Assembly (NCBI RefSeq): GCF_003315485.1
Contig: NZ_QNSE01000001.1
Span: 186,001-250,000, forward strand
Direction: 5' to 3'
DNA: 64,000 bases
Origin: Marinomonas rhizomae
GTDB lineage: Bacteria > Pseudomonadota > Gammaproteobacteria > Pseudomonadales > Marinomonadaceae
Shown in pieces: positions 1-64,000 of the stretch. Numbering within the stretch: the first letter of the stretch is position 1; each line of letters opens with the position of its first letter. The notes below the pieces were generated by a model that made no database searches, was not told where the DNA came from, and saw only the letters and a program-made list of their open reading frames with translations. The translations under genes were made by a program, and so were the position numbers.

Positions 1-2197
1 GGGCCGTTGCTTCTGGGTTAGCTAAGGCTTTTTCCAGTTCATCAGCTCGTTGTTGTGCTTCTTTTAATTGCTGGCGAATCGCATCGATTTCAGGCGCGTT
101 TATTTCTTCCGCTTTCTTTAATGCCTTCTCGACTTTCTTCACTGCCGCTTTGGCAATGGCTGCATCGATTTTTAGCTTTTTCAATTCATCGCTAATTGAG
201 GCTTTTGGTTCAGCTGCTGCCGTGCTTGTGCTTGTGCTTGCTTGAGTGTTTTCACTTAGCTTGCTGACTGTGTCTTGCGCGGCTTTTAGATCGGTTTCAA
301 AAGCGCTGATCTTGTCTTTCAACTCTTGATCATCTGGTGTCTCAATAAGCTGTTTTTGCAGTTTCTTCAGTTTCACGCCAATCAAGGCCACATCAACTTT
401 GGCTTTTTTCAGCTCGTCGCTAACAGGCGCAGGGCTGGCTTTGGCGGTATTTGCCACTGGAGCAGCAGGCGCTGCGCTTGGAATTTGCGCAAGCTGTTCT
501 TCCAGTGATGCGATGGTTTTTTCTTGATCAGTGACTTGCAGTTGCAAGCTGTTGATCTCTTCCACGTGTTCGTTTTCTTGCGCTTCAAGCAGCTGTTTCT
601 GTAGCTTTTTCAATTTGGACTTGCCAATGGCGATATCCACTTTGAGCTTTTTCGATTCATCACTCGTCACAGGCGCAGCAGCGGCCGTTGGAGCTGGTTT
701 TGCTGGTGCTGCTTTCTTCTTGTCTGTCGCTTTGTCTGAGGTTGCTTTTTGACGGGCAAGGCGTTTGGCTTCTTTCTCCGCGGCTTCTGCATCTTGACGA
801 GCTTTACGAGCTTCAAAGCGTTGTTTCGCCAAGTCTGATTTGACATTAGCTTCACGAGCTTCACGGATGCTGCTCTTGGAATGACGGTAATATTGCACCA
901 ACGGAATGCTGCTTGGGCAAACATAAGAGCAAGCACCGCACTCGATGCAGTCAAATAGGTTATGGTGTTCGGCTTTTTCGAACTCTTGGCTTTTACTGAA
1001 CCAAAGTAATTGCTGAGGTAGTAAGCTGGCAGGGCAGGCTTGTTCACACATGCCGCAACGGATGCAGGCTTGCTCAGGGGCTGGTGGCGGCAGTTCTTTT
1101 TTACTCGCCGCCAAGATGCAGTTACTGGTTTTGACAATAGGCACGACAGCTGAATCTAGGGTATAGCCCATCATTGGCCCACCCATGATCAAACGACTGA
1201 GTTTTTTTGGTTCAGAATCGGCGTACTCTAATAAATGCGCTACCGGTGTACCAAGCAAAACTTCGACATTTTGTGGATTTTTTAACGCATCGCCAGTTAA
1301 GGTGGTAAAGCGTGAAATCAGCGGCTTACCTAGTGTAACGGCATCGTGAACGGCTACACAGGTGCCGACATTTTGACATAAAACGCCAATGTCTGCTGGG
1401 TACTGTCCACTGGGAACTTCTTTGCCCGTTAACAACTGGATTAATTGTTTTTCGCCGCCAGAAGGGTACTTAGTGGGTACAACCGCAATCTGAATTTTGC
1501 TATTGCGTTCGGTCAATACGGATTTTAACGCTGCAATGGCGGTGGGTTTGTTGTCTTCAATGCCAATAACAATGTTATCTGCTTCAACAAGGTGTTGAAG
1601 TATCTCGATGCCTAACACTAACTCTAAGGTTTTCTCACGAATCAACATGTCATCAGCGGTGATGTAAGGTTCACATTCTGCTGCGTTAATAATGAAATGC
1701 GTTAGCGGATTCTTGTGGGCACCTTGCAGTTTTACCTGAGTTGGGAAGCCCGCGCCCCCCATGCCGATAATGCCCATTTCAGACAAATACGCCAACACAT
1801 CTGTTTTGCTAATGTCTTGCCAATTATTCAGTGGTTCAAGCGTTGTCCATGTTTCATTGCCGTCAGGCGACAGGATAATACACAAGTCGCTCAAACCAGA
1901 CGGGTGAGCAATAAGGCGTTCTTCAATAGCGGCAATAGTGCCAGAGGTTGGCGCGTGTAAAAAGCTGCTCAAGAAGCCGTTGTTAATAGCGATGGTTTCG
2001 CCTTTCAATACCTTGTCACCGACTTTGACCAAAGGGCGAGAACTCTGACCAATGTGTTGGCCAAGGGGCAAAATAAGCTCGTTTGGTAAGCTTGGACGCC
2101 CTAAAGGTAGCTGCAAAGATTGGGCTTTGTTTTCCGGTGGATGAATGCCACCATGAAAAGAAAAAACGTTTGCTGTTTGTTGTTTTCCTACTTGCAT
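1..2197 (-). CDS. rsxC: Electron transport complex subunit RsxC/RnfC, partial (C-terminus off the left edge)
   Basis: RsxC is the peripheral Fe-S/FMN subunit of the membrane Rsx/Rnf complex, which moves electrons between NADH and ferredoxin-type carriers (in E. coli it keeps SoxR reduced). The reading frame runs from an ATG at 2197 leftwards without a stop, so about 732 residues are visible. The N-terminus has the family FHGGIHPPENK motif. Two 4Fe-4S motifs follow, CIRCGMCEQACP near residue 375 and CIECGACSYVCP near residue 416. After them comes a long Lys/Ala/Glu-rich tail with three tandem modules of about 80 residues, each opening with a SDE-x-KK-x-K-[VI]-D motif (near residues 511, 592 and 668). 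The start ATG overlaps the rsxB stop (ATGA), implying translational coupling. Repeat-bearing tails are known in gammaproteobacterial RsxC; the repeat number here cannot be completed. Confidence 0.93.
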   Translation of the reverse strand, partial: MQVGKQQTANVFSFHGGIHPPENKAQSLQLPLGRPSLPNELILPLGQHIGQSSRPLVKVGDKVLKGETIAINNGFLSSFLHAPTSGTIAAIEERLIAHPSGLSDLCIILSPDGNETWTTLEPLNNWQDISKTDVLAYLSEMGIIGMGGAGFPTQVKLQGAHKNPLTHFIINAAECEPYITADDMLIREKTLELVLGIEILQHLVEADNIVIGIEDNKPTAIAALKSVLTERNSKIQIAVVPTKYPSGGEKQLIQLLTGKEVPSGQYPADIGVLCQNVGTCVAVHDAVTLGKPLISRFTTLTGDALKNPQNVEVLLGTPVAHLLEYADSEPKKLSRLIMGGPMMGYTLDSAVVPIVKTSNCILAASKKELPPPAPEQACIRCGMCEQACPASLLPQQLLWFSKSQEFEKAEHHNLFDCIECGACSYVCPSSIPLVQYYRHSKSSIREAREANVKSDLAKQRFEARKARQDAEAAEKEAKRLARQKATSDKATDKKKAAPAKPAPTAAAAPVTSDESKKLKVDIAIGKSKLKKLQKQLLEAQENEHVEEINSLQLQVTDQEKTIASLEEQLAQIPSAAPAAPVANTAKASPAPVSDELKKAKVDVALIGVKLKKLQKQLIETPDDQELKDKISAFETDLKAAQDTVSKLSENTQASTSTSTAAAEPKASISDELKKLKIDAAIAKAAVKKVEKALKKAEEINAPEIDAIRQQLKEAQQRADELEKALANPEATA

Positions 2198-2793
2198 CAG
2201 TGCGTAACCTCCGCTTGGCGGTCGGTGGCAATAATGTTTAACGAGGTTGCCGCGATACCCTGCGGTTTGTCCCAAGACCAAGTTTTCGCTGTCACGCCTA
2301 CTTCTACCATATCAATACAATCTACGGGACAAGGCTCAACACAAAGGTCACAGCCTGTGCATTCATCCGCAATGACGGTGTGCATTTGTTTTGCCGCGCC
2401 TAAAATTGCGTCTACAGGGCAGGCTTGAATACACTTGGTGCAGCCGATACATTCGTCTTCGCGAATAACTGCAACCCGTTTTGCGTTTTCAGTGCCGTGA
2501 TCGCCGTCCAGAGGAACGGCTTCTACATCTAATAAATCCGCTAGAGCTTGGATAGTGACCTGGCCGCCGGGAGGGCAATGGTTAATGGCCTCACCGTTGG
2601 CGATAGCTTCGGCATAAGGGCGGCAACCAGGGTGACCACATTGGCCGCACTGAGTTTGTGGAAGTAGTGCATCGATCTGATCGACAATCGGGTCGCCTTC
2701 TACGTGGAAGCGCACATTGGCGTAACCTAAAATTGCGCCAAAAATAAGCGACAAAAGAACTAAGATCCCGATAGCGAGTAAAACAGTAAACAT
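2197..2793 (-). CDS. rsxB: Electron transport complex subunit RsxB/RnfB
   Basis: 198 residues, the usual length for RnfB, a membrane-anchored ferredoxin-like subunit that passes electrons within the Rsx/Rnf complex. An N-terminal hydrophobic helix (about residues 2-24) anchors it. It is followed by the Fe-S domain motif [16 protein letters not shown] (near residue 49) and two 4Fe-4S ferredoxin motifs, [12 protein letters not shown] and [12 protein letters not shown], near residues 108-150. The gene lies 10 bp downstream of rsxA and overlaps rsxC by four bases, so the three are one operon. rsxD, rsxG and rsxE would be expected beyond the left edge. Confidence 0.95.
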
Positions 2794-2803
2794 CGTCAGG
2801 CTC

Positions 2804-3385
2804 CTAAATCTGCACTAGGGCGGTGAAGCCCATGAAAGCGAGAGCCATAAGGCCTGCGGTAATCATACCTATAGCAGAGCCTTTAAAAACAGTCGGCACA
2901 TCCGCTACATTAATACGCTCGCGCATGGCTGAGAATAAAATCAATACGAAGGAGAAACCCACCGCAGCGCCAAAACCATAAAGAATAGATTCAACAAAGC
3001 CATTTTGCTTGCTGATGTTTTGCAGTGCGACGCCTAATACCGCACAGTTTGTGGTAATCAAGGGTAAGAAAATACCTAATACCCGATAGAGTAATGGACT
3101 GGTTTTATGGACGACCATTTCGGTGAACTGTACAACCACTGCAATTACCAAGATAAAGGAAATGGTTTGCAGGTACTCAAGGCCAAATGGCTGAAGTATG
3201 TAGGTATAAGTGAGGTAGCTACACAGGCTCGACAATGTCAAAACAAAGGTCGTCGCCATTGCCATACCAATAGAGGTTTCTAGTTTCCCAGATACACCCA
3301 TAAAAGGGCATAAGCCCAGAAATTGTACCAGTACAAAATTGTTAACCAGAATGGTACTGACCAGTATCAGGAGATATTCAGTCAT
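2804..3385 (-). CDS. rsxA: Electron transport complex subunit RsxA/RnfA
   Basis: 193 residues, the standard RnfA length. RnfA is an integral membrane subunit homologous to NqrE; in known complexes it binds a membrane-embedded Fe-S centre with RnfE and takes part in ion-coupled electron transfer. The sequence shows six hydrophobic segments and conserved elements such as [17 protein letters not shown] near the N-terminus and [15 protein letters not shown] near residue 108, each with a cysteine. It is the first gene of the rsxABC operon. Its promoter should lie in the 342-bp gap to metG. Confidence 0.95.
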
Positions 3386-3727
3386 TTTATGTCCAATAAT
3401 AGGAGATCATTCTATGACGGTGTGTAAACGACATCGTAGTGTGGATCTCATAAGAGTAAGTTTATTGATTTTAGACACTTTTAGACAAAGTATCTGTGAG
3501 CGTAACTATACCAATCTGCTTATAACTAACAAGACTAAAGCTGATCTATTTTTAGTTTGATTTGGTATATAGATAATAGGTTATGCTTATATAAGTTCGA
3601 TTTATGGGTTTTTATCAATACCAATGCCCACCTTATTAAGAATGTTTCTTATTTACTAAGGTGAGCATTGGTTTTTATACCATTTTAGAGTATCGCTAAG
3701 ACGCTCTGTTGTTTGCTTAATCGCCGC
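3386..3727. other. Intergenic region between rsxA and metG
   Basis: This gap holds the expected upstream control region of rsxA and the 3' end of the metG transcript. No gene is convincing; a 73-codon frame overlapping rsxA has no coding character. The only clear structure is an inverted repeat at 3621-3671, listed separately. Confidence 0.6.
3621..3671. repeat. 15-bp inverted repeat downstream of metG
   Basis: Two 15-base arms, 3621-3635 and 3657-3671, are complementary with one mismatch (a G-U pair in minus-strand RNA). The loop is 21 bases. On the plus strand the right arm runs into TTTTTAT, but no plus-strand gene precedes it. On the minus strand it sits about 57 bp past the metG stop without a clean U-tract. 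It may be a weak metG terminator or a small dispersed palindrome. Confidence 0.5.
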
Positions 3728-5779
3728 TTACATCACACGTTGGCCAGGTTTTGCACCAGTGTGCGGTTCTAGTAGATAAATTTCTTCACCGCCAGGCCCA
3801 GCGGCTAAGACCATGCCTTCTGACATGCCAAACTTCATTTTACGTGGTGCCAGGTTTGCCACCATCACCGTGTGTTTGCCTTCTAAGTCTTCAGGCTTAT
3901 AAGCTGACTTGATGCCAGAGAATACGGTACGAGTTTCACCGCCGATGTCTAAGGTTAATTTTAGTAGTTTATTGGCTTTCTCAACATGCTCAGCTTTAAC
4001 GATCAAAGCAATGCGTAAATCTACTTTCGCGAAGTCATCAAAATTGATTTCGGCTTCGATTGGCTCTTTGCTCAGTTCAGTTTCCGCTTGCGTTGGTTGC
4101 GCCGCTTCTTTTGCTGCAGCTTCGGCCGCCGCTTCCACTTTACCTTCTTCGATAATGGCATCGATTTGAGTCTGCTCAATACGACCCATTAGCGGCTTGA
4201 ATTTGTTTACCGTGTTGCCAAACAATAATTCGCTACGGTTATCCCAAGTTAGCTCTTTGCCAAGGAAGGCTTCGGCGTCGGTTACCATGTTTGGCATGAC
4301 GGGTTTTAGATAAGTGGCTAAAATACTGAACAAGTTCAAGGCAACCGTACAAACGTCCTGAACTTTCGGTAAAGTCGCTTCGTCTTTTGCTAACACCCAA
4401 GGCGCTTGAACGGCAATGTATTCGTTTGCTACGTCAGCAAGGCGCATGATTTCACGAATGGCTTTACCGTATTCGCGGCTCTCGAAATGCTCAGCAATCA
4501 CATCGCCAGCGTCGATGAAGGATTGAATCATGTCCGCTTCGCTAACGTCAGTCGCCAATTGACCATCGAACTTCTTGTTGATGAAGCTGGCGGTACGGCT
4601 GGCAATGTTAACCACCTTGCCAACTACGTCAGAGTTTACTCGTTGCAAGAAATCGCCTAGGTTAAGGTCGATATCATCAACACGAGAGTTTAGTTTAGCG
4701 GCATAGTAGTAACGCAAGTATTGCGGGTCTAAATGCTTCAAGTAAGTACGGGCTTTAATAAAAGTACCGCGCGATTTAGACATCTTTTCGCCGTCAACGG
4801 TAACGTAACCGTGTGCATTAACCCCTGTTGGCGTGCGGTAGCCTGCACAATGCAACATAGCTGGCCAGAACAAGGCGTGGAAGTTGATAATGTCTTTACC
4901 AATAAAGTGATAAAGCTCAGCATCAGAATCTTTGCTCCAGTAATCATCAAATTCTAAACCTTCCGTGCGATCACATAAGTTTTTAAAGCTCGCCATGTAA
5001 CCAATCGGTGCGTCTAGCCAAACGTAGAAGTACTTGCCCGGCGCATCTGGGATTTCAAAGCCGAAGTAAGGTGCATCACGGCTGATGTCCCATTCTTTTA
5101 ATCCAGAATCTAACCATTCAGATAGCTTGTTCGCAACTTGGTCTTGCAGGGTGCCGCTGCGCGTCCATTCTGCTAGGAAATCTTGGAAATCTGGTAATTT
5201 GAAAAAATAATGCTCAGAATCTTTTTCAATCGGCGTCGCACCAGAATAAACAGAGCGAGGGTTGATCATTTCCATTGGCGTGTAAGTCGCAGAACAGACC
5301 TCACAGTTGTCGCCGTATTGATCTTCTGCTTTACACTTAGGGCAAGTTCCCTTGATGAAACGATCTGCAAGAAACATTTCTTTTTCTGGATCGTAGGCTT
5401 GCACGATAGAGCGAACAGCGATTTTGCCATTCTCACGAAGAGCCGTGTAAATGCTGTTTGATATCTCGCGGTTTTCGTCAGAATGAGTAGAGTGGTAATT
5501 GTCGTAACCAATCAGGAAGTCATTAAAGTCCGCCATGTGCTCTTGGCGAACTCCGTCGATTAACTCTTCTGAGGTAATACCATTCTGCGCGGCTTTAATC
5601 ATAATTGCTGTACCGTGTGCATCATCCGCACACACTGCTGTACAAAGATGGCCGCGCATTTTTTGAAAACGCACCCAGATATCGGTTTGGATGTGTTCCA
5701 GCATATGCCCCAAATGGATAGAACCATTGGCATAAGGAAGGGCGCTGGTGACTAAAATTTTGCGTTGCGTTTGTGCCAT
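3728..5779 (-). CDS. metG: Methionyl-tRNA synthetase
   Basis: Charges tRNA-Met with methionine in the cytoplasm. The open frame reaches back to 5824, but the family start [19 protein letters not shown] begins at the ATG at 5779, which has a CAGG-type ribosome site; this gives 683 residues. The HIGH-type motif is [11 protein letters not shown] near residue 22. A zinc-knuckle insertion follows with CPKC and CEVC pairs (residues ~146-163). The KMSKS motif is KMSKSRG near residue 337. The C-terminal ~110 residues form the tRNA-binding/dimerisation (EMAP II-like) domain, preceded by an Ala/Glu-rich linker. The gene is divergent from apbC, an arrangement common in gammaproteobacteria. Confidence 0.96.
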
Positions 5780-6011
5780 TTTTGATAAGCCTGCTGGATT
5801 AAAAAAGGTCGGGTATTCTATCAATAATTAGACACAGATGACGAATAAATAAAGCGCCTAAAGAATAGATAGTCTAAAAAGGCGTCATTATAAGTCTCAA
5901 TCTGCCGCGTGCAAGAGCTTGTCTCTGTCTCTAGGCTTGCTTTTCTTCAATTTGCCCCCACACTTGGCACAACGTTCAATTATTTATAATCACGCCTTAT
6001 AAGGAATCCCC

Positions 6012-7094
6012 ATGCTAACTGATGCCCAACTACAGGCGAGTTTAGAAGCTCTAATCGACGACAATACCGGCCAACCTTATGGTGCTGTTTGGAAGATCGT
6101 CACAGATGATAACCGTGTTCATGTGACCTTGACACTTGGCTATCCAGCGCATAAACAGCAAGAGGTACTGGAAGGCAAAATCAAAGAACTCATGGACGAT
6201 TCACGTAACCTAGTGTTAGACATCGACTTCCAAGTTAAAAGCCAAGCAACCCAGGGCAATATCGCAGGACTAAAAGGCGTGAAGAACATCATCGCCGTCG
6301 CGTCTGGTAAAGGCGGCGTGGGTAAATCCACCACTACGGTTAACCTTGCCCTTGCCATGGCAAAAGAGGGGGCTCGTGTTGGTATTCTGGATGCGGATAT
6401 TTACGGCCCAAGCCAAGGCATGTTACTTGGTTTCGCCGAAGGTACTCGTCCCCAAGTTCGTGAAGATAAGTTTTTTGTACCGCCAACTGCGTTTGGTGTG
6501 CAAGTAATGTCCATGGCATTTCTGACCACCAAAGACACGCCGGTGGCGTGGCGTGGCCCAATGGTGACCGGCGCCTTGATGCAGATTTTGACGCAAACCG
6601 ATTGGAACGATCTCGATTACTTATTTATCGATATGCCACCGGGCACCGGCGACATTCAACTGACCCTGGCGCAAAAAGTTCCCGTGGCAGGCTCTGTCAT
6701 CGTAACCACACCGCAAGACATTGCCTTACTCGATGCACGTCGCGGCATTGAAATGTTCAATAAGGTGAAAATCCCAGTGTTGGGCGTGGTTGAAAACATG
6801 TCGACGCACATTTGCTCCAACTGTGGTCACCACGAAGCCATTTTCGGTGATGAAGGCGGCGTGAGCCTAGCGAAAGAATACAGCGTCAATGTATTGGGGA
6901 AATTGCCATTAAGCTTAGCGATCCGCGAACAGAGCGATGCTGGCCGCCCCATTGTCGTCAATGCGCCAGAAAGTGATACCGCAGACATTTATCAGTCGAT
7001 TGCACGCAAGCTTGGTGCTACCCTTGCATCCCAACAAGGTTCTGAACAAGGTGAGCAATTCGCCATGCCGACTATCAGCATGAGCGACGACTAA
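6012..7094 (+). CDS. apbC: Iron-sulfur cluster carrier protein ApbC/Mrp
   Basis: 360-residue cytosolic P-loop ATPase of the Mrp/NBP35 family that carries 4Fe-4S clusters to apoproteins. An N-terminal MIP18/DUF59-like domain (about residues 5-75) precedes the deviant Walker A motif GKGGVGKST at residues 99-107. The cluster-binding CxxC is CSNC near residue 268. DMPPGTGD supplies the Walker B/Switch II region. The ribosome site is AAGGAAT just before the ATG. dcd follows 46 bp downstream, probably in the same transcript. Confidence 0.95.
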   Translation: MLTDAQLQASLEALIDDNTGQPYGAVWKIVTDDNRVHVTLTLGYPAHKQQEVLEGKIKELMDDSRNLVLDIDFQVKSQATQGNIAGLKGVKNIIAVASGKGGVGKSTTTVNLALAMAKEGARVGILDADIYGPSQGMLLGFAEGTRPQVREDKFFVPPTAFGVQVMSMAFLTTKDTPVAWRGPMVTGALMQILTQTDWNDLDYLFIDMPPGTGDIQLTLAQKVPVAGSVIVTTPQDIALLDARRGIEMFNKVKIPVLGVVENMSTHICSNCGHHEAIFGDEGGVSLAKEYSVNVLGKLPLSLAIREQSDAGRPIVVNAPESDTADIYQSIARKLGATLASQQGSEQGEQFAMPTISMSDD

Positions 7095-7140
7095 AAAGCG
7101 CCAGCATCAGAGCGATTAAATAGAAAATTGAGGAAAAGAA

Positions 7141-7725
7141 ATGCGTTTGTGTGACCGAGATATTATTAAAGCTCTAGACGAAGGTTCTATTGTCATCGAA
7201 CCTCGCCCCGACAACAGCGTCATCAGTGGTGTCTCCGTTGACCTACGATTGGGTAATTCGTTTCGCGTCTTTCAAGGTCACCCAGCACCTTACCTTGACT
7301 TAAGCAGCTCAAAAGCCGACTTAAGCAAAGTCATTGAATCCGTCATGAGCGAAGAAATTATCGTCGAAGACGGCAAGCCTTTCTTTATCCATCCTGGTGA
7401 ACTCGTGCTTGGCGTCACCAAAGAATCTGTCACCGTACCTGATAACCTAGTCGGCTGGCTCGATGGGCGTTCTTCCTTGGCGCGCCTTGGCTTAATGGTT
7501 CACGTCACCGCACACCGCATCGATCCAGGTTGGAGCGGCGGCATCGTTTTAGAGTTCCTTAACGGCGGCAAACTGCCTATCGCCTTAAGCCCCGGCATGA
7601 CCATCGGCGCCATCAACTTTGAAACCATGTCAGGGGCGGCGGATCGTCCTTATAACAAGCGGGATAACGCTAAGTACAAAGACCAGACCTCCGCGGTTGG
7701 TAGCCGGATTTCCGGCGAGAACTAG
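7141..7725 (+). CDS. dcd: dCTP deaminase
   Basis: Deaminates dCTP to dUTP, the main bacterial source of dUMP for thymidylate. It has 194 residues, matching the E. coli enzyme (193). Recognisable motifs are the N-terminal MRLCDRDI, the substrate-binding [11 protein letters not shown] segment, and [15 protein letters not shown] with the catalytic glutamate. The ribosome site is GAGGAAAAGAA before the ATG. It is the last conserved chromosomal gene before the accessory island. Confidence 0.95.
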
Positions 7726-7735
7726 TTTTCAGTTT

Positions 7736-8048
7736 CTTCCCCTTTCTTCAAGGGGAAGACGGAAGATGGGGTTAATCTCTTCTTTGGTTTCCATTCAAAC
7801 GCTTTGTATTCCCAACCTTTATTCCGCTCTGCTGAGCGGGTAACTTTTGTCCAGATCCACAAAAGTAACCAAAAGGTCTCTTTATCGGGCTATCGCCCAA
7901 ACGTCTCATTCATATTGTTTAATACTGGTTTAGCAACACGATTTTTGCCGTAAGGCATAGATTGTTCTTGTGGATTCTAGGAAGAGTGTTTTTAACTGAC
8001 CCTGAAATTCCATAGGGTCGCGCAACTTCGTCGCGTCGAACTGACTTC
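7736..8048 (+). repeat. Left inverted copy (A) of a ~310-bp intergenic repeat
   Basis: About 313 bases that recur as reverse complement at 12835-13145 with only scattered differences, aligned by eye along the whole length. Internal landmarks are a GGGC-GATA-GCCC type mini-hairpin, an arm with CTTCCCC/GGGGAAG at the outer end, and a GTCGCG/CGCGAC region at the inner end. No open frame is shared between the copies, so it is noncoding. Partial copies lie at about 11446-11655 and 12566-12720. It marks the left border of the accessory island, immediately downstream of dcd. Confidence 0.85.
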
Positions 8049-8202
8049 ATGTGTGATGCTGTTTTTTGTAGGGCGAGATGAGGGAGGTACGACCGCTTTC
8101 TGTAATATAAGAGTGCCGCTGAAAGCGAAGCTTTCTTTGTATTGTTGGTGGCTTTTGTAACCTGATTGTATATATTTTTAGGCTAATAAATGTACAGTCT
8201 TG
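8049..8202. other. Spacer between repeat A and the TenpIN promoter
   Basis: AT-rich noncoding sequence with no open frame of note. It contains a short GTAGGGCGAGATGAGG segment and a GAAAGCG-AAGCTTTC palindromic stretch, but nothing assignable. Confidence 0.5.
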
Positions 8203-8231
8203 TTGACATTAACGTCTGAGATAATGATACT
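8203..8231 (+). promoter_or_regulatory. Predicted sigma-70 promoter of the TenpI antitoxin RNA
   Basis: A consensus -35 TTGACA (8203-8208) is followed after exactly 17 bases by GATACT (8226-8231; 4 of 6 with TATAAT). A start near 8238-8240 would place the RNA 5' end a few bases before the first antitoxin repeat at 8247. This is the expected position for a type III toxin-antitoxin promoter. Confidence 0.7.
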
Positions 8232-8246
8232 AAACATGTAGATGAC

Positions 8247-8348
8247 GTGGCGGTAGAGGCATCCCCACATGAAAAACACCAACCTCATTTGAAGTCGCGG
8301 CGGTAGAGGTATCCCCGCAATAAATAGCATCAACCTCAATGGAAGTTC
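8247..8348 (+). ncRNA. tenpI: Type III antitoxin RNA (TenpI-like), two tandem ~50-nt repeats
   Basis: Two direct repeats start at 8247 and 8297. Each opens with a hairpin whose outer arms differ between copies but stay complementary (GTGG/CCAC in the first, GCGG/CCGC in the second), a compensatory change that points to a structured RNA. The hairpin loop contains GAGG, and a downstream ACCTC in each unit can pair with it, giving an H-type pseudoknot like those of known type III antitoxins. The array sits between a sigma-70 promoter and a terminator directly ahead of the toxin gene. Two repeats is a small number for this class. Confidence 0.85.
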
Positions 8349-8353
8349 TACTC

Positions 8354-8390
8354 AAAAAGCCCTTATTTTATAAGGGCTTTTTGTTTTTTA
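8354..8390 (+). terminator. Intrinsic terminator between antitoxin RNA and toxin
   Basis: The arms AAAAAGCCCTTA (8354-8365) and TAAGGGCTTTTT (8371-8382) are perfectly complementary with a 5-base loop, followed by GTTTTTT. In type III toxin-antitoxin loci such a leaky terminator sets the excess of antitoxin RNA over toxin mRNA. Here it lies about 15 bases before the toxin start codon. Confidence 0.9.
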
Positions 8391-8404
8391 TAACAAGGAT
8401 GGTT

Positions 8405-8848
8405 ATGAAAATTAGGCTGTTAACAGAAGCTGCTTACAATCGAATAATTATACTAAAAGAAACCATGAGCAAAAAAGATCGTGGTTATGGTGTGATTCCA
8501 ATCAAGATTAAAAATATCACCTTTGCGATTCCATTCAGAAGCAATATGGCTCATAAACATGGGTTTAAAACCATATTCCACAATGGTGTATGGAATGGCG
8601 TTGACTACTCCAAAGCCATCATCATCACAGAAGACGACCTACAACCCAAAGCCTTTAAACTTCGTAGTGAAGCGGAATACCAAAAAGTAAAAAATAACAA
8701 AGACAAAATTCAACGGCAATTTGAAAAATACGTAAACGACTATGTCTCACAGGCCAAATTGGGAAAGCTCCCAAATCTACAGCGCTTTGGTTACACCACA
8801 TTGATAAATTACCATGAAGAGTTTGGAGTAGGGGATAGCAGTATATAG
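8405..8848 (+). CDS. tenpN: Type III toxin-antitoxin system toxin, TenpN family endoribonuclease
   Basis: Predicted endoribonuclease toxin that cleaves RNA, including its own antitoxin precursor, and is held inactive by the processed antitoxin RNA. The start is the ATG at 8405, six bases after an AAGG ribosome site; the longer open frame from 8339 would run through the terminator and is not used. This gives 147 residues. The features resembling TenpN are a KIRLLTEAAYN N-terminus, the block RGYGVIPIKI, FAIPFRSNMAHKHGFKT and the DYSKAIII segment, followed by a Lys-rich helical C-terminal half. The layout promoter - RNA repeats - terminator - toxin matches the family exactly. Family assignment is from remembered conservation, not a search. 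Confidence 0.85.
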   Translation: MKIRLLTEAAYNRIIILKETMSKKDRGYGVIPIKIKNITFAIPFRSNMAHKHGFKTIFHNGVWNGVDYSKAIIITEDDLQPKAFKLRSEAEYQKVKNNKDKIQRQFEKYVNDYVSQAKLGKLPNLQRFGYTTLINYHEEFGVGDSSI

Positions 8849-8995
8849 GCGCTTATTATAAGGAAACGTTATTAGTAAAACGGGTCAGGTCATAAGGTCT
8901 GAAAGGCGATCATTGCCTAATGCCCAGCATTCGAGTAAAAAGAATGATACTGCCATAAAAGATAAAGGCAAATCCCCTATATAGGCAACACAGCC

Positions 8996-9053
8996 GTTCA
9001 ACAGTGGGTTATAGCCATGGTTTCGCTACTGTATAACCGCTTAGTCGTTATGT
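8996..9053 (+). other. Possible integron attC-like site (weak)
   Basis: GTTCAAC (8996-9002) fits the R'' consensus RYYYAAC, and GTTATGT (9047-9053) fits the common R' form. Between them GGTTATA (9007-9013) and TATAACC (9032-9038) form a stem around an 18-base loop. The site ends 20 bases before the next gene, as cassettes do. Pairing of the spacers is poor, so this is the least certain of the three attC-like sites. Confidence 0.4.
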
Positions 9054-9072
9054 TTCCACAAGGAGGAAGTGA

Positions 9073-9852
9073 GTGAGCTTCGATATAGTTGAATTTACAG
9101 GCCGGTTAGAGCATGTAATACGAGGTTCCATAAATGGTGTCTCTGGGCATGAGTGGGATGAAGATTTTATTACGATAAATCTTCTCAGAGATATTCGAAA
9201 TGAATTATCAGGATCAAGGTTTACTGGCAGGGATAGTAGAGGCAGCATTGATTGGCAGATTTATAAATTAAAAGGAACGTTCGAAAATAACTATGGCGAT
9301 GTAGCTCTGGTTGTAAATATAAATTACAAGGATGGAACATCAATTAACGGAGCGGCTTTTTTGGAAGCCAAAAAACGGGATTGGCGAAAGACAACCTTTG
9401 GTGCAATGAAGATCCCACAAGCAAAAAGAATTCTTAAAAATGCACCAAGATCACAATATCTGCTTTATGACTATGAGGAAATAACTAATTTTTTGAATGG
9501 TTCGTTGCACCTAGAAGAAATAAGTCCCTTCTATCATAGTAGAGGGTTGCAAGTTCCATTTGCGCCAGTAACTAGGGCTGTGTGCGTTCCACTCAATCTT
9601 GCAGTTGCTACAGCATCTAAAGATACAATTCTTTATCGTCATAGTGTGCCATTATCCCAAATGCTATCAAACCGATACTTTCAAGGGCTGGACTTAGAGT
9701 TTGACGATCAGGCAAAACAGATAGCCACTGGTTTTTTGACAAAATTTGGTCTTCCAAAATATGTGGTAAAAGTAGACATCTCAGCTAACGAAGTAGATGG
9801 CAAAGACCAAGATCTTAGAGTGAATCAACAACATTACTTGCAATTAGATTAA
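9073..9852 (+). CDS. Uncharacterised protein with a PD-(D/E)XK nuclease-like core (cassette-borne)
   Basis: A 259-residue soluble protein that I do not recognise as a named family. It starts at a GTG preceded by a strong AGGAGG six bases upstream. The first half shows the order of elements of a PD-(D/E)XK nuclease: a helix with WDEDFITINLL (Glu), a strand with GDVALVVNI (Asp), a strand with FLEAKKR (Glu-x-Lys) and a helix with PQAKRI (Gln). The C-terminal half is unassigned. It is followed within two bases by an attC-like site, so it is probably a gene cassette. A nuclease, possibly for defence, is an inference from the motif order only. Confidence 0.55.
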   Translation: MSFDIVEFTGRLEHVIRGSINGVSGHEWDEDFITINLLRDIRNELSGSRFTGRDSRGSIDWQIYKLKGTFENNYGDVALVVNINYKDGTSINGAAFLEAKKRDWRKTTFGAMKIPQAKRILKNAPRSQYLLYDYEEITNFLNGSLHLEEISPFYHSRGLQVPFAPVTRAVCVPLNLAVATASKDTILYRHSVPLSQMLSNRYFQGLDLEFDDQAKQIATGFLTKFGLPKYVVKVDISANEVDGKDQDLRVNQQHYLQLD

Positions 9853-9853
9853 A

Positions 9854-9926
9854 ACATAACAAGTGACATGTTGCCGAACTGGTTTTCCGCTGCGCTCCAA
9901 ACCAGCCGAAAATGCGGGCGTTTATA
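9854..9926 (+). other. Integron attC-like recombination site
   Basis: Starts directly after the preceding gene with ACATAAC (R''-like, 9854-9860) and ends with GGGCGTTTATA (R'-like, 9917-9926). The centre is a hairpin with CTGGTTT (9879-9885) and AAACCAG (9899-9905). The size of about 73 bp and the short gap to the next gene suit a cassette attC. R' carries an extra T compared with the usual GTTATA, so it may be degenerate. Confidence 0.6.
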
Positions 9927-9971
9927 ACACTTCAAACAGCTGCATCAAAAATATGAATATAAGGATTTAAT

Positions 9972-11306
9972 ATGAAGATAGTTGTACCAGAAGTTCAGAT
10001 CTCTAGTGACTGTGGATTTCGTCCGGATATAGATATATTTAAACGAAAAGGCTTTGGTGAAAGACTTGCTAACCTTGTTGAAAATTCAGGTGGAAGTCCT
10101 GTTGTAGCATTGGATTCTGGCTGGGGTGAGGGTAAAAGTACATTTATAAAAATGTGGCGTGGTTATCTTGAAAATCACAGAGAACCGGAAATGATATCCA
10201 TTTACTTTGACGCTTTTGAAAATGATTATCAGAAAGACCCATTTTTGACGTTGGCATCTGAAATTTATCAACTCATCAAAGTCAAAGATGAAGAAACGAA
10301 GACAAGGTTTAAGGATAAAGCTGCAAAGGCAGCTAAGTCTCTTTTCAGAGGGGCTTTGAAAGTGTCTGTTAAAGTAGGTACAGCAGGTCTTGTTGATGGT
10401 AGTGCTGTTGATGTGGCGGAAAAAGAAATATCGAACTTGGTTGCAGATCAAGTCGATGATTTGATAAAAGAAAGATTTGAACATGCAGAAAAAGATAAGT
10501 TGGCTCTCAAAGAGTTTAGGAATTACCTGTCAGATTTTGCTAGTGAAATTAATGGTGGTAAGCCGATCGTATTTATTATTGATGAACTTGATCGCTGTAA
10601 GCCTGATTTCGCTTTAGAGCTACTCGAACAAGTGAAGCACTTGTTTTCTGTTCAAGGTATAACTTTCCTTCTAGTTACCAATAGAGAGCAATTAGAAGAA
10701 TCAATCAAATCCAAGTATGGTCAAGGAATCGATCCTACAAACTATCTTCACAAGTTCATCAATGTATGGTTAACGATGCCTCGTGCTTCAAGTGAATATG
10801 ACGATCATGGTTGTCAGTTTTTAAAAAACGCTCTTTCTTCAATGAAAGAGGAAAATGAAGTTATATTAAACAATGAGTCAGTTTCTGTGCTGAATGATAT
10901 CGTTAAGTTTTATCAACCATCATTCAGAGAGATAGAACGTATATTGTCTTATTTCTCCATCATAAATAATATGTTAGGCAGTCAACAATACACTGAAAAT
11001 TATCAGTATATAATTGCAATGGTGTGTTACCTGAAAGCCTGTCAACCAAATTGTTTAAAATTGGTAAATGGGAAGTTAAATTATAGCTATATTATCGATG
11101 CTGCTAGGTTAGACGAAATCGGTTCCTCTGAGTCATATTCTTCTCTTCAATATGTTAATAAGCTTGTACGCTTCGACTTAGCTGACGAAGATACACGAAA
11201 ACAAATGTTGGAAGAAAAGGAGATTCAAATGGTTCGAATGGGGCACACACCACAAAACTTGCTCAAAACAATTAGTTCATGGCTGTCGGAAATTAACCCT
11301 GGCTAA
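9972..11306 (+). CDS. KAP family P-loop NTPase (cassette-borne)
   Basis: A 444-residue NTPase of the KAP (Kidins220/ARMS-PifA) STAND-like group. Walker A is GWGEGKST near residue 52. Walker B lies in KPIVFIIDELDRCKP near residue 200, and the family signature continues with LELLEQVKHLF and the sensor region LLVTNREQL. The region around residues 125-150 is Ala/Gly-rich but not clearly membrane-spanning. KAP NTPases include PifA, which excludes phage T7, and recur in predicted defence loci, so a role in phage resistance is plausible but not shown. The gene is AT-rich compared with its chromosomal neighbours and sits between two attC-like sites. The ribosome site is AAGGA. Confidence 0.85.
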   Translation: MKIVVPEVQISSDCGFRPDIDIFKRKGFGERLANLVENSGGSPVVALDSGWGEGKSTFIKMWRGYLENHREPEMISIYFDAFENDYQKDPFLTLASEIYQLIKVKDEETKTRFKDKAAKAAKSLFRGALKVSVKVGTAGLVDGSAVDVAEKEISNLVADQVDDLIKERFEHAEKDKLALKEFRNYLSDFASEINGGKPIVFIIDELDRCKPDFALELLEQVKHLFSVQGITFLLVTNREQLEESIKSKYGQGIDPTNYLHKFINVWLTMPRASSEYDDHGCQFLKNALSSMKEENEVILNNESVSVLNDIVKFYQPSFREIERILSYFSIINNMLGSQQYTENYQYIIAMVCYLKACQPNCLKLVNGKLNYSYIIDAARLDEIGSSESYSSLQYVNKLVRFDLADEDTRKQMLEEKEIQMVRMGHTPQNLLKTISSWLSEINPG

Positions 11307-11311
11307 CGGTG

Positions 11312-11438
11312 TTATAACAGAGCATTTAAGAGTGATTCCCAACGCTTGTCATTTTAAATTCAGGGTTAAGTTTTGTGTTTATAGCGCAACGGTTTAGGCT
11401 CGTGGTAACGTTGCTCACACCTTAATGCGACGTTAATA
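11312..11438 (+). other. Integron attC site (VCR-like size)
   Basis: A 127-bp imperfect palindrome starting 6 bp after the KAP stop codon. R''-like TTATAAC is at 11312-11318 and R'-like GTTAATA at 11432-11438. Inner arms GCATTTAAG (11322-11330) and CTTAATGC (11421-11428) pair with one extra base in the left arm, the extrahelical base that sets strand choice in attC sites. The internal wording (AAGAGTGATTCCCAACGC, later GCTCACACCTTAATGC) closely resembles Vibrio-type attC sites. No integrase or attI is in the window, so this is an orphan cassette site. Confidence 0.8.
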
Positions 11439-11445
11439 GCCCCTT

Positions 11446-11655
11446 CGACGCAATCCCGATTGCGCTACCCTATTGAGTTTCTGGGTCATTGTTTGACGAG
11501 CTATCTCTTACTAAATAACCAATCTATGCCTTACGATAAAAGTCGTGTTGCTAGGCGCGATGTTTAACAATGTGAATGAGACGTTTGGGCGATAGCCCGA
11601 AAAAGAAATTAACCCTATCCTGACCTTACCCTTGGAAGACAAAAGGGGATGACTA
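11446..11655 (-). repeat. Partial repeat copy (C) upstream of the TacAT pair
   Basis: Shares blocks with the right copy at 12835-13145, in the same orientation: a TTCTGGGTCATT block, the segment from CAATCTATGCCTTACGATAA through GAATGAGACGTTTGGGCGAT, then a jump to the CCTTGGAAGACAAAAGGGG end. The middle part, which in the full copies contains ACCTTTTGGTTACTTTTGTG, is missing. It abuts the attC site at 11438. Confidence 0.7.
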
Positions 11656-11686
11656 ACTCTAATCTTCCGTCAAGTATCCGTACAAG

Positions 11687-11715
11687 TTGAGTGTGTTTAA
11701 AATTTGCACTATAAT
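11687..11715 (+). promoter_or_regulatory. Promoter and probable autoregulatory operator of the DUF1778-GNAT pair
   Basis: The -35 TTGAGT (11687-11692) and a perfect -10 TATAAT (11710-11715) are 17 bases apart. ATCCGTACA-type words occur both upstream of the -35 (about 11676-11684) and after the start point (about 11735-11743), and CGGAATACATCCG (11728-11740) is a short inverted repeat. Paired sites flanking the promoter fit repression by the ribbon-helix-helix antitoxin. Confidence 0.7.
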
Positions 11716-11754
11716 CTCTAATATTGCGGAATACATCCGTACATAGGAGGGGCT

Positions 11755-12024
11755 ATGGCAACGGCACGTTTAGATATCCGTCTTGATGAAGAGATCAAGG
11801 CAAAAGCTGAAAAGGCATCGGCTTTACTTGGTTTAAAAAGTCTTACTGAATATGTCGTGAGGCTTATGGACGAAGATGCCACTCATGTTATCGAAGAGCA
11901 TGAAAGTATTGTGGTTAAAGACAGCGTCTTTGACGAGTTTATGGCGGCGTGTGATAAGGCAAAAGCACCAAATCAAGCTTTGCTTGAAGCGGCCAAATTT
12001 ACAGGTGAGAGTGGTATTAGGTGA
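11755..12024 (+). CDS. DUF1778 (TacA-type) ribbon-helix-helix antitoxin
   Basis: An 89-residue protein with the RHH N-terminus ARLDIRLDEEIKAKAEKASALLGL typical of DUF1778 antitoxins, here cited in short as RLDIRLDEEIK at residues 4-14. The C-terminal part (about residues 55-89) would wrap the GNAT toxin. The AGGAGG ribosome site is four bases from the ATG. Its stop overlaps the toxin start (GTGA). By family analogy it neutralises the toxin and represses the shared promoter. Confidence 0.88.
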   Translation: MATARLDIRLDEEIKAKAEKASALLGLKSLTEYVVRLMDEDATHVIEEHESIVVKDSVFDEFMAACDKAKAPNQALLEAAKFTGESGIR

Positions 12025-12551
12025 GTTGGGGTAAAGAGTTCGTAGAGCTTAGTAAATCAAAGCATGACCGAAATTCATTCGACTGTGGTGAAGAAGAGCT
12101 CAATACATTTATCAAAACTCAAGCAGCAAAGCACATGCAAGCAGGTATTAGCCGAACGATGGTGTTACCCAGTGCTCAGCCGCTGTTAAATCAAAAATAC
12201 GCTATTTGTGCGTTTTATAGTGTTGCCCCGAGTTCTATCAGCCGCGAAACATTACCGACACGACTAGCAAATAAACTTCCTAGATATCCCATCCCCGTTT
12301 TTCTTTTGGCTCAATTGGCCGTGCACAAAGAATTTCATGGTTCAGGACTCGGAAAGGTGAGTCTAATTCGTGCGCTGAAGTATTTGTGGGAAGTGAATCA
12401 TCACATGAGAGCGTACGCGATTATTGTGGACTGCCTGACAGCTTCCGCTCAAGCGTTTTATACGAAGTTCGGCTTTGAAGTACTGTGCGAACATAATGGG
12501 CGTGTTCGTATGTTCTTACCTATGAAAACGATAGAACAGCTTTTTAATTAA
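12021..12551 (+). CDS. GNAT acetyltransferase toxin (TacT/AtaT type)
   Basis: A 176-residue GNAT enzyme. Family members acetylate the amino group of aminoacyl-tRNA and so stop translation. The acetyl-CoA-binding motif is QLAVHKEFHGSGLGKVSL (near residues 98-115), with the Q/R-x-x-G-x-G/A pattern HGSGLG. The C-terminal YTKFGFEV segment carries the catalytic-region tyrosine found in this class. Translation begins at a GTG that overlaps the antitoxin stop by four bases. The pair lies between two partial repeat copies in the accessory island. Confidence 0.88.
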   Translation: MSWGKEFVELSKSKHDRNSFDCGEEELNTFIKTQAAKHMQAGISRTMVLPSAQPLLNQKYAICAFYSVAPSSISRETLPTRLANKLPRYPIPVFLLAQLAVHKEFHGSGLGKVSLIRALKYLWEVNHHMRAYAIIVDCLTASAQAFYTKFGFEVLCEHNGRVRMFLPMKTIEQLFN

Positions 12552-12565
12552 TAGGCCATGAATCT

Positions 12566-12720
12566 AACCATGTGAATGAGGTGTTTGGACGATAGCCCAA
12601 AGAAGAAATTAACCCCATCCTAACCTTCCCCTTGGAAGACAAAAGGGGAAGGGACTAAGCCACCGACCAGCAGGGCTGAATAAAGGTCGTGAATCCAAAG
12701 TGTTTGAATGGAATCTAAAT
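12566..12720 (-). repeat. Partial repeat copy (D) downstream of the TacAT pair
   Basis: Blocks matching copy B in the same orientation: ATGTGAATGAGGTGTTTGG, the CCTTGGAAGACAAAAGGGG segment, then CAGCAGGGCTGAATAAAGG and GTGTTTGAATGGAA, but in shuffled order compared with B. Together with copy C it flanks the DUF1778-GNAT genes as direct repeats. Confidence 0.65.
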
Positions 12721-12834
12721 AACGCGTCGGGCTAAAGCCGCGACCTACAAAAGACCACAAGAGCTTGATTCCCACTTTCGTTGGCACTTGGCCCCTTGTG
12801 GGAAATGACGTGTCTTCGGCCTATTTACACTCTG
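12721..12834. other. Noncoding spacer inside the repeat cluster
   Basis: Contains a GTCGGGCTAAAGCCGCGACC palindromic stretch and a TTCCCAC...GTGGGAA inverted repeat (about 12769-12804). An open frame starting in this stretch has no coding features. Confidence 0.5.
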
Positions 12835-13145
12835 GAAGTCAGTTCGACGCGACGAAGTTGCGCGACTTTATGGGGTTTCAGGGTCATTAACAGAAAGCCT
12901 TTTTCGAACAGCAAGATCAATCTATGCCTTACGATAAAAAATCGTGTTGCTAGACGTGATGTTTAACAATGTGAATGAGACGTTTGGGCGATAGCCCGAT
13001 AAAGAGACCTTTTGGTTACTTTTGTGGATCTGGACAAAAGTTACACGCCCAGCAGGGCGGAATAAAGGTCAGGAATCCAAAGCGTTTGAATGGAACCAAA
13101 GAAAACCCCATCCTCCGCCTTCCCCTTGGAGGACAAAAGGGGAAG
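12835..13145 (-). repeat. Right inverted copy (B) of the ~310-bp intergenic repeat
   Basis: Reverse complement of 7736-8048. The match is uninterrupted for long blocks, for example the stretch through GGGCGATAGCCCGATAAAG and on through TTTTGTGGATCTGGACAAAAG. It closes the accessory island on the right, about 120 bp before the Nudix gene. Overlapping open frames on both strands here are by-products of the repeat. Confidence 0.85.
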
Positions 13146-13264
13146 GGACTAACCCCACGCCCAGAGGGGCGGAACCAAGCTTGCAAACTAGGAATCGTTG
13201 AGAAGTAACAGATATACTTGCAGATCAAAGAAAACTAACCCAACCACACGAAGTACCCCAATCT

Positions 13265-13792
13265 ATGCGTTTACTAAAATCCTCTATCCACCCAAGTATC
13301 GAGTCTGTCGATCAGTCTTCCTTTTTACGCCTTGCTGCCCGTGGGATTATTTTAAATGGTGAGGATGTTTTAATGCTGTATACCCAGCGTTACGATGATT
13401 ACACCTTGCCGGGTGGTGGGATTGATGAGGGTGAAAATCAAGTGGAAGGTTTGATTCGAGAGTTAACGGAGGAGACGGGTGCGCGGAATATTCGTAATGT
13501 CGAGGCGTTTGGTTTGTATGAGGAGTTTCGGCCTTGGAATAGGGATGGTTTTGAGGTCATGCAGATGAAGTCTTATTGCTACACCTGTGAAATTGACGAG
13601 CAGTTAGGCGAGACGAGCCTGGAAGATTACGAGGTCAATAATGGTATGAAGCCAGTGTGGATTAATGTTCACGATGCGATTAAACATAATCTCGATACGA
13701 TTAAAAACAGCGATAAAAAAGGGATGTCGATTGAGCGGGAAACCTTTTTGTTATGCTTGATTAGGGATGAGTTACTGGTGGTTGTAAATTGA
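13265..13792 (+). CDS. Nudix hydrolase
   Basis: 175 residues with a perfect Nudix box (GGIDEGE, seven residues, RELTEETGA) at about residues 58-80, which binds metal and hydrolyses a nucleoside diphosphate linked to another moiety. The N-terminal AARGIILNGEDVLMLYTQ and YTLPGGG segments are standard for the fold. The substrate cannot be told from sequence. No strong ribosome site precedes the ATG. It is the first gene after the right island repeat. Confidence 0.88.
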   Translation: MRLLKSSIHPSIESVDQSSFLRLAARGIILNGEDVLMLYTQRYDDYTLPGGGIDEGENQVEGLIRELTEETGARNIRNVEAFGLYEEFRPWNRDGFEVMQMKSYCYTCEIDEQLGETSLEDYEVNNGMKPVWINVHDAIKHNLDTIKNSDKKGMSIERETFLLCLIRDELLVVVN

Positions 13793-13826
13793 GGCCGATT
13801 CTGTATTTCACGCATTAGGGTTGAGA

Positions 13827-14273
13827 ATGTTGACGAGAAAGTTTTTATGTTTATTGGTGTTTATTTTATTGCAGGGGTGTTCAAGCATTATGCCGAATTT
13901 AGGGGTTACAAATGGGAAGTTAGCGGCTTGTCCTAGTTCGCCAAACTGTGTGAGTAGTCAGGTCGAAGTCAATGATAAGCATTTTATTGAACCTATAGTG
14001 GTTAAAGGCTCCAGTGCCGATGCTCATGACAAGGTGGTTGCGGTACTGGAATCTTCGAAGCGAACTAAGGTTGTAGTGAATGAAGCGGATTATATTCATG
14101 CTGAGTTTACGTCGGCGGTGTTTCGTTTTGTCGATGATGTGGAACTCCTATTTTCGCAAGAACGCGATGGAGAAGTGGTTGTTAATATTCGGTCGGCGTC
14201 GCGAGTTGGGCATTCTGACTTTGGTGTAAATCGAAAACGTATGGAAGCCATTCGCAGTAAGTTACAGGAGTAA
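13827..14273 (+). CDS. DUF1499 family lipoprotein
   Basis: 148 residues from the ATG at 13827, which has AGGG six bases upstream; the frame also opens two codons earlier at a TTG. A short signal peptide ends in the lipobox LLQGC (Cys near residue 18), so it is a predicted lipoprotein. DUF1499 marks are CPSSPNCVSS after the signal, FRFVDDVELLF, and the C-terminal IRSASRVGHSDFGVNRKRME. The function of the family is unknown. Confidence 0.85.
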   Translation: MLTRKFLCLLVFILLQGCSSIMPNLGVTNGKLAACPSSPNCVSSQVEVNDKHFIEPIVVKGSSADAHDKVVAVLESSKRTKVVVNEADYIHAEFTSAVFRFVDDVELLFSQERDGEVVVNIRSASRVGHSDFGVNRKRMEAIRSKLQE

Positions 14274-14309
14274 TGTTTATGACGTTTGATTTGATGGGCA
14301 AGAAATAAG

Positions 14310-14606
14310 GTGGTTGATTCTCTTCTATTATTGTTCTTCTTCTATGGCTCTATAAGTCTTGTGACCTTTTGTTTCTATGGTGTAGATAAGTCCGCAGCTA
14401 AGCGGGGTAAGCATAGAATTCGCGAATCAATTTTGCATTTGTTATCTCTTTTTGGCGGTTGGTTTGGTGCTTTATTAGCGCAGAAGGTGTTTCGGCATAA
14501 GACGAAGAAGCGACGCTTTTTGGTAGTGTTTTGGCTGACGGTTGCGGTGAATGTTGCTGTAACTGGTTATGGTTTTTATTTTTCTCATTTCCCTAATTTT
14601 GGCTAA
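14310..14606 (+). CDS. DUF1294 family small membrane protein
   Basis: 98 residues with two or three hydrophobic helices. The DUF1294 signature is clear: FYGVDKSAAKRGKHRIRES, then LHLLSLFGGWFGALLAQ and FRHKTKKRRF. It begins at a GTG; the AAGG sequence lies immediately before it, so the exact start is uncertain. Function unknown. It follows the DUF1499 gene by 36 bp. Confidence 0.82.
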   Translation: MVDSLLLLFFFYGSISLVTFCFYGVDKSAAKRGKHRIRESILHLLSLFGGWFGALLAQKVFRHKTKKRRFLVVFWLTVAVNVAVTGYGFYFSHFPNFG

Positions 14607-14744
14607 TCTCGTTACGTTATGTAATAAGCATAGATTTTTCATTCAAACTCCGTAGATAATTAACGCTTATATGAAAGCGCTTTGATTAGTTGTCATCTAC
14701 AATCCATAAATGACTCTGGTTTTTATCTTTAGGTGTAATGTTTT

Positions 14745-15623
14745 ATGAAAAACAATGAGCTAGCCATTAGTCTTGCTGATGTAATGGAGCTGATGCTCGA
14801 TGCAGTTTGTGTTGTTGATCGCAATGGGAGTTTCGTTTTTGTTAGTGCGGCTTTTGAGAATATGTTTGGTTATGCGCCTTGTGAAGTGATTGGTACGCCT
14901 ATGGTTAATATGGTGTATCCCGAGGATAGAGAAAAAACGCTAGTCGTAGCCGAGTCTGTCGTTGCTGGTGAAGTTTTACCACGTTTTGAAAATCGCTGGG
15001 TGCGTAAAGATGGCAAGGTGGTGAATGTTCTGTGGTCGGCTAGATGGTCTGAAGAGCATCAGGTTAGAATTGCAGTGGCCCATGATATTTCCGAACGCAA
15101 GGAAATGGAGGCACAGCTGCTTTACGCGGCGGGCCATGATGATTTGACGAGTTTACCGAATCGTACTTTGTTGTTAGATCGTTTGCAGTCGTCGTTAATG
15201 TTAGCGAAGCGTGAGAAAGCGGTTTTATCTGTTTTGTTTATAGATATTGACGGTTTTAAAGACATTAATGATGGTTATGGCCATGCGGTTGGTGATTTGC
15301 TGTTACAGCAAATTGCAACAAGACTAGTAGCCTGTGTCCGTAAATCAGATACTGTTGGGCGTCTTGGTGGTGATGAATTTTTAATTATTTTAAATAAGAT
15401 AAATAATACGGAAAGTGCTGCTTTGGTGGCTGAAAAAATTCGTATGGCTTTATCCGAAGAGTTTATTGTTAAAGGCTCTTCATTGTCTGTTGCTGCTAGT
15501 ATTGGTATTGCCTGTTACCCTGAAAACGGTAAAGAGCCATTAGACTTGGTGCAGTCTGCCGATCATGCTATGTACCAAGCCAAAAATAATGGTGGCGATA
15601 AGGTTATTTTAGCTACTTCTTAG
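14745..15623 (+). CDS. PAS-GGDEF diguanylate cyclase
   Basis: 292 residues. An N-terminal PAS domain (about residues 8-125, with VVDRNGSFVFVSAAFENMFGY cited in part as DRNGSFVFVSAAFENMFGY) senses an unknown signal. A GGDEF domain follows (about 130-290) that makes cyclic di-GMP from two GTP. The active-site loop is intact (GGDEF). An RKSD inhibitory I-site sits five residues upstream of it, predicting product inhibition. No membrane segment is present, so it is cytosolic. No EAL domain is attached. Confidence 0.93.
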   Translation: MKNNELAISLADVMELMLDAVCVVDRNGSFVFVSAAFENMFGYAPCEVIGTPMVNMVYPEDREKTLVVAESVVAGEVLPRFENRWVRKDGKVVNVLWSARWSEEHQVRIAVAHDISERKEMEAQLLYAAGHDDLTSLPNRTLLLDRLQSSLMLAKREKAVLSVLFIDIDGFKDINDGYGHAVGDLLLQQIATRLVACVRKSDTVGRLGGDEFLIILNKINNTESAALVAEKIRMALSEEFIVKGSSLSVAASIGIACYPENGKEPLDLVQSADHAMYQAKNNGGDKVILATS

Positions 15624-15911
15624 GCTTTTTTGCTTTAGGATGTGCTTTGGGTTATTGAGCCCTTCTTATCGAGAAGGTAATATTCTTGTCACGTCTCATC
15701 ACTCTTCTTGTCAGTTTATTTTCTGGTGCAAATTAGCAAATATACTGGAAATACACATTCTGTTTGATCTGTGGTTTACGATTTGCTTTCTTCGCGCTGG
15801 TTTCCGTTTTACTATCGAGGGATTGGGCGAAAAGCAAAGTCTAGAGTCCACATAACACCTGTGCCTATCATTGGTGTTGTTTGTAATCATTTAACTTTAT
15901 AGGAAACAATA
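15624..15911. other. Intergenic region upstream of ilvE
   Basis: 288 bp presumably containing the ilvE promoter. A 71-codon frame spans most of it but has no ribosome site or recognisable product, so I treat the stretch as noncoding. Confidence 0.5.
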
Positions 15912-16910
15912 ATGGCGGCTTTTGGTAGCGTGTTTATGCCTAAAATGGCATTGGCAACATTCGAAAATAATCAATGGAGTGACGCAAGTATTGTCGCATC
16001 GGATAGCATTCAATTACATCCTGGTGCCCATGTATTGCATTACTCGAGTACCTGTTTTGAAGGTTTGAAGGCGTTTCGTCATGCTGATGGCAGTGTACAT
16101 GTATTTCGTATGGACCAAAATATTAAGCGTTTGGCGCAAAGTAGCCGTTTATTGTCTTTGCCAGCCATTGATGAAGCACAAGTTTCTAAAATGATTGTTG
16201 ATGCTGTTGCAGAGTTTGCTACTGACGTACCTGAGCCACCAGGGTCTATGTACATTCGCCCAACTCACATCGGTACGGAAGCGGCAGTGGGTAAAGCAGC
16301 GGCACCGTCAGCGACGTCTATCTTGTATGTTTTGTTGTCACCTGTGGGTGATTACTTTACGGGCGGTGCTAAAGCGCTTCGCCTTTTGCTGGATGAAACC
16401 GGCATGCGTTGTGCGCCTCATATGGGCATGATCAAAAGTGGTGGTAACTACGCGAGTGCTTTGGGTCCTATTTCTAAAGCACAGGCAGAAGTACAAGCAG
16501 ATCAAATTCTATTTTGTCCAAATGGCGACGTGCAAGAAACTGGTGCGGCGAACTTCCTGTTGATCGATGGTAATGAAATCATTACTAAAGGTTTGGATTC
16601 TTCTTTCCTACACGGCGTGACGCGTTCGTCTATCTTAACTCTGGCTGCCGATTTGGGTATGACAGTGACTGAGCGTGATTTGACGGTTACTGAGCTACTG
16701 GAGCGTGCTGCTAAGCCAGAAGTGGAAGCGGTATTATCTGGTACAGCGGCGGTATTAACGTCTGTTGGTACTTTTATCCATAATGATAAAGAGTATAAAG
16801 TAGGTACGGGTGAGCCAGGTCCTATCGCTCAGAAACTTCGCCAAGCATTGAATGATATTCAATGGGGAAAAGCAGAAGACAAGCACAACTGGCTAACAAA
16901 AGTTTGCTAA
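15912..16910 (+). CDS. ilvE: Branched-chain amino acid aminotransferase
   Basis: 332-residue fold-type IV PLP enzyme that transaminates the 2-keto acids of leucine, isoleucine and valine with glutamate. Motifs are YSSTCFEGLKAFRH near residue 45, the lysine-containing KSGGNYASALG near residue 176, and the phosphate-binding TGAANFLL region and SGTAAVLTSVG toward the end. This is the longer class II BCAT form. AGGAA lies seven bases before the ATG, and an intrinsic terminator follows. Confidence 0.92.
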   Translation: MAAFGSVFMPKMALATFENNQWSDASIVASDSIQLHPGAHVLHYSSTCFEGLKAFRHADGSVHVFRMDQNIKRLAQSSRLLSLPAIDEAQVSKMIVDAVAEFATDVPEPPGSMYIRPTHIGTEAAVGKAAAPSATSILYVLLSPVGDYFTGGAKALRLLLDETGMRCAPHMGMIKSGGNYASALGPISKAQAEVQADQILFCPNGDVQETGAANFLLIDGNEIITKGLDSSFLHGVTRSSILTLAADLGMTVTERDLTVTELLERAAKPEVEAVLSGTAAVLTSVGTFIHNDKEYKVGTGEPGPIAQKLRQALNDIQWGKAEDKHNWLTKVC

Positions 16911-16930
16911 GTTAACAGACTTAGTTGTAA

Positions 16931-16967
16931 AAAAATGGGCTGGCGTGATGAATGTCGGCCCATTTTT
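16931..16967 (+). terminator. Intrinsic terminator of ilvE
   Basis: AAAAATGGGC (16931-16940) and GCCCATTTTT (16958-16967) form a 10-bp stem with a U-rich right arm, 20 bp after the ilvE stop. Confidence 0.8.
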
Positions 16968-17142
16968 GTATGGTGCTGAGGCCGCTTTATAAGGGGAAGG
17001 TCGAGTAACATAAATATGGCGTTTAGGTTATTGCTATCTTCTTCTTTGGTGTTGCAGCAAGAAATCCTTGCCAAAGAGGGTGCTGATAAATCTGTAGAGC
17101 CTGAAAGATCACCTAATAGGCGAGGTAATACCTGCGCTTTGT

Positions 17143-17898
17143 TTAAAAGTGCACGCTTAGCCGTTTACCTTGATGTTCAATGATATCAACGTCAACACCA
17201 TACAGGGCCTGAATATTTTCATGCGTTAACACTTCATCTGGAGTGCCTTGAAATAGTATTGCTCCCTGTTTTAGGGCGATAATTTGATCCGCATAAAGAC
17301 TGGCGTAGTTGATATCATGCAATACAACAACGATGGTTTTATTCCAGTCAACAATGGCACGCCTTAGTGTCGTCATCAAATGCCGCGCGTGGTACATGTC
17401 CAAGTTATTTAAAGGTTCATCCAGTAGGATATAGTCTGTTCCTTGGCAAAACACCATGGCCACCAATGCCATCTGACGCTGGCCGCCTGACAATTCATCC
17501 AAAAAAGTAGTGCGGAATTTTGACAGTTCAAAATACGCCAGCATTTGTTCCACCACGTCGTGATCCTCGGACTTTGGTCGACCTTTATGATATGGGTACC
17601 TCGCGTAGAGCAATAAATCTTGCACCGTCAGTCGGCTCATAAAGTGGCTATGCTGCTGTAAAATCCCCACCTTTCTAGCCATTATCTGGCTTGGTGTGGT
17701 CGAAATATCTAAATTATCGTAACGAATCTGGCCTGTTTGTAAGGGTAATAAGCGCGCCATAAGGGATAACAGGGTTGATTTTCCAGCACCGTTTGGACCA
17801 ATTAAGGCGATGCTTTGCTTGGTTCCTAATGTGAGCTGGGTTGTTTCTAAAATGATTTTTTCTGCCCGTTTAAACCCCACGTTCTGAATTTCAATCAC
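17143..17898 (-). CDS. Siderophore ABC transporter, ATP-binding protein
   Basis: 251-residue ATPase of a FecCDE-type importer. Walker A is GPNGAGKST (near residue 34), the signature is LSGGQRQ, and Walker B is YILLDEP followed by the D-loop LNNLD. The H-loop histidine is in VVVLHDINYA. It overlaps the second permease by eight bases and ends the leftward iron operon. Two permeases, one ATPase and one binding protein make a complete importer. By analogy to FatB-FatC-FatD-FatE and VctPDGC it probably imports a catechol or mixed siderophore. Confidence 0.9.
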   Translation of the reverse strand: MIEIQNVGFKRAEKIILETTQLTLGTKQSIALIGPNGAGKSTLLSLMARLLPLQTGQIRYDNLDISTTPSQIMARKVGILQQHSHFMSRLTVQDLLLYARYPYHKGRPKSEDHDVVEQMLAYFELSKFRTTFLDELSGGQRQMALVAMVFCQGTDYILLDEPLNNLDMYHARHLMTTLRRAIVDWNKTIVVVLHDINYASLYADQIIALKQGAILFQGTPDEVLTHENIQALYGVDVDIIEHQGKRLSVHF

Positions 17899-18853
17899 TG
17901 CGACCTCGCTTTATTAACAGCATAAAAAATACACATCCACCAATGACTTCAATTACAACACTCAATGTTGCCTTCATTGAGAGAACATGCTCAAACAAGG
18001 TTTGGCCTGCCACTAAAATCAATGCGCCCACCATCGCCACTAGCAATAAGTGATAGCCAGATTTTCCAGCAGGAAAGCATTGTTGGACCAAGGCGACAAC
18101 CAATAACCCAAAAAATAAAATGGGTCCGACTAAGGCGGTTGAAATGCTCACCAACACTGCCACTAACATTAGGAATAAACAGGTCATTGGCACATAAGCA
18201 ATGCCTAAATTGATCACATGACTGCGACCCAAACGGAAGATGTCTAGTACCGGATGAAAGCGCCAAATCAAACACAAACAACCAGTTAATAACACTAAAG
18301 CTACCCAAACCACTTGTCGATCTAGCTGATCGAATCGCGCAAAGGCGGCCCCTTGAAAAACGACGAAGTCTTCTGGTGAAATCATCCGCCCCAGAAACTC
18401 ATTCAACGCCTGTATTAATAGGCCAATCACAATGCCAATCAACAGTAACCGGTTCATATCTTGATGAAATCGCAAGATCAAGCCACCAAAAATAAGCAAA
18501 GCAAAGCCGATCATCACCAAGCTATTGATTAAAAACAAATTAATGGCGTCAATTGCTAAGTAACTCCCCGTGCCTAACGCTGAAATAATGACTAAGCTAA
18601 TCAATAAATAAATGGCATCCAAACCCATAATTGATGGGGTCAAGATGCGACTATGAGTCAAAGTTTGAAAGACATAAGTGGATACCGCTACTGCTACGCC
18701 AACGGCATTTAGTGCTAACCATTTTTCGAAACGTAACATGAGAAAGAAATGATCGCCCGGTGTTAATCCCCAAGTGATAAACAAGAAAGAGGATAATAGC
18801 CAAACACTGATGACACCTTTTAATATAGACTTTTGAAATTGATTAGAGAGCAC
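17891..18853 (-). CDS. Siderophore ABC transporter permease (FecCD family), second subunit
   Basis: 320 residues with about eight to nine hydrophobic helices. FecCD hallmarks are TPSIMGLDAIYLL in the first third and the C-terminal STALVGPILFFGLLVVALV segment. It resembles the FatC/VctG class. It overlaps the preceding permease by 11 bases and the ATPase by 8, consistent with a tightly coupled operon. Confidence 0.88.
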   Translation of the reverse strand: MLSNQFQKSILKGVISVWLLSSFLFITWGLTPGDHFFLMLRFEKWLALNAVGVAVAVSTYVFQTLTHSRILTPSIMGLDAIYLLISLVIISALGTGSYLAIDAINLFLINSLVMIGFALLIFGGLILRFHQDMNRLLLIGIVIGLLIQALNEFLGRMISPEDFVVFQGAAFARFDQLDRQVVWVALVLLTGCLCLIWRFHPVLDIFRLGRSHVINLGIAYVPMTCLFLMLVAVLVSISTALVGPILFFGLLVVALVQQCFPAGKSGYHLLLVAMVGALILVAGQTLFEHVLSMKATLSVVIEVIGGCVFFMLLIKRGRSD

Positions 18854-19805
18854 GTCGATCGCCTCGCCATAACATTGCTAAAAAAACCGTCCCGGCGAAT
18901 ACCGCAAACACTAAGTTAGCTGGTACTTCTAATGGATGAGTGAGTAAGCGACCAATGACATCACATAGCAACAGAGAACTGGCACCCATCCATGCACACC
19001 ATGGCAAACTGTGTTTTAAATTATCACCGCAATATTGTCTTACGATATTCGGGATCACGAGTCCAAGAAAGCTAATCATCCCGACCGTTGCGACTACTAA
19101 GGAGGTGGCAAGGGCAATCATAGCTAAAGCGATGAACACGAGTGCGCGATAAGGTACGCCTAATGTTCTAGCCAGATTTTCTCCCATACCTAGCATGCTA
19201 AATTGATTGGCCATCCAATAAGCCATAATGCCAATGATTAAAGCGCCCCATAGTAGTTCATAACGGCCTTGAATAATGGTTGCAAAGTCACCGTTGAGCC
19301 ATACCGCCAGCATTTGCATTCGATCAAATTCAAAAGCCAAAAAGGTGACACCCGCCCCAAGAATGGCACTGTAAACCAGACCAATTAAAGGCAGTTGTAA
19401 TGGATCTGATAAGGTTAGTTTTTGCAATAATGCGAAGAACAATAGCAAGCTGAAAAAGCCCATGCTGGCACCAAATAGCATTTTTCCTACTAGCCCTATC
19501 TCAGGAAAAATAACACTGGAGAGTAATAGTCCAAGAGCAATGCCTTGAGGGGTTCCTAAGGTAGTTGGCTCAGCAAAAACATTGTTCATAACTGATTGTG
19601 ATAAACAGCCTACAATACCTAAAATACTGCCGACAATTAACACCGCTAGGGTTCTTGGTATTCGGCTAGATATCATCACATTTGCCATATCTGGCTGGCG
19701 CCAAATGTCCATTATCGAGATGGAGTAGGCACCAACTAACAGGCTAAAAAAAGTCAGTGCCAACAAGCTTGAAAGCGCCAAGAGGTAGTAACTAAATGGC
19801 CTCAT
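18843..19805 (-). CDS. Siderophore ABC transporter permease (FecCD family), first subunit
   Basis: 320 residues from the ATG at 19805, chosen because GGAG lies just upstream; the frame also opens at a GTG at 19838. FecCD motifs are SSRIPRTLAVLIVGSILG, AEPTTLGTPQGIALG and MISFLGLVIPNIVR, the last containing the coupling-helix region for the ATPase. It pairs with the next gene to form the channel, as in FatD-FatC. Confidence 0.88.
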   Translation of the reverse strand: MRPFSYYLLALSSLLALTFFSLLVGAYSISIMDIWRQPDMANVMISSRIPRTLAVLIVGSILGIVGCLSQSVMNNVFAEPTTLGTPQGIALGLLLSSVIFPEIGLVGKMLFGASMGFFSLLLFFALLQKLTLSDPLQLPLIGLVYSAILGAGVTFLAFEFDRMQMLAVWLNGDFATIIQGRYELLWGALIIGIMAYWMANQFSMLGMGENLARTLGVPYRALVFIALAMIALATSLVVATVGMISFLGLVIPNIVRQYCGDNLKHSLPWCAWMGASSLLLCDVIGRLLTHPLEVPANLVFAVFAGTVFLAMLWRGDRRAL

Positions 19806-19844
19806 ACAGCTCCAAAGATACAGGCTCAAAAATAGCACACAATG

Positions 19845-20645
19845 TCATGGAGAGGTTTTCCAGTAAGCCACTAAATCAAGATGGGCAGGGTTAATGATCG
19901 AATTTAAATTCATCAAGCGGCGCTTCATTTGCGCGATGACATGCGCTTCCGTCGCGGCCCATAACCAAGTGGCATTGCTCAGTGACAAAATTGGTAAGGT
20001 TTCTACCGCATGATATAACAGAGCCCCATACGGCTGGCCGCCGTCTGAGTCTCGGTATAACCAGTTCAAGTTTGTGTTATCACCGTGGGAAATAGGGATT
20101 TCACTGTCTGCACTTGCCACTTCAATCCAGGCATCAATGTGAGCATCATTTGGTAACACTTCTAACCATCTCGCGAAGGCCGGCAAGCTGGTTTCATCCA
20201 CAAAAAACACATAATTGGCCGCATTGGTCGGCGGCAACTTAACCGATCTAGGACCAAAAATGCCCAGAACATCACCGACTTTCGCTTGCTTTGCCCAAGG
20301 GCCACCCACGCCTTCGTCGTGCAAAACAAAGTCAATGTCTAAAGTGCATGTGTGCTCATCGAAAGCACGAATGGTGTAGTCACGAAAGGGAGAAAAGCGA
20401 CCCTCCCTAGCGCCTTGCCAATCGGCTGAACCATTTTCCATCACATCTGGCATGCGTAGGTGGTTTGGCGCTTGAGGGAAAAACAATTTCACATGCGCTT
20501 CAGGGGCCAAAGGGTGAAAACCAAAACCTTCTAACTCAGGCCCTTGCAGTCTAATGCGTCTTAAAGTGGGTGAGAGGTCCATTATCCTTGTCACCTTGGC
20601 GGAGCGGGGCGTAAGAGGAATTTCAATCCTAGTGTTTTTTAACAT
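19845..20645 (-). CDS. Siderophore-interacting protein (FAD-dependent ferric-siderophore reductase)
   Basis: 266 residues of the SIP/ViuB family, cytoplasmic enzymes that reduce ferric siderophores to release iron. The FAD-binding motif is RDYTIRAFD near residue 92. The family HDEGVGGPWA motif follows near 112. The NAD(P)H-domain pieces FFVDETSLPA and WAATEAHVIAQMKR lie in the C-terminal half. It sits between the binding protein and permease genes, 27 bp from the former, which links import to iron release. Confidence 0.92.
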   Translation of the reverse strand: MLKNTRIEIPLTPRSAKVTRIMDLSPTLRRIRLQGPELEGFGFHPLAPEAHVKLFFPQAPNHLRMPDVMENGSADWQGAREGRFSPFRDYTIRAFDEHTCTLDIDFVLHDEGVGGPWAKQAKVGDVLGIFGPRSVKLPPTNAANYVFFVDETSLPAFARWLEVLPNDAHIDAWIEVASADSEIPISHGDNTNLNWLYRDSDGGQPYGALLYHAVETLPILSLSNATWLWAATEAHVIAQMKRRLMNLNSIINPAHLDLVAYWKTSP

Positions 20646-20671
20646 GCTCTGTTACTCATTCATCAACCAAT

Positions 20672-21577
20672 TTAAAAACGGGAAGGGTCGTTAAAGGCCT
20701 GTTCCAGCTGCTGTAATGTGTTTCTTAACCCTTGCACACCGCCGACGGCATTCAGGGTTCCAACTCCATCCAAATACACAATTTGTCCTTTTTGAGCGGC
20801 GGTCGTAGCATTCACCAAAGGGTTATTCATTTGCTGTTGAGCGTTTGAAGAAGGTTTGCCAACCGCCGCGTCACGATCCATCACAATTAACCAATCTGGG
20901 TTTTGTGCCAAAATATACTCAAAAGAAATGGGCGCTAACTCACCTAATTGCTTACTGTCATCACCGACTAGCGTCATGCCCAACTCGGACTGAAACCAAT
21001 CTATGCGAGTTTTCGCGGTTAACATATTTAACGAGCGGCCAATCACCATCACCACCATCACAGAACCTGTCTTCGACACAGACGCGGCGACCTGATCACG
21101 CAATTGTGTTAACTCATGCTCGATGGTCTTAGCTTGCTCAGCTTTATCAAACAGCCGTGCCAAATCGTTCATACGCTGAATAGCAGCTTGATATGTGTTG
21201 CCTCTGGCCAAAGACAAATCCACTGTCGGGGCGATTTCAGCAACCGATTCAAATTGCTTCGCGGAGCGCGTTCCTACGACAACAAGATCGGGCTGAAGGC
21301 GATGAATCGCTTCTAAGTCGGCGGTAAATAATGTTCCTACCTCTGACGCCTGATTCTGATCTATGTAATTGAGGTGTATTCCTGCTGGCATGCCGACTAA
21401 TTTGACGCCAAGCGCATCCAGCGTATCCACCACACCGGCCGGAAACGCAATGATTCGCTGCGGTGTTCCCGGCACATCAACGACGCCTCGGTACGTCTCA
21501 ATGTCAGTCGCTTTCACACTAAATGACGTTAGAACTAAAACCGTAAAAATCACGCTAAAACGCATTACTGAGCACAT
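20672..21577 (-). CDS. Siderophore ABC transporter periplasmic substrate-binding protein
   Basis: 301 residues. An N-terminal signal peptide (MCSVMRFSVIFTVLVLTS..., cleavage near FSVKA) leads into a type III periplasmic-binding fold of the FatB/CeuE/FhuD class. Features are TPQRIIAFPAGVVDTLDALG and LQPDLVVVGTRS in the first lobe and NPDWLIVMDRDAAVG in the second. AGG lies nine bases before the chosen ATG. No lipobox is evident, so it is predicted to be soluble in the periplasm. Located 27 bp after the AraC regulator. Confidence 0.9.
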   Translation of the reverse strand: MCSVMRFSVIFTVLVLTSFSVKATDIETYRGVVDVPGTPQRIIAFPAGVVDTLDALGVKLVGMPAGIHLNYIDQNQASEVGTLFTADLEAIHRLQPDLVVVGTRSAKQFESVAEIAPTVDLSLARGNTYQAAIQRMNDLARLFDKAEQAKTIEHELTQLRDQVAASVSKTGSVMVVMVIGRSLNMLTAKTRIDWFQSELGMTLVGDDSKQLGELAPISFEYILAQNPDWLIVMDRDAAVGKPSSNAQQQMNNPLVNATTAAQKGQIVYLDGVGTLNAVGGVQGLRNTLQQLEQAFNDPSRF

Positions 21578-21603
21578 TTTTTGATACCTATATCATTCAA
21601 AAT

Positions 21604-22488
21604 TTATTTCTGCGCCTGATAATCTTCTAAGAATGCTTTTGGCGTCACACCATAAGCTCGACGAAAAGCATGAATAAAACTCGAAGCATGTTGATAACCT
21701 ACAAGCCATGCGGCTTCTGAAATAGACTTCTGCTGCTCTAACATAATCACTTTGGCTCGGGCTAAACGCTGTTCAGTGACCCAGTTTCCCAGGGGTCTTC
21801 CTAGCTGCTCAACTGCACGTCGTTGTAAAGTTCGAACGCTCATATGTAACGCCTCAGCCATGGCTTGAATATCAAATATCCCCTGATCCAAAAGCCGTTC
21901 TAGGCTTTGCTGTAATGGTGTCGTGCTACCTTGCTCTAAAGCAATAAAGTGTTGCCACGTGGTGTTTAATAACAATAACCCCAACATATCTTTATGCAGA
22001 AGATTGTCATCATCACGCGCTGCTAACCATTGCTCACAGCCTGTTTGCATCGCCAGTGTCAAAGGCCAATCCCTGACCGCTTGATGGTAAACATCAACAG
22101 ATAAGGTACCTTGAGCATCATTATCTTTTAACCAACGCTCCATGCCTCGCAAGACCACTTTTTCATCACATTGACCCGCAAACGTCACTCGGCGAAACAA
22201 GGTTCTGTCACTCAAACTGATCATGATGCAGCGGCCTTGATCCGTCGCCGAAAAATGGTAGTCCTGCTTCCCTAGGGAAAACTGCAGCTCACCTTTTAGC
22301 AAAAAGATAAAAGTAATATGTGGGTTCACATTCACTGTGTTATCCACGCTACGGCGATAGGTATTACGCCCACCATGAATCGCTACACCACTTTTGAGTG
22401 AATCAAAACGATAATCCCCTGAGTAATAGTCACGAATTAACGCATCGTCATAAGAATCATTATCGTGCAGTGAGCGAGTATAGAGCAC
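21604..22488 (-). CDS. AraC family transcriptional regulator of the siderophore locus
   Basis: 294 residues. An N-terminal ligand-sensing half precedes a C-terminal AraC HTH domain (about residues 200-290) with MAEALHMSVRTLQRRAVEQLG and GYQHASSFIHAFRRAYGVTPKAF; each is 20 or more residues, so note the cores SVRTLQRR and SSFIHAFRRAYG. It starts at a GTG with AGGGG seven bases upstream. Position next to a receptor and importer recalls PchR/YbtA/AlcR, which activate siderophore genes when the ferric siderophore is bound. It is divergent from the receptor gene. Confidence 0.9.
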   Translation of the reverse strand: MLYTRSLHDNDSYDDALIRDYYSGDYRFDSLKSGVAIHGGRNTYRRSVDNTVNVNPHITFIFLLKGELQFSLGKQDYHFSATDQGRCIMISLSDRTLFRRVTFAGQCDEKVVLRGMERWLKDNDAQGTLSVDVYHQAVRDWPLTLAMQTGCEQWLAARDDDNLLHKDMLGLLLLNTTWQHFIALEQGSTTPLQQSLERLLDQGIFDIQAMAEALHMSVRTLQRRAVEQLGRPLGNWVTEQRLARAKVIMLEQQKSISEAAWLVGYQHASSFIHAFRRAYGVTPKAFLEDYQAQK

Positions 22489-22594
22489 TGTTATCCCCTC
22501 TCTAAAGGTGTTGGCAGATTTTCCAAGTAGATTGGCAAAATTTCGACATCAGACAAAAATTCACTTGGCATATAATAAATGTAAACGATAACCC

Positions 22595-22621
22595 TTCTCA
22601 TTAGCAATGAGAAAAATTATA
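22595..22621 (+). promoter_or_regulatory. Putative Fur/AraC operator upstream of the TonB receptor
   Basis: TTCTCATT-AGC-AATGAGAA (22595-22613) is a perfect 8-bp inverted repeat. It overlaps AATGAGAAAAATTAT (22606-22620), which matches 12 of 15 bases of the Fur core AATGATAATCATTAT. It lies between a TATAAT (22571-22576) and the receptor ribosome site, well placed for iron repression. Whether Fur or the AraC protein uses it cannot be told by eye. Confidence 0.5.
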
Positions 22622-22633
22622 CAAGGAATAAAA

Positions 22634-24721
22634 ATGTCAAAATACCCTAAGTTTGCATTTACCACGCTTTTCTCTTGCATGGTCTTTAGTTCATTTACTT
22701 GGGCCGAAAACCAAATTCGCTTATCAACCCTGACCGTTGAAGGGAATGAGCTCTACCAAGAAGAAGCATCTGAAGAGTCAGAATCCTACACTGTGAATGG
22801 TGCAACCGTAGGTAGCAAAACCCCCGCTACTCTACGTGACATTCCTCAATCTGTGAGCGTCATTACTCATCAAAGTATCAAAGATCAAAATGCCGATACC
22901 TTGGAAGAAATAGCTGAAAATACCCCTGGTTTGAGAATGCTGCCAAACGAAAGAGGTCGTTCATCGGTCATTGCGCGTGGCTATAAATATTCTGAGTACA
23001 ATGTGGACGGTCTTCCCGCTCAGATGGAAAGCCGATTGGGAACCATGCCTAACCTAGCGGCGTTTGACCGCATCGAAATTATGCGAGGCCCATCAGGCTT
23101 ATTCGATGCCAGCGGAGAAATGGGGGGAATCATTAACCTCATTCGAAAACGTGGCACAGATGAGTTTCAAGGCAACGCGGAAGTCAGCCTAGGCACCAAT
23201 GAGCAATATGAAGCAGGGCTGGACATTGGGTCACCACTCAATGACGACGGCAGCGTCCGTGGCCGCTTAGTCATCAACGGTTTTGGCGAAACACCGGAAG
23301 AAACTGACAAGTCGGAACATCACGAAACCTTGTACGCAGCGGTCGACATCGACCTAAACGACGACACCACATTGGGGTTGGGGTTCCTTCATCAAGCCCG
23401 CGATGTTACGCCCAACAATGGCTTACCACTGGATGCAAACGGCAATTTATTAAGCCTGCCAAATCACGATTACTACGCCCCAAGTTGGAACAGTTTCACT
23501 ATGGAAAGTGATGACTTCTTTGCCGACCTCACTCACTCTTTTGCTAATGGTGGCTATGGCAAAGTGGGGATGCGTTACCGAGAAAACACCAGTGACTGGA
23601 ATTATATGTATGCGGGTTCCGCCATTAGCTCGACAGATACCGTTTCCATGCTCCCTTACGCAGGCGATGTCGAACAAAAGGCCTTTGTTGTCGATGCCAG
23701 CTACAGCCAACCCTTTGACTTTATGGGAACGATTTCCGAATTCGTGATGGGCGCGGATTATAAAAAATTTGAAGATGACCGACGCGAATACAAAAGTCGA
23801 GCAGGCACCACTTACGCCGTGTCAGACCTCAGTAGCATTGCTTATTACGATATCCTAGCAACCAATGGTGCAAGCTCTTATAGCAATGTTCAACGAGAAG
23901 AAACTGGCTTATATGGCAAGTTAACCCTTCGTCCGATCGCCAATTTGGCTATCATTGCAGGGGGCAGAGCCAGCCAATGGGACATTACCAACACCAACAA
24001 ACTCACTGACTCAACCACAAAACGCAGTGACAACAAAGCCATCTGGTACGGTGGCGCAGTATACGATCTCGATGATTCTCATAGCCTGTACGCCAGTGCT
24101 TCCGAATTGTACGTTCCTCAAGAATATGTCGATGCTAATGGGGACGTACTTGACCCACGTGAAGGCAAGCAAGTCGAGTTGGGCATCAAATCAAGCTACC
24201 TAGATGACGCCATTCAAGCACGCTTTAGTCTGTATCAAATTGATGATAAAAACGCCTGGGGTGTTAATTCTTCACGAGAATTCATCGCAACCGGTAAACG
24301 CCGAATGCAAGGTGCTGAAATTGAAATCATTGGTCAGGTAACAGAAGACTTTAAAGTCATCGCGGGGTACAGCTACATTGATACGGACATTATTGAAGAA
24401 AGCTCATATGACGTACTGATTAGCTATATGCCAGAGCACATGTTCAACCTATGGGGTAGCTACCAGGTAAATGAAAAATTGAATGTGGGTCTTGGTTTGA
24501 ACACCTTGAGCAAAATCGAAAACGATTCCGGTGCCGATGCCAGTGCTTACGAAGTGGTCAACGCTATGATGTCTTACCAATTCACTCCAGAACTAAGCGC
24601 ACAGCTGAATATTGATAACCTACTCAATGAGAAGTACTACGCTCGCGTTGGTGATTCAGGTCAATTCAATATCCCAGGGGCAGAGCGCGCCGCGAAAGCC
24701 ACTATCCGCTATCAATTTTAA
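22634..24721 (+). CDS. TonB-dependent siderophore receptor
   Basis: 695 residues from the ATG at 22634, preceded by ACAAGGA; the frame opens nine codons earlier without a good ribosome site. A signal peptide ends near SFTWA. The plug domain contains TLRDIPQSVSVITHQSI and FDRIEIMRGPSGLFD, both standard for siderophore receptors (FhuA/FepA-like group TIGR01783). The 22-strand barrel follows and ends in a terminal aromatic, IRYQF. It would take the ferric siderophore across the outer membrane for the ABC importer encoded divergently. Confidence 0.94.
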   Translation: MSKYPKFAFTTLFSCMVFSSFTWAENQIRLSTLTVEGNELYQEEASEESESYTVNGATVGSKTPATLRDIPQSVSVITHQSIKDQNADTLEEIAENTPGLRMLPNERGRSSVIARGYKYSEYNVDGLPAQMESRLGTMPNLAAFDRIEIMRGPSGLFDASGEMGGIINLIRKRGTDEFQGNAEVSLGTNEQYEAGLDIGSPLNDDGSVRGRLVINGFGETPEETDKSEHHETLYAAVDIDLNDDTTLGLGFLHQARDVTPNNGLPLDANGNLLSLPNHDYYAPSWNSFTMESDDFFADLTHSFANGGYGKVGMRYRENTSDWNYMYAGSAISSTDTVSMLPYAGDVEQKAFVVDASYSQPFDFMGTISEFVMGADYKKFEDDRREYKSRAGTTYAVSDLSSIAYYDILATNGASSYSNVQREETGLYGKLTLRPIANLAIIAGGRASQWDITNTNKLTDSTTKRSDNKAIWYGGAVYDLDDSHSLYASASELYVPQEYVDANGDVLDPREGKQVELGIKSSYLDDAIQARFSLYQIDDKNAWGVNSSREFIATGKRRMQGAEIEIIGQVTEDFKVIAGYSYIDTDIIEESSYDVLISYMPEHMFNLWGSYQVNEKLNVGLGLNTLSKIENDSGADASAYEVVNAMMSYQFTPELSAQLNIDNLLNEKYYARVGDSGQFNIPGAERAAKATIRYQF

Positions 24722-24745
24722 CCATTATCCGTTATCAATTTTAAT
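24702..24745 (+). repeat. Tandem duplication of the receptor gene 3' end
   Basis: The last codons of the receptor (TATCCGCTATCAATTTTAA) are repeated just after the stop as TATCCGTTATCAATTTTAA, one base different. The second copy is untranslated. It looks like a recent short tandem duplication. Confidence 0.8.
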
Positions 24746-24753
24746 CACTAAGG

Positions 24754-24785
24754 TATCGGTCTCATAGGGCAATATGAGACCGATA
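24754..24785 (+). promoter_or_regulatory. Perfect 13-bp hairpin between receptor and monooxygenase
   Basis: TATCGGTCTCATA (24754-24766) and TATGAGACCGATA (24773-24785) are exactly complementary with a 6-base loop. No U-tract follows; instead AAAGG, the ribosome site of the next gene, comes next. It is therefore more likely an mRNA stabilising or processing element, or an operator, than a terminator. Confidence 0.7.
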
Positions 24786-24793
24786 AAGGCATT

Positions 24794-26101
24794 ATGAGTC
24801 AATCTAGTATCCATATCGGTCTCGCCTTAGTCATGGGCTGGCTAAGCGCAAATGGCTGGCGACGAGACAACAGCCAAGTCGAGCAACTATTCAACCTCCA
24901 ACCTTACCTTGATCTTGCTAAGCAAGCCGAACAAGCCAAACTCGATTTCGTTTTTCGCCCCGATACACTCTTTTTAAAAACCGCTCCTTTGGCGACCGAA
25001 CCCGGCTTTAGCAATCTCGACCCTTTTGTCTTACTGTCCGCGATCGCCAGCCATACTCAAAAAATCGGTTTAGTCGCCACCGCGTCTACCACCTTCCTAC
25101 CGCCTTATGTTGTCGCACGACAATTACAATCACTCCATTGGTTAAGCCAAGGCCGTGCAGGCTGGAACCTCGTTACCGCTATTGAAGGGCAACAAAACTT
25201 CGGTGAAAGCCCATTATCGCCATCAAAGCAGCGTTATGAAAAAGCGCAAGAACATCTAGAAGTGGTTCAGAAACTCTGGCATAGCTACCCAAATAGCAGC
25301 CTCAAAATGGACAAACACAGCAAGCAATTTGCCGATATCGAACAGGTTCAACCCATTCAGCACACTGGCGAATACTTCCATGTCAAAGGCCCACTTAGCA
25401 CACCAGCTACGCCTTTCGGTGACATTCCCTTATTTCAAGCAGGTGCCTCCGATCAAGGACGTGCCTTTGCCGCTAAAGTCGCCAGCGCAGTGTTTGCCGC
25501 GACTCCCGATTTAGAAGCCGGCATCGAACTACGGCAGGACTTGAGAAAAAGAGCCGCACAACTGGGCCGAGATCCAAACGAAATTAAAGTATTGCCTGGG
25601 TTAAGCTTATACCTCGCCGAAACACGCAAAGAAGCCGAGACCTGTTACCGCGACACGCATGCAGGTTTCGACCTTGAGCGTCGCTATGCTTATGTTGAAG
25701 AAGCCATTGGCTTAAACTTGCGAGAGTATGACGATCACCATGTCCTAACGGAAACCGATCTACCTGAATTGACCAGACCAGTCCGCAGCCAAACCCACAG
25801 TAACCTTATGCGACAATACATCATCCGAGAACACCCCAGTGTAAACACCTTTCTACAACGCCCCGAAGTCTGCGGTTCATCCCACTGGTTAGTCATCGGA
25901 ACAGCGGAAGACGCGGTAGACAGCATTATCGAGCGTATATCGGCTGGTGCTGCAGACGGCTTCATTGCTATACCCGGTGGTCACATTCAATCTGCTCAAT
26001 TATTTTTTGAGAAGGTCATGCCTGCATTAGCTGAGCAAGGCTGGTTTAGACGAGAATATCAAGGGACTACATTAGTAGAGCATCTTAATGAATCATTTTA
26101 A
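24794..26101 (+). CDS. FMN-dependent monooxygenase of the NtaA/SnaA/DszA family
   Basis: 435-residue class C flavin monooxygenase (bacterial luciferase-like fold) that uses FMNH2 from a partner reductase to oxidise C-N or C-S bonds in substrates such as nitrilotriacetate, EDTA or dibenzothiophene sulfone. Typical blocks are GWRRDNSQ near the N-terminus, LDFVFRPDTLF, LSQGRAGWNLVTA and GDIPLFQAGASDQGRAFAA, plus a C-terminal GAADGFIAIPGG. The position behind a TonB receptor, with only a hairpin between, suggests it acts on the imported chelator or siderophore. That link is inference; the family alone does not give the substrate. Confidence 0.85.
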   Translation: MSQSSIHIGLALVMGWLSANGWRRDNSQVEQLFNLQPYLDLAKQAEQAKLDFVFRPDTLFLKTAPLATEPGFSNLDPFVLLSAIASHTQKIGLVATASTTFLPPYVVARQLQSLHWLSQGRAGWNLVTAIEGQQNFGESPLSPSKQRYEKAQEHLEVVQKLWHSYPNSSLKMDKHSKQFADIEQVQPIQHTGEYFHVKGPLSTPATPFGDIPLFQAGASDQGRAFAAKVASAVFAATPDLEAGIELRQDLRKRAAQLGRDPNEIKVLPGLSLYLAETRKEAETCYRDTHAGFDLERRYAYVEEAIGLNLREYDDHHVLTETDLPELTRPVRSQTHSNLMRQYIIREHPSVNTFLQRPEVCGSSHWLVIGTAEDAVDSIIERISAGAADGFIAIPGGHIQSAQLFFEKVMPALAEQGWFRREYQGTTLVEHLNESF

Positions 26102-26269
26102 TCATCAAGTTATTACACTGTGTAGTGATAGTAATACAGAGAATTGCCTTTCTGGGTATCTAATAAACGACGTGGTGATTATCAGAGAGACGCATGAATA
26201 AATACTGATAAGAAATAGAATCGTATATGGGTATGTACTTCTTTACTAGAACACGATATTGAATAAAAT

Positions 26270-26304
26270 AAAAAGGGTTAAAACACTATGTTTCAACCCT
26301 TTTT
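26270..26304. terminator. Bidirectional intrinsic terminator
   Basis: AAAAAGGGTT (26270-26279) and AACCCTTTTT (26295-26304) make a 10-bp stem with U-rich ends on both strands. It lies between the convergent monooxygenase and outer-membrane protein genes. Confidence 0.85.
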
Positions 26305-26322
26305 ACGATCAAGGATCTTGCT

Positions 26323-26847
26323 TTAAAAGCTCAATCGAGCTGTTGCAGACATAATGTTGAAGTTGTCTGCTATTTGATAGTTTCCTGACAGCGAGAAGTG
26401 CGGGGTCAAATAATAGCCTAATGACAATTTGGTATTGTCTAAGCCATCTTGATCAGAATAAAGCGTGTGTGACAATCTTACTTCCAGACGATCTGATATC
26501 GTACTGTTAATGCCAACTCTAAAACTAAAATCTGAATCTGTGCTGCCTTCATAGTCGTTGTAGTGAATGAGGCCATAGATATTGCTCGCACTGCCAACAT
26601 CAATGGAAGAGCCTAGGCCTGCTTTTAAAATGTCGAAGTCATTTAGGTCTATGGACTCTACTGAGATGATCGGAATGATGGGTGTTTCAATAGAAGCCGT
26701 AAGTGCGGAATAATCACCGTCATCTGAACCTGCATCATAGTCCACGGTACCTAATGTGTAGTCCACGAATGTCATTGATGAGGCATGCGTATTCATAGAT
26801 AGGGAAATTATTGTCGCTGCAACTCCTGTGGCAATAATATTCTTCAT
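26323..26847 (-). CDS. Small outer-membrane beta-barrel-like protein, uncharacterised
   Basis: 174 residues. A clear signal peptide ends at THA near residue 22. The rest is a run of alternating polar/hydrophobic segments ending in a terminal phenylalanine (TARLSF), typical of an eight- to ten-stranded outer-membrane barrel. The early part is acidic (YDAGSDDGDYS). Strand-like segments include FSFRVGINSTISDRLEVRLSH (cited in part as RVGINSTISDRLEVRLSH). I do not recognise a specific family. AGAAATAC precedes the ATG. Confidence 0.7.
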   Translation of the reverse strand: MKNIIATGVAATIISLSMNTHASSMTFVDYTLGTVDYDAGSDDGDYSALTASIETPIIPIISVESIDLNDFDILKAGLGSSIDVGSASNIYGLIHYNDYEGSTDSDFSFRVGINSTISDRLEVRLSHTLYSDQDGLDNTKLSLGYYLTPHFSLSGNYQIADNFNIMSATARLSF

Positions 26848-27066
26848 GTATTTCTCCGTTAATTTGATAAATGAGAATGGACATTGAGTTTTATATTGTT
26901 TCCTACCTGTACTCCATCGGTTAGTTTTGAATAAACTTTAATCAAATGACTTCAGGTTTTTTCTTATACTTCTAATTTTTCGTCCAGCTTGATGATATAT
27001 AAGGTATTCTATATAGACGATTTTTTTGAATGTATATCGATTCCTCCATTTAATGAAGAAGGTATT

Positions 27067-27345
27067 ATGAAAAAAGCAATGAGAAAGCTCTGCTCCCCAG
27101 TATTGGGTGTGTTCGAGTCTGGCGAAGGGGAGTTTGACTATAAGCCATCCCATCGAACGATATTGATTGTGTTGGGGTTGCTTTGTTTTTTGCTTGCGAG
27201 TGTTTCTTTGGTTATGACGCTGATGACAGGTGAGGCGGCCGGTATCATTCCTATTATGGTGTTTTTTCTAATAGGGTTGGTGTGTGAAATTGTCGGACTG
27301 TTAGGAAGCGATCGAGCAGTGTCAAAAATTTGGAAACGCAGTTAA
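27067..27345 (+). CDS. Small inner-membrane protein, uncharacterised
   Basis: 92 residues from the ATG at 27067, which follows GAAGAAGG; the frame opens further upstream at 26989 without a ribosome site. Two hydrophobic helices (about residues 33-53 and 61-82) follow a soluble N-terminus with FESGEGEFDYKP. No named family recognised. A terminator lies downstream. Confidence 0.68.
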   Translation: MKKAMRKLCSPVLGVFESGEGEFDYKPSHRTILIVLGLLCFLLASVSLVMTLMTGEAAGIIPIMVFFLIGLVCEIVGLLGSDRAVSKIWKRS

Positions 27346-27385
27346 GTTGATGCTTTAAGATAGGATGTGGTCAGACATTGTTTTA

Positions 27386-27416
27386 GAAAAAATAAGCGAC
27401 CCTTAAGTCGCTTATT
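27386..27416 (-). terminator. Intrinsic terminator, mainly for the CpxP/Spy gene
   Basis: AATAAGCGAC (27391-27400) and GTCGCTTATT (27407-27416) form a 10-bp stem. On the minus strand it runs into TTTTTTC, a good U-tract; it can also serve the converging small membrane protein gene. Confidence 0.8.
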
Positions 27417-27455
27417 GTCTTTTCCAGTAGTGATAGTTAATAGTCACTAAGTGAC

Positions 27456-27995
27456 TTAGTGACGGTCTTTGTCATGACGGTGAGGCATATCGTCACCACG
27501 AGGTCTGTCATCACGACGAGGTCTATCGTCACCACAGTCTTCTAAGCGGTCTTTTTGCATTTCGATAAGCTTAGTTTTTTGCTCTGGGGTTAAAATACTC
27601 AGCATCTTGTACTGTTTACTTAGCATATCGACCTGACGCTCAATGTGTTTTTGAGACATTTCTTGTGCCAATTCAGTTGCCTTGGCTGGATCGAATTTAT
27701 CGGCAGTTAGTAGAGCATTGATTTTATCGAATCGCGCCATACGAGCGTTTTCTTCTTGGTCTTTTTTGTCTTTGAAGCGTTCTTTCATTTCTTCTTTGTT
27801 ACTTTTGCGAAGTGTTTTGAATTGCTCTTTTTGATTGTCTGTTAGGTTTAACTCTTTCATCATGCCGCGGTCTAGACCTGGACGACAGTCTTCTTGCGGG
27901 CCTTTGTGGTCTTTTCCGCCGAATGCAAATGCGCTAGTGCTTAATACTAGTGGTAAAACTACAGAGGCTAGAATAAGTTTTTTTGCCATTTTCAT
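27456..27995 (-). CDS. Spy/CpxP family periplasmic chaperone-like protein
   Basis: 179 residues. The signal peptide ends at AFA (near residue 24). The mature protein is helical and charged with two LTxxQ motifs, LNLTDNQKEQ (near residue 49) and LTPEQKTK (near 134), the mark of the Spy/CpxP family. CpxP inhibits the CpxA sensor and binds misfolded periplasmic proteins; Spy is an ATP-independent chaperone. The tail is a run of Asp, Arg and His (RPRRDDRPRGDDMPHRHD), possibly metal-binding. Divergent cpxRA and intervening CpxR boxes favour a CpxP role, as in the E. coli cpxP-cpxRA arrangement. AAGGAAG precedes the ATG. Confidence 0.88.
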   Translation of the reverse strand: MKMAKKLILASVVLPLVLSTSAFAFGGKDHKGPQEDCRPGLDRGMMKELNLTDNQKEQFKTLRKSNKEEMKERFKDKKDQEENARMARFDKINALLTADKFDPAKATELAQEMSQKHIERQVDMLSKQYKMLSILTPEQKTKLIEMQKDRLEDCGDDRPRRDDRPRGDDMPHRHDKDRH

Positions 27996-28080
27996 ACTTT
28001 CTTCCTTATATATTTTAGGGGATCAGATTATTGATAACTGCTGCGTTCTGAACGCATAGGAGTAGAATAGAGGTTGTAAG

Positions 28081-28116
28081 GTAAAGTGGCGTATCTGCTA
28101 GGTAAAGTATCGTAAA
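28081..28116 (+). promoter_or_regulatory. CpxR binding boxes between cpxP-like gene and cpxRA
   Basis: GTAAA-GTATC-GTAAA (28102-28116) exactly matches the CpxR consensus GTAAA-N5-GTAAA. A second, weaker box, GTAAA-GTGGC-GTATC, lies at 28081-28095, two helical turns away. The position in the divergent promoter region predicts activation of the CpxP/Spy gene and autoregulation of cpxRA. Confidence 0.8.
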
Positions 28117-28215
28117 GGCTGCATAGTGCTTGGCATTTCGACGTAAAATACTATCTATGAGCAAGGTGTTTGCTTGCTAGCTACTAATTAATCTAAACCG
28201 TTTTAGGAACTATTG

Positions 28216-28902
28216 ATGCCACATATTTTAATCATTGATGATGATGTTGAGTTGAGTGACTTACTCAAAGAGGTTTTATCTTTTGAAAATTGTGCTGTTT
28301 CTACTGCCTATGATGGTGAGGCGGGATTGGCTTCGATGGACGACAGCGTGGATTTGATCTTGCTTGATGTCATGATGCCTAAACTCAATGGTTTTGAGAC
28401 CTTAAAGCAGTTGCGTGAAAAATGGGATGTGCCTGTTTTAATGCTGACAGCAAAAGGTGAAGAGATTGATCGTGTGGTGGGGCTTGAGTTAGGTGCAGAC
28501 GATTATTTACCAAAGCCTTTTAGTGAACGCGAGTTGTTGGCTAGAATTCGAGCTATTTTACGTAGGACTCAGACAAGTAAAAATCAGCAACAAAATGATT
28601 TTGTGACGTACCGAGATATCAAGCTTTATCCGGGGCGTCTTGAAGCCTATTGCAATGGCGATCTATTAGATTTGACCAGTACTGAATTTGCTCTGCTGCA
28701 TCATTTCTTACTTCACCCAGGTCAAGTGTTAACAAAAGAAGTTCTAAGTCTTGATGTATTGGGCAAACGCTTGGCCGCTTTTGACCGAGCGATTGATATG
28801 CATGTGTCGAATTTACGTAAAAAGCTACCAGACTGGCCTAATGGCAAATCGCGTATTAAAACCTTACGTGGGCGCGGTTATTTGTTGGTGGAGGGCGATT
28901 GA
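28216..28902 (+). CDS. cpxR: Response regulator CpxR (OmpR family)
   Basis: 228 residues from the ATG at 28216, with AGGAAC seven bases upstream. The receiver domain has the acidic pocket IDDD, the phospho-acceptor in LLLDVMMPKLNG (near residue 51) and the lysine of YLPKPF (near 101). A winged-helix DNA-binding domain follows with DLTSTEFALLHHFL, FDRAIDMHVSNLRKKL and IKTLRGRGYLL. FDRAIDMHVSNLRKKL is characteristic of CpxR/RstA-type regulators. Its stop shares one base with the cpxA start. Confidence 0.92.
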   Translation: MPHILIIDDDVELSDLLKEVLSFENCAVSTAYDGEAGLASMDDSVDLILLDVMMPKLNGFETLKQLREKWDVPVLMLTAKGEEIDRVVGLELGADDYLPKPFSERELLARIRAILRRTQTSKNQQQNDFVTYRDIKLYPGRLEAYCNGDLLDLTSTEFALLHHFLLHPGQVLTKEVLSLDVLGKRLAAFDRAIDMHVSNLRKKLPDWPNGKSRIKTLRGRGYLLVEGD

Positions 28903-30290
28903 TGCGCTTACCAAAAATCACGAGTTTGTATGGGCGTATTTTTGCTATTTTTTGGTTTACCATGTTTTTGGTTATTTTAGCTGTGCTGGCGCTGCCTCAT
29001 TTAGATCCTCGTAAGTCACGAGATATTTCGCCTCCTCATTACGATCGTATGCTGAAAATACGCGATCAGATCGAGCAAAATTTTGCTTTTGCTCCAGATT
29101 TAACTCAAGTTCTGAATCGTCTAGAAGGCTGGTCTCGTCGTGGGCCAAACGATAATAAGCTGCGCCTTTTTATCTCTGACCTTGATGGTAATGTGATTAC
29201 GACTGATCGCCGTCCTGACTTTAGTTATAAAGCATTACGCAATTTTGTGACTTCTATTGATAACCCTCAGGAGCCCCAGCAAAAATTGTATGGAAAGACG
29301 TTGATCTCTGGCCCACTTCCTGTTCGGTTGGCTAAGCACGATTATTTTCTTTATATCGGAGCCCGCTGGAGTGAGCCTCCGCATTTTTTATTACAATTGT
29401 TTGATCACCCTTTTCGGTTGTTGTTGGCGGTAATGTTGGTCAGCACACCGCTGTTATTGTGGTTGGCGTGGGCCTTGAGTCAGCCTGCTCGTCGGCTTGA
29501 AAGGGCAGCGCAGCGCGTTGCACAAGGTGTGTTTGAAATTGATCCAGCACTTGAAAAAGGCACCTCAGAGTTTCGCCAAGCAGGGGCAAGTTTTAACCAA
29601 ATGGTGGAAGCGGTTAACTTGATGATTTCACGGCAGCAACGTTTGTTATCGGATATTTCCCATGAGCTGCGCTCGCCTTTGACACGTTTAAGAATGGCGC
29701 AGGCGTTAGCAAAACGAAAGCTGGGTGAAAGTACGGACTTAACGCGTATTGATACTGAGGCTCAGCGCCTTGAGCAAATGATAGGCAAGCTGCTTGAACT
29801 GTCTAGTGTGCAAGTAGATAGCCATTTGAACCGAGAGATTCAGCCATTATCGAGTCTTTTTGATGGTTTATTGGCGGATAGTCAATTTGAAGCTGAGCAA
29901 GTAGGAAAGACTTTGCTTATGTCAGAGGTTCCTCATCGAATGATTCATTGTCATCCGCAGCTGTTGATGAGTGCTTTGGAAAATATTATTCGTAATGCCA
30001 TTCATTATGGTAAAAAACAAGTGTTGTTTTCTCTGACTGTGCATTCGGATATGTTATCTATTCGAGTGGAGGACGATGGTGATGGTGTGCCTGATGATGA
30101 ATTTGACTCTATTTTCCGGCCTTTTTATCGTGTTTCCACAGCACGTGATCGACACAGTGGCGGTGCGGGGTTGGGTTTAGCCATCGCAGAGAATGCAATT
30201 CGTCAGCATAATGGTACGATCAAAGCCGCTCGAAGCTCATTAGGAGGGCTGTTGGTGGAAGTAACCTTGCCACTGCAAAAAGCGCCCTAA
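28902..30290 (+). CDS. cpxA: Sensor histidine kinase CpxA
   Basis: 462-residue inner-membrane kinase. The first helix is at about residues 10-30 and the second near 165-190, enclosing a periplasmic sensor domain. HAMP follows, then the H-box SDISHELRSPLTRLRMAQAL, whose histidine is phosphorylated (near residue 252). N-box SALENIIRNAIHYG and G-boxes EDDGDGVPDD and SGGAGLGLAIAE complete the ATPase. The start ATG overlaps the cpxR stop by one base. Assignment to CpxA rests on these motifs, CpxR pairing and the neighbouring CpxP/Spy gene. Confidence 0.9.
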   Translation: MRLPKITSLYGRIFAIFWFTMFLVILAVLALPHLDPRKSRDISPPHYDRMLKIRDQIEQNFAFAPDLTQVLNRLEGWSRRGPNDNKLRLFISDLDGNVITTDRRPDFSYKALRNFVTSIDNPQEPQQKLYGKTLISGPLPVRLAKHDYFLYIGARWSEPPHFLLQLFDHPFRLLLAVMLVSTPLLLWLAWALSQPARRLERAAQRVAQGVFEIDPALEKGTSEFRQAGASFNQMVEAVNLMISRQQRLLSDISHELRSPLTRLRMAQALAKRKLGESTDLTRIDTEAQRLEQMIGKLLELSSVQVDSHLNREIQPLSSLFDGLLADSQFEAEQVGKTLLMSEVPHRMIHCHPQLLMSALENIIRNAIHYGKKQVLFSLTVHSDMLSIRVEDDGDGVPDDEFDSIFRPFYRVSTARDRHSGGAGLGLAIAENAIRQHNGTIKAARSSLGGLLVEVTLPLQKAP

Positions 30291-30572
30291 TCGCTTTAAA
30301 TATCTGTTTATTAGTAGACAAAGCGATTAATTCGGCTCATATTAGAAATGCATTTTTCTTATTCTGCATTCGGTTAATTGCTTTTCCCAAAAGCTACCCC
30401 TAAAAGTACTGAGTAACGCAGAGAGTGTTTCTCTCTCGCACCTTGCCTTTTTTATATTTTATTTGAATAAGAAGTTTGTTAATAAGCGTTTGGTCTATTT
30501 GCTTAGACTCGTTTTGTAAAAACAAGAAAAGGAAAAAGCTTTGTCGCTTTTTTCTAAAACCATAGGTAATAC

Positions 30573-30794
30573 ATGATAGATACAGCCAAAGAATTTGTAC
30601 TACAGCGCATTTGCATTTTTGCAAGCCAGAATTTTGACCCCAATTCAGATACACAAGTTGTTGGGTTATTGAAAAGTAAATTCAACATACGTTTGCCGCA
30701 GCGACGTTCTATTAATGAGTCTTTATCCTCTTCCGTTAGTGATCATGAAATTATTGCTTTGATTCTAAAATATCGTTCGATGACTGAATCATAA
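30573..30794 (+). CDS. Small conserved-looking hypothetical protein
   Basis: 73-residue soluble protein with a composition that looks genuine: an amphipathic N-terminal helix (DTAKEFVLQRICIFASQNF), an Asn/Asp-rich turn, and LPQRRSINESL followed by SDHEIIALILKYR. AGGT precedes the ATG weakly. I cannot name a family. The competing antisense frame at 30400-30654 has poor coding character. Confidence 0.55.
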   Translation: MIDTAKEFVLQRICIFASQNFDPNSDTQVVGLLKSKFNIRLPQRRSINESLSSSVSDHEIIALILKYRSMTES

Positions 30795-30814
30795 GTTTAT
30801 ACCTGTCGTCTGCT

Positions 30815-31558
30815 TTATTTTTTGACACACACAAAGATTGCGTTGCCAGACTGCTGATTCCAGGGGATGATTTTGTCATGCTCGTGCTCAAAAATATGAA
30901 CGTCAAAGTAGGGTTTTAGTAAATCTTGAAGCTCACTAAAACTCAATGCCACCATTGGATGCTCATCTGCCCAACGTTGAGTTTGTAGCGCAGTGGCTTT
31001 TTCAATACTTAGCTTTAGTGTCTGTTTGTTCCCTTCACCACAATAATACCAAGAAGAACCAAACGAGAATTCACTCTCGTCATGCACAACACTGTGCTTT
31101 GCAGATAGGCTATTGTCTATGTGGTTTTTATCTACCGAATTAAAGCAAAAAACGCCACCGCTACTGAGTGAGTTGTATACGCTTTGAATGCAACTTGTTA
31201 GGTTTTTAATGTCGCCACTGTAATGAACCGAGTATAAAAAACAGGTGATCAAGTCGTAGGGCTCGGCCACATTAAATTCACACATATTACCGAGTTCGAA
31301 CCGCGCCCCAGGGCATCGCAGCTTAGCAATATCTAGCATAGGTTGATTAATGTCTAGGCCGCTAGATTGATAGCCGGCTTGGCTAAGATAGTGAATATGT
31401 GGACCAGTACCACAAGCCAAATCTAAATGCTGCTTTCCACTATTTCCAAATATTTGATGAAGCCGGTGTGCGCTGTTGCTTTGGGCTTGATAATTAATAT
31501 CGGCACACATTAAATCGTAATAGTTGGATAAGTCCGTGTAGAGCGCATTGTCAGACAT
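30815..31558 (-). CDS. Class I SAM-dependent methyltransferase
   Basis: 247 residues from the ATG at 31558, chosen for a GAG-type ribosome site and a natural N-terminus (MSDNALYTDLSNYYDLMCAD); the frame opens eight codons earlier. Motif I is HLDLACGTGPHIHYL (near residue 47), followed by GLDINQPMLDIAK and CFLYSVHYSG. The substrate is unknown. It converges on the small gene to its left. Confidence 0.85.
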   Translation of the reverse strand: MSDNALYTDLSNYYDLMCADINYQAQSNSAHRLHQIFGNSGKQHLDLACGTGPHIHYLSQAGYQSSGLDINQPMLDIAKLRCPGARFELGNMCEFNVAEPYDLITCFLYSVHYSGDIKNLTSCIQSVYNSLSSGGVFCFNSVDKNHIDNSLSAKHSVVHDESEFSFGSSWYYCGEGNKQTLKLSIEKATALQTQRWADEHPMVALSFSELQDLLKPYFDVHIFEHEHDKIIPWNQQSGNAIFVCVKK

Positions 31559-31680
31559 TTTTTCACTCGGCGAGTAGGTCATAGGGTAGGTGAAATTTGA
31601 TGGCGCATAATATAGTAGATACTTTCGTTCGACTACAAAAATGTTTAGGCGGGAATGAAGGTGGTAATGCTTGAAATTAA

Positions 31681-31719
31681 GACAAACAGGAGCAAAGAGT
31701 GACTTTGCTCCTGTTTGTC
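31681..31719 (-). terminator. Perfect 17-bp hairpin downstream of the purine permease
   Basis: The two arms, 31681-31697 and 31703-31719, are exactly complementary with a 5-base loop. It starts about 20 bp past the permease stop on the minus strand. There is no strong U-tract, so it may act as a 3' stabiliser as well as a terminator. Confidence 0.65.
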
Positions 31720-31739
31720 TTGGTATGTCGTTATCTTAT

Positions 31740-33032
31740 TTAAACGAAGATAAAGAATTTAGCGATAAACAAGGCTGCTAAAAGGTATACGGCAACGCCT
31801 ACTGTCTTGCCTTGGCCTGATAGGAGTTTGATCACCGCGTAGCTGATAAAAGACAATGCAATGCCATCTGCGATTGAGTAGGTTAGTGGCATTGTGAATG
31901 CTGCAATTAGAACTGGTGCGGCTTCAGTAATATCATCCCAATCTACGTGCGCTAGGCTGCTTGTCATTAATACTGCAACGTACATTAGTGCGCCAGCCGT
32001 TGCATAAGCAGGAATAGATCCAGCCAATGGGGCAAAGAACAAGCTTAGTATAAACAACAATGCAACAACGACAGCGGTTAGCCCTGTACGTCCACCAGCA
32101 GCAACGCCAGAAGCACTTTCGATATAGCTTGTTGTTGAAGAGGTACCTAATGCAGCACCGACAACAGTTGCTCCGGAATCGGCTAATAAAGCTTTTTTAA
32201 GGCGAGGTAGTTTGCCTTCTTTATCTAGTAGTCCACCACGCTGACCAACGCCAATCAATGTGCCTGAAGTATCAAATAAATCGACAAAGAAAAAAGCGAA
32301 GATCACGCTTAGCATGCTTATTTGGAAAGCACCTTCTATGTCCATTGCAAGGAAAGTAGGAGCAACAGAGGGTGGCATAGAAACCACGCCACCAAATTCA
32401 TTTTGACCAAATAGAATTGACAAAACAGTGACGAAAAGAATGCCAATCATTACAGCGCCAGTGATATTCAAATACGCCAAAGCACAGATTACAAAAAATC
32501 CAAGCAGGCCATAAATCGCTGAAGGTGAAGATAAATCACCTAGAGATACCATGGTGGCAGGGTTTTCGACAATAATGCCTGAATTTTGCAGCGCAATCAT
32601 GGCGAGGAAAAGGCCGATACCTGCTGCAATCCCTAGTTTCAACGAGGACGGAATGGCATTTATGACCCATTCACGAATTTTAAAAATACTGATAAAGATA
32701 AAAAGAATACCAGATAAGAAAACAGCGCCGAGTGCTTGTTCCCATGTGTAGCCCATGCCTAAGACTACACCGTAAGTAAAGAAGGCGTTTAATCCCATGC
32801 CTGGTGCAAGAGCAATCGGATAATTTGCGTATAAGCCCATAATCAAGCAACCAATTGCAGCAGCAAGACAGGTTGCGACAAATACGGCGCCTTGATCCAT
32901 TCCTGCTTGAGCAAGAATAGAAGGGTTAACGAAAATAATATAAGCCATCGTTAGGAAGGTAGTGATACCTCCGACAACTTCATTACGTACTGTGGTGTTG
33001 TGCGCTTTAAGTTGAAAATAACGTTCGAGCAT
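31740..33032 (-). CDS. NCS2-type purine permease (AzgA/GhxP-like)
   Basis: 430 residues with about 12-14 hydrophobic helices, COG2252 family; E. coli relatives carry adenine, hypoxanthine or guanine by proton symport. Typical motifs are NEVVGGITTFLTMAYIIFVNP in the N-terminus (cited in part as GGITTFLTMAYIIFVNPS), GMGLNAFFTYGVVLGMG, FFFVDLFDTSGTLIGV and TSSTTSYIESASGVAAGGRT; the last is the substrate-binding signature. The 5' leader has a long inverted repeat at 33063-33114. Confidence 0.92.
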   Translation of the reverse strand: MLERYFQLKAHNTTVRNEVVGGITTFLTMAYIIFVNPSILAQAGMDQGAVFVATCLAAAIGCLIMGLYANYPIALAPGMGLNAFFTYGVVLGMGYTWEQALGAVFLSGILFIFISIFKIREWVINAIPSSLKLGIAAGIGLFLAMIALQNSGIIVENPATMVSLGDLSSPSAIYGLLGFFVICALAYLNITGAVMIGILFVTVLSILFGQNEFGGVVSMPPSVAPTFLAMDIEGAFQISMLSVIFAFFFVDLFDTSGTLIGVGQRGGLLDKEGKLPRLKKALLADSGATVVGAALGTSSTTSYIESASGVAAGGRTGLTAVVVALLFILSLFFAPLAGSIPAYATAGALMYVAVLMTSSLAHVDWDDITEAAPVLIAAFTMPLTYSIADGIALSFISYAVIKLLSGQGKTVGVAVYLLAALFIAKFFIFV

Positions 33033-33062
33033 GAGGGGGACCTTTTGCTAGTAGACGATGGC

Positions 33063-33114
33063 GATTATTTTATTGTGAATTTACGGACCTAAGTCGCCTC
33101 ACAATAAAATGCGC
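33063..33114 (-). promoter_or_regulatory. Long inverted repeat in the leader of the purine permease gene
   Basis: ATTTTATTGTGA (33067-33078) and TCACAATAAAAT (33099-33110) are perfect 12-bp arms around a 20-base loop; flanking bases extend the pairing (GGCG at 33061-ish with CGCC at 33112-ish). The structure lies about 30-80 bases upstream of the start codon. It could be an operator or a structured leader. It does not match the purine riboswitch core as I know it. Confidence 0.6.
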
Positions 33115-33230
33115 CGGGATAATTTAGTAACTGATCATTTGGTCAGTAAGTAATTTCGGCGCAAGTATAAAAAATTCGAGATGATTTGGGGAGATAAATT
33201 GCAATAAATAATCGTTAAGGCAGGATTTAG

Positions 33231-33265
33231 CAGTAAAAACACACTGATGTTGTGAGTTTTTACTG
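33231..33265 (-). terminator. Hairpin downstream of the TraB/GumN gene
   Basis: CAGTAAAAAC (33231-33240) and GTTTTTACTG (33256-33265) pair, with inner CAC/GTG extending the stem. It lies about 43 bp after the stop of the minus-strand TraB/GumN gene. Terminator function is plausible but the U-tract is inside the arm. Confidence 0.5.
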
Positions 33266-33307
33266 TTTATTGGGGGCTTGCCGTATAAGGCACAGTAAAT
33301 GAGGGGG

Positions 33308-34168
33308 TTATAATTTAGAGACTTGGTAACCAACAGCTTCAAGTTTAGTTAGTAAACTATCTGGACCTGCAAGGTGCATCGCCCCAACCATGATGAATTC
33401 GACTTCGTCATTTTTGAGCATGTTTTCAATTTTCGGCATCCATAGGTTATTTCGCTCCACTAGAAGTGATTGATACACCTCAGGGTAATCTTGCTTAAAA
33501 TCTTTTAATTCGATGTCTGCCATGGATTTCATATCACCTTTTCGCCAGCTTTTTCTGAGCTCATTCATCGTGTTTGGCATATCTTTGATATCAGATAAGG
33601 TGTAGTTAATTACTTCGTTATTGTCTTGATCGTTGAGGTTGCTGAGCATGTCAACTTGGGCTTGGGGTTCTTCTAGCCAGCTTTTAGGTTTATGGTCTTG
33701 TTGCGCCTTTTTTGCATAGAACTGATCAACACCTTCGCTGGTAAAGCCGAGATGCTTTAATTCAATCATGCTGAGAGAAATAGCAAGTGCACTGGGTTTT
33801 AGGTGTTGGATTGCAGTAATGGGGATTTGTCTGGCGTTCAAATAGATTTTTAGTGATCGATAGGTGTCTGGTGAGATGACTTGATCTATGGTGGTGCCAT
33901 CGGAATAAGACAACTCTGATTGCATTTTCCTTATGAAAGCTGAGTTTCCTAGGGTTTCCATATCTGTTTCAAAAACAACGCTGTCACAGGCTTGATAGGC
34001 CTTATCGTAAGCTTTTGGTAAAGGGTAGTCTTGTGGCGTGAGTAAATGAATTGTACCGCCAATGTAGAGCGTATTGGTACCTGATGATACTTTCCAGACA
34101 GAGGCTGCTTGGGTTTGAAATGTGGCGGCTGCAAGTAGAGTTAGACCAAGTTTTCTGAAAAAATGCAT
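33308..34168 (-). CDS. TraB/GumN family protein
   Basis: 286 residues with a signal peptide ending at TQAAS. The family pattern is strong: SVWKVSSGTNTLYIGGTIHLL, then YPLPKAYDKAYQACDSVVFETD (both cited in cores GGTIHLL and YPLPKAYDKAY), and near the C-terminus a conserved VGAMHLAGPDSLLTKL. The paired GTIH and GAMHL motifs with a glutamate resemble the putative metalloprotease site of the TraB/Tiki superfamily. The role in bacteria is unclear. Confidence 0.87.
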   Translation of the reverse strand: MHFFRKLGLTLLAAATFQTQAASVWKVSSGTNTLYIGGTIHLLTPQDYPLPKAYDKAYQACDSVVFETDMETLGNSAFIRKMQSELSYSDGTTIDQVISPDTYRSLKIYLNARQIPITAIQHLKPSALAISLSMIELKHLGFTSEGVDQFYAKKAQQDHKPKSWLEEPQAQVDMLSNLNDQDNNEVINYTLSDIKDMPNTMNELRKSWRKGDMKSMADIELKDFKQDYPEVYQSLLVERNNLWMPKIENMLKNDEVEFIMVGAMHLAGPDSLLTKLEAVGYQVSKL

Positions 34169-34388
34169 TAGATACCTGAATGATATTGTTAATCTTTTAT
34201 AGGTTTTAGTGTACCTATTTCAATGGTGAGCGGAAGGGGGGGTTGATAGTTGTGCAGCTTTTTTCTCATTTATTGCTACGAAATAGGTAAAATTTAGTAA
34301 GTCCAGAACCCCATAAAGAATGGCTGGTTTAATCAGTAAAAGTGATATTATCCTTGTTCTTATTTAATTCGAGTGGGTGAGTTTTTTG

Positions 34389-34925
34389 ATGCAAAATGAG
34401 TTTGTCTCTGTAGGGTTAATTAATCCCAAAAGCCCTTCAAATGTTGGTTCTGTGATGAGGGCAGCGGGTTGCTATCAAGTAAATCAAGTTGTGTATTCTG
34501 GTAATCGATATGATCGAGCAAAAAAAATGTCGACGGATACCAAAAAAGCGACTTCTTCCATTCCTTTAATAAATGTGGACAGTCTTGGCGTTGATGATTT
34601 AATTGATGCGGTGGATGGTGATACTAAAATTGTATGTGTTGATCTAATTCAAGGTGCAACACCCTTACCTGCATTTAAACACCCAGATAAGGCCTTATAT
34701 ATTTTTGGGCCAGAAGACGGCACGATAGGACAAAAAGTTGTTGATAGAGCTGACTTTGTTGTCTTTGTTCCGACGGTGGGTTGTATGAATCTTGCCGCAT
34801 CAGTGAACGTTCTGCTTTATGACCGCCTGGCTAAGTCTGTTCAATCGTTCGCTGGCGACGAACTAATTCGCCAGAGTAAAGATGTTAATAATAACGTGAA
34901 GGTTCGCTCTAATATTCAAAAGTAA
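34389..34925 (+). CDS. TrmH/SpoU-family RNA methyltransferase
   Basis: 178 residues from the ATG at 34389, preceded by GTGGGTGAG; an in-frame GTG at 34377 is an alternative. It is a SPOUT enzyme that methylates ribose in RNA. Motif 1 is NPKSPSNVGSVMRAAGCYQ, motif 2 LYIFGPEDGTIGQKVVDRAD and motif 3 VPTVGCMNLAASVNVLLYD, which together form the trefoil-knot cofactor site. It lacks the N-terminal substrate-binding extension, so it is a compact form with unknown target. Confidence 0.88.
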   Translation: MQNEFVSVGLINPKSPSNVGSVMRAAGCYQVNQVVYSGNRYDRAKKMSTDTKKATSSIPLINVDSLGVDDLIDAVDGDTKIVCVDLIQGATPLPAFKHPDKALYIFGPEDGTIGQKVVDRADFVVFVPTVGCMNLAASVNVLLYDRLAKSVQSFAGDELIRQSKDVNNNVKVRSNIQK

Positions 34926-35048
34926 GGCTTTTAAGTGTAAGGCTCTGTTGTTTTCTTATCTATTACTTTGCATATAGTTAGCAGAATTTTGACTGTGATA
35001 AGTTTGTATCAATGCAAAAATATCTCTTAAACCTGATTGGCGATTAGG

Positions 35049-35110
35049 AAGGAGGTAAGAGGTCTGTTTTTCCTGAATCTAAATATTGTTCCATTCTCTG
35101 TAACCTCCTT
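35049..35110 (+). repeat. Inverted repeat in the leader of the DUF481 gene
   Basis: AAGGAGGTAAGAG (35049-35061) can pair with CTCTGTAACCTCCTT (35096-35110) across a ~34-base loop. The left arm contains a perfect Shine-Dalgarno word that precedes no obvious start. The structure lies 50-110 bp upstream of the DUF481 start and may be a leader element or a weak terminator for the preceding gene. Confidence 0.45.
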
Positions 35111-35160
35111 TTCTTAGCCATCATGGAACCAGTTTGACGAGATAGAAGGAATGCATACAA

Positions 35161-35916
35161 ATGGAGTCTATAAAACGAGCCGCGCTTGCTGTATTGGCTT
35201 GCTCTACGTCTGCCGTTTATGCTGCTGACACCCCCTTTACCCCTCTAGAGCCTTTGAGTGCAGAATTAGAATTGGGTGTTATTTCCATCACGGGTAATAC
35301 AGAAAGTACGGCAGTGAAAGCAAAGGCAACCGTTAAGCAAGATTTTATGGCTTGGAAAGCAAAGTATCAGGTAGATACACTTTATAAAAGAGGTAGAAAT
35401 GAGGGGGAAGTTGACACTAAAACAACGGCACAAAAGGTGTTCTTATCTGCTCAGAGTGATTATAAGTTAAGCAGTAATAACACTTCCATATTTGTCTACG
35501 GGTCTTATACTGATGATAGGTTTAGTGGTTATGAGTATCAAAATACGGTGTCTGTTGGTTATTCTGCGCGCTTATTTTCCGACGATAGCTCTTTTTTAGA
35601 TTACAGTATTGGTCCGGGTTATTCCTTCAGTCAGACTGATGAAGGTGAAGAGGATGAAACATCAATAGTGCATGTGGAGTTGCAGTACGAGTATGAAATT
35701 AGCTCGAATGCTACTTTTCAGCAATCTTTAAGTACGGAAGCCGCGTTGCAGGATAATAAAAATACCCGTTCGAAATCAGAAACTTCGGTTAGTGTTCAGC
35801 TCAGAGATAACCTCAGTATGAAGGCCTCTTACGGTATTACTCATAATAGCCAGGTCTTGGATGATAAAAAGAAAACAGATGGTACGACAAGTATTATATT
35901 CGCTTATACATTTTGA
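35161..35916 (+). CDS. DUF481 family outer-membrane protein
   Basis: 251 residues. The signal peptide ends near VYAADT. The mature part is a beta-rich barrel with the DUF481 opening AELELGVISITGNTESTAVKAK (core GVISITGNTES) and ends with a terminal phenylalanine (IIFAYTF). E. coli YdiY and salt-induced proteins belong to this family; the function is unknown. AAGGAAT lies upstream of the ATG. Confidence 0.87.
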   Translation: MESIKRAALAVLACSTSAVYAADTPFTPLEPLSAELELGVISITGNTESTAVKAKATVKQDFMAWKAKYQVDTLYKRGRNEGEVDTKTTAQKVFLSAQSDYKLSSNNTSIFVYGSYTDDRFSGYEYQNTVSVGYSARLFSDDSSFLDYSIGPGYSFSQTDEGEEDETSIVHVELQYEYEISSNATFQQSLSTEAALQDNKNTRSKSETSVSVQLRDNLSMKASYGITHNSQVLDDKKKTDGTTSIIFAYTF

Positions 35917-35928
35917 GAATTTTTCCCT

Positions 35929-36939
35929 ATGCGTTATCAAGGTATAAAAGTCACTTTGGTGACGGGGTTTTTAGGGGCGGGTAAGACTTCTCTGATTCGT
36001 CATTTACTTGCACAGTCGCCTTTAAATGAACGTTGGGTCGTATTGGTGAATGAGTTTGGCAACATTGGCCTTGATGGTGCATTTTACGCAGATTTAGGTG
36101 TCGCAATTAGTGAGGTTCCTGGTGGTTGTGTTTGCTGCACGACGTCTGCAGCTTTTCAACAAGGGTTAAACCAATTAATTCGTCAGTATAATCCTGATCG
36201 TATTTTCATTGAGCCATCTGGCCTCGGCCATCCCAAGCAAATTATGCAGCAGTTACGCGGTGCTGCTTATCACGATGTGCTTTTATTGACAGGGGCATTT
36301 TGTGTATTAGATGCCCGTAACTTGAATGATGAGCGTTATACCAAGCATGATATGTTCAACGATCAAATAGAGTCAGCTGATGGTATTGTATTTAGTCATG
36401 TTGATTGCTACCAACAAGAAGACTTTGATCGGGTGAAAGTACGGTTTGGGGCGCCTACTTCAAAGATACCAACGCCTGTTCTTTTTATGTCCGATCCTAT
36501 GACTTTAGGTGTCGACTCGTTGGATATTGGTCTGATAAACCTAACGAATGACGAAGTTGTGACTGAAAAAAACTCATCTCATTCCTCTCACCACCATACC
36601 CATGGTGCAGTTAAAGCAACCAATCAAGACAAGCGTTCGAGTTACCATAAACAACAAGGTGATATGCAGGTTGTCGGCTGGCATTGGCCCAAACAAGATT
36701 ATTTCGATCAAGAAAAAATAGTGCCTATCATTGAGGGGCTGTCTAGGCTTGATGGTGTTTACCGAATTAAAGGCGTGTTTATGATTGGTCCAAGCGAAGC
36801 GCTTTTTGTCAATGTTTCGAGAGGCGAGGTTGTAATAAAAAAATCCCCTTGGTGTGACGGTAGCTGCTTGGAAAGTATCGGTGGAATTGAGGGTGATTGG
36901 TTGGAATGTGTTTATAAAGGCTGCGCTGAATTGCTTTGA
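35929..36939 (+). CDS. CobW/COG0523 family GTPase (metal chaperone-type)
   Basis: 336 residues. G1 P-loop is TGFLGAGKTS near residue 12. The metal-binding CxCC motif GGCVCCTTS follows near residue 63, and EPSGLGHPKQI gives G3. A His-rich stretch HSSHHHTHG near residue 217 may load metal. The C-terminal CobW_C domain is present but short. The family inserts or delivers Zn, Co or Fe to client proteins. It begins 12 bp after the DUF481 stop. Confidence 0.9.
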   Translation: MRYQGIKVTLVTGFLGAGKTSLIRHLLAQSPLNERWVVLVNEFGNIGLDGAFYADLGVAISEVPGGCVCCTTSAAFQQGLNQLIRQYNPDRIFIEPSGLGHPKQIMQQLRGAAYHDVLLLTGAFCVLDARNLNDERYTKHDMFNDQIESADGIVFSHVDCYQQEDFDRVKVRFGAPTSKIPTPVLFMSDPMTLGVDSLDIGLINLTNDEVVTEKNSSHSSHHHTHGAVKATNQDKRSSYHKQQGDMQVVGWHWPKQDYFDQEKIVPIIEGLSRLDGVYRIKGVFMIGPSEALFVNVSRGEVVIKKSPWCDGSCLESIGGIEGDWLECVYKGCAELL

Positions 36940-37151
36940 TAAGGTTCTGCTAATTATATTTCTCAGCCTTGTATTGGCTTTAATTATGATATTTCTCTTT
37001 TTTTGACGGGTAAAAAACTAAGCTTGGTCTATTTTGTCATTAACTTTGGCACCTTTTGTTATTGAGAGAAAGGCTCTGATAGAGGAACCTTTCCACTATA
37101 AGAGGTTCCTATTGGAACGGATGGAATAAAAACAATAAGAGGTCATAGGCC

Positions 37152-38957
37152 ATGCCTGAATATAAAGCGCCATTGCGCGACATCAAATTTGTTACTGAAG
37201 AAGTTCTAGACTTTCACGGACATTACGCCAAGTTACCGGGAGCCGAAGAAGCGACGCCTGATATGGTGGCGGCGATTCTGGAAGAAGGTGCTAAGTTTGC
37301 TGAGCGTGTTCTTTCTCCTCTAAACCGTGTTGGTGATCAACAAGGTTGTCAATTTCAAGACGGTGTAGTGACTACGCCAGATGGCTTCAAAGAAGCTTAT
37401 CAACAGTATGTTGAAGGCGGTTGGCCTTCACTGTCTCATCCTGAAGAAGTGGGTGGACAGGGGCTGCCAGACTCTCTTGGTATGATGGTGACAGAAATGA
37501 TTGCCACCTCAAATTGGTCTTGGGGCATGTACCCAGGTTTAAGCCACGGCGCCATGAATACTATTGAATTACATGGTACTGATGAGCAAAAACAAACCTA
37601 TCTAACAAAACTTGTGTCTGGTGAATGGACAGGCACCATGTGCCTGACTGAGCCTCATTGTGGTACAGACCTTGGTATGTTGAAAACCAAAGCTGAGCCA
37701 CAAGCTGATGGCAGTTATGCAATAACGGGTACTAAAATCTTCATTTCTGCGGGTGAGCATGATATGGCGGATAATATTGTCCATATCGTATTGGCTCGTT
37801 TACCTGATGCACCTGCTGGCACCAAAGGTATTTCTTTATTTATTGTTCCAAAGCATAACGTCAATGATGCTGGCGAAATGGCAGACCGTAATCAGGTTTC
37901 TTGTGGTTCAATTGAGCACAAAATGGGTATTCATGGCAACGCAACTTGTGTCATGAATTTTGATGGTGCAAAAGGCTTTCTTATTGGCGAGCCAAACCGC
38001 GGTTTGAATTGCATGTTTACCTTCATGAATACAGCCCGTATTGGTACCGCTTTGCAAGGTTTGGCTCATGCAGAGTGGGCACTACAAAACTCCGTTTCTT
38101 ATGCGAAAGATCGTCTGCAAATGCGTTCTTTATCTGGTCCCAAAGCGCCTGAAAAAGCGGCCGATCCAATCATTGTGCATCCTGATGTGCGCCGTATGTT
38201 ACTAACGCAAAAAGCCTTTGCAGAAGGTGGTAGAGCCTTGATTCATTACTGCTCTATGTTGGTAGATACGACTAAAAAAGGCACAGCAGACGAGAAAGCG
38301 GAAGCGGATGAACTTATGTCTTTGTTGACGCCAATTGCCAAAGCATTTTTAACGGAAACAGGTTTTGAAGCTGCCAACCATGGTTTGCAAGTGTTTGGCG
38401 GGCATGGCTTTATTGCCGAATGGGGCATGGAGCAAAACGTTCGAGATTGCCGTATTTCTATGTTGTATGAAGGCACAACGGGCATTCAGGCATTGGATTT
38501 GTTGGGGCGTAAGGTACTGATGACACAAGGTGCTACATTGCGTCGTTTTACCAAAATTATTCATAAGTTCTGTAAAGAGCATAAAGGCGATAAACGCTTA
38601 AAAGCTTATATCACGGCACTGGATAAATTGAATGGCGAATGGGGCGATGTGACGATGAAAGTCGGCATGAAAGCGATGCGCAACAAAGATGAGGTCGGTG
38701 CTGCTTCTGTGGACTATTTAATGTTCTCTGGTTATGTCGTCTTAGCGTACTTCTGGGCTCGCATGGCCGTCACAGCACAAACAAAACTAGATGAAGGCAC
38801 GGATGAAGTCGGTTTTTATACTGCCAAGCTACAAACGGCCACTTTTTATTATGAGCGCTTATTGCCACGTACTCGTGCTCATGTAGAAGCTATGTTGTCA
38901 GGAGCTGATAATTTATTGGCGATGGATGAAGATAATTTCTTATTCTTAAATGCCTAG
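37152..38957 (+). CDS. Acyl-CoA dehydrogenase (DmdC-like long form)
   Basis: 601-residue FAD enzyme catalysing the first, alpha-beta-dehydrogenating step of acyl-CoA oxidation. Domains in order are an extra N-terminal segment, the helical N-domain, the beta-domain with MCLTEPHCGTDLGMLKTKA (core TEPHCGTDLG), and the C-terminal domain with the catalytic-region glutamate in RISMLYEGTTGIQALDLLG. An extra C-terminal helical domain accounts for the length. DmdC, which oxidises 3-methylthiopropionyl-CoA from DMSP, belongs to this long subfamily, so the substrate could be a thioester other than a fatty acyl. First gene of the beta-oxidation block. Confidence 0.9.
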   Translation: MPEYKAPLRDIKFVTEEVLDFHGHYAKLPGAEEATPDMVAAILEEGAKFAERVLSPLNRVGDQQGCQFQDGVVTTPDGFKEAYQQYVEGGWPSLSHPEEVGGQGLPDSLGMMVTEMIATSNWSWGMYPGLSHGAMNTIELHGTDEQKQTYLTKLVSGEWTGTMCLTEPHCGTDLGMLKTKAEPQADGSYAITGTKIFISAGEHDMADNIVHIVLARLPDAPAGTKGISLFIVPKHNVNDAGEMADRNQVSCGSIEHKMGIHGNATCVMNFDGAKGFLIGEPNRGLNCMFTFMNTARIGTALQGLAHAEWALQNSVSYAKDRLQMRSLSGPKAPEKAADPIIVHPDVRRMLLTQKAFAEGGRALIHYCSMLVDTTKKGTADEKAEADELMSLLTPIAKAFLTETGFEAANHGLQVFGGHGFIAEWGMEQNVRDCRISMLYEGTTGIQALDLLGRKVLMTQGATLRRFTKIIHKFCKEHKGDKRLKAYITALDKLNGEWGDVTMKVGMKAMRNKDEVGAASVDYLMFSGYVVLAYFWARMAVTAQTKLDEGTDEVGFYTAKLQTATFYYERLLPRTRAHVEAMLSGADNLLAMDEDNFLFLNA

Positions 38958-39039
38958 TTAGTGTAATAAATCATCACTTAGGCATTCATTTTCTTTGCTT
39001 AGGTAATTAAAGTTTTGAAAGATTAAAGAGGTTAATATT

Positions 39040-39354
39040 ATGAGTGAATCAAAAGCAGTATTTGAATCTATGCTAAATCGTTTTGATGCGGATGAAGCCG
39101 ATGATATGGAGGCCGTCTTTCAATTTGACTTAGACGATGATGGCAGTTATTACTTAAGTATCATTGATGGAAAGTGTGAAATGGGAGAAGGTGAGCATGA
39201 TGATCCAACCGTCACTCTTAATATGGACTTAGATACCTTGAAAGATGTTATGAGCGGCGAATTAGATGGAATGGCGGCTTTTATGCAAGGAAAGATTCGT
39301 GCTGACGGAGACATAATGCTAGCGACGAAGTTGACTCAAATTTTCCCACAATAA
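39040..39354 (+). CDS. SCP2 sterol-transfer domain protein
   Basis: 104 residues forming a single SCP2-like domain: VFQFDLDDDGSYYLSIIDG, then EHDDPTVTLNMDLDTLKDVMSG (core DPTVTLNMD) and GKIRADGDIMLATKLTQIF at the end. Such proteins bind lipids or acyl-CoA in a hydrophobic tunnel. Its place between an acyl-CoA dehydrogenase and an acyl-CoA ligase suits a fatty-acyl carrier. Confidence 0.88.
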   Translation: MSESKAVFESMLNRFDADEADDMEAVFQFDLDDDGSYYLSIIDGKCEMGEGEHDDPTVTLNMDLDTLKDVMSGELDGMAAFMQGKIRADGDIMLATKLTQIFPQ

Positions 39355-39382
39355 GGGATTTTTTAACAATTTTATAGCTCTT

Positions 39383-39416
39383 AAGCTCAACTGCACTGTA
39401 TGTGGTTGAGCTTTTA
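39383..39416 (+). terminator. Probable intrinsic terminator after the SCP2 gene
   Basis: AAGCTCAAC (39383-39391) and GTTGAGCTT (39405-39413) form a 9-bp stem followed by TTATG. The U-tract is short, so read-through into the ligase gene is likely. Confidence 0.6.
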
Positions 39417-39462
39417 TGCTTGATCACTTTCTCCTAAATAAAAAAAACAAACGGAGCTTATT

Positions 39463-41160
39463 ATGACTATGGATACTTCATCTCCTAGCAATACAAATAT
39501 TGGAAAAGCACCGGGTAGCTATTTGCCAGAGTCGCTGAATCCACATGGCTATCAATCCTTGAATGATGTTTTAGCCTTAGCAACGAAAAAATTTGCAGAT
39601 CGACCTGTATTTACCAGTGTTGGTCGCACTTTGACATATCGTGAATTAGGTGAAAAATCTGACGCCTTTGCTGCGTATCTTCAACACGAAACGGATTTAA
39701 TGCCCGGTGATCGGATCGCGGTACAATTGCCTAATGTTATTCAATATCCTGTCGTGTTATTTGGTGCTATGAAGGCAGGCCTGATTGTTGTTAATACCAA
39801 CCCACTTTACACACCAAAAGAGCTTGAGCACCAATTCAATGACGCTGGCGTCAAGGCCTTGGTAGTGTTTGCTAATATGGCACATAACGTCGAAAAAATA
39901 TTGGCTAAAACATCAATAAAGCACGTTATTATTACTGAAATTGCTGATTTTCACTCTCCTTTAAAGCGCCTGCTAGTAAACTCCGTGGTTAAGTATGTGA
40001 AGAAAATGGTGCCTGCGTATCATATTTCTGGTGCCGTGACGTTAAACGATGCATTGGCAAAAGCCAATGGCAAGTCAGTTTCAAAAGTTGGCGGTAGGCC
40101 TGACGATATTGCTGTATTGCAATATACCGGTGGTACAACCGGTGTCGCAAAAGGTGCCATGCTGACACACGCTAATTTGATTGCCAATATGTATCAGTTA
40201 AGCTCAAGACTAAGCTCAATCATTAACGATAAGAACGAAGTTTATATTGCCCCATTACCGCTTTATCACATCTATGCCTTTCTAATTCATGGACTAACCT
40301 TATTGGAACGCGGCGCGCATAGCGTTTTAATTCCTAACCCCCGAGATTTGCCCGGCTTTGTTAAAGAGCTGAAAAAATGGCCGTTTACCGGTTTTGTTGG
40401 ATTAAATACTTTGTTTGTGGGGCTTTGCAACAAAGCAGAGTTTAAAGCGCTTGATTTTTCTACGCTTAAGCTGACTTGTTCTGGTGGTATGCCTCTGACT
40501 CATGCTGCCGCGGATGAATGGGAAAGAATCACCGGCTGTAAAATAGTGGAAGGTTATGGCCTTACAGAAACATCACCGGTTGTTTCTTTTAACCCTATTG
40601 GTAAGGAGCGTATTGGCACGATCGGACTGCCTGTTTCTGAAACAGACATTAAAATACAAGGGCGTGATGGCGAAGCTTTGTCACAAGGGGAATCGGGTAT
40701 GTTATGCGTACGTGGGCCTCAGGTGATGAAGGGTTATTGGAATCGCGAAGAAGCAACCCGAGAAGTTATGACAGAAGACGGCTTTTTAATCACGGGCGAT
40801 ATTGCTATGCAGCACTCAGATGGCTATTTGCAAATCGTTGATCGTGCGAAAGACATGATTATTGTATCTGGTTTCAATGTATATCCAACTGAAGTGGAAG
40901 ATTGCCTTTCCTCTCATCCTTCGATTCTGGAATCGGCCGCTATCGGTGTGCCTGATGATAAGACGGGCGAATCAGTCAAAGCATTTGTTGTTTTAAAAGC
41001 AGATGTTGAGACACTTGATGAAAAAGCCTTGCGCATATACTGCAAAGAAAATCTTGCCGCTTATAAGGTTCCTAAGTTCGTTGAAATCCGCAAAGAGCTA
41101 CCAAAAACTAACGTTGGGAAAGTGTTACGTCGTGCTTTGCGCGAACAAGAGCAGGCTTAA
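39463..41160 (+). CDS. fadD: Long-chain fatty acid-CoA ligase (FadD-like)
   Basis: 565 residues of the acyl-AMP-forming ANL superfamily; activates fatty acids to acyl-CoA using ATP. The P-loop motif is YTGGTTGVAKGAMLTH near residue 222. EGYGLTETSPV (near 366) and TGDIAMQHSDGYLQIVDRAKD (core TGD...YLQIVDR, near 444) are the ANL A5 and A7 motifs. The catalytic lysine lies in the C-terminal KTNVGKVLRR. Length and motifs match FadD. AAACGGAGC precedes the ATG. Confidence 0.9.
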   Translation: MTMDTSSPSNTNIGKAPGSYLPESLNPHGYQSLNDVLALATKKFADRPVFTSVGRTLTYRELGEKSDAFAAYLQHETDLMPGDRIAVQLPNVIQYPVVLFGAMKAGLIVVNTNPLYTPKELEHQFNDAGVKALVVFANMAHNVEKILAKTSIKHVIITEIADFHSPLKRLLVNSVVKYVKKMVPAYHISGAVTLNDALAKANGKSVSKVGGRPDDIAVLQYTGGTTGVAKGAMLTHANLIANMYQLSSRLSSIINDKNEVYIAPLPLYHIYAFLIHGLTLLERGAHSVLIPNPRDLPGFVKELKKWPFTGFVGLNTLFVGLCNKAEFKALDFSTLKLTCSGGMPLTHAAADEWERITGCKIVEGYGLTETSPVVSFNPIGKERIGTIGLPVSETDIKIQGRDGEALSQGESGMLCVRGPQVMKGYWNREEATREVMTEDGFLITGDIAMQHSDGYLQIVDRAKDMIIVSGFNVYPTEVEDCLSSHPSILESAAIGVPDDKTGESVKAFVVLKADVETLDEKALRIYCKENLAAYKVPKFVEIRKELPKTNVGKVLRRALREQEQA

Positions 41161-41201
41161 GTCTTATTTTCTACGTTTTTTGAAGCACTGGGAGAGCGGC
41201 A

Positions 41202-41750
41202 ATGTCACAGGTTAAGCGCAAGCAAATGCATCGACGCTGTATTGAGTCTTTTGGCTTTCTGCGGGAAGACGGTCTATGGGATATTGAGGCAAGTATGCAG
41301 GATTTAAAAGCCTATGATGTGAAGCGTGAATTTGATGGTAGCTTGTTGCCTGAAGGCAGCCCTTTTCATGATATTCGTGCTTGTTTGACGATAGACGACA
41401 CCTTTTTAATAAAAGAGGTGTCAGTGACTATGGACTCTTATCCCTTTCCTAGCTGCGGAGGTGCGGCACCTAGTTTTTCTATTCTAAAAGGTACTCGACT
41501 TGAGCCTGGCTGGAGTCGTTGGTTAAAAGAAACCTTTAGTGGAAAAGTGGGCTGTACTCATGTTTTGGAACTCTTTCCTGTTATGGCCACAACAGCGTTC
41601 CAGACAATGTGGGGCCCCCTAGGTGAAAAGTATCCGGAGCAAGTTTCATCGGCAGTGACTAAACTCGTTAACAGTTGCCATGGCTGGTCTGAAGACGGAC
41701 CAATGGTGCGCAAATTGATTGATGAACAGGTGCTTAAACTACCATCATAA
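41202..41750 (+). CDS. DUF2889 domain protein
   Basis: 182 residues. The DUF2889 pattern is evident: MHRRCIESFGFLREDGLWDIEA (core GFLREDGLWDIE), HDIRACLTID, and a C-terminal GCTHVLELFPVMATTAFQT. Function unknown. The family is often found beside acyl-CoA metabolism genes, and here it lies between the ligase and an enoyl-CoA hydratase, 11 bp from the latter, so a role in lipid catabolism is inferred from context. Confidence 0.82.
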   Translation: MSQVKRKQMHRRCIESFGFLREDGLWDIEASMQDLKAYDVKREFDGSLLPEGSPFHDIRACLTIDDTFLIKEVSVTMDSYPFPSCGGAAPSFSILKGTRLEPGWSRWLKETFSGKVGCTHVLELFPVMATTAFQTMWGPLGEKYPEQVSSAVTKLVNSCHGWSEDGPMVRKLIDEQVLKLPS

Positions 41751-41761
41751 GGGAGCCATTA

Positions 41762-42514
41762 ATGAGTGGTTTTGTTACTGAAAGTATTGAGTCTGGTGTA
41801 CAAATTTTGTGCCTAGACCGAGTTGAAAAGAAAAACGCCATTACGCTAGATATGTATCAGGCATTAACGGATGCGTTACGTCGAGCTGAGCTTAACTCTG
41901 ACATAAAGGTGACCTTAATCCATGGTGCGGGGAATGATTTTTCTTCCGGGAATGATATTAATGAATTTGTACAAATTGCTCAAACACCAGAAAAAATGGA
42001 AGCTATTATGGCTTTCTTACAAGCGTTAAGTAGTTATAAAAAACCGCTTATAGCAGGGGTTGAAGGTCGAGCTGTTGGTGTTGGGGCGACTATGCTACTT
42101 CATTGTGATTTAGTGCTTGCTTCTCGCGAAGCGCGATTGCAGTTTCCGTTCGTGCAATTAGGGCTGGTGCCTGAAGCGGCGTCTAGTCATTTATTGCCTC
42201 AGTTAGTGGGCCACCAAAAAGCCTTTGAGATACTTGTTCTGGGTGAGGTTGTTGATGGCACGCAAGCATATGAATTGGGGTTGATTAACCATATATGTGA
42301 AGAAGGCGAAGCCTATAAAGTAGCATTGAATTTTGCAGAAAAAACGGCAGCTCTCCCTGTCGAAGCGGTAGCATTAAGCAAGGATCTATTGAAGTATCGA
42401 GCTCAGGATGATGTGCAAATGGCCTTGATGCGAGAAGGGCGAATTTTTAAAGATCGGTTACGCTCAACGGAAGCGCATCAAGCTTTTACCGCGTTTTTGT
42501 CGCGCAATAAGTAA
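41762..42514 (+). CDS. Enoyl-CoA hydratase/isomerase family protein
   Basis: 250-residue crotonase-fold enzyme. Oxyanion-hole segments are SSGNDINEF (near residue 61) and EGRAVGVGATMLLHCDLVLA (core GRAVGVGATMLLHCD). In the position of the first hydratase glutamate the sequence has Ala/Thr (VGVGATMLL), while FVQLGLVPEAASS has one glutamate. This pattern is more typical of enoyl-CoA isomerases (PaaG/ECI type) than of true hydratases. It may handle unsaturated fatty acids alongside fadB. GGGAGCC precedes the ATG. Confidence 0.88.
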   Translation: MSGFVTESIESGVQILCLDRVEKKNAITLDMYQALTDALRRAELNSDIKVTLIHGAGNDFSSGNDINEFVQIAQTPEKMEAIMAFLQALSSYKKPLIAGVEGRAVGVGATMLLHCDLVLASREARLQFPFVQLGLVPEAASSHLLPQLVGHQKAFEILVLGEVVDGTQAYELGLINHICEEGEAYKVALNFAEKTAALPVEAVALSKDLLKYRAQDDVQMALMREGRIFKDRLRSTEAHQAFTAFLSRNK

Positions 42515-42534
42515 TACCTTTTAATGATTTCTGT

Positions 42535-42568
42535 AAAGCCTCACTTATCAGTGGGGCTTTTTTGTTAT
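42535..42568 (+). terminator. Intrinsic terminator after the enoyl-CoA hydratase gene
   Basis: AAAGCCTCAC and GTGGGGCTTT pair around TTATCA (42536-42561 approx.), followed by TTTTG. It separates the ligase-hydratase unit from etfBA. Confidence 0.8.
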
Positions 42569-42813
42569 TAAGGCTAGACTAACACGGTTGAAAAGGTTTG
42601 GAGCCTTTTAACAAATAATGCACCATCTGAACGGAGCTTGAATATTTTTGTCAGTTAACTGGCGCTTTTTTGTTATTGATGAAAAGCATTCCCAAACTAC
42701 TATAGAGGGTATGTGAAGAGTTCTATTGATAGGGAATATTTACATGCTATTAATCGGCTAAAAACCAAGGTTGATTATATGCATCAGAACTTAATAATAA
42801 ATACGAGGGGCTT

Positions 42814-43584
42814 ATGAAAATCTTAGTATCTGTAAAGCGAGTCATCGACTACAACGTCAAAGTTCGCGTCAAATCTGACCAAACAGCGGTCGATCTTACC
42901 AATGTCAAAATGTCCATGAACCCTTTCTGTGAAATTGCCGTGGAAGAAGCCATTCGTTTAAAAGAGAAAGGTGTTGCTTCTGAAGTTGTGGTGGTATCTG
43001 TTGGTTCAAAGTCTTGTCAAGAAACCTTGCGCACAGCAATGGCGCTAGGTGCTGACCGCGCTATCCAAGTTGAAACAGAAGACGGTTTAGATTCTTTATC
43101 TGTCGCTAAGCTAATTGCCAAAGTTGCTCAAGATGAAGCTGCTGATTTGGTGATTATGGGGAAACAAGCGATCGATTCTGATAATAATCAAACTGGTCAA
43201 ATGGTGGCGGCATTATTGGATTACCCTCAAGCGACCTTTGCGTCTGAGGTTGTTGTTGAAAACGGCGAAGCACAAACATCTCAAGAAATAAAAGTAACCC
43301 GCGAAATTGATGGTGGTTTGCAAACCTTAGCGATTACGCTACCAGCGGTTGTTACTACAGACCTTCGTCTAAATGAGCCGCGCTTTGCTTCTCTGCCTAA
43401 TATTATGAAAGCGAAGAGAAAGCCATTGGATGTAAAAGCGCCAGCTGATCTAGGTGTTGAAGTTGGGTCTAACGTTAGTATTGTCTCCGTTACTCCTCCA
43501 CCGCAGCGTGCTGGTGGTATTAAAGTGGGCTCTGTTGCTGAGTTAGTAGACAAACTTAAAAATGAAGCGAAGGTGGTGTCATGA
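42814..43584 (+). CDS. etfB: Electron transfer flavoprotein beta subunit
   Basis: 256 residues. ETF takes electrons from acyl-CoA dehydrogenases and passes them to ETF-quinone oxidoreductase. Beta-subunit marks are [19 protein letters not shown] (core [10 protein letters not shown]), [19 protein letters not shown], the AMP-binding [21 protein letters not shown] (core [12 protein letters not shown]) and the recognition loop [20 protein letters not shown] (core [13 protein letters not shown]). Its stop overlaps the etfA start by four bases (ATGA). A non-coding gap of 299 bp separates it from the preceding gene. Confidence 0.95.
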
Positions 43585-44510
43585 GTATTTTAATCATTGC
43601 AGAACACGATAATAAATCTCTGAAGTCTGCGACTTTAAACACAGTGACCGCAGCAACACAAATTGGCGCTGATGTTCATGTTTTGGTTGCCGGTTTTGAA
43701 TGTCAAACCGTTGTTGAGCAAGCATCACAAGTGGCAGGCGTTACGAAAGTTCTGGTTGCTGATAATGCAGTTTATGAGCATCAGTTGGCGGAGAATGTTT
43801 CTAAATTAATTGTTGAAATCGCTAGTAGCTACGAGCACATTCTAGCGCCAGCAACGACGACAGGTAAAAATACCTTGCCGCGTGTGGCTGCGCTATTAAA
43901 TGTGGCTCAGTTGTCCGACGTGATAAAGGTCGAATCTGCAGACACTTTTGTTCGTCCAATCTACGCAGGCAATGCTATTGCGACGGTAAAAACAACGGAT
44001 GCAGTAAAAGTATTGACTGTTCGCGCCACGGGGTTTGATGCCGCGGCGAGTACGGGGGGGAGCGCAGAACGCCAAGTGCTTTCTCAAGTGATTGCCTCTG
44101 ATCGCAGTCGTTTTGTGAAAGAGCAATTGGCTGAGTCTGATCGTCCTGAATTGACCGCAGCGAATGTGATCATCTCTGGTGGTCGAGGCATGGGCAATGG
44201 CGATAACTTCAAATTACTGGAGGGTGTTGCTGATAAGCTGGGCGCAGCCATTGGTGCGTCACGTGCCGCTGTTGATGCTGGTTATGTACCAAACGATTTA
44301 CAAGTAGGTCAAACGGGAAAAACTGTTGCCCCAGATCTTTATATCGCGGTTGGTATTTCTGGCGCCATCCAGCATTTGGCTGGCATGAAAGATTCCAAAG
44401 TGATCGTTGCCATCAACAAAGATGAAGACGCGCCAATCTTCCAAGTGGCGGATTATGGTTTGGTTGCTGATTTGTTTGATGCTGTGCCTGAATTGGAAAA
44501 GAGTTTGTAG
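43581..44510 (+). CDS. etfA: Electron transfer flavoprotein alpha subunit
   Basis: 309 residues. The C-terminal FAD domain carries the ETF-alpha signature [19 protein letters not shown] and [18 protein letters not shown]; earlier, [21 protein letters not shown] (core [11 protein letters not shown]) and [22 protein letters not shown] (core [14 protein letters not shown]) bind FAD. Together with etfB it forms the heterodimer serving the dehydrogenase encoded upstream. ETF-QO is not in the window. Confidence 0.95.
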
Positions 44511-44609
44511 TCTTTTTTAGAAACTAATTTGTAACAAAACTAACTTATATACCGGGTGACGGACGCTAAAGAGCGGCTGTCATCATAATAAAAATAATTG
44601 GAGACCAGC

Positions 44610-46760
44610 ATGATTTTCGAAGGACAAGCAGTCAAGGTTGCAGTCGATGATGCCGGCGTGGCAACCGTCACTCTGGATTTGGTCGGTGAGTCGGTCAATA
44701 AATTCAATAGTCTTACCTTGAATGAATTGGCCGAAGCCGTTACTGCGCTAAAACACATTGATGATTTACAAGGCGTTATTTTTGCCAGCGCAAAAGACGT
44801 TTTCGTTGTGGGCGCAGACATTACAGAATTTACCTCTTGGTTCAAACTTGAGGACGATGATTTAGCCGATAAATTGCGTCACGCGCACAGTATTTTCAAT
44901 GACATCTCGAATCTATGTTGTCCAACGGTAGCTGCGATTAATGGGATTGCGCTTGGCGGTGGCATGGAGTTGGCGCTGGCGTGTGATTATCGAGTTATGG
45001 CGAGCACAGCGAAAATTGGTTTGCCAGAAACTCAATTGGGTATTTATCCTGGTTGGGGTGGGACGGTTCGTTTGCCTCGCCTTATTGGTGCGGATAATGC
45101 TTGTGAGTGGATTTGTGGCGGTGCTCAAAAACGCAGTGAAGATGCCTTTAAAGATGGCGTGGTCGATGCGGTTGTACCTACTGTGAAAGTGAATGAATCT
45201 GCTCGTCATCTTGTTCAGCAAGTGCTTGATGGGAAGTTGGATTATCATGCTCGTCGTGATGAGTTACGTGCGCCGATGGAATTTACACCTATCGAAAAAA
45301 TGATGGTGTTTGAATCGGTTCGCGGTGTCGTTGGTGCGAAAGCCGGTAAACATTACCCTGCGCCAATGGCGGCAATTAAAACCATTGAAAAAGGGATCGG
45401 CCAAGAAATGGAAAAGGCCCTTGATACTGAAATCAAAGGCTTTATTAAGCTCGCTAAAGGCCCAGTGGCGAAATCTCTGGTTAACTTGTTCTTAAGTGAT
45501 CAACAAATTAAGAAAACTGCCGGTAAATATGCGAAAAATGCGACGCCAGTTAAACAGGCTGCAGTATTGGGCGCAGGAATCATGGGCGGCGGTGTTGCTT
45601 ATCAATCTGCTTCAAAAGGCACTCCTATTATCATGAAAGACATTCGTCCTGAAGCCTTAGAATTAGGTTTGAGTGAAGCGAATAAACTATTCAATGGTCA
45701 AGTGGAGCGAGGACGTTTAACAACGGAAAAAGCTTTTAAAGCCATGAATGCGATTGCTCCTGCATTGAGCTATGGTGAATTTGATCATGTTGATTTAGTT
45801 GTCGAAGCTGTAGTGGAAAACGTTAAGATCAAAAAGTCTGTGTTGAGTGAAGTAGAAACCAAAATAGCCGACGACGCTATTCTGACATCGAACACATCCA
45901 CTATCTCTATTACTGAATTGGCAAAAGATCTAAAACGCCCAGAAAATTTCTGTGGCATGCATTTCTTTAATCCTGTGCATCGTATGCCGTTGGTGGAAGT
46001 TATTCGCGGCGAAAAAACCAGTGATGCAGCGATCGCCAAAACGGTTGCTTATGCCCAAGCCATGGGTAAAACACCAGTTGTGGTAAATGACTGCCCTGGT
46101 TTTCTTGTAAACCGGGTGTTGTTTCCTTACTTCGCTGGTTTCTCTTTAATGATGCAGGAAGGTGCGGATTTCCGAGTCGTTGATAAAACGATGGAGAAAT
46201 TTGGCTGGCCAATGGGGCCTGCTTATTTGCTTGATGTAGTGGGTATCGACACGGCATATCATGCAGATCAGGTAATGGCAGAAGGCTTCCCTGATCGTAT
46301 GAAGCATGAAGGTACCAATGCGGTTGATCGTTTATTTGAATTAGAGCGATTCGGTCAGAAAAACGGTAAAGGCTTCTATTCTTATGAGCCAGATCGTAAA
46401 GGTAAGCCGAAGAAAATCTTTAACGAAGAAATTGATGTTTTGCTTTCCTCTGTTGTGGTTTCGAAATCTGAATTGAGTGAAGACGATATTGTGGCACGCA
46501 TGATGATTCCGCTTTGTATTGAGACAGTACGTTGTCTTGAAGAAAACATTGTGGCGTCGGCAGCAGAAGCTGACATGGGATTGATTTACGGTATTGGTTT
46601 CCCTCCATACCTTGGCGGTGCTTTGCACTACCTAGACCAAATGGGACTGCAGGCTTTTTGTGACCTTGCAGACAAATACAGCCACTTAGGTAAGTTGTAC
46701 GAGCCAACCGCGAAAATGCGTGAAATGGCAAAGAACAACGATACTTATTACGGCGCATAA
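44610..46760 (+). CDS. fadB: Fatty acid oxidation complex alpha subunit FadB
   Basis: 716 residues from the ATG at 44610 with GGAG upstream; the frame opens at a TTG at 44598. It combines enoyl-CoA hydratase/isomerase and L-3-hydroxyacyl-CoA dehydrogenase activities. The hydratase glutamates are in [11 protein letters not shown] (near residue 119) and [15 protein letters not shown] (near 139). The NAD-binding motif is [14 protein letters not shown] (near 320), and the dehydrogenase histidine is in [15 protein letters not shown] (near 450). Length equals E. coli FadB. fadA follows 27 bp downstream, giving the usual fadBA operon. Confidence 0.96.
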
Positions 46761-46775
46761 TTTCCCATAGGCTAG

Positions 46776-47963
<1,188 letters not shown>

Positions 47964-48066
47964 ATACACGACTACTGTGATGGTGACCTCGTGAATAGGG
48001 TTCAATTAAGCACATGAAGTTGTGTGCCTCTTTGCTTTAGAACAGCAAATTGTAATCTCTGTCTTT

Positions 48067-48093
48067 AGCCCCGCTTTTGCGGGGCTTTTTTTG
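48067..48093 (+). terminator. Intrinsic terminator of fadBA
   Basis: AGCCCCGC-TTTT-GCGGGGCT (48067-48086) followed by TTTTTT: a textbook stem, tetraloop and U-tract. Confidence 0.95.
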
Positions 48094-48173
48094 CTCTGGT
48101 GTTTTGTACTATCTTGGTCGATGATACGTATCATTAACCAAGCGATATCAGATAAGTAAACGAGGATTGTTTC

Positions 48174-49142
48174 GTGAAAATAGCAATATTAGATGACTAT
48201 CAAAATAGTGTAAAAGGTCTCGCGTGCTTTGGTCTTTTACAAGACCATAATGTGCGTGTATTTAATGAGACTTTTAAAAATACCGAGGACTTAGTCGCTC
48301 ACCTAAAAGATTTTGATGTGCTTGTTTTGATTCGCGAACGTACGTGTATTTCGGAAGAATTACTGGCTAACTTGCCCAATTTAAAACTGATTAGCCAAAC
48401 AGGAAAAATTAGTAATCACATTGATGCCAAGCTTTGCCATAAATATGGTGTGGCTGTGGCGGAAGGTGTTGGCTCTCCTGTTGCACCTTCAGAATTGTGT
48501 TGGGGACTGATAATGGCGGCAAGTCGACATATTCCAGAGTACGTTGAGAAGTTTTCTCAAGGCCATTGGCAGCAATCAGGCTCCTTAGGATTAGGTCGAG
48601 TATTAAATGGATCTGTGTTGGGTATTTGGGGCTACGGCAAAATTGGTCAACGCATCGCGCAATACGCGAAAGCTTTTGGTATGAAAGTAATGGTTTGGGG
48701 GAGCGAGAACTCCAGAGCATTGGCACAAGATCACGGGTTTTCAGCCGCATCCTCGAAGGCAGAGTTTTTTCAAACCGCCGATATTATTACTTTGCATTTA
48801 CGACTTAATGGCGCAACTAAAGCTATTGTTACGCAGGCGGACTTGAGTTCGATGAAGCCTGACTCTTTGTTAGTAAATACCAGTCGTGCTGAGCTAATTG
48901 AAAGCGATGCCTTGTACCGCGAAATGTCAGCGAATCCGACTAAACGTGCAGCCATTGATGTATTCGAAACAGAACCTGCGAATGTCAATAATGAGCCTCT
49001 GTTGTCTCTGCCAAATGTGCTTTGTACGCCGCATATTGGTTATGTTGAAAAGTCCAGCTATGAGCTTTATTTCAAGATTGCTTTTGAAAATGTGGTGGCC
49101 TTTGCTAAGGGGGAAGCGCAAAATTTAGTGGTTAATCCATAA
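48174..49142 (+). CDS. D-2-hydroxyacid dehydrogenase family protein
   Basis: 322 residues. The Rossmann NAD motif is GYGKIGQRIAQYAKAFGMKV (near residue 153). Catalytic positions are the arginine in NTSRAELIESDAL, the glutamate in AIDVFETEP and the histidine in CTPHIGYVEKSS. The enzyme is like phosphoglycerate/glycerate-type dehydrogenases but lacks a C-terminal ACT domain, so SerA is unlikely. It starts at a GTG eight bases after AGGA. Substrate not assignable. Confidence 0.87.
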   Translation: MKIAILDDYQNSVKGLACFGLLQDHNVRVFNETFKNTEDLVAHLKDFDVLVLIRERTCISEELLANLPNLKLISQTGKISNHIDAKLCHKYGVAVAEGVGSPVAPSELCWGLIMAASRHIPEYVEKFSQGHWQQSGSLGLGRVLNGSVLGIWGYGKIGQRIAQYAKAFGMKVMVWGSENSRALAQDHGFSAASSKAEFFQTADIITLHLRLNGATKAIVTQADLSSMKPDSLLVNTSRAELIESDALYREMSANPTKRAAIDVFETEPANVNNEPLLSLPNVLCTPHIGYVEKSSYELYFKIAFENVVAFAKGEAQNLVVNP

Positions 49143-49278
49143 AAAAAGAGCCGAATTAACATTTATTATTCAATGTATTAATTGATGTTACCATTTCTTG
49201 GCTAAAGCCTTTAACTAATCCGCGTAGTGACGTCTCATTACGCCAATGGATATATTTTAATCACATAGGATGTTTATT

Positions 49279-49701
49279 ATGAAAACTCTTTTGTCTGCGT
49301 TATGTGTTGCAATACCGGCCGTACTTTCCTCTAGTTTGCTCACTGCAGAAGAAGCCACAGAGGCGCCAGTCTGCGAAATTAAAGATATAACGTCTTTTTC
49401 TTACATGGAAAACCTTCCGCCCAATAGTGACATAGATGTTGGAGCGATATATAAAGCAAAAACAGACGAGCTTATTGCTTTTGGCAAAAAGAACAATTTG
49501 GAAGATTTTCAAGTCATTAGCCAAGATGCGTCTTTTAGCCCTAACTGCTGTGGCAATTATGGTTCGCAAGTTAATATGAATTATACCGTGAGTTATAAGC
49601 CTAGCTATGATGCATTTAATGCTTTCCGTAAATTGGCGGGGATGGGAGCCGTGTCAACGTATCGTGTTGGTATGGAAAACTGTCCTATAGAGAATAAATA
49701 A
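49279..49701 (+). CDS. Uncharacterised periplasmic protein with conserved cysteines
   Basis: 140 residues from the ATG at 49279, nine bases after AGGA; an in-frame ATG three codons earlier lies inside that ribosome site. A signal peptide ends near SLLTA. The mature protein has four cysteines (CEIKD, the adjacent pair in SPNCCGNYG, and ENCPIENK), which could form disulfides. No family recognised. It stands alone between a dehydrogenase and a convergent deaminase gene. Confidence 0.7.
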   Translation: MKTLLSALCVAIPAVLSSSLLTAEEATEAPVCEIKDITSFSYMENLPPNSDIDVGAIYKAKTDELIAFGKKNNLEDFQVISQDASFSPNCCGNYGSQVNMNYTVSYKPSYDAFNAFRKLAGMGAVSTYRVGMENCPIENK

Positions 49702-49726
49702 TTTGATGTAGTTTCAGGGGCGCGAT

Positions 49727-50980
49727 TTAAGGCGCCGCTGAAATCCAAGGTTGAGTGATTACTTTAGATGGTTGACGTTGCATGATGATTTCGCCATGGC
49801 GTACAGACAGTAATACTTCTCCTTGCTGACGCAGTACGCTGTAGTCGTCATGTCCTTCCAGCAGAATAAAGTTCGCCGCGTTGCCCACTTCAATACCGTA
49901 GCCTTGCAAACACATGGTGCGAGCGCTGCTGTCTGTGATCATATCAAGTGCGTGGGCGTAGTCTTGATAGCCCATCATTTGGCAAATATGCATGGCGTAA
50001 TCTAATGTACGTAGTAATTTGCCATTCCCGAGTGAATACCAAGGATCGAAAATAGAGTCTTGTCCTAGACAGACATTGATATTGGCCTCTCGAAGCTCTT
50101 TGACTCTCGTCACTCCGCGACGCTTAGGGTAATTGTCAAAGCGACCTTGTAAGTGAATGCTTTCCGTTGGACAAGATATAAAGTTAATGCCAGAGTTCTT
50201 CAGTAAACGAAACAGCTTCGAGCAATAGGCGTTGTCATAAGAATGCATGGCGGTGGTGTGGCTTGCAGTCACTTTAGATCCCATGTCATGAAACAAAGCT
50301 TCACAGGCAAGAAATTCTAAGAAACGAGAGTTTGGATCATCGATTTCGTCACAATGAACATCCACTAATCGGTCGTATTTTTTTGCTAGCTCTATTATTA
50401 ATTTGACGGATTTTTCACCCAGTTCACGGGTGTATTCAAAGTGTGGAATTCCGCCGACCACATCAGCGCCAATTTTTAAAGCTTCTTCCATCAGTTTTAA
50501 GCCATTTGGATAAGACAGCATACCGTCTTGGGGAAAGGCAACCACTTGTAAATCGATTTTGTCTTTTAGCTCATCACGAAGCGCACAAAGGGTGCGAACG
50601 CCGATTAACGTCGGATCTGTGGTGTCTGCATGAGTTCGAATCGCTTGCACGCCGTTTTGCACCAGCAGTTCTATTGTCGATAACGCACGGCGGCGTATAT
50701 CTGCTTCATTTAGCATCGGCTTGCGCTGGCTCCAGCGTTCTATGCCTTCGAATAAAGTACCGCTTTGATTCCACTCTGGTTCGCCTGCCGTTAAGGCAGC
50801 ATCTAGGTGGATATGTGGCTCGACAAAAGGCGCGCAAACTAATTTGCCGTTGGCATCAATGGCATTGTCGGTTACTGCTAGCGTGCTTTCTTGTGCTTCA
50901 ATTTTACTGAAACGGCCAGCGTCAATGTGGATGGAAAATAGCTCTGGACGTTGGCGTAAACGGGCGTTGATAACATGCAT
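49727..50980 (-). CDS. codA: Cytosine deaminase-like amidohydrolase (CodA family)
   Basis: 417 residues from the ATG at 50980, which has GAGG seven bases upstream. Amidohydrolase converting cytosine (or a related ring) to the keto form with release of ammonia. Alignment from memory to E. coli CodA has a constant offset of five: metal ligands His56, His58 (PHIHLD), His209 (DVHCDE), Asp308; catalytic Glu212; His241 (ASHTTAMH). Two differences stand out: the residue after the metal aspartate is Ser309 where CodA has Asp314, and Gln307 replaces the His before it. These line the substrate pocket, so substrate preference may differ (other pyrimidines, isoguanine-like rings or creatinine). No codB permease adjoins. 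Confidence 0.82.
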   Translation of the reverse strand: MHVINARLRQRPELFSIHIDAGRFSKIEAQESTLAVTDNAIDANGKLVCAPFVEPHIHLDAALTAGEPEWNQSGTLFEGIERWSQRKPMLNEADIRRRALSTIELLVQNGVQAIRTHADTTDPTLIGVRTLCALRDELKDKIDLQVVAFPQDGMLSYPNGLKLMEEALKIGADVVGGIPHFEYTRELGEKSVKLIIELAKKYDRLVDVHCDEIDDPNSRFLEFLACEALFHDMGSKVTASHTTAMHSYDNAYCSKLFRLLKNSGINFISCPTESIHLQGRFDNYPKRRGVTRVKELREANINVCLGQDSIFDPWYSLGNGKLLRTLDYAMHICQMMGYQDYAHALDMITDSSARTMCLQGYGIEVGNAANFILLEGHDDYSVLRQQGEVLLSVRHGEIIMQRQPSKVITQPWISAAP

Positions 50981-51132
50981 AATAAACCTCAATCATGTCG
51001 TAGGCAGCTCTATGATGATTTTTAATATTAGCCATTTTTTGACCTGTTGTTATGAATAATATTTACACTTCAACTATATATACATATTCGGTAACGGGAT
51101 TACCTATTATGTTCTTAGTTTTTATTTATTAG

Positions 51133-53418
<2,286 letters not shown>

Positions 53419-53431
53419 TTTCCTAGCGTTG

Positions 53432-53480
53432 CCAACAACACCAACCCCGCTTCTGAAAGGATTGCGGGGTTTTTGTTGGA
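53432..53480 (+). terminator. Intrinsic terminator of katG
   Basis: ACCCCGC (53444-53450) and GCGGGGT (53464-53470) form the core stem followed by TTTT. Outer bases CCAACAA (53432-53438) and TTGTTGG (53473-53479) can also pair, making a larger structure. Confidence 0.88.
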
Positions 53481-53558
53481 ATGTAAAAAACTGTATATCC
53501 AATATTTTCTGTGTTTTAAAAACGTTAAATTTACATCATATAATTATTGGAATGTATT

Positions 53559-54479
53559 GTGAAAAATAAATCCTCTGTAGTTAACCAGCAAATCTCACGT
53601 CGAAAAATATTAAAACTAGCAACAGGTGGCTTATTGGGCATTCCTCTTCTAGGATTAATTGGGTGTCAGTCTTTACGGTCTGGGATGCCTCCGCCTCCGC
53701 CACATGGTTTTGATGGGGCGTTTCCCAAAGGTGGACCTGGAATGCCAGCCCCTCATGGGAAAGGTGGAAAACCACCTATACGAAAGCCTGTTGTTGGTAA
53801 GGCGACAGATAAAGCTCGTTGGGCTACTGGAGGTACTCATGCAATGGATAAAACCATTTTGTATCAAAATCCACTGCTTAAAGATGATTTGGGCTCAATT
53901 TGTCAGGTGACGAATCGAACAACGGAAGGTCCATGCTATTCGTCGACTCGAGTTCGTCAAGATATTTCAGAAGGGCGTGAGGGGTTACCTGTCCGTTTGT
54001 GGTTTAAAATAGTGGATGTTAACTGTCATCCAATACAAGGTGTAAAAGTGGATATCTGGCACTGTGATCCGTTCGGCATATACAGCGGAAAAGACATGGA
54101 AATGGTGGATTTTTGTACTAATAGTGACAAAGAGTATCAGTCTAATGATTGGTTTCGAGGAATCCAAACGACTGATGAAAATGGCTTAGTTTATTTTGAA
54201 ACTTGTTTTCCTGGTTGGTATGTCAGTCGAGCCGTTCATATTCACCTTTCTATTAGTAAAGGAAGTGATACGTTAACCACTCAAGTAGGGTTTGATGACG
54301 ATTTAGCTGATTCCATTTTGCTCAATGAGGCGGTTTACTCTGGACATGGAAAACCGGATACGAATAATTCTTCCGATACGGTTTTCCCCAATGTTGGGTA
54401 TGAAGCTTTTTTGATGCAAACAAAAGCGTTAGTAGATAATTCAATGTTGGCTTGGAAGGCTCTTTCTGTCGACTTTTAG
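53559..54479 (+). CDS. Exported intradiol ring-cleavage dioxygenase-like protein (Tat lipoprotein)
   Basis: 306 residues from a GTG at 53559, preceded by TTGGAA. The N-terminus has a twin-arginine signal, SRRKILKLATGG, running into a lipobox, GLIGC (Cys36), so a folded lipoprotein exported by Tat is predicted. A Pro/Gly/His-rich linker (about residues 42-80) follows. The rest is an intradiol dioxygenase domain with the Fe(III) ligands in EGPCYSS (Tyr) and GWYVSRAVHIHLSIS (Tyr, His, His), plus VKVDIWHCDPFGIYSG. Cytoplasmic relatives cleave catechol or protocatechuate; exported ones are poorly characterised. Confidence 0.85.
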   Translation: MKNKSSVVNQQISRRKILKLATGGLLGIPLLGLIGCQSLRSGMPPPPPHGFDGAFPKGGPGMPAPHGKGGKPPIRKPVVGKATDKARWATGGTHAMDKTILYQNPLLKDDLGSICQVTNRTTEGPCYSSTRVRQDISEGREGLPVRLWFKIVDVNCHPIQGVKVDIWHCDPFGIYSGKDMEMVDFCTNSDKEYQSNDWFRGIQTTDENGLVYFETCFPGWYVSRAVHIHLSISKGSDTLTTQVGFDDDLADSILLNEAVYSGHGKPDTNNSSDTVFPNVGYEAFLMQTKALVDNSMLAWKALSVDF

Positions 54480-54678
54480 AGTGATTTTGAATAGGTTTAG
54501 CCAATGGGTTTTGTTACTACAAAAAGCAACGGTTTAAAGCTGGTATTTTATAAGTTGGTACTATAAATTCACTGCAATTCATTTAGTTGAAATAATTAAA
54601 TGTCATTTTTATAAGTGCTGGAATTTCATGGAAGCAATTAGCATTTTTTTTAGTTAGGTTTTGTAGGGGCGTTTAATC

Positions 54679-56562
54679 ATGAAGGTATCCCATAAGGTTG
54701 TTGTATGTGCATCCATTGTTGTTGTACTAGCATTTTCAGTGTATTCCTGGTTGCAATATAGCAGCCTTAAAAGTGCATTATTTGAAAAGACGACAACCAG
54801 TACTCAAGAAAGTAGTAAGGCATTGGCCTTGCAGATTAATAATTGGCTTAAAAATAAGATGGATCTTATCGAAGTTATGTCTCAAAACCTTGATGCTGAT
54901 TTTAGTTCGGACTCCATCCAAAAATCATTTGACGCGCCTATTTATAAGAATGAATTCATTTTGTTGTTTGGCGGCCTAGATACTGACGGCGCTCGAATTA
55001 CTAATGATCCAAGTTGGGACCCTGATGGGTGGGATGCTCGTAAACGTCCTTGGTATTCTTTGGCGCAACAACACAAACAAACAATATTAACAGACCCTTA
55101 TCCTGATTCAGTAACAGGAGAAATTTTAATATCAGCGGTCGCTGCGTTTCGTGATAAAGGCGTATTTAAAGGGGCTTTTGGGGGAGATCTTAGCCTTAAA
55201 ACCGTATCAGATGCGGTGAACGCGCTCAGTTTCAATAATACGGGTTATGCATTTTTATTGGATAAATCCGGAAAAATCATCAGTCATCCCAATGCTGGTT
55301 TGAACGGTAAATCTGTCTCTAATTTATTGCAAGGTGGTGTGCCTGAACTGAGTAAAGATTTAGTTGAAAAACAACTGACTAACGGTACTCCAGTGTATGT
55401 GTCTTTTAGTCCATTACCTAATTTATATGGCTCAGATTGGTATGTTGGTGTGGTGTTGGATGAGCATAAGCTGTTCGCCAGTGTCCGAGAGTTTGGTTGG
55501 GTCGCTTTTTGGGGAACGCTAATTGCAGCCTTACTTGTTTCTCTCGTGCTGTATTTTGTTGTGACTGCTTTACTGCAACCACTTCGCGCTTTGCACGAAT
55601 CATTAAAAGATATTAATGGCGGAGAAGGTGATTTAACCAAACGCCTTGCGATTACCAGTGATGATGAATTCGGTCATGTCTCGGGAGAGTTTAATAAATT
55701 TATTGACTATTTGCAGCGCTTAATTAGTGAAGTAAAAAGCCAATCTCGTCATATCCGTGAAAATACAGACAAGACGGCAGTGTCTTCTGTAGAGTCTTCT
55801 AAACAGCTGTATACGCAGCTTAATGAATTGGATCAACTGGCGACGGCTATGCACGAAATGTCGGCGACTGCGCACGATGTGGCAGACAATGCTCAAACAG
55901 CAGCAAGCCGTGCGAATCAAGCAGATGCTTCAGCAAAAGAGGGGGAAGTTATTGTTGATCGTACTACCACTTCGATTACTGAGCTTACCCATAAAATGGG
56001 TGATGTCGTAACTACCATTAATGATTTGGTGAAATACAGCGATAATATTGAATCGATTCTTACGGTTATTACAGATATAGCAGATCAAACGAACCTGTTA
56101 GCCTTGAACGCGGCGATTGAAGCGGCACGAGCTGGTGAGCAAGGTCGAGGTTTTGCGGTAGTGGCTGACGAAGTTCGAACATTAGCATCGAAAACTCAAG
56201 AATCAACTGAGCAAATCCAAAAAATGATTCAGCAGTTGCAAACAGGTGTAAGAGGAGCAGAGAAAGCGATTCTTGAAAGCAGAGAAAATGCTAATTCTAC
56301 TCAAAAAATTGCTGATCAGGCTAAGTTGTCGTTAGAAGCGATTCGTACAAGTATTAACGAAATAAACGACATGACAGTGCAAATTGCGGCGGCGGCAGAA
56401 GAGCAAAGTGCGACATCAAACGAAATCAACCGCAATACCACGAATATTCGTGATATTAGCCAGTTGGTTTCTGATGCCGCACAAGGTCAGTCTGTACTTT
56501 GTGAAACCATGGTTGAGATTACCGTTGAACAAGCGAGATCTTTAGATAAATTTAAAGTGTAG
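54679..56562 (+). CDS. Methyl-accepting chemotaxis protein with dCache sensor
   Basis: 627 residues. TM1 (about residues 8-28) and TM2 (about 275-298) flank a periplasmic dCache_1 domain whose [20 protein letters not shown] stretch (core DARKRPWY) is the usual ligand-pocket signature for amino acids or similar small molecules. HAMP follows, then the signalling hairpin with the conserved tip [20 protein letters not shown] and [15 protein letters not shown]. No C-terminal CheR pentapeptide. The ligand cannot be named. Terminator downstream. Confidence 0.94.
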
Positions 56563-56581
56563 TTTTTCTATGTTCTCTTTT

Positions 56582-56618
56582 AAGGCGAGTTGGGTGTTTG
56601 ATCCTACTCGCCTTTTTT
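56582..56618 (+). terminator. Intrinsic terminator of the chemoreceptor gene
   Basis: AAGGCGAGT (56582-56590) and ACTCGCCTT (56606-56614) pair perfectly, followed by TTTT. Confidence 0.88.
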
Positions 56619-56695
56619 ATTGGCTTTGCAAAGTGATTGGCATCATCATTTGTCATTCAATTGATGTATCTTGATTTTTTTAAGAAGTGGTGCCT

Positions 56696-57163
56696 ATGAA
56701 GTTTGAAGGGCTAAAAGCCATTGCTGTTATTGATGGCGTAAAAGGTGTGCTAGCTTTGTGCTTGGCGCTGAGTGTCAATGCAATTGCTCAGCAAGACCTC
56801 CATCAGCTTGCTGAGCAAATTATGGAAGATTGGCTCATCTCGCCAAACAATTATTATGTAACTTTACTATTAACCTTTATTGAAAAACTGACTCAGCAAG
56901 ATCCGCTGTTAGTTATTTCTATTTCCCTTATGTATGCCTGCTTTCGCTTCGTCATAGCTTATGGGCTGTGGCACAAACTGCGCTGGACGGAATGGTTCGC
57001 CTTTATCAGTGGTTCACTTTATATTCCCTTTGAACTCTATGCTATTTATCAAACTCCCAATCTACTAAATTTTTCAGTCTTGCTGTTTAATTTGGCGGTT
57101 GTTGCCTATTTGTATTGGGTGCTAAAGCGTAGTGAAAAAGCGCTAGCAATGGCCGCTAAATAG
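56696..57163 (+). CDS. DUF2127 family membrane protein
   Basis: 155 residues from the ATG at 56696, after AAGAAG; a GTG three codons earlier is an alternative. Four hydrophobic helices. DUF2127 marks are GLKAIAVIDGVKGVLAL at the N-terminus, then RFVIAYGLWHKLRWTEWFAFISGSLYIPFELY (core YGLWHKLRWTEWFA) and YLYWVLKR at the end. Function unknown. Confidence 0.85.
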   Translation: MKFEGLKAIAVIDGVKGVLALCLALSVNAIAQQDLHQLAEQIMEDWLISPNNYYVTLLLTFIEKLTQQDPLLVISISLMYACFRFVIAYGLWHKLRWTEWFAFISGSLYIPFELYAIYQTPNLLNFSVLLFNLAVVAYLYWVLKRSEKALAMAAK

Positions 57164-58390
57164 ATGCGTTTTAAGTCTATGGGAGTTCGGTCATGTGATG
57201 TAAAGACAGGGATGCTGTGATCGTAGTGTGATGGGTGACGGTGACGATCGAGTGGTTAGTGTAGAAAAACGTCCAAAATTCGATGGCTAGTGCTTCCATT
57301 CTATTGGCTTGGTATTAGCCTTCAGTGTAAAAGGGTTTGTAGATTTTTGGCGCATATCCTATCTGTTTAAGATGCAAGTAACAGTTAATTGGAATGTAAA
57401 TTCCATGTTTTTTTGACTGAGAACAATACCTTTAGATTAACTATCTCTTTGTTATATATGAGTTTATCTTGTTTTTTCTGTTGTTTTTGCCTTTACGAGG
57501 GAGAGATAAAAAACATTTTTTACCTATTGAAACAAATGAAATAAATATTCTATTATGTTGTTCTTGTTGGAATAAAAATATGAAGTTGGTGAGTTAATAG
57601 TTGACTCAGTTTGATGGAATTAATACGGCAGTACTCAAGGTAATGAGGATAGAGTAAATGCGTATTGAATAGGCCGACTAAGGCCACAGTGAAAGCGCAT
57701 ACGATTACCTACTGAAATGCGATGAAGGTTTTATCTATTCCATTGAGCCAACTGCATTAAGAGGTGTTAGCAGAGACAGCGCTTTAACAAGTAGAAATAA
57801 AAGTATTGGAATTAGGCTTCAATTGTTCTGGAGGCGATTGGTAGCGCTGAGCTAAGGCTTGCAAAAGCAGTTTAGGGTAATGGAAGTGTTGAACTATTTA
57901 GCTTCTCAAATTATAGGTTTTACGACTTATTTGGTTACCCCCATCAGGTTACTGTGGTCCGATCTTAAAGGGTTCATCATCAGCGCTCTTTAATCAAATT
58001 CTAATATTAATGTTGAATGAGTTGAAAATGACGACCAAGCCCATAGGCTGGTGCGCTACTGCTAATAGCCAAGGAAGGTGTTAGGAGGTGTGTATCATAT
58101 TGAAGAAAATGTGTTGTTATTTGAAATAACGGATCTATGAAGGCAATCCATAAATCCAAGGTTTTAAACGTATTTTGGTGGAGCCTACACATACTGCTTA
58201 TCAAGCATTATATGTGTGTTATTAGGTCTTAGCTTGATTTTCAATTATATGAAAACGGTTGAGATTCTAGACAGCGTAGTGGAATTCAATAAAAACGAAA
58301 ATAGATCAAGGTAGAGCAATATGGTGCCAGTCGATATCGCTTTAGTAGACTGGAAATATGCTCGATAAAATAATAATGATTGAGGTTTGT
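57164..58390. other. 1.2-kb stretch without an intact gene, upstream of iolB
   Basis: No open frame with start, ribosome site and coding character was found on either strand. A start-less plus-strand frame of about 60 codons at roughly 57677-57856 looks protein-like (contains YDYLLKCDEGFIYSIEPTAL) and may be a remnant of a decayed gene; I cannot assign it. The left part is AT-rich and holds a GGAA-N6-TTCC palindrome listed separately. The remainder is frequently interrupted by stops. Confidence 0.6.
57390..57405 (+). promoter_or_regulatory. GGAA-N6-TTCC palindrome, possible inositol-catabolism operator
   Basis: TGGAAT-GTAA-ATTCCA is a perfect 6-bp-arm palindrome with the spacing GGAA-N6-TTCC, the motif reported for the RpiR-family regulator IolR upstream of iol genes in Sinorhizobium. 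It lies almost 1 kb from iolB. A looser version, GGAA-N6-TTCA, occurs at about 57811-57824. Chance occurrence is possible. Confidence 0.4.
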
Positions 58391-59206
58391 ATGTCACATT
58401 TATTAAGTAAGAAACTCCAGCGTAATGGCACAACAGTTACGCAAGATGTCACACCAGAAAGTGCTAATTGGAAGTATGTTGGCTTTGAGGCGCATCAACT
58501 CAAAGAGGGCGAATCAGTAGTGGTTCAAACTGGAACAGATGAAGTGTGTGCGGTGATTTTGTCGGGTAAAGCGAACGCAAATACCAAATGCGAAGCATGG
58601 GACAATATTGGTGACCGCATGAGTGTGTTTGATCAAAAAGCACCATATGCGGTGTATTCTCCAGCACAAGATGAAATTCGTATTGAAGCCATTACCGATG
58701 TGGAAGTGGCATTTTGTAAGGCACCAGGCAAAGGTGGATTTCAAGCAAAACTGATAACGCCTGAGCAATGTCAATATGAGACGCGCGGTGTTACCAGTAA
58801 TACTCGTCATGTGTGTAATATCTTATTTGGCAACGAACCCGCCGACAGTTTGTTGGTCTGTGAAGTCATTACACCAAGCGGTGGCTGGTCAAGCTATCCA
58901 CCGCATAAGCATGATACCGATGCGGCACCTGCGGAAACACAGTTGGAAGAAACGTATTATCACAAAATTGATCCTCCACAAGGCTTTGCTTTTCAGCGAG
59001 TCTATACGGATGACAGAAGTATTGATGAGACCATGGCTGTTGAAGATGGCGATCTAGTCATGGTGCCAGAGGGTTACCATCCGGTAGGCGTCCCACATGG
59101 ATATCAATCTTATTATTTGAATGTCATGGCGGGGCCGAGTCGGAATTGGATTTTTCATAATGACCCAGATCATGAATGGATTATTGAACGAGACAAAAAA
59201 ATGTAA
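58391..59206 (+). CDS. iolB: 5-deoxy-glucuronate isomerase
   Basis: 271 residues from the ATG at 58391, six bases after GAGG; the frame opens at 58358. IolB isomerises 5-deoxy-glucuronate to 2-deoxy-5-keto-gluconate in myo-inositol breakdown. The bicupin carries the family metal-site region SGGWSSYPPHKHD (near residue 170), followed by LEETYYHKIDPPQGFAFQRVY (core EETYYHKIDP) and the second-cupin VPEGYHPVGVPHGYQSYYLNVMAG (core GYHPVGVPHGY). Length matches Bacillus IolB (271). Other iol genes except iolG are not in the window. Confidence 0.94.
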   Translation: MSHLLSKKLQRNGTTVTQDVTPESANWKYVGFEAHQLKEGESVVVQTGTDEVCAVILSGKANANTKCEAWDNIGDRMSVFDQKAPYAVYSPAQDEIRIEAITDVEVAFCKAPGKGGFQAKLITPEQCQYETRGVTSNTRHVCNILFGNEPADSLLVCEVITPSGGWSSYPPHKHDTDAAPAETQLEETYYHKIDPPQGFAFQRVYTDDRSIDETMAVEDGDLVMVPEGYHPVGVPHGYQSYYLNVMAGPSRNWIFHNDPDHEWIIERDKKM

Positions 59207-59334
59207 AAGTTTTAGTTTTTGGGCGACAACTGTGCTCGTAATATCGCTTGCCTGAAACTTGTTTTGATTTGCCTAACAATATTTACAAGTGCTGTCGTCG
59301 CCTTGTATAAAAACAATAAAATCAAGGATAAAAA

Positions 59335-60333
59335 ATGTTGAACTTTGCTTTGTTTGGCGCTGGCCGAATTGGAAAAATGCACGCTCAAAATATTCAGGCG
59401 TTTGGTCAATCTAACCTTAAATATGTGTTTGATGTCTATGCGCCAGCGGCAGAAGCCGTAGCGGAAGCAACAGGTGCGAAAGTCGTTGCTAGTGTAGATG
59501 AAGCCTTAGCAGACCCTGAAGTGGATGCGGTTTTAATTGCCACTAGTACGGACACGCATGTTGATCTCATCATTAAAGCGGCTAAAGCAGGCAAAGCAAT
59601 TTTGTGCGAGAAGCCAATTGATTTAGATACAGCAACGGTGAACGCGTGTTTAGAAGAAATTCAAGGTTGCAATGTACCGATTCAAATTGGTTTTAACCGC
59701 CGTTATGACCCAAGTCACGCCGCGGTTGCAAAAGCAGCACAAGATGGCAGCATTGGTAAACTTGAACAAATCATTATTACCAGTCGTGATCCTGGCATGG
59801 CGCCAGTAGAATACCTTAAATCGTCTGGTGGTATTTTTCGTGACATGGTTATTCATGACTTCGACATGGCGCGTTTTGTTCTGAATGAAGAAGTTGTCGA
59901 GCTGCAAGCTTTTGGCGGCGCTATGGTAGATGAAAAAATTACTGAAATTGGCGATGTAGACAGTGTGATGCTGATTATGAAAAGCCAGTCTGGTCGCTTG
60001 ATTCATATTAATGGATCACGCCGCGCGATTTACGGATACGACCAACGAGTAGAAGCCTTTGGTTCAGAGGGCATGGTGATTTCAAACAACCAAACACCAA
60101 CCTCGGTAACACGTTTTACTAAAGAAACGACACAAGTGCAAGATCCACTTTATAACTTCTTTATTGATCGTTATGTGGAGGCTTACAACTTGCAGTTAAC
60201 TTCTTTCATTGAAAATGTTTTAGCTAAGAAGCCTGTATCACCAAGTTTCGAAGACGGACGTCGTGCGCAAATGCTCGCAGATGCCGCACAGAAATCTCTG
60301 GAAACAGGGCAAAAAGTGACATTGAGCTGGTAA
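59335..60333 (+). CDS. iolG: Inositol 2-dehydrogenase
   Basis: 332 residues of the GFO/IDH/MocA family, oxidising myo-inositol to scyllo-inosose with NAD. The Rossmann motif is GAGRIGKMHAQNI near residue 7. The catalytic lysine is in ILCEKPIDLD (near 96), and the Asp/His pair is in GIFRDMVIHDFDMARF (near 172-176). These features fit IolG rather than a generic oxidoreductase, supported by iolB 128 bp upstream. AAGGAT precedes the ATG. Terminator downstream. Confidence 0.92.
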   Translation: MLNFALFGAGRIGKMHAQNIQAFGQSNLKYVFDVYAPAAEAVAEATGAKVVASVDEALADPEVDAVLIATSTDTHVDLIIKAAKAGKAILCEKPIDLDTATVNACLEEIQGCNVPIQIGFNRRYDPSHAAVAKAAQDGSIGKLEQIIITSRDPGMAPVEYLKSSGGIFRDMVIHDFDMARFVLNEEVVELQAFGGAMVDEKITEIGDVDSVMLIMKSQSGRLIHINGSRRAIYGYDQRVEAFGSEGMVISNNQTPTSVTRFTKETTQVQDPLYNFFIDRYVEAYNLQLTSFIENVLAKKPVSPSFEDGRRAQMLADAAQKSLETGQKVTLSW

Positions 60334-60352
60334 CAGATTTGGTTTAGGCTAA

Positions 60353-60392
60353 TGCAATAAAAAAAAGGGCGAAAGCCTTTTTTTTATTGCAT
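60353..60392. terminator. Bidirectional intrinsic terminator
   Basis: An A-rich left arm ending in AAGGGC and a right arm GCCTTTTTTTTATTGCA enclose GAAA; the long A/U stem gives a U-tract on both strands. It sits between convergent iolG and the DUF748-like gene. Confidence 0.85.
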
Positions 60393-60410
60393 AAATTTTA
60401 TGGCGTATCA

Positions 60411-61484
60411 TCACTGTTCGTTTTTACTTTTAAGCCCTTCGAACTTATTATCGAACGCTTCGATAAACGCATTTTTTAAAGCTTCTAAAATAGCATCAAA
60501 TGCACTTATTTCAGGGTCTTTTAGTGAACCTGTAATTTCGATTATTGTGGCGGCTTTGTCTGTATCGCTGTTGGTAAATAGTCCTGTTAGCCCGCCGCTC
60601 AACCCTTCCCAGGACAATTGAAAGAGTCCATCATCATCTTCTACTGCATCTTGTTGCCAATCTAAAATATCGACTTTTTTGAATAAGGGTTTTATGTAAC
60701 CGTTTAACTCGCCATCCGCGGCCTTTAGTTCGCTGATAACTTCGCCAGTACCCGCTCGAAAATCAAACCCAGCATAGGCTTGTGCAAAATCATTGAGTAA
60801 AGGCAGTGAAACAGATTCTGTTTTTAAGGCAATGCTAAAATCGTTAGAGACAAAAGGATCGAATTCAGCGTTCATTTCCAAGGAAGCTGAATTAAGAAGC
60901 TTTGCATCTAAGTTTAAACTTGCGACGCGCTTGCCATCTTGTCCTGCAATGTTTGTGAGGTTGACCACGTCAGCGCGAAGCTCGGTGAGTTGTACATTAA
61001 CTGGCGGCTTTGACTCAAAATTACGAAAGGCAATACTGCCGTTGTTTGCACTGATTTTACTGATGGTAATGGGAATAAGTCCTTCGACGACCCCTTGCCA
61101 GTCGCCACCTTTACCTGATTGCGCATTATCTGCTTTATCACTGTCGACGAAGTTGACTTGAGGGGAATCAAGAGAAATGTCCGCAAGTATCTGGCCTTTA
61201 AATAAAGCTCGCCAGCTTAATGCGATATCTATGTTATCAGCGCGAATAAAGGGCACCTTGTGTGTGCCTTTTATCTTTGAAACGGATAATTCCTGAAGTT
61301 GATATGCCCCTCGATAAAGGTCAATGTCGACATCCTCTATATGTCCCGAATAATCCCCCATATTGGATAGTTTTTGATTCACTGTATAAAGCGCCCAATT
61401 AGGGAGGTATAGCCTTAATATGATGAGAATACTTAACACCATCAATAGAAAGATAATGATATTTTTGAGTGGTACCGCCTTCAT
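60411..61484 (-). CDS. AsmA/DUF748-like membrane-anchored protein
   Basis: 357 residues from the ATG at 61484, seven bases after AGGAGG; an ATG two codons upstream is too close to that site. One N-terminal membrane helix (about residues 7-27) precedes a long beta-rich periplasmic part with the DUF748/AsmA repeats: VDIDLYRGAYQLQELSVSKIKG (core DIDLYRGAYQLQELSV), RADNIDIALSWRALFKGQI and a central SISKISANNGSIAFRNF-like segment. AsmA-like proteins bridge the envelope and are tied to lipid transport. The exact role is unknown. Confidence 0.78.
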   Translation of the reverse strand: MKAVPLKNIIIFLLMVLSILIILRLYLPNWALYTVNQKLSNMGDYSGHIEDVDIDLYRGAYQLQELSVSKIKGTHKVPFIRADNIDIALSWRALFKGQILADISLDSPQVNFVDSDKADNAQSGKGGDWQGVVEGLIPITISKISANNGSIAFRNFESKPPVNVQLTELRADVVNLTNIAGQDGKRVASLNLDAKLLNSASLEMNAEFDPFVSNDFSIALKTESVSLPLLNDFAQAYAGFDFRAGTGEVISELKAADGELNGYIKPLFKKVDILDWQQDAVEDDDGLFQLSWEGLSGGLTGLFTNSDTDKAATIIEITGSLKDPEISAFDAILEALKNAFIEAFDNKFEGLKSKNEQ

Positions 61485-61623
61485 GCTCATTCCTCCTTGT
61501 TTGCATTTAGATTAGAGTGCCAGGCGATTTTTCTCAATGGAAATCAAGATTTTCCATAATCCATACACGCTGTTGCCATGTTACATACATTTTGCTCAGA
61601 CAAAGAGAATGACGAATAAATAA

Positions 61624-62037
61624 TTATTCAAAGGTAGCGATAGACAGCTCAACTCTTTGTCTGAAATCGTTCGGGAAGGGGATGGCGGATTTTGCCGCTT
61701 TGGAGAAGCATACATAGGTGACATCGGCTTCAACAACTATGTCATTGGTTTGTACATTAATAATGGTTTGTTTCATGGTGATACTGCGGTTGCCGATCTT
61801 TGCATAGCGGGTTTGCACTTCGAGAAGGTCACCGAAATTGGCTTCGGACTTGAAATTGATATTAATGTTGACCACGGGCCAGACAAGGTCTTGCTGCATC
61901 CAGTCGTCTTTATCGAAGAATTCATCAAAGAATGCCCAACGGCCTTCTTCAATAAACTCTAAATAACGGGCGTTGTTAACGTGTTGAAAGAGATCTAAAT
62001 GATAACCGCGTACTTTTATTTGTGTTTTATTGAGCAT
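61624..62037 (-). CDS. 4HBT-family acyl-CoA thioesterase
   Basis: 137 residues from the ATG at 62037, preceded by AAAGGAGGC; the frame opens 19 codons earlier without a ribosome site. A single hot-dog domain with the YbgC/FadM-type motif RGYHLDLFQHVNNARYLEFIEEGRW (core DLFQHVNNARYLEF), containing the catalytic Asp. It hydrolyses acyl-CoA thioesters; it might act on long-chain or branched products (FadM-like). Alone between regulator and DUF748-like genes. Confidence 0.88.
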   Translation of the reverse strand: MLNKTQIKVRGYHLDLFQHVNNARYLEFIEEGRWAFFDEFFDKDDWMQQDLVWPVVNININFKSEANFGDLLEVQTRYAKIGNRSITMKQTIINVQTNDIVVEADVTYVCFSKAAKSAIPFPNDFRQRVELSIATFE

Positions 62038-62136
62038 GTTGCCTCCTTTTTGAAATATAACGCAAAAGGTTACGACGCTTTCATTAGGAAGCAAATAACA
62101 AAATCGCTCAAGTTAACTAACAGAGAGTTTAAGTAA

Positions 62137-63159
62137 TTATGGGTCACTTGGGCGTACGGAGTGTCGCCATACTGGCGGCGCATGAAATGTTAGATGCTGT
62201 TTTTTGCATTCTTTGTCAGAAGCGTTTTCCAGTAATGTTGAAATAGCATCGGCCATTGCGCCAAGGGGTTGTGCAAATGTGGTGAGTTGATAGCCGAGCC
62301 AGCTGGCTTGTTCTATGTCATCGAATCCGACAATACAAAGATCTTCTGGAATACGTAAACCAAATTCATTTTTTGCCACATCCATAAAACCACAAGCAAT
62401 TAGGTCAGTGACGCAAAAAACACCATCCGGCCTGTCACGTGAGGCCAATAAACGTCGCGCTGCGTCTACACCGGTTTGGTAGCTAGTTGGGCCTATTCGC
62501 ACTAAGGTACAAGTTTGCTTGGCGTCTTCGGCGGCTTGAATAAACAGGGTTTCACGAGTCAATATACTTGGGGATTGAATCGTTGACGAGACAATCGCAA
62601 GCTTCTGACAGCCCGCTCGAAGCAGCATGTGGTGGGCATCGGCCATGGCGGATTGGTAATCAATGCTGATGTGATCTGTGCCTTCAAATTGTCCGGCACG
62701 GTTCACAAGGATGACTTGTTGTCCACTTTGTACGCAAGTTTCAATTAAGGTGGTTTGCGGAGTCCCTGATAATACAATAGTGGCCGAGGCGCGATAATTT
62801 AATGTTTGGCGTAACGCCGCATCGGCACTGGCTTCGCCTCCAGACGTGTTGATCACCATCACGGCTCGACCAGCCAATTGCAGGCGCTGTGTTAGAGCGT
62901 CGAGCAAGCTGGCTTGGTAAGGTGCATTAAGATTAGCGCCTAATATACAAACAGGTCGGCTTTTTTCACTGGATAAACCACGGGCAAGGTGATTAACGTG
63001 GTAATTCAGTTCTGCAGCCGCCGCCAATACTCGCTCTCGAGTGTCTTTGGAAACGCTTGCTCCTTGGGTAAAGGTTCGAGAAACAGCAGACCGCGAAACG
63101 CCAGCGAGTCTGGCTACTTCTGCGGCGCTGGCAATATTTTTTGCTCTTTGCTGCGTCAT
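62137..63159 (-). CDS. LacI family transcriptional regulator
   Basis: 340 residues. The N-terminal HTH is EVARLAGVSRSAVSRTFTQG (residues ~14-33) with the hinge LNYHVNHLARGLSS. A periplasmic-binding-like effector domain follows (VCILGANLNAPYQASLLDAL, GVFCVTDLIACGFMDVA, CIVGFDDIEQASWLGYQLTT, each a LacI consensus region). Its start overlaps the stop of the phosphatase gene by four bases, so the two are translated together. The effector is not evident; the upstream transport-type gene is a likely target. Confidence 0.92.
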   Translation of the reverse strand: MTQQRAKNIASAAEVARLAGVSRSAVSRTFTQGASVSKDTRERVLAAAAELNYHVNHLARGLSSEKSRPVCILGANLNAPYQASLLDALTQRLQLAGRAVMVINTSGGEASADAALRQTLNYRASATIVLSGTPQTTLIETCVQSGQQVILVNRAGQFEGTDHISIDYQSAMADAHHMLLRAGCQKLAIVSSTIQSPSILTRETLFIQAAEDAKQTCTLVRIGPTSYQTGVDAARRLLASRDRPDGVFCVTDLIACGFMDVAKNEFGLRIPEDLCIVGFDDIEQASWLGYQLTTFAQPLGAMADAISTLLENASDKECKKQHLTFHAPPVWRHSVRPSDP

Positions 63160-63791
63160 GTCTTTTTCATGTCCTTGCCAAAGCCCGCTTCTCGCAACAT
63201 TTTTTCCATACTCGCTGCGCGCTCTGCTAAGTGAATCAAAGCTGGTTTTGGGGTTTCAAACCATTCATCTGGATGAAGTTCGCGGGTTTGGCGAATATGT
63301 GCGATGGCAGAATCAAGTGTTGGGTAGCGGTCAGGAAATTCAAGGTGAAGAAACAAGGCGACAATTGTTACTGAGCGGCTACGTCCACCGCGGCAATTCA
63401 CTAGGATGTTGCCTTTTTCACGAACCTTATAAGACGCTTTTTCAGGAAGCTCTTGGTCTAGTGCTGAACGCATTAAATGGTAACCTGCCAATACCATAGA
63501 TTCTGGATTACCTGGGCCATCAATAAGACCAATTTTATAATAGCGAACACAAGCTGAGCCGTGCTTTAGTAAGTGTTTAGGTAAATTAGGTTCTTCAGAA
63601 TGCACAAGGTCAATGTCTAAGTTCACGGCGCAGTTAAGTACTACCTTGATATTATGCCTTTCGAGTAGTTCAGCGTCCGCCATGCCAGTGGAGCCGCCAA
63701 TATAGATGTCGACGCCCCAGCCTGGAATGTTGCTTTCTATTAAGCTAATCGGTGGACGTGGATAATGCTTTATTACTTTTTCAGATGTCAT
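63156..63791 (-). CDS. Dual-specificity phosphatase-like protein
   Basis: 211 residues. The Cys-X5-Arg phosphatase loop is VNCRGGRSRSVTIVALFLH (Cys near residue 132, Arg six residues on), the PTP/DSP signature. An upstream aspartate in GLIDGPGNPE is the likely general acid. The N-terminal DIYIGGSTGMADAELLERHNIKVVLNCA (core YIGGSTGMADAELL) matches DSP folds. Substrate could be a phosphoprotein, or a small phosphorylated sugar or inositol. Coupled to a LacI regulator by a four-base overlap, which is unusual for this enzyme class. Confidence 0.83.
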   Translation of the reverse strand: MTSEKVIKHYPRPPISLIESNIPGWGVDIYIGGSTGMADAELLERHNIKVVLNCAVNLDIDLVHSEEPNLPKHLLKHGSACVRYYKIGLIDGPGNPESMVLAGYHLMRSALDQELPEKASYKVREKGNILVNCRGGRSRSVTIVALFLHLEFPDRYPTLDSAIAHIRQTRELHPDEWFETPKPALIHLAERAASMEKMLREAGFGKDMKKT

Positions 63792-63848
63792 GATGTTCTG
63801 TTCTCTTTTTTGCTCTTGTCTTGAGTAAAGTTCAAACGAGTCGAAATG

Positions 63849-64000
63849 TTAGACAGTAAGTTCAAGTTTTGTTGCGCTTTGGTTGTTCGTTTCTTTTTGA
63901 TCATTATCTTTAGCTGCAAGCAATATCATGGTGTCATTAGAAAACTGTTCGGCTACACCGGGTGCAACAGCGAGAATCGGTCCACCGTGCGCTATTTCTT
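63849..64000 (-). CDS. C-terminal fragment of a gene entering from the right
   Basis: The last 50 codons of a minus-strand frame ending in TAA at 63849-63851, 57 bp upstream of the phosphatase gene and probably in the same operon. The readable tail begins EIAHGGPILAVAPGVAEQFS, continues NDTMILLAAKDNDQ and ends KLELTV. It could be the end of a transporter ATPase or another cytosolic protein; there is too little to identify it. Confidence 0.7.
   Translation of the reverse strand, partial: EIAHGGPILAVAPGVAEQFSNDTMILLAAKDNDQKETNNQSATKLELTV

Follow-up and report, generated by a model that had tools for sequence, protein, structure and literature searches.

A probable TenpIN-family toxin–antitoxin locus in Marinomonas rhizomae, a predicted closing helix of its antitoxin array and toxin-free antitoxin-like units in phages

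Two repeats, a terminator and a reading frame of 147 residues follow one another in a 64,000-nt stretch of the Marinomonas rhizomae contig NZ_QNSE01000001.1 (the whole of this stretch is called the window below), an arrangement that raises the question of whether an RNA antitoxin and its toxin are encoded here and, if so, what the same RNA unit is doing where no toxin accompanies it. A chromosomal precedent exists in TenpIN of Photorhabdus luminescens, presented in the available text of PMC5377504 and PMC5086642 as a type III toxin–antitoxin system of abortive infection. We conclude that 8203–8848 is very probably a type III toxin–antitoxin locus of the TenpIN family, with a predicted pair of pseudoknot RNAs and a predicted RNA-cutting toxin. 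By itself the locus is a further member of that family; the variant part is a helix that closes the antitoxin array, which we term P0, and the occurrence of the antitoxin unit in phages.

Inspection of the sequence found every element that an earlier note had reported in 8203–8848, each in its place. They are listed here together with P0, in which the predicted first bases of the transcript pair with those just 5' of the terminator.

8203–8231, + strand: promoter-like TTGACA-17-GATACT, 10 of 12 consensus positions, equally frequent in shuffles
8238–8242, + strand: predicted P0 closing helix, 5' strand GUAGA, from the sequence and compensatory changes in relatives, weak in the window alone
8247–8286, + strand: predicted antitoxin unit 1, stem 1 8247–8250/8265–8268 plus 8252–8253/8263–8264, pseudoknot stem 2 8256–8259/8283–8286
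8297–8337, + strand: predicted antitoxin unit 2, stem 1 8297–8300/8315–8318 plus 8302–8303/8313–8314, pseudoknot stem 2 8306–8309/8334–8337
8347–8351, + strand: predicted P0 closing helix, 3' strand UCUAC, immediately 5' of the terminator, from relatives
8353–8389, + strand: intrinsic terminator in the antitoxin–toxin interval, 14-bp stem 8353–8383, then a T run
8395–8399, + strand: RBS-like AAGGA, five bases 5' of the toxin ATG
8405–8848, + strand: tenpN toxin gene, 147 residues, from family model, predicted fold and relatives

The promoter-like sequence is present as the note had read it (TTGACA at 8203–8208, GATACT at 8226–8231, with a 17-nt spacer), and matches of this type number 2 in the stretch against 2.4 expected from shuffles, no rarer than chance; terminator-like sites number 2 against 0.6 expected. 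The two direct repeats of about 50 nt start at 8241 and 8291, with a spacing of 50 and 79% identity over 34 nt, and behind them and the terminator lies the frame of 147 residues. This frame is also open from an earlier ATG at 8339; the start at 8405 was chosen because AAGGA stands 5' of its ATG and because of the starts in relatives.

The family name put forward in the earlier note is borne out by the protein. The 8405–8848 product scores 121.4 bits against the NCBI TenpIN equivalog model, above its curated cut-off of 90, over residues 6–139 of 147, and the best alignments of its predicted fold are to five solved type III toxins, of the ToxN/AbiQ/CptN fold. A solved TenpIN structure was sought by sequence search and none was found. 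The likeness to TenpIN of P. luminescens extends to the toxin family, the order array–terminator–toxin and the chromosomal location (PMC5377504, PMC5086642, in their available text). ToxIN of Pectobacterium and Bacillus and AbiQ, as far as PMC5086642 is available, share the toxin fold, the operon layout and a pseudoknot RNA, but have repeats of 34–36 nt in 2.8–5.5 copies, against two copies at a spacing of 50 nt in the window.

It could be asked whether the locus is only a remnant, of the right ancestry but degenerate or silent and no longer expressed or active. Some of the distribution within the genus would agree with this, as 44 of 48 Marinomonas genomes have no match to the window toxin, which leaves relatives in four (its own included), and in one relative, L006 of Marinomonas arctica, the toxin is split over two frames while the antitoxin RNA is intact, so that the toxin may be dispensable. 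The window toxin, however, has an open frame that keeps the columns invariant among 29 relatives (alignment A1, from which P0013, P0030 and P0031 were left out), both window pseudoknots pair fully, and the other three Marinomonas copies are 94% identical over residues 1–142; we therefore regard decay of this locus as unlikely. The Marinomonas arctica type genome G757 has on contig 13 a split toxin frame with both units intact, as well as a second, distant TenpIN (L013). In another Marinomonas genome, G774, a two-unit TenpI-like array (L236) occurs with no match to the window toxin in the genome, a possible bacterial anti-addiction RNA.

The neighbourhood of the locus is constant on one side only. 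Copies 94–95% identical occur in four Marinomonas genomes, all of which keep the order mrp–dcd–TenpIN, while the downstream genes differ: an HSP90-like ATPase in L003, a relative of the window NUDIX gene almost at once in L004 (a likeness judged by eye), other genes in L005 and L006, and in the window a KAP ATPase matching the PADLOC candidate PDC-S20, a TacA/GNAT pair and then the NUDIX gene at 13265. TenpIN thus forms the left edge of a variable stretch. From dcd to NUDIX (window 7726–13265) every Marinomonas genome compared has a cargo of its own, and short repeats are dispersed around it, for example at 7783–8138, 11444–11649 and 12668–13000. At 9073–11306 the KAP-family ATPase (PDC-S20, 296 bits) and a 259-residue protein without a Pfam match are maybe a two-gene defence candidate.

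The RNA half of the locus is predicted to fold as a pseudoknot in which both stems covary among relatives. The earlier note had pointed to hairpin arms that differ between the repeats yet stay complementary, GTGG/CCAC at 8247–8250/8265–8268 in unit 1 and GCGG/CCGC at 8297–8300/8315–8318 in unit 2, and to a loop GAGG that can pair downstream; both hold, the loop finding its CCTC partner in each unit (8256–8259/8283–8286 and 8306–8309/8334–8337). A unit of the window type recurs 5' of TenpN genes on plasmids, in phages and on chromosomes. Its plan begins with stem 1, in most cases a single bulged base, GG/CC, two bases and a four-base loop strand; after 2–4 bases comes the closing strand, then an A-rich segment of some 13–15 bases, and last the strand that pairs with the loop strand. 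The loop strand varies (GAGG, GAGU, GGAU, GGGU, GAAC, GGUA, GGCG and GGAA among others), and stem 2 is nevertheless complete in every one of the 50 distinct toxin-linked units. Among 3288 swaps that join different loop types it is complete in 28.8%, a rate as high as this because the control admits G-U pairs and four offsets; with Watson–Crick pairs only, the figures are 43 of 50 against 1.6%. Pairing at this level is beyond chance. Toxin-linked units number 58 in total, with L008–L012, L018, L021, L046 and L049 omitted from unit counts as copies or incomplete; manual placement was used for the anchor of L042 and for the stem-2 registers of L013.2 and O_L212.

In alignment A4 (14 units from eight loci with a single loop spacing, two out-of-register rows retained), 95.7% of cells pair, 20 cells are altered on both sides against a shuffle mean of 6.4, and the covariation score is 0.321 against at most 0.109 for slid versions; further pair types show no excess (8 against 8.9 in shuffles). 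The covariance model R1 was trained on 30 toxin-linked units only, with odd-stem units and L039 excluded, and its match to the window is circular, the window's own units being in the training set. At the gathering threshold of Rfam release 15, no family matched the window or the units of 13 phage loci.

R1 finds two matches in each of 29 toxin-linked loci, many of whose units also trained it. Where the earlier note had placed two repeats near the lower limit, two is therefore the exact number in all 29 loci of this repeat type compared, a count that leaves aside arrays of other sequence (L022–L033, L043, L051–L053 and L055–L057). CptIN of Eubacterium rectale is alike in having two genetic repeats and a 45-nt H-type pseudoknot, whose first loop is very short and whose second is long and rich in A, and a single CptI repeat is fully antitoxic (PMC4627078, in its available part). 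Two other layouts were seen among relatives. In L052, L053 and L055, on Enterococcus, Staphylococcus and Jeotgalibaca plasmids, a two-unit array has its TenpI sense on the strand opposite the toxin and its own promoter-like site, with a stem after the array in L052 and L055, which seemingly makes a divergent type III layout rather than the usual co-transcribed one (the orientation was judged by eye and the stem is palindromic). In L031/L032 and L056, again by eye, a T run directly follows the second stem of the last pseudoknot, so that antitoxin and terminator seem to be one fused structure.

By analogy with ToxIN and CptIN, the working of such a locus can be sketched. TenpN would cut RNA, and the two pseudoknot repeats would hold it inactive; the toxin would process the precursor by cleavage at the borders of the units and would join the two units in a closed ring, most likely one with two copies each of toxin and RNA, like that of CptIN, a stoichiometry that is a guess here because no solved TenpIN structure was found by sequence. 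The terminator would pass only part of the transcripts on to the toxin gene. Once a phage stops transcription in its host, the antitoxin RNA would be exhausted before the toxin, which, no longer held, would abort the infection.

A second structural element embraces the whole array. The 5' strand of P0 begins about seven bases past the –10 element in the window, a spacing that is not independent evidence, as the search for the –10 element was limited to 3–6 nt 5' of P0. The pairs are GUAGA/UCUAC in the window and, in relatives, GUGUAGAU/AUCUACAC, GGCAGU/ACUGCC, GUAGCU/AGCUAC, GUAGCC/GGCUAC, GUAGUUA/UAACUAC and UAGAUAGC/GCUAUCUA. P0 was counted in 15 of 21 representative arrays, the window with its 5 bp included; it was not seen in L007, L034, L035, L039 and L040, and L019, which has a 5-bp helix in a different register, was counted as the sixth without it. 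Near copies (L016, L036, L058) were removed from the test, and L003–L006 and L054 were not entered. A Watson–Crick helix of at least 6 bp is found in 14 of 21 representatives against 45 of 420 swaps, which include pairs of the same P0 class; a P0 score of at least 6 is reached by 14 of 21, where 1000 shuffles average 3.4 and never exceed 8, and among 176 flanks of another class one contains the full P0 complement. Three pair types are seen at pair 5, and two each at pairs 2 and 6. The helix is thus supported by compensatory changes in relatives, as judged from their sequences, and in the window, where it has only 5 bp, its assignment leans on those relatives because helices of 5 bp arise in 89 of 420 swaps. 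P0 likely ties the ends of the array together before cutting, shields the 5' end and fixes the array at two units. The available text of PMC5377504 and PMC5086642 does not mention P0 for P. luminescens TenpIN, and an earlier description is possible.

Viral contigs were scanned with patterns for the unit alone, without reference to a toxin. The strictest pattern gave 15 viral stretches, of which four (L076, L077, L079 and L230) carry TenpN behind a two-unit array and 11 have no TenpN match. These numbers bear on the reading of the repeats as a stand-alone structured RNA, a riboregulator of the downstream gene, next to an unrelated RNase-like protein with no toxin–antitoxin pairing. The layout resembles an attenuator, the repeats being part of the gene's 5' leader and closed by a terminator, and the 11 toxin-free stretches show that units exist apart from TenpN, but the toxin model and the predicted fold both agree with type III toxins, and the four stretches found by pattern alone join array and toxin; we consider this reading very improbable. 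The 29 toxin-linked loci do not count against it because they were collected through the toxin.

Further unit patterns added more viral contigs with a unit and without a detected TenpN. A BLAST search with one unit of L050 matched 25 records, 18 of them distinct Aeromonas or Stenotrophomonas phages of 160–190 kb, at E 4e-4 to 2e-2 and at unannotated places. Three of these phages were opened, of which two, phiAS4 and phage 25, have been assigned to the Straboviridae, the family of T4; in them the unit lies inside a tRNA cluster, between tRNA-Pro before it and tRNA-Thr after it, within an element of 107–109 nt that has an outer helix of up to 19 bp. By eye, a hairpin just 5' of the unit in L209–L211 carries GAAGAATTG and could compete with this outer helix. 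R1 matched every one of the 14 phage loci, with E from 6e-13 to 2e-8, while the best of 27 decoy sources reached 0.033, a level shared by the first unit of L060 (0.041). Sixteen of these decoys came from the pattern GCGGYGGTAGN{5,8}CCCCGC, which has at least 120 loci in viral contigs and no TenpN match among the 120 listed.

By our own grouping of near-identical sequences, the toxin-free loci fall into 12 lineages: the Aeromonas group, L060, L064, L067/L071, L072, L081/L087, L082, L212–L214, L218, L221, L224 and L229. The TenpIN family model, which does match in the M. rhizomae genome, had no match in 14 whole phage records that cover 11 of the 12 lineages (several are fragments), and L229, with two units near a contig end, had none to our own TenpN profile. 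When two other phage unit types were used to search named phages, the best E was 1 for one type and the other had no match; as neither result was convincing, both types are taken from IMG/VR contigs only.

Several candidates were rejected. Most of the 29 stretches from the first pattern were dropped by eye as GC-rich DNA without a second stem. L217, L220, L222 and L223 of 16 CCCCACGTTAAAAACNBAA stretches and L225 of six sister-pattern stretches were dropped because they lack the stem and look protein-coding; the reversed pattern gave two stretches. T4 has two small stable RNAs, rnaC and rnaD, beside its tRNA genes, and these were set aside as mimics, with no R1 match at E ≤ 1 in a 5.5-kb T4 stretch and no likeness by eye. 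The unit pattern matched once in 398 genomes, at L208, without TenpN, and R1, run over 350 genomes of the class under strict filters with 18 candidates scored per genome, matched only the M. rhizomae genome. Two Vibrio parahaemolyticus plasmids of about 40 kb, CP130858 and CP099948, each match the Aeromonas phage unit once, with 94% identity over 36 nt, maybe a mimic on a phage-plasmid.

Are the phage units kept for a purpose, or are they what is left of whole TenpIN loci once acquired? Decay is the main rival explanation and a real possibility, if short of an even one. Stem 2 is incomplete in three of 14 phage units (L060.2, L082 and L221; L229 lies outside this count), the first unit of L060 scores no better than decoys, L060 and L229 (the latter near its contig end) still have two-unit arrays, and G774 shows that a toxin-free two-unit array can also stand in a Marinomonas genome. 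Yet stem 2 is complete in the other 11, and among the three opened Aeromonas phages the differences between units are confined to unpaired positions and the margins of stem 2, the paired core being kept. The setting speaks against decay as well. A tRNA gene lies less than 300 nt from the unit in eight of 12 lineages (5 nt in L081, 9 in L212, 12 in L082 and 282–285 in L072 and L060), against none of the 120 decoy sites listed for the pattern named above, an imperfect control of mostly GC-rich DNA. The better control is the set of 21 toxin-linked phage loci, none of which has a tRNA on its stretch, although most of these stretches span only some 3 kb and several of the phage-unit loci exceed that length. 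For L218, L221, L224 and L229 there is no tRNA on the stretch examined; PHROGs neighbours are a DNA polymerase exonuclease subunit (L218), a terminase (L221) and an integrase (L224). The tRNA setting and the kept pairing thus weigh against decay for most lineages. In L060 the tRNA cluster with the TenpI array also holds, at 4235–4691, a GOLLD RNA (Rfam RF02032, 159 bits).

The alternative to decay is that phages would answer TenpIN with toxin-free copies of its unit, placed mostly near tRNA genes. In this proposal, to which we give about an even chance, TenpI pseudoknots among phage tRNA genes would be standing RNA decoys that defeat TenpIN abortive infection, excised by the enzymes that mature tRNAs and bound by the freed TenpN; a whole unit near tRNA genes would fit a decoy matured with the tRNAs.

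In the literature examined, the one precedent with an antitoxin RNA is the pseudo-ToxI of phage PhiTE, which in the available part of PMC3475682 has 1.5 repeats and no full unit, and escapes ToxIN after expansion. The phages described here are alike in carrying an antitoxin-like RNA unit without a detected toxin, and PhiTE shows that a type III antitoxin RNA carried by a phage can suppress the toxin; PhiTE, however, has an incomplete copy of ToxI, whereas the TenpI-like units are whole and lie mostly near tRNA genes. A second parallel is found in RNA anti-CRISPRs, lone CRISPR repeats carried by phages that block Cas complexes (PMC10651486, as available): there too a lone repeat of a defence RNA occurs without the protein, but the target is CRISPR–Cas, while the putative target here is a toxin–antitoxin system. 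The available text of the literature covered, PMC10853763, PMC13096335 and PMC5449768 included, mentions neither a TenpI-like RNA in phages nor a closing helix of type III arrays; prior mention of either is possible in preprints or in the family-defining NAR 2012 paper, which lie outside this scope.

For the family, the locus adds a clean chromosomal TenpIN, and its covarying P0 is a possible structural reason for arrays of two units. R1, by detecting the antitoxin on its own, lets one ask how phages disarm type III systems, and antitoxin mimicry can be put to a direct test in named phages, which carry whole units close to tRNA genes. Such mimicry would account for part of the content of phage tRNA clusters by something besides codon supply. 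If the decoy proposal is true, these units would be the toxin–antitoxin counterpart of RNA anti-CRISPRs, ready-made in T4-related Aeromonas phages and other lineages, and phage tRNA clusters would be depots of anti-defence RNAs in general.
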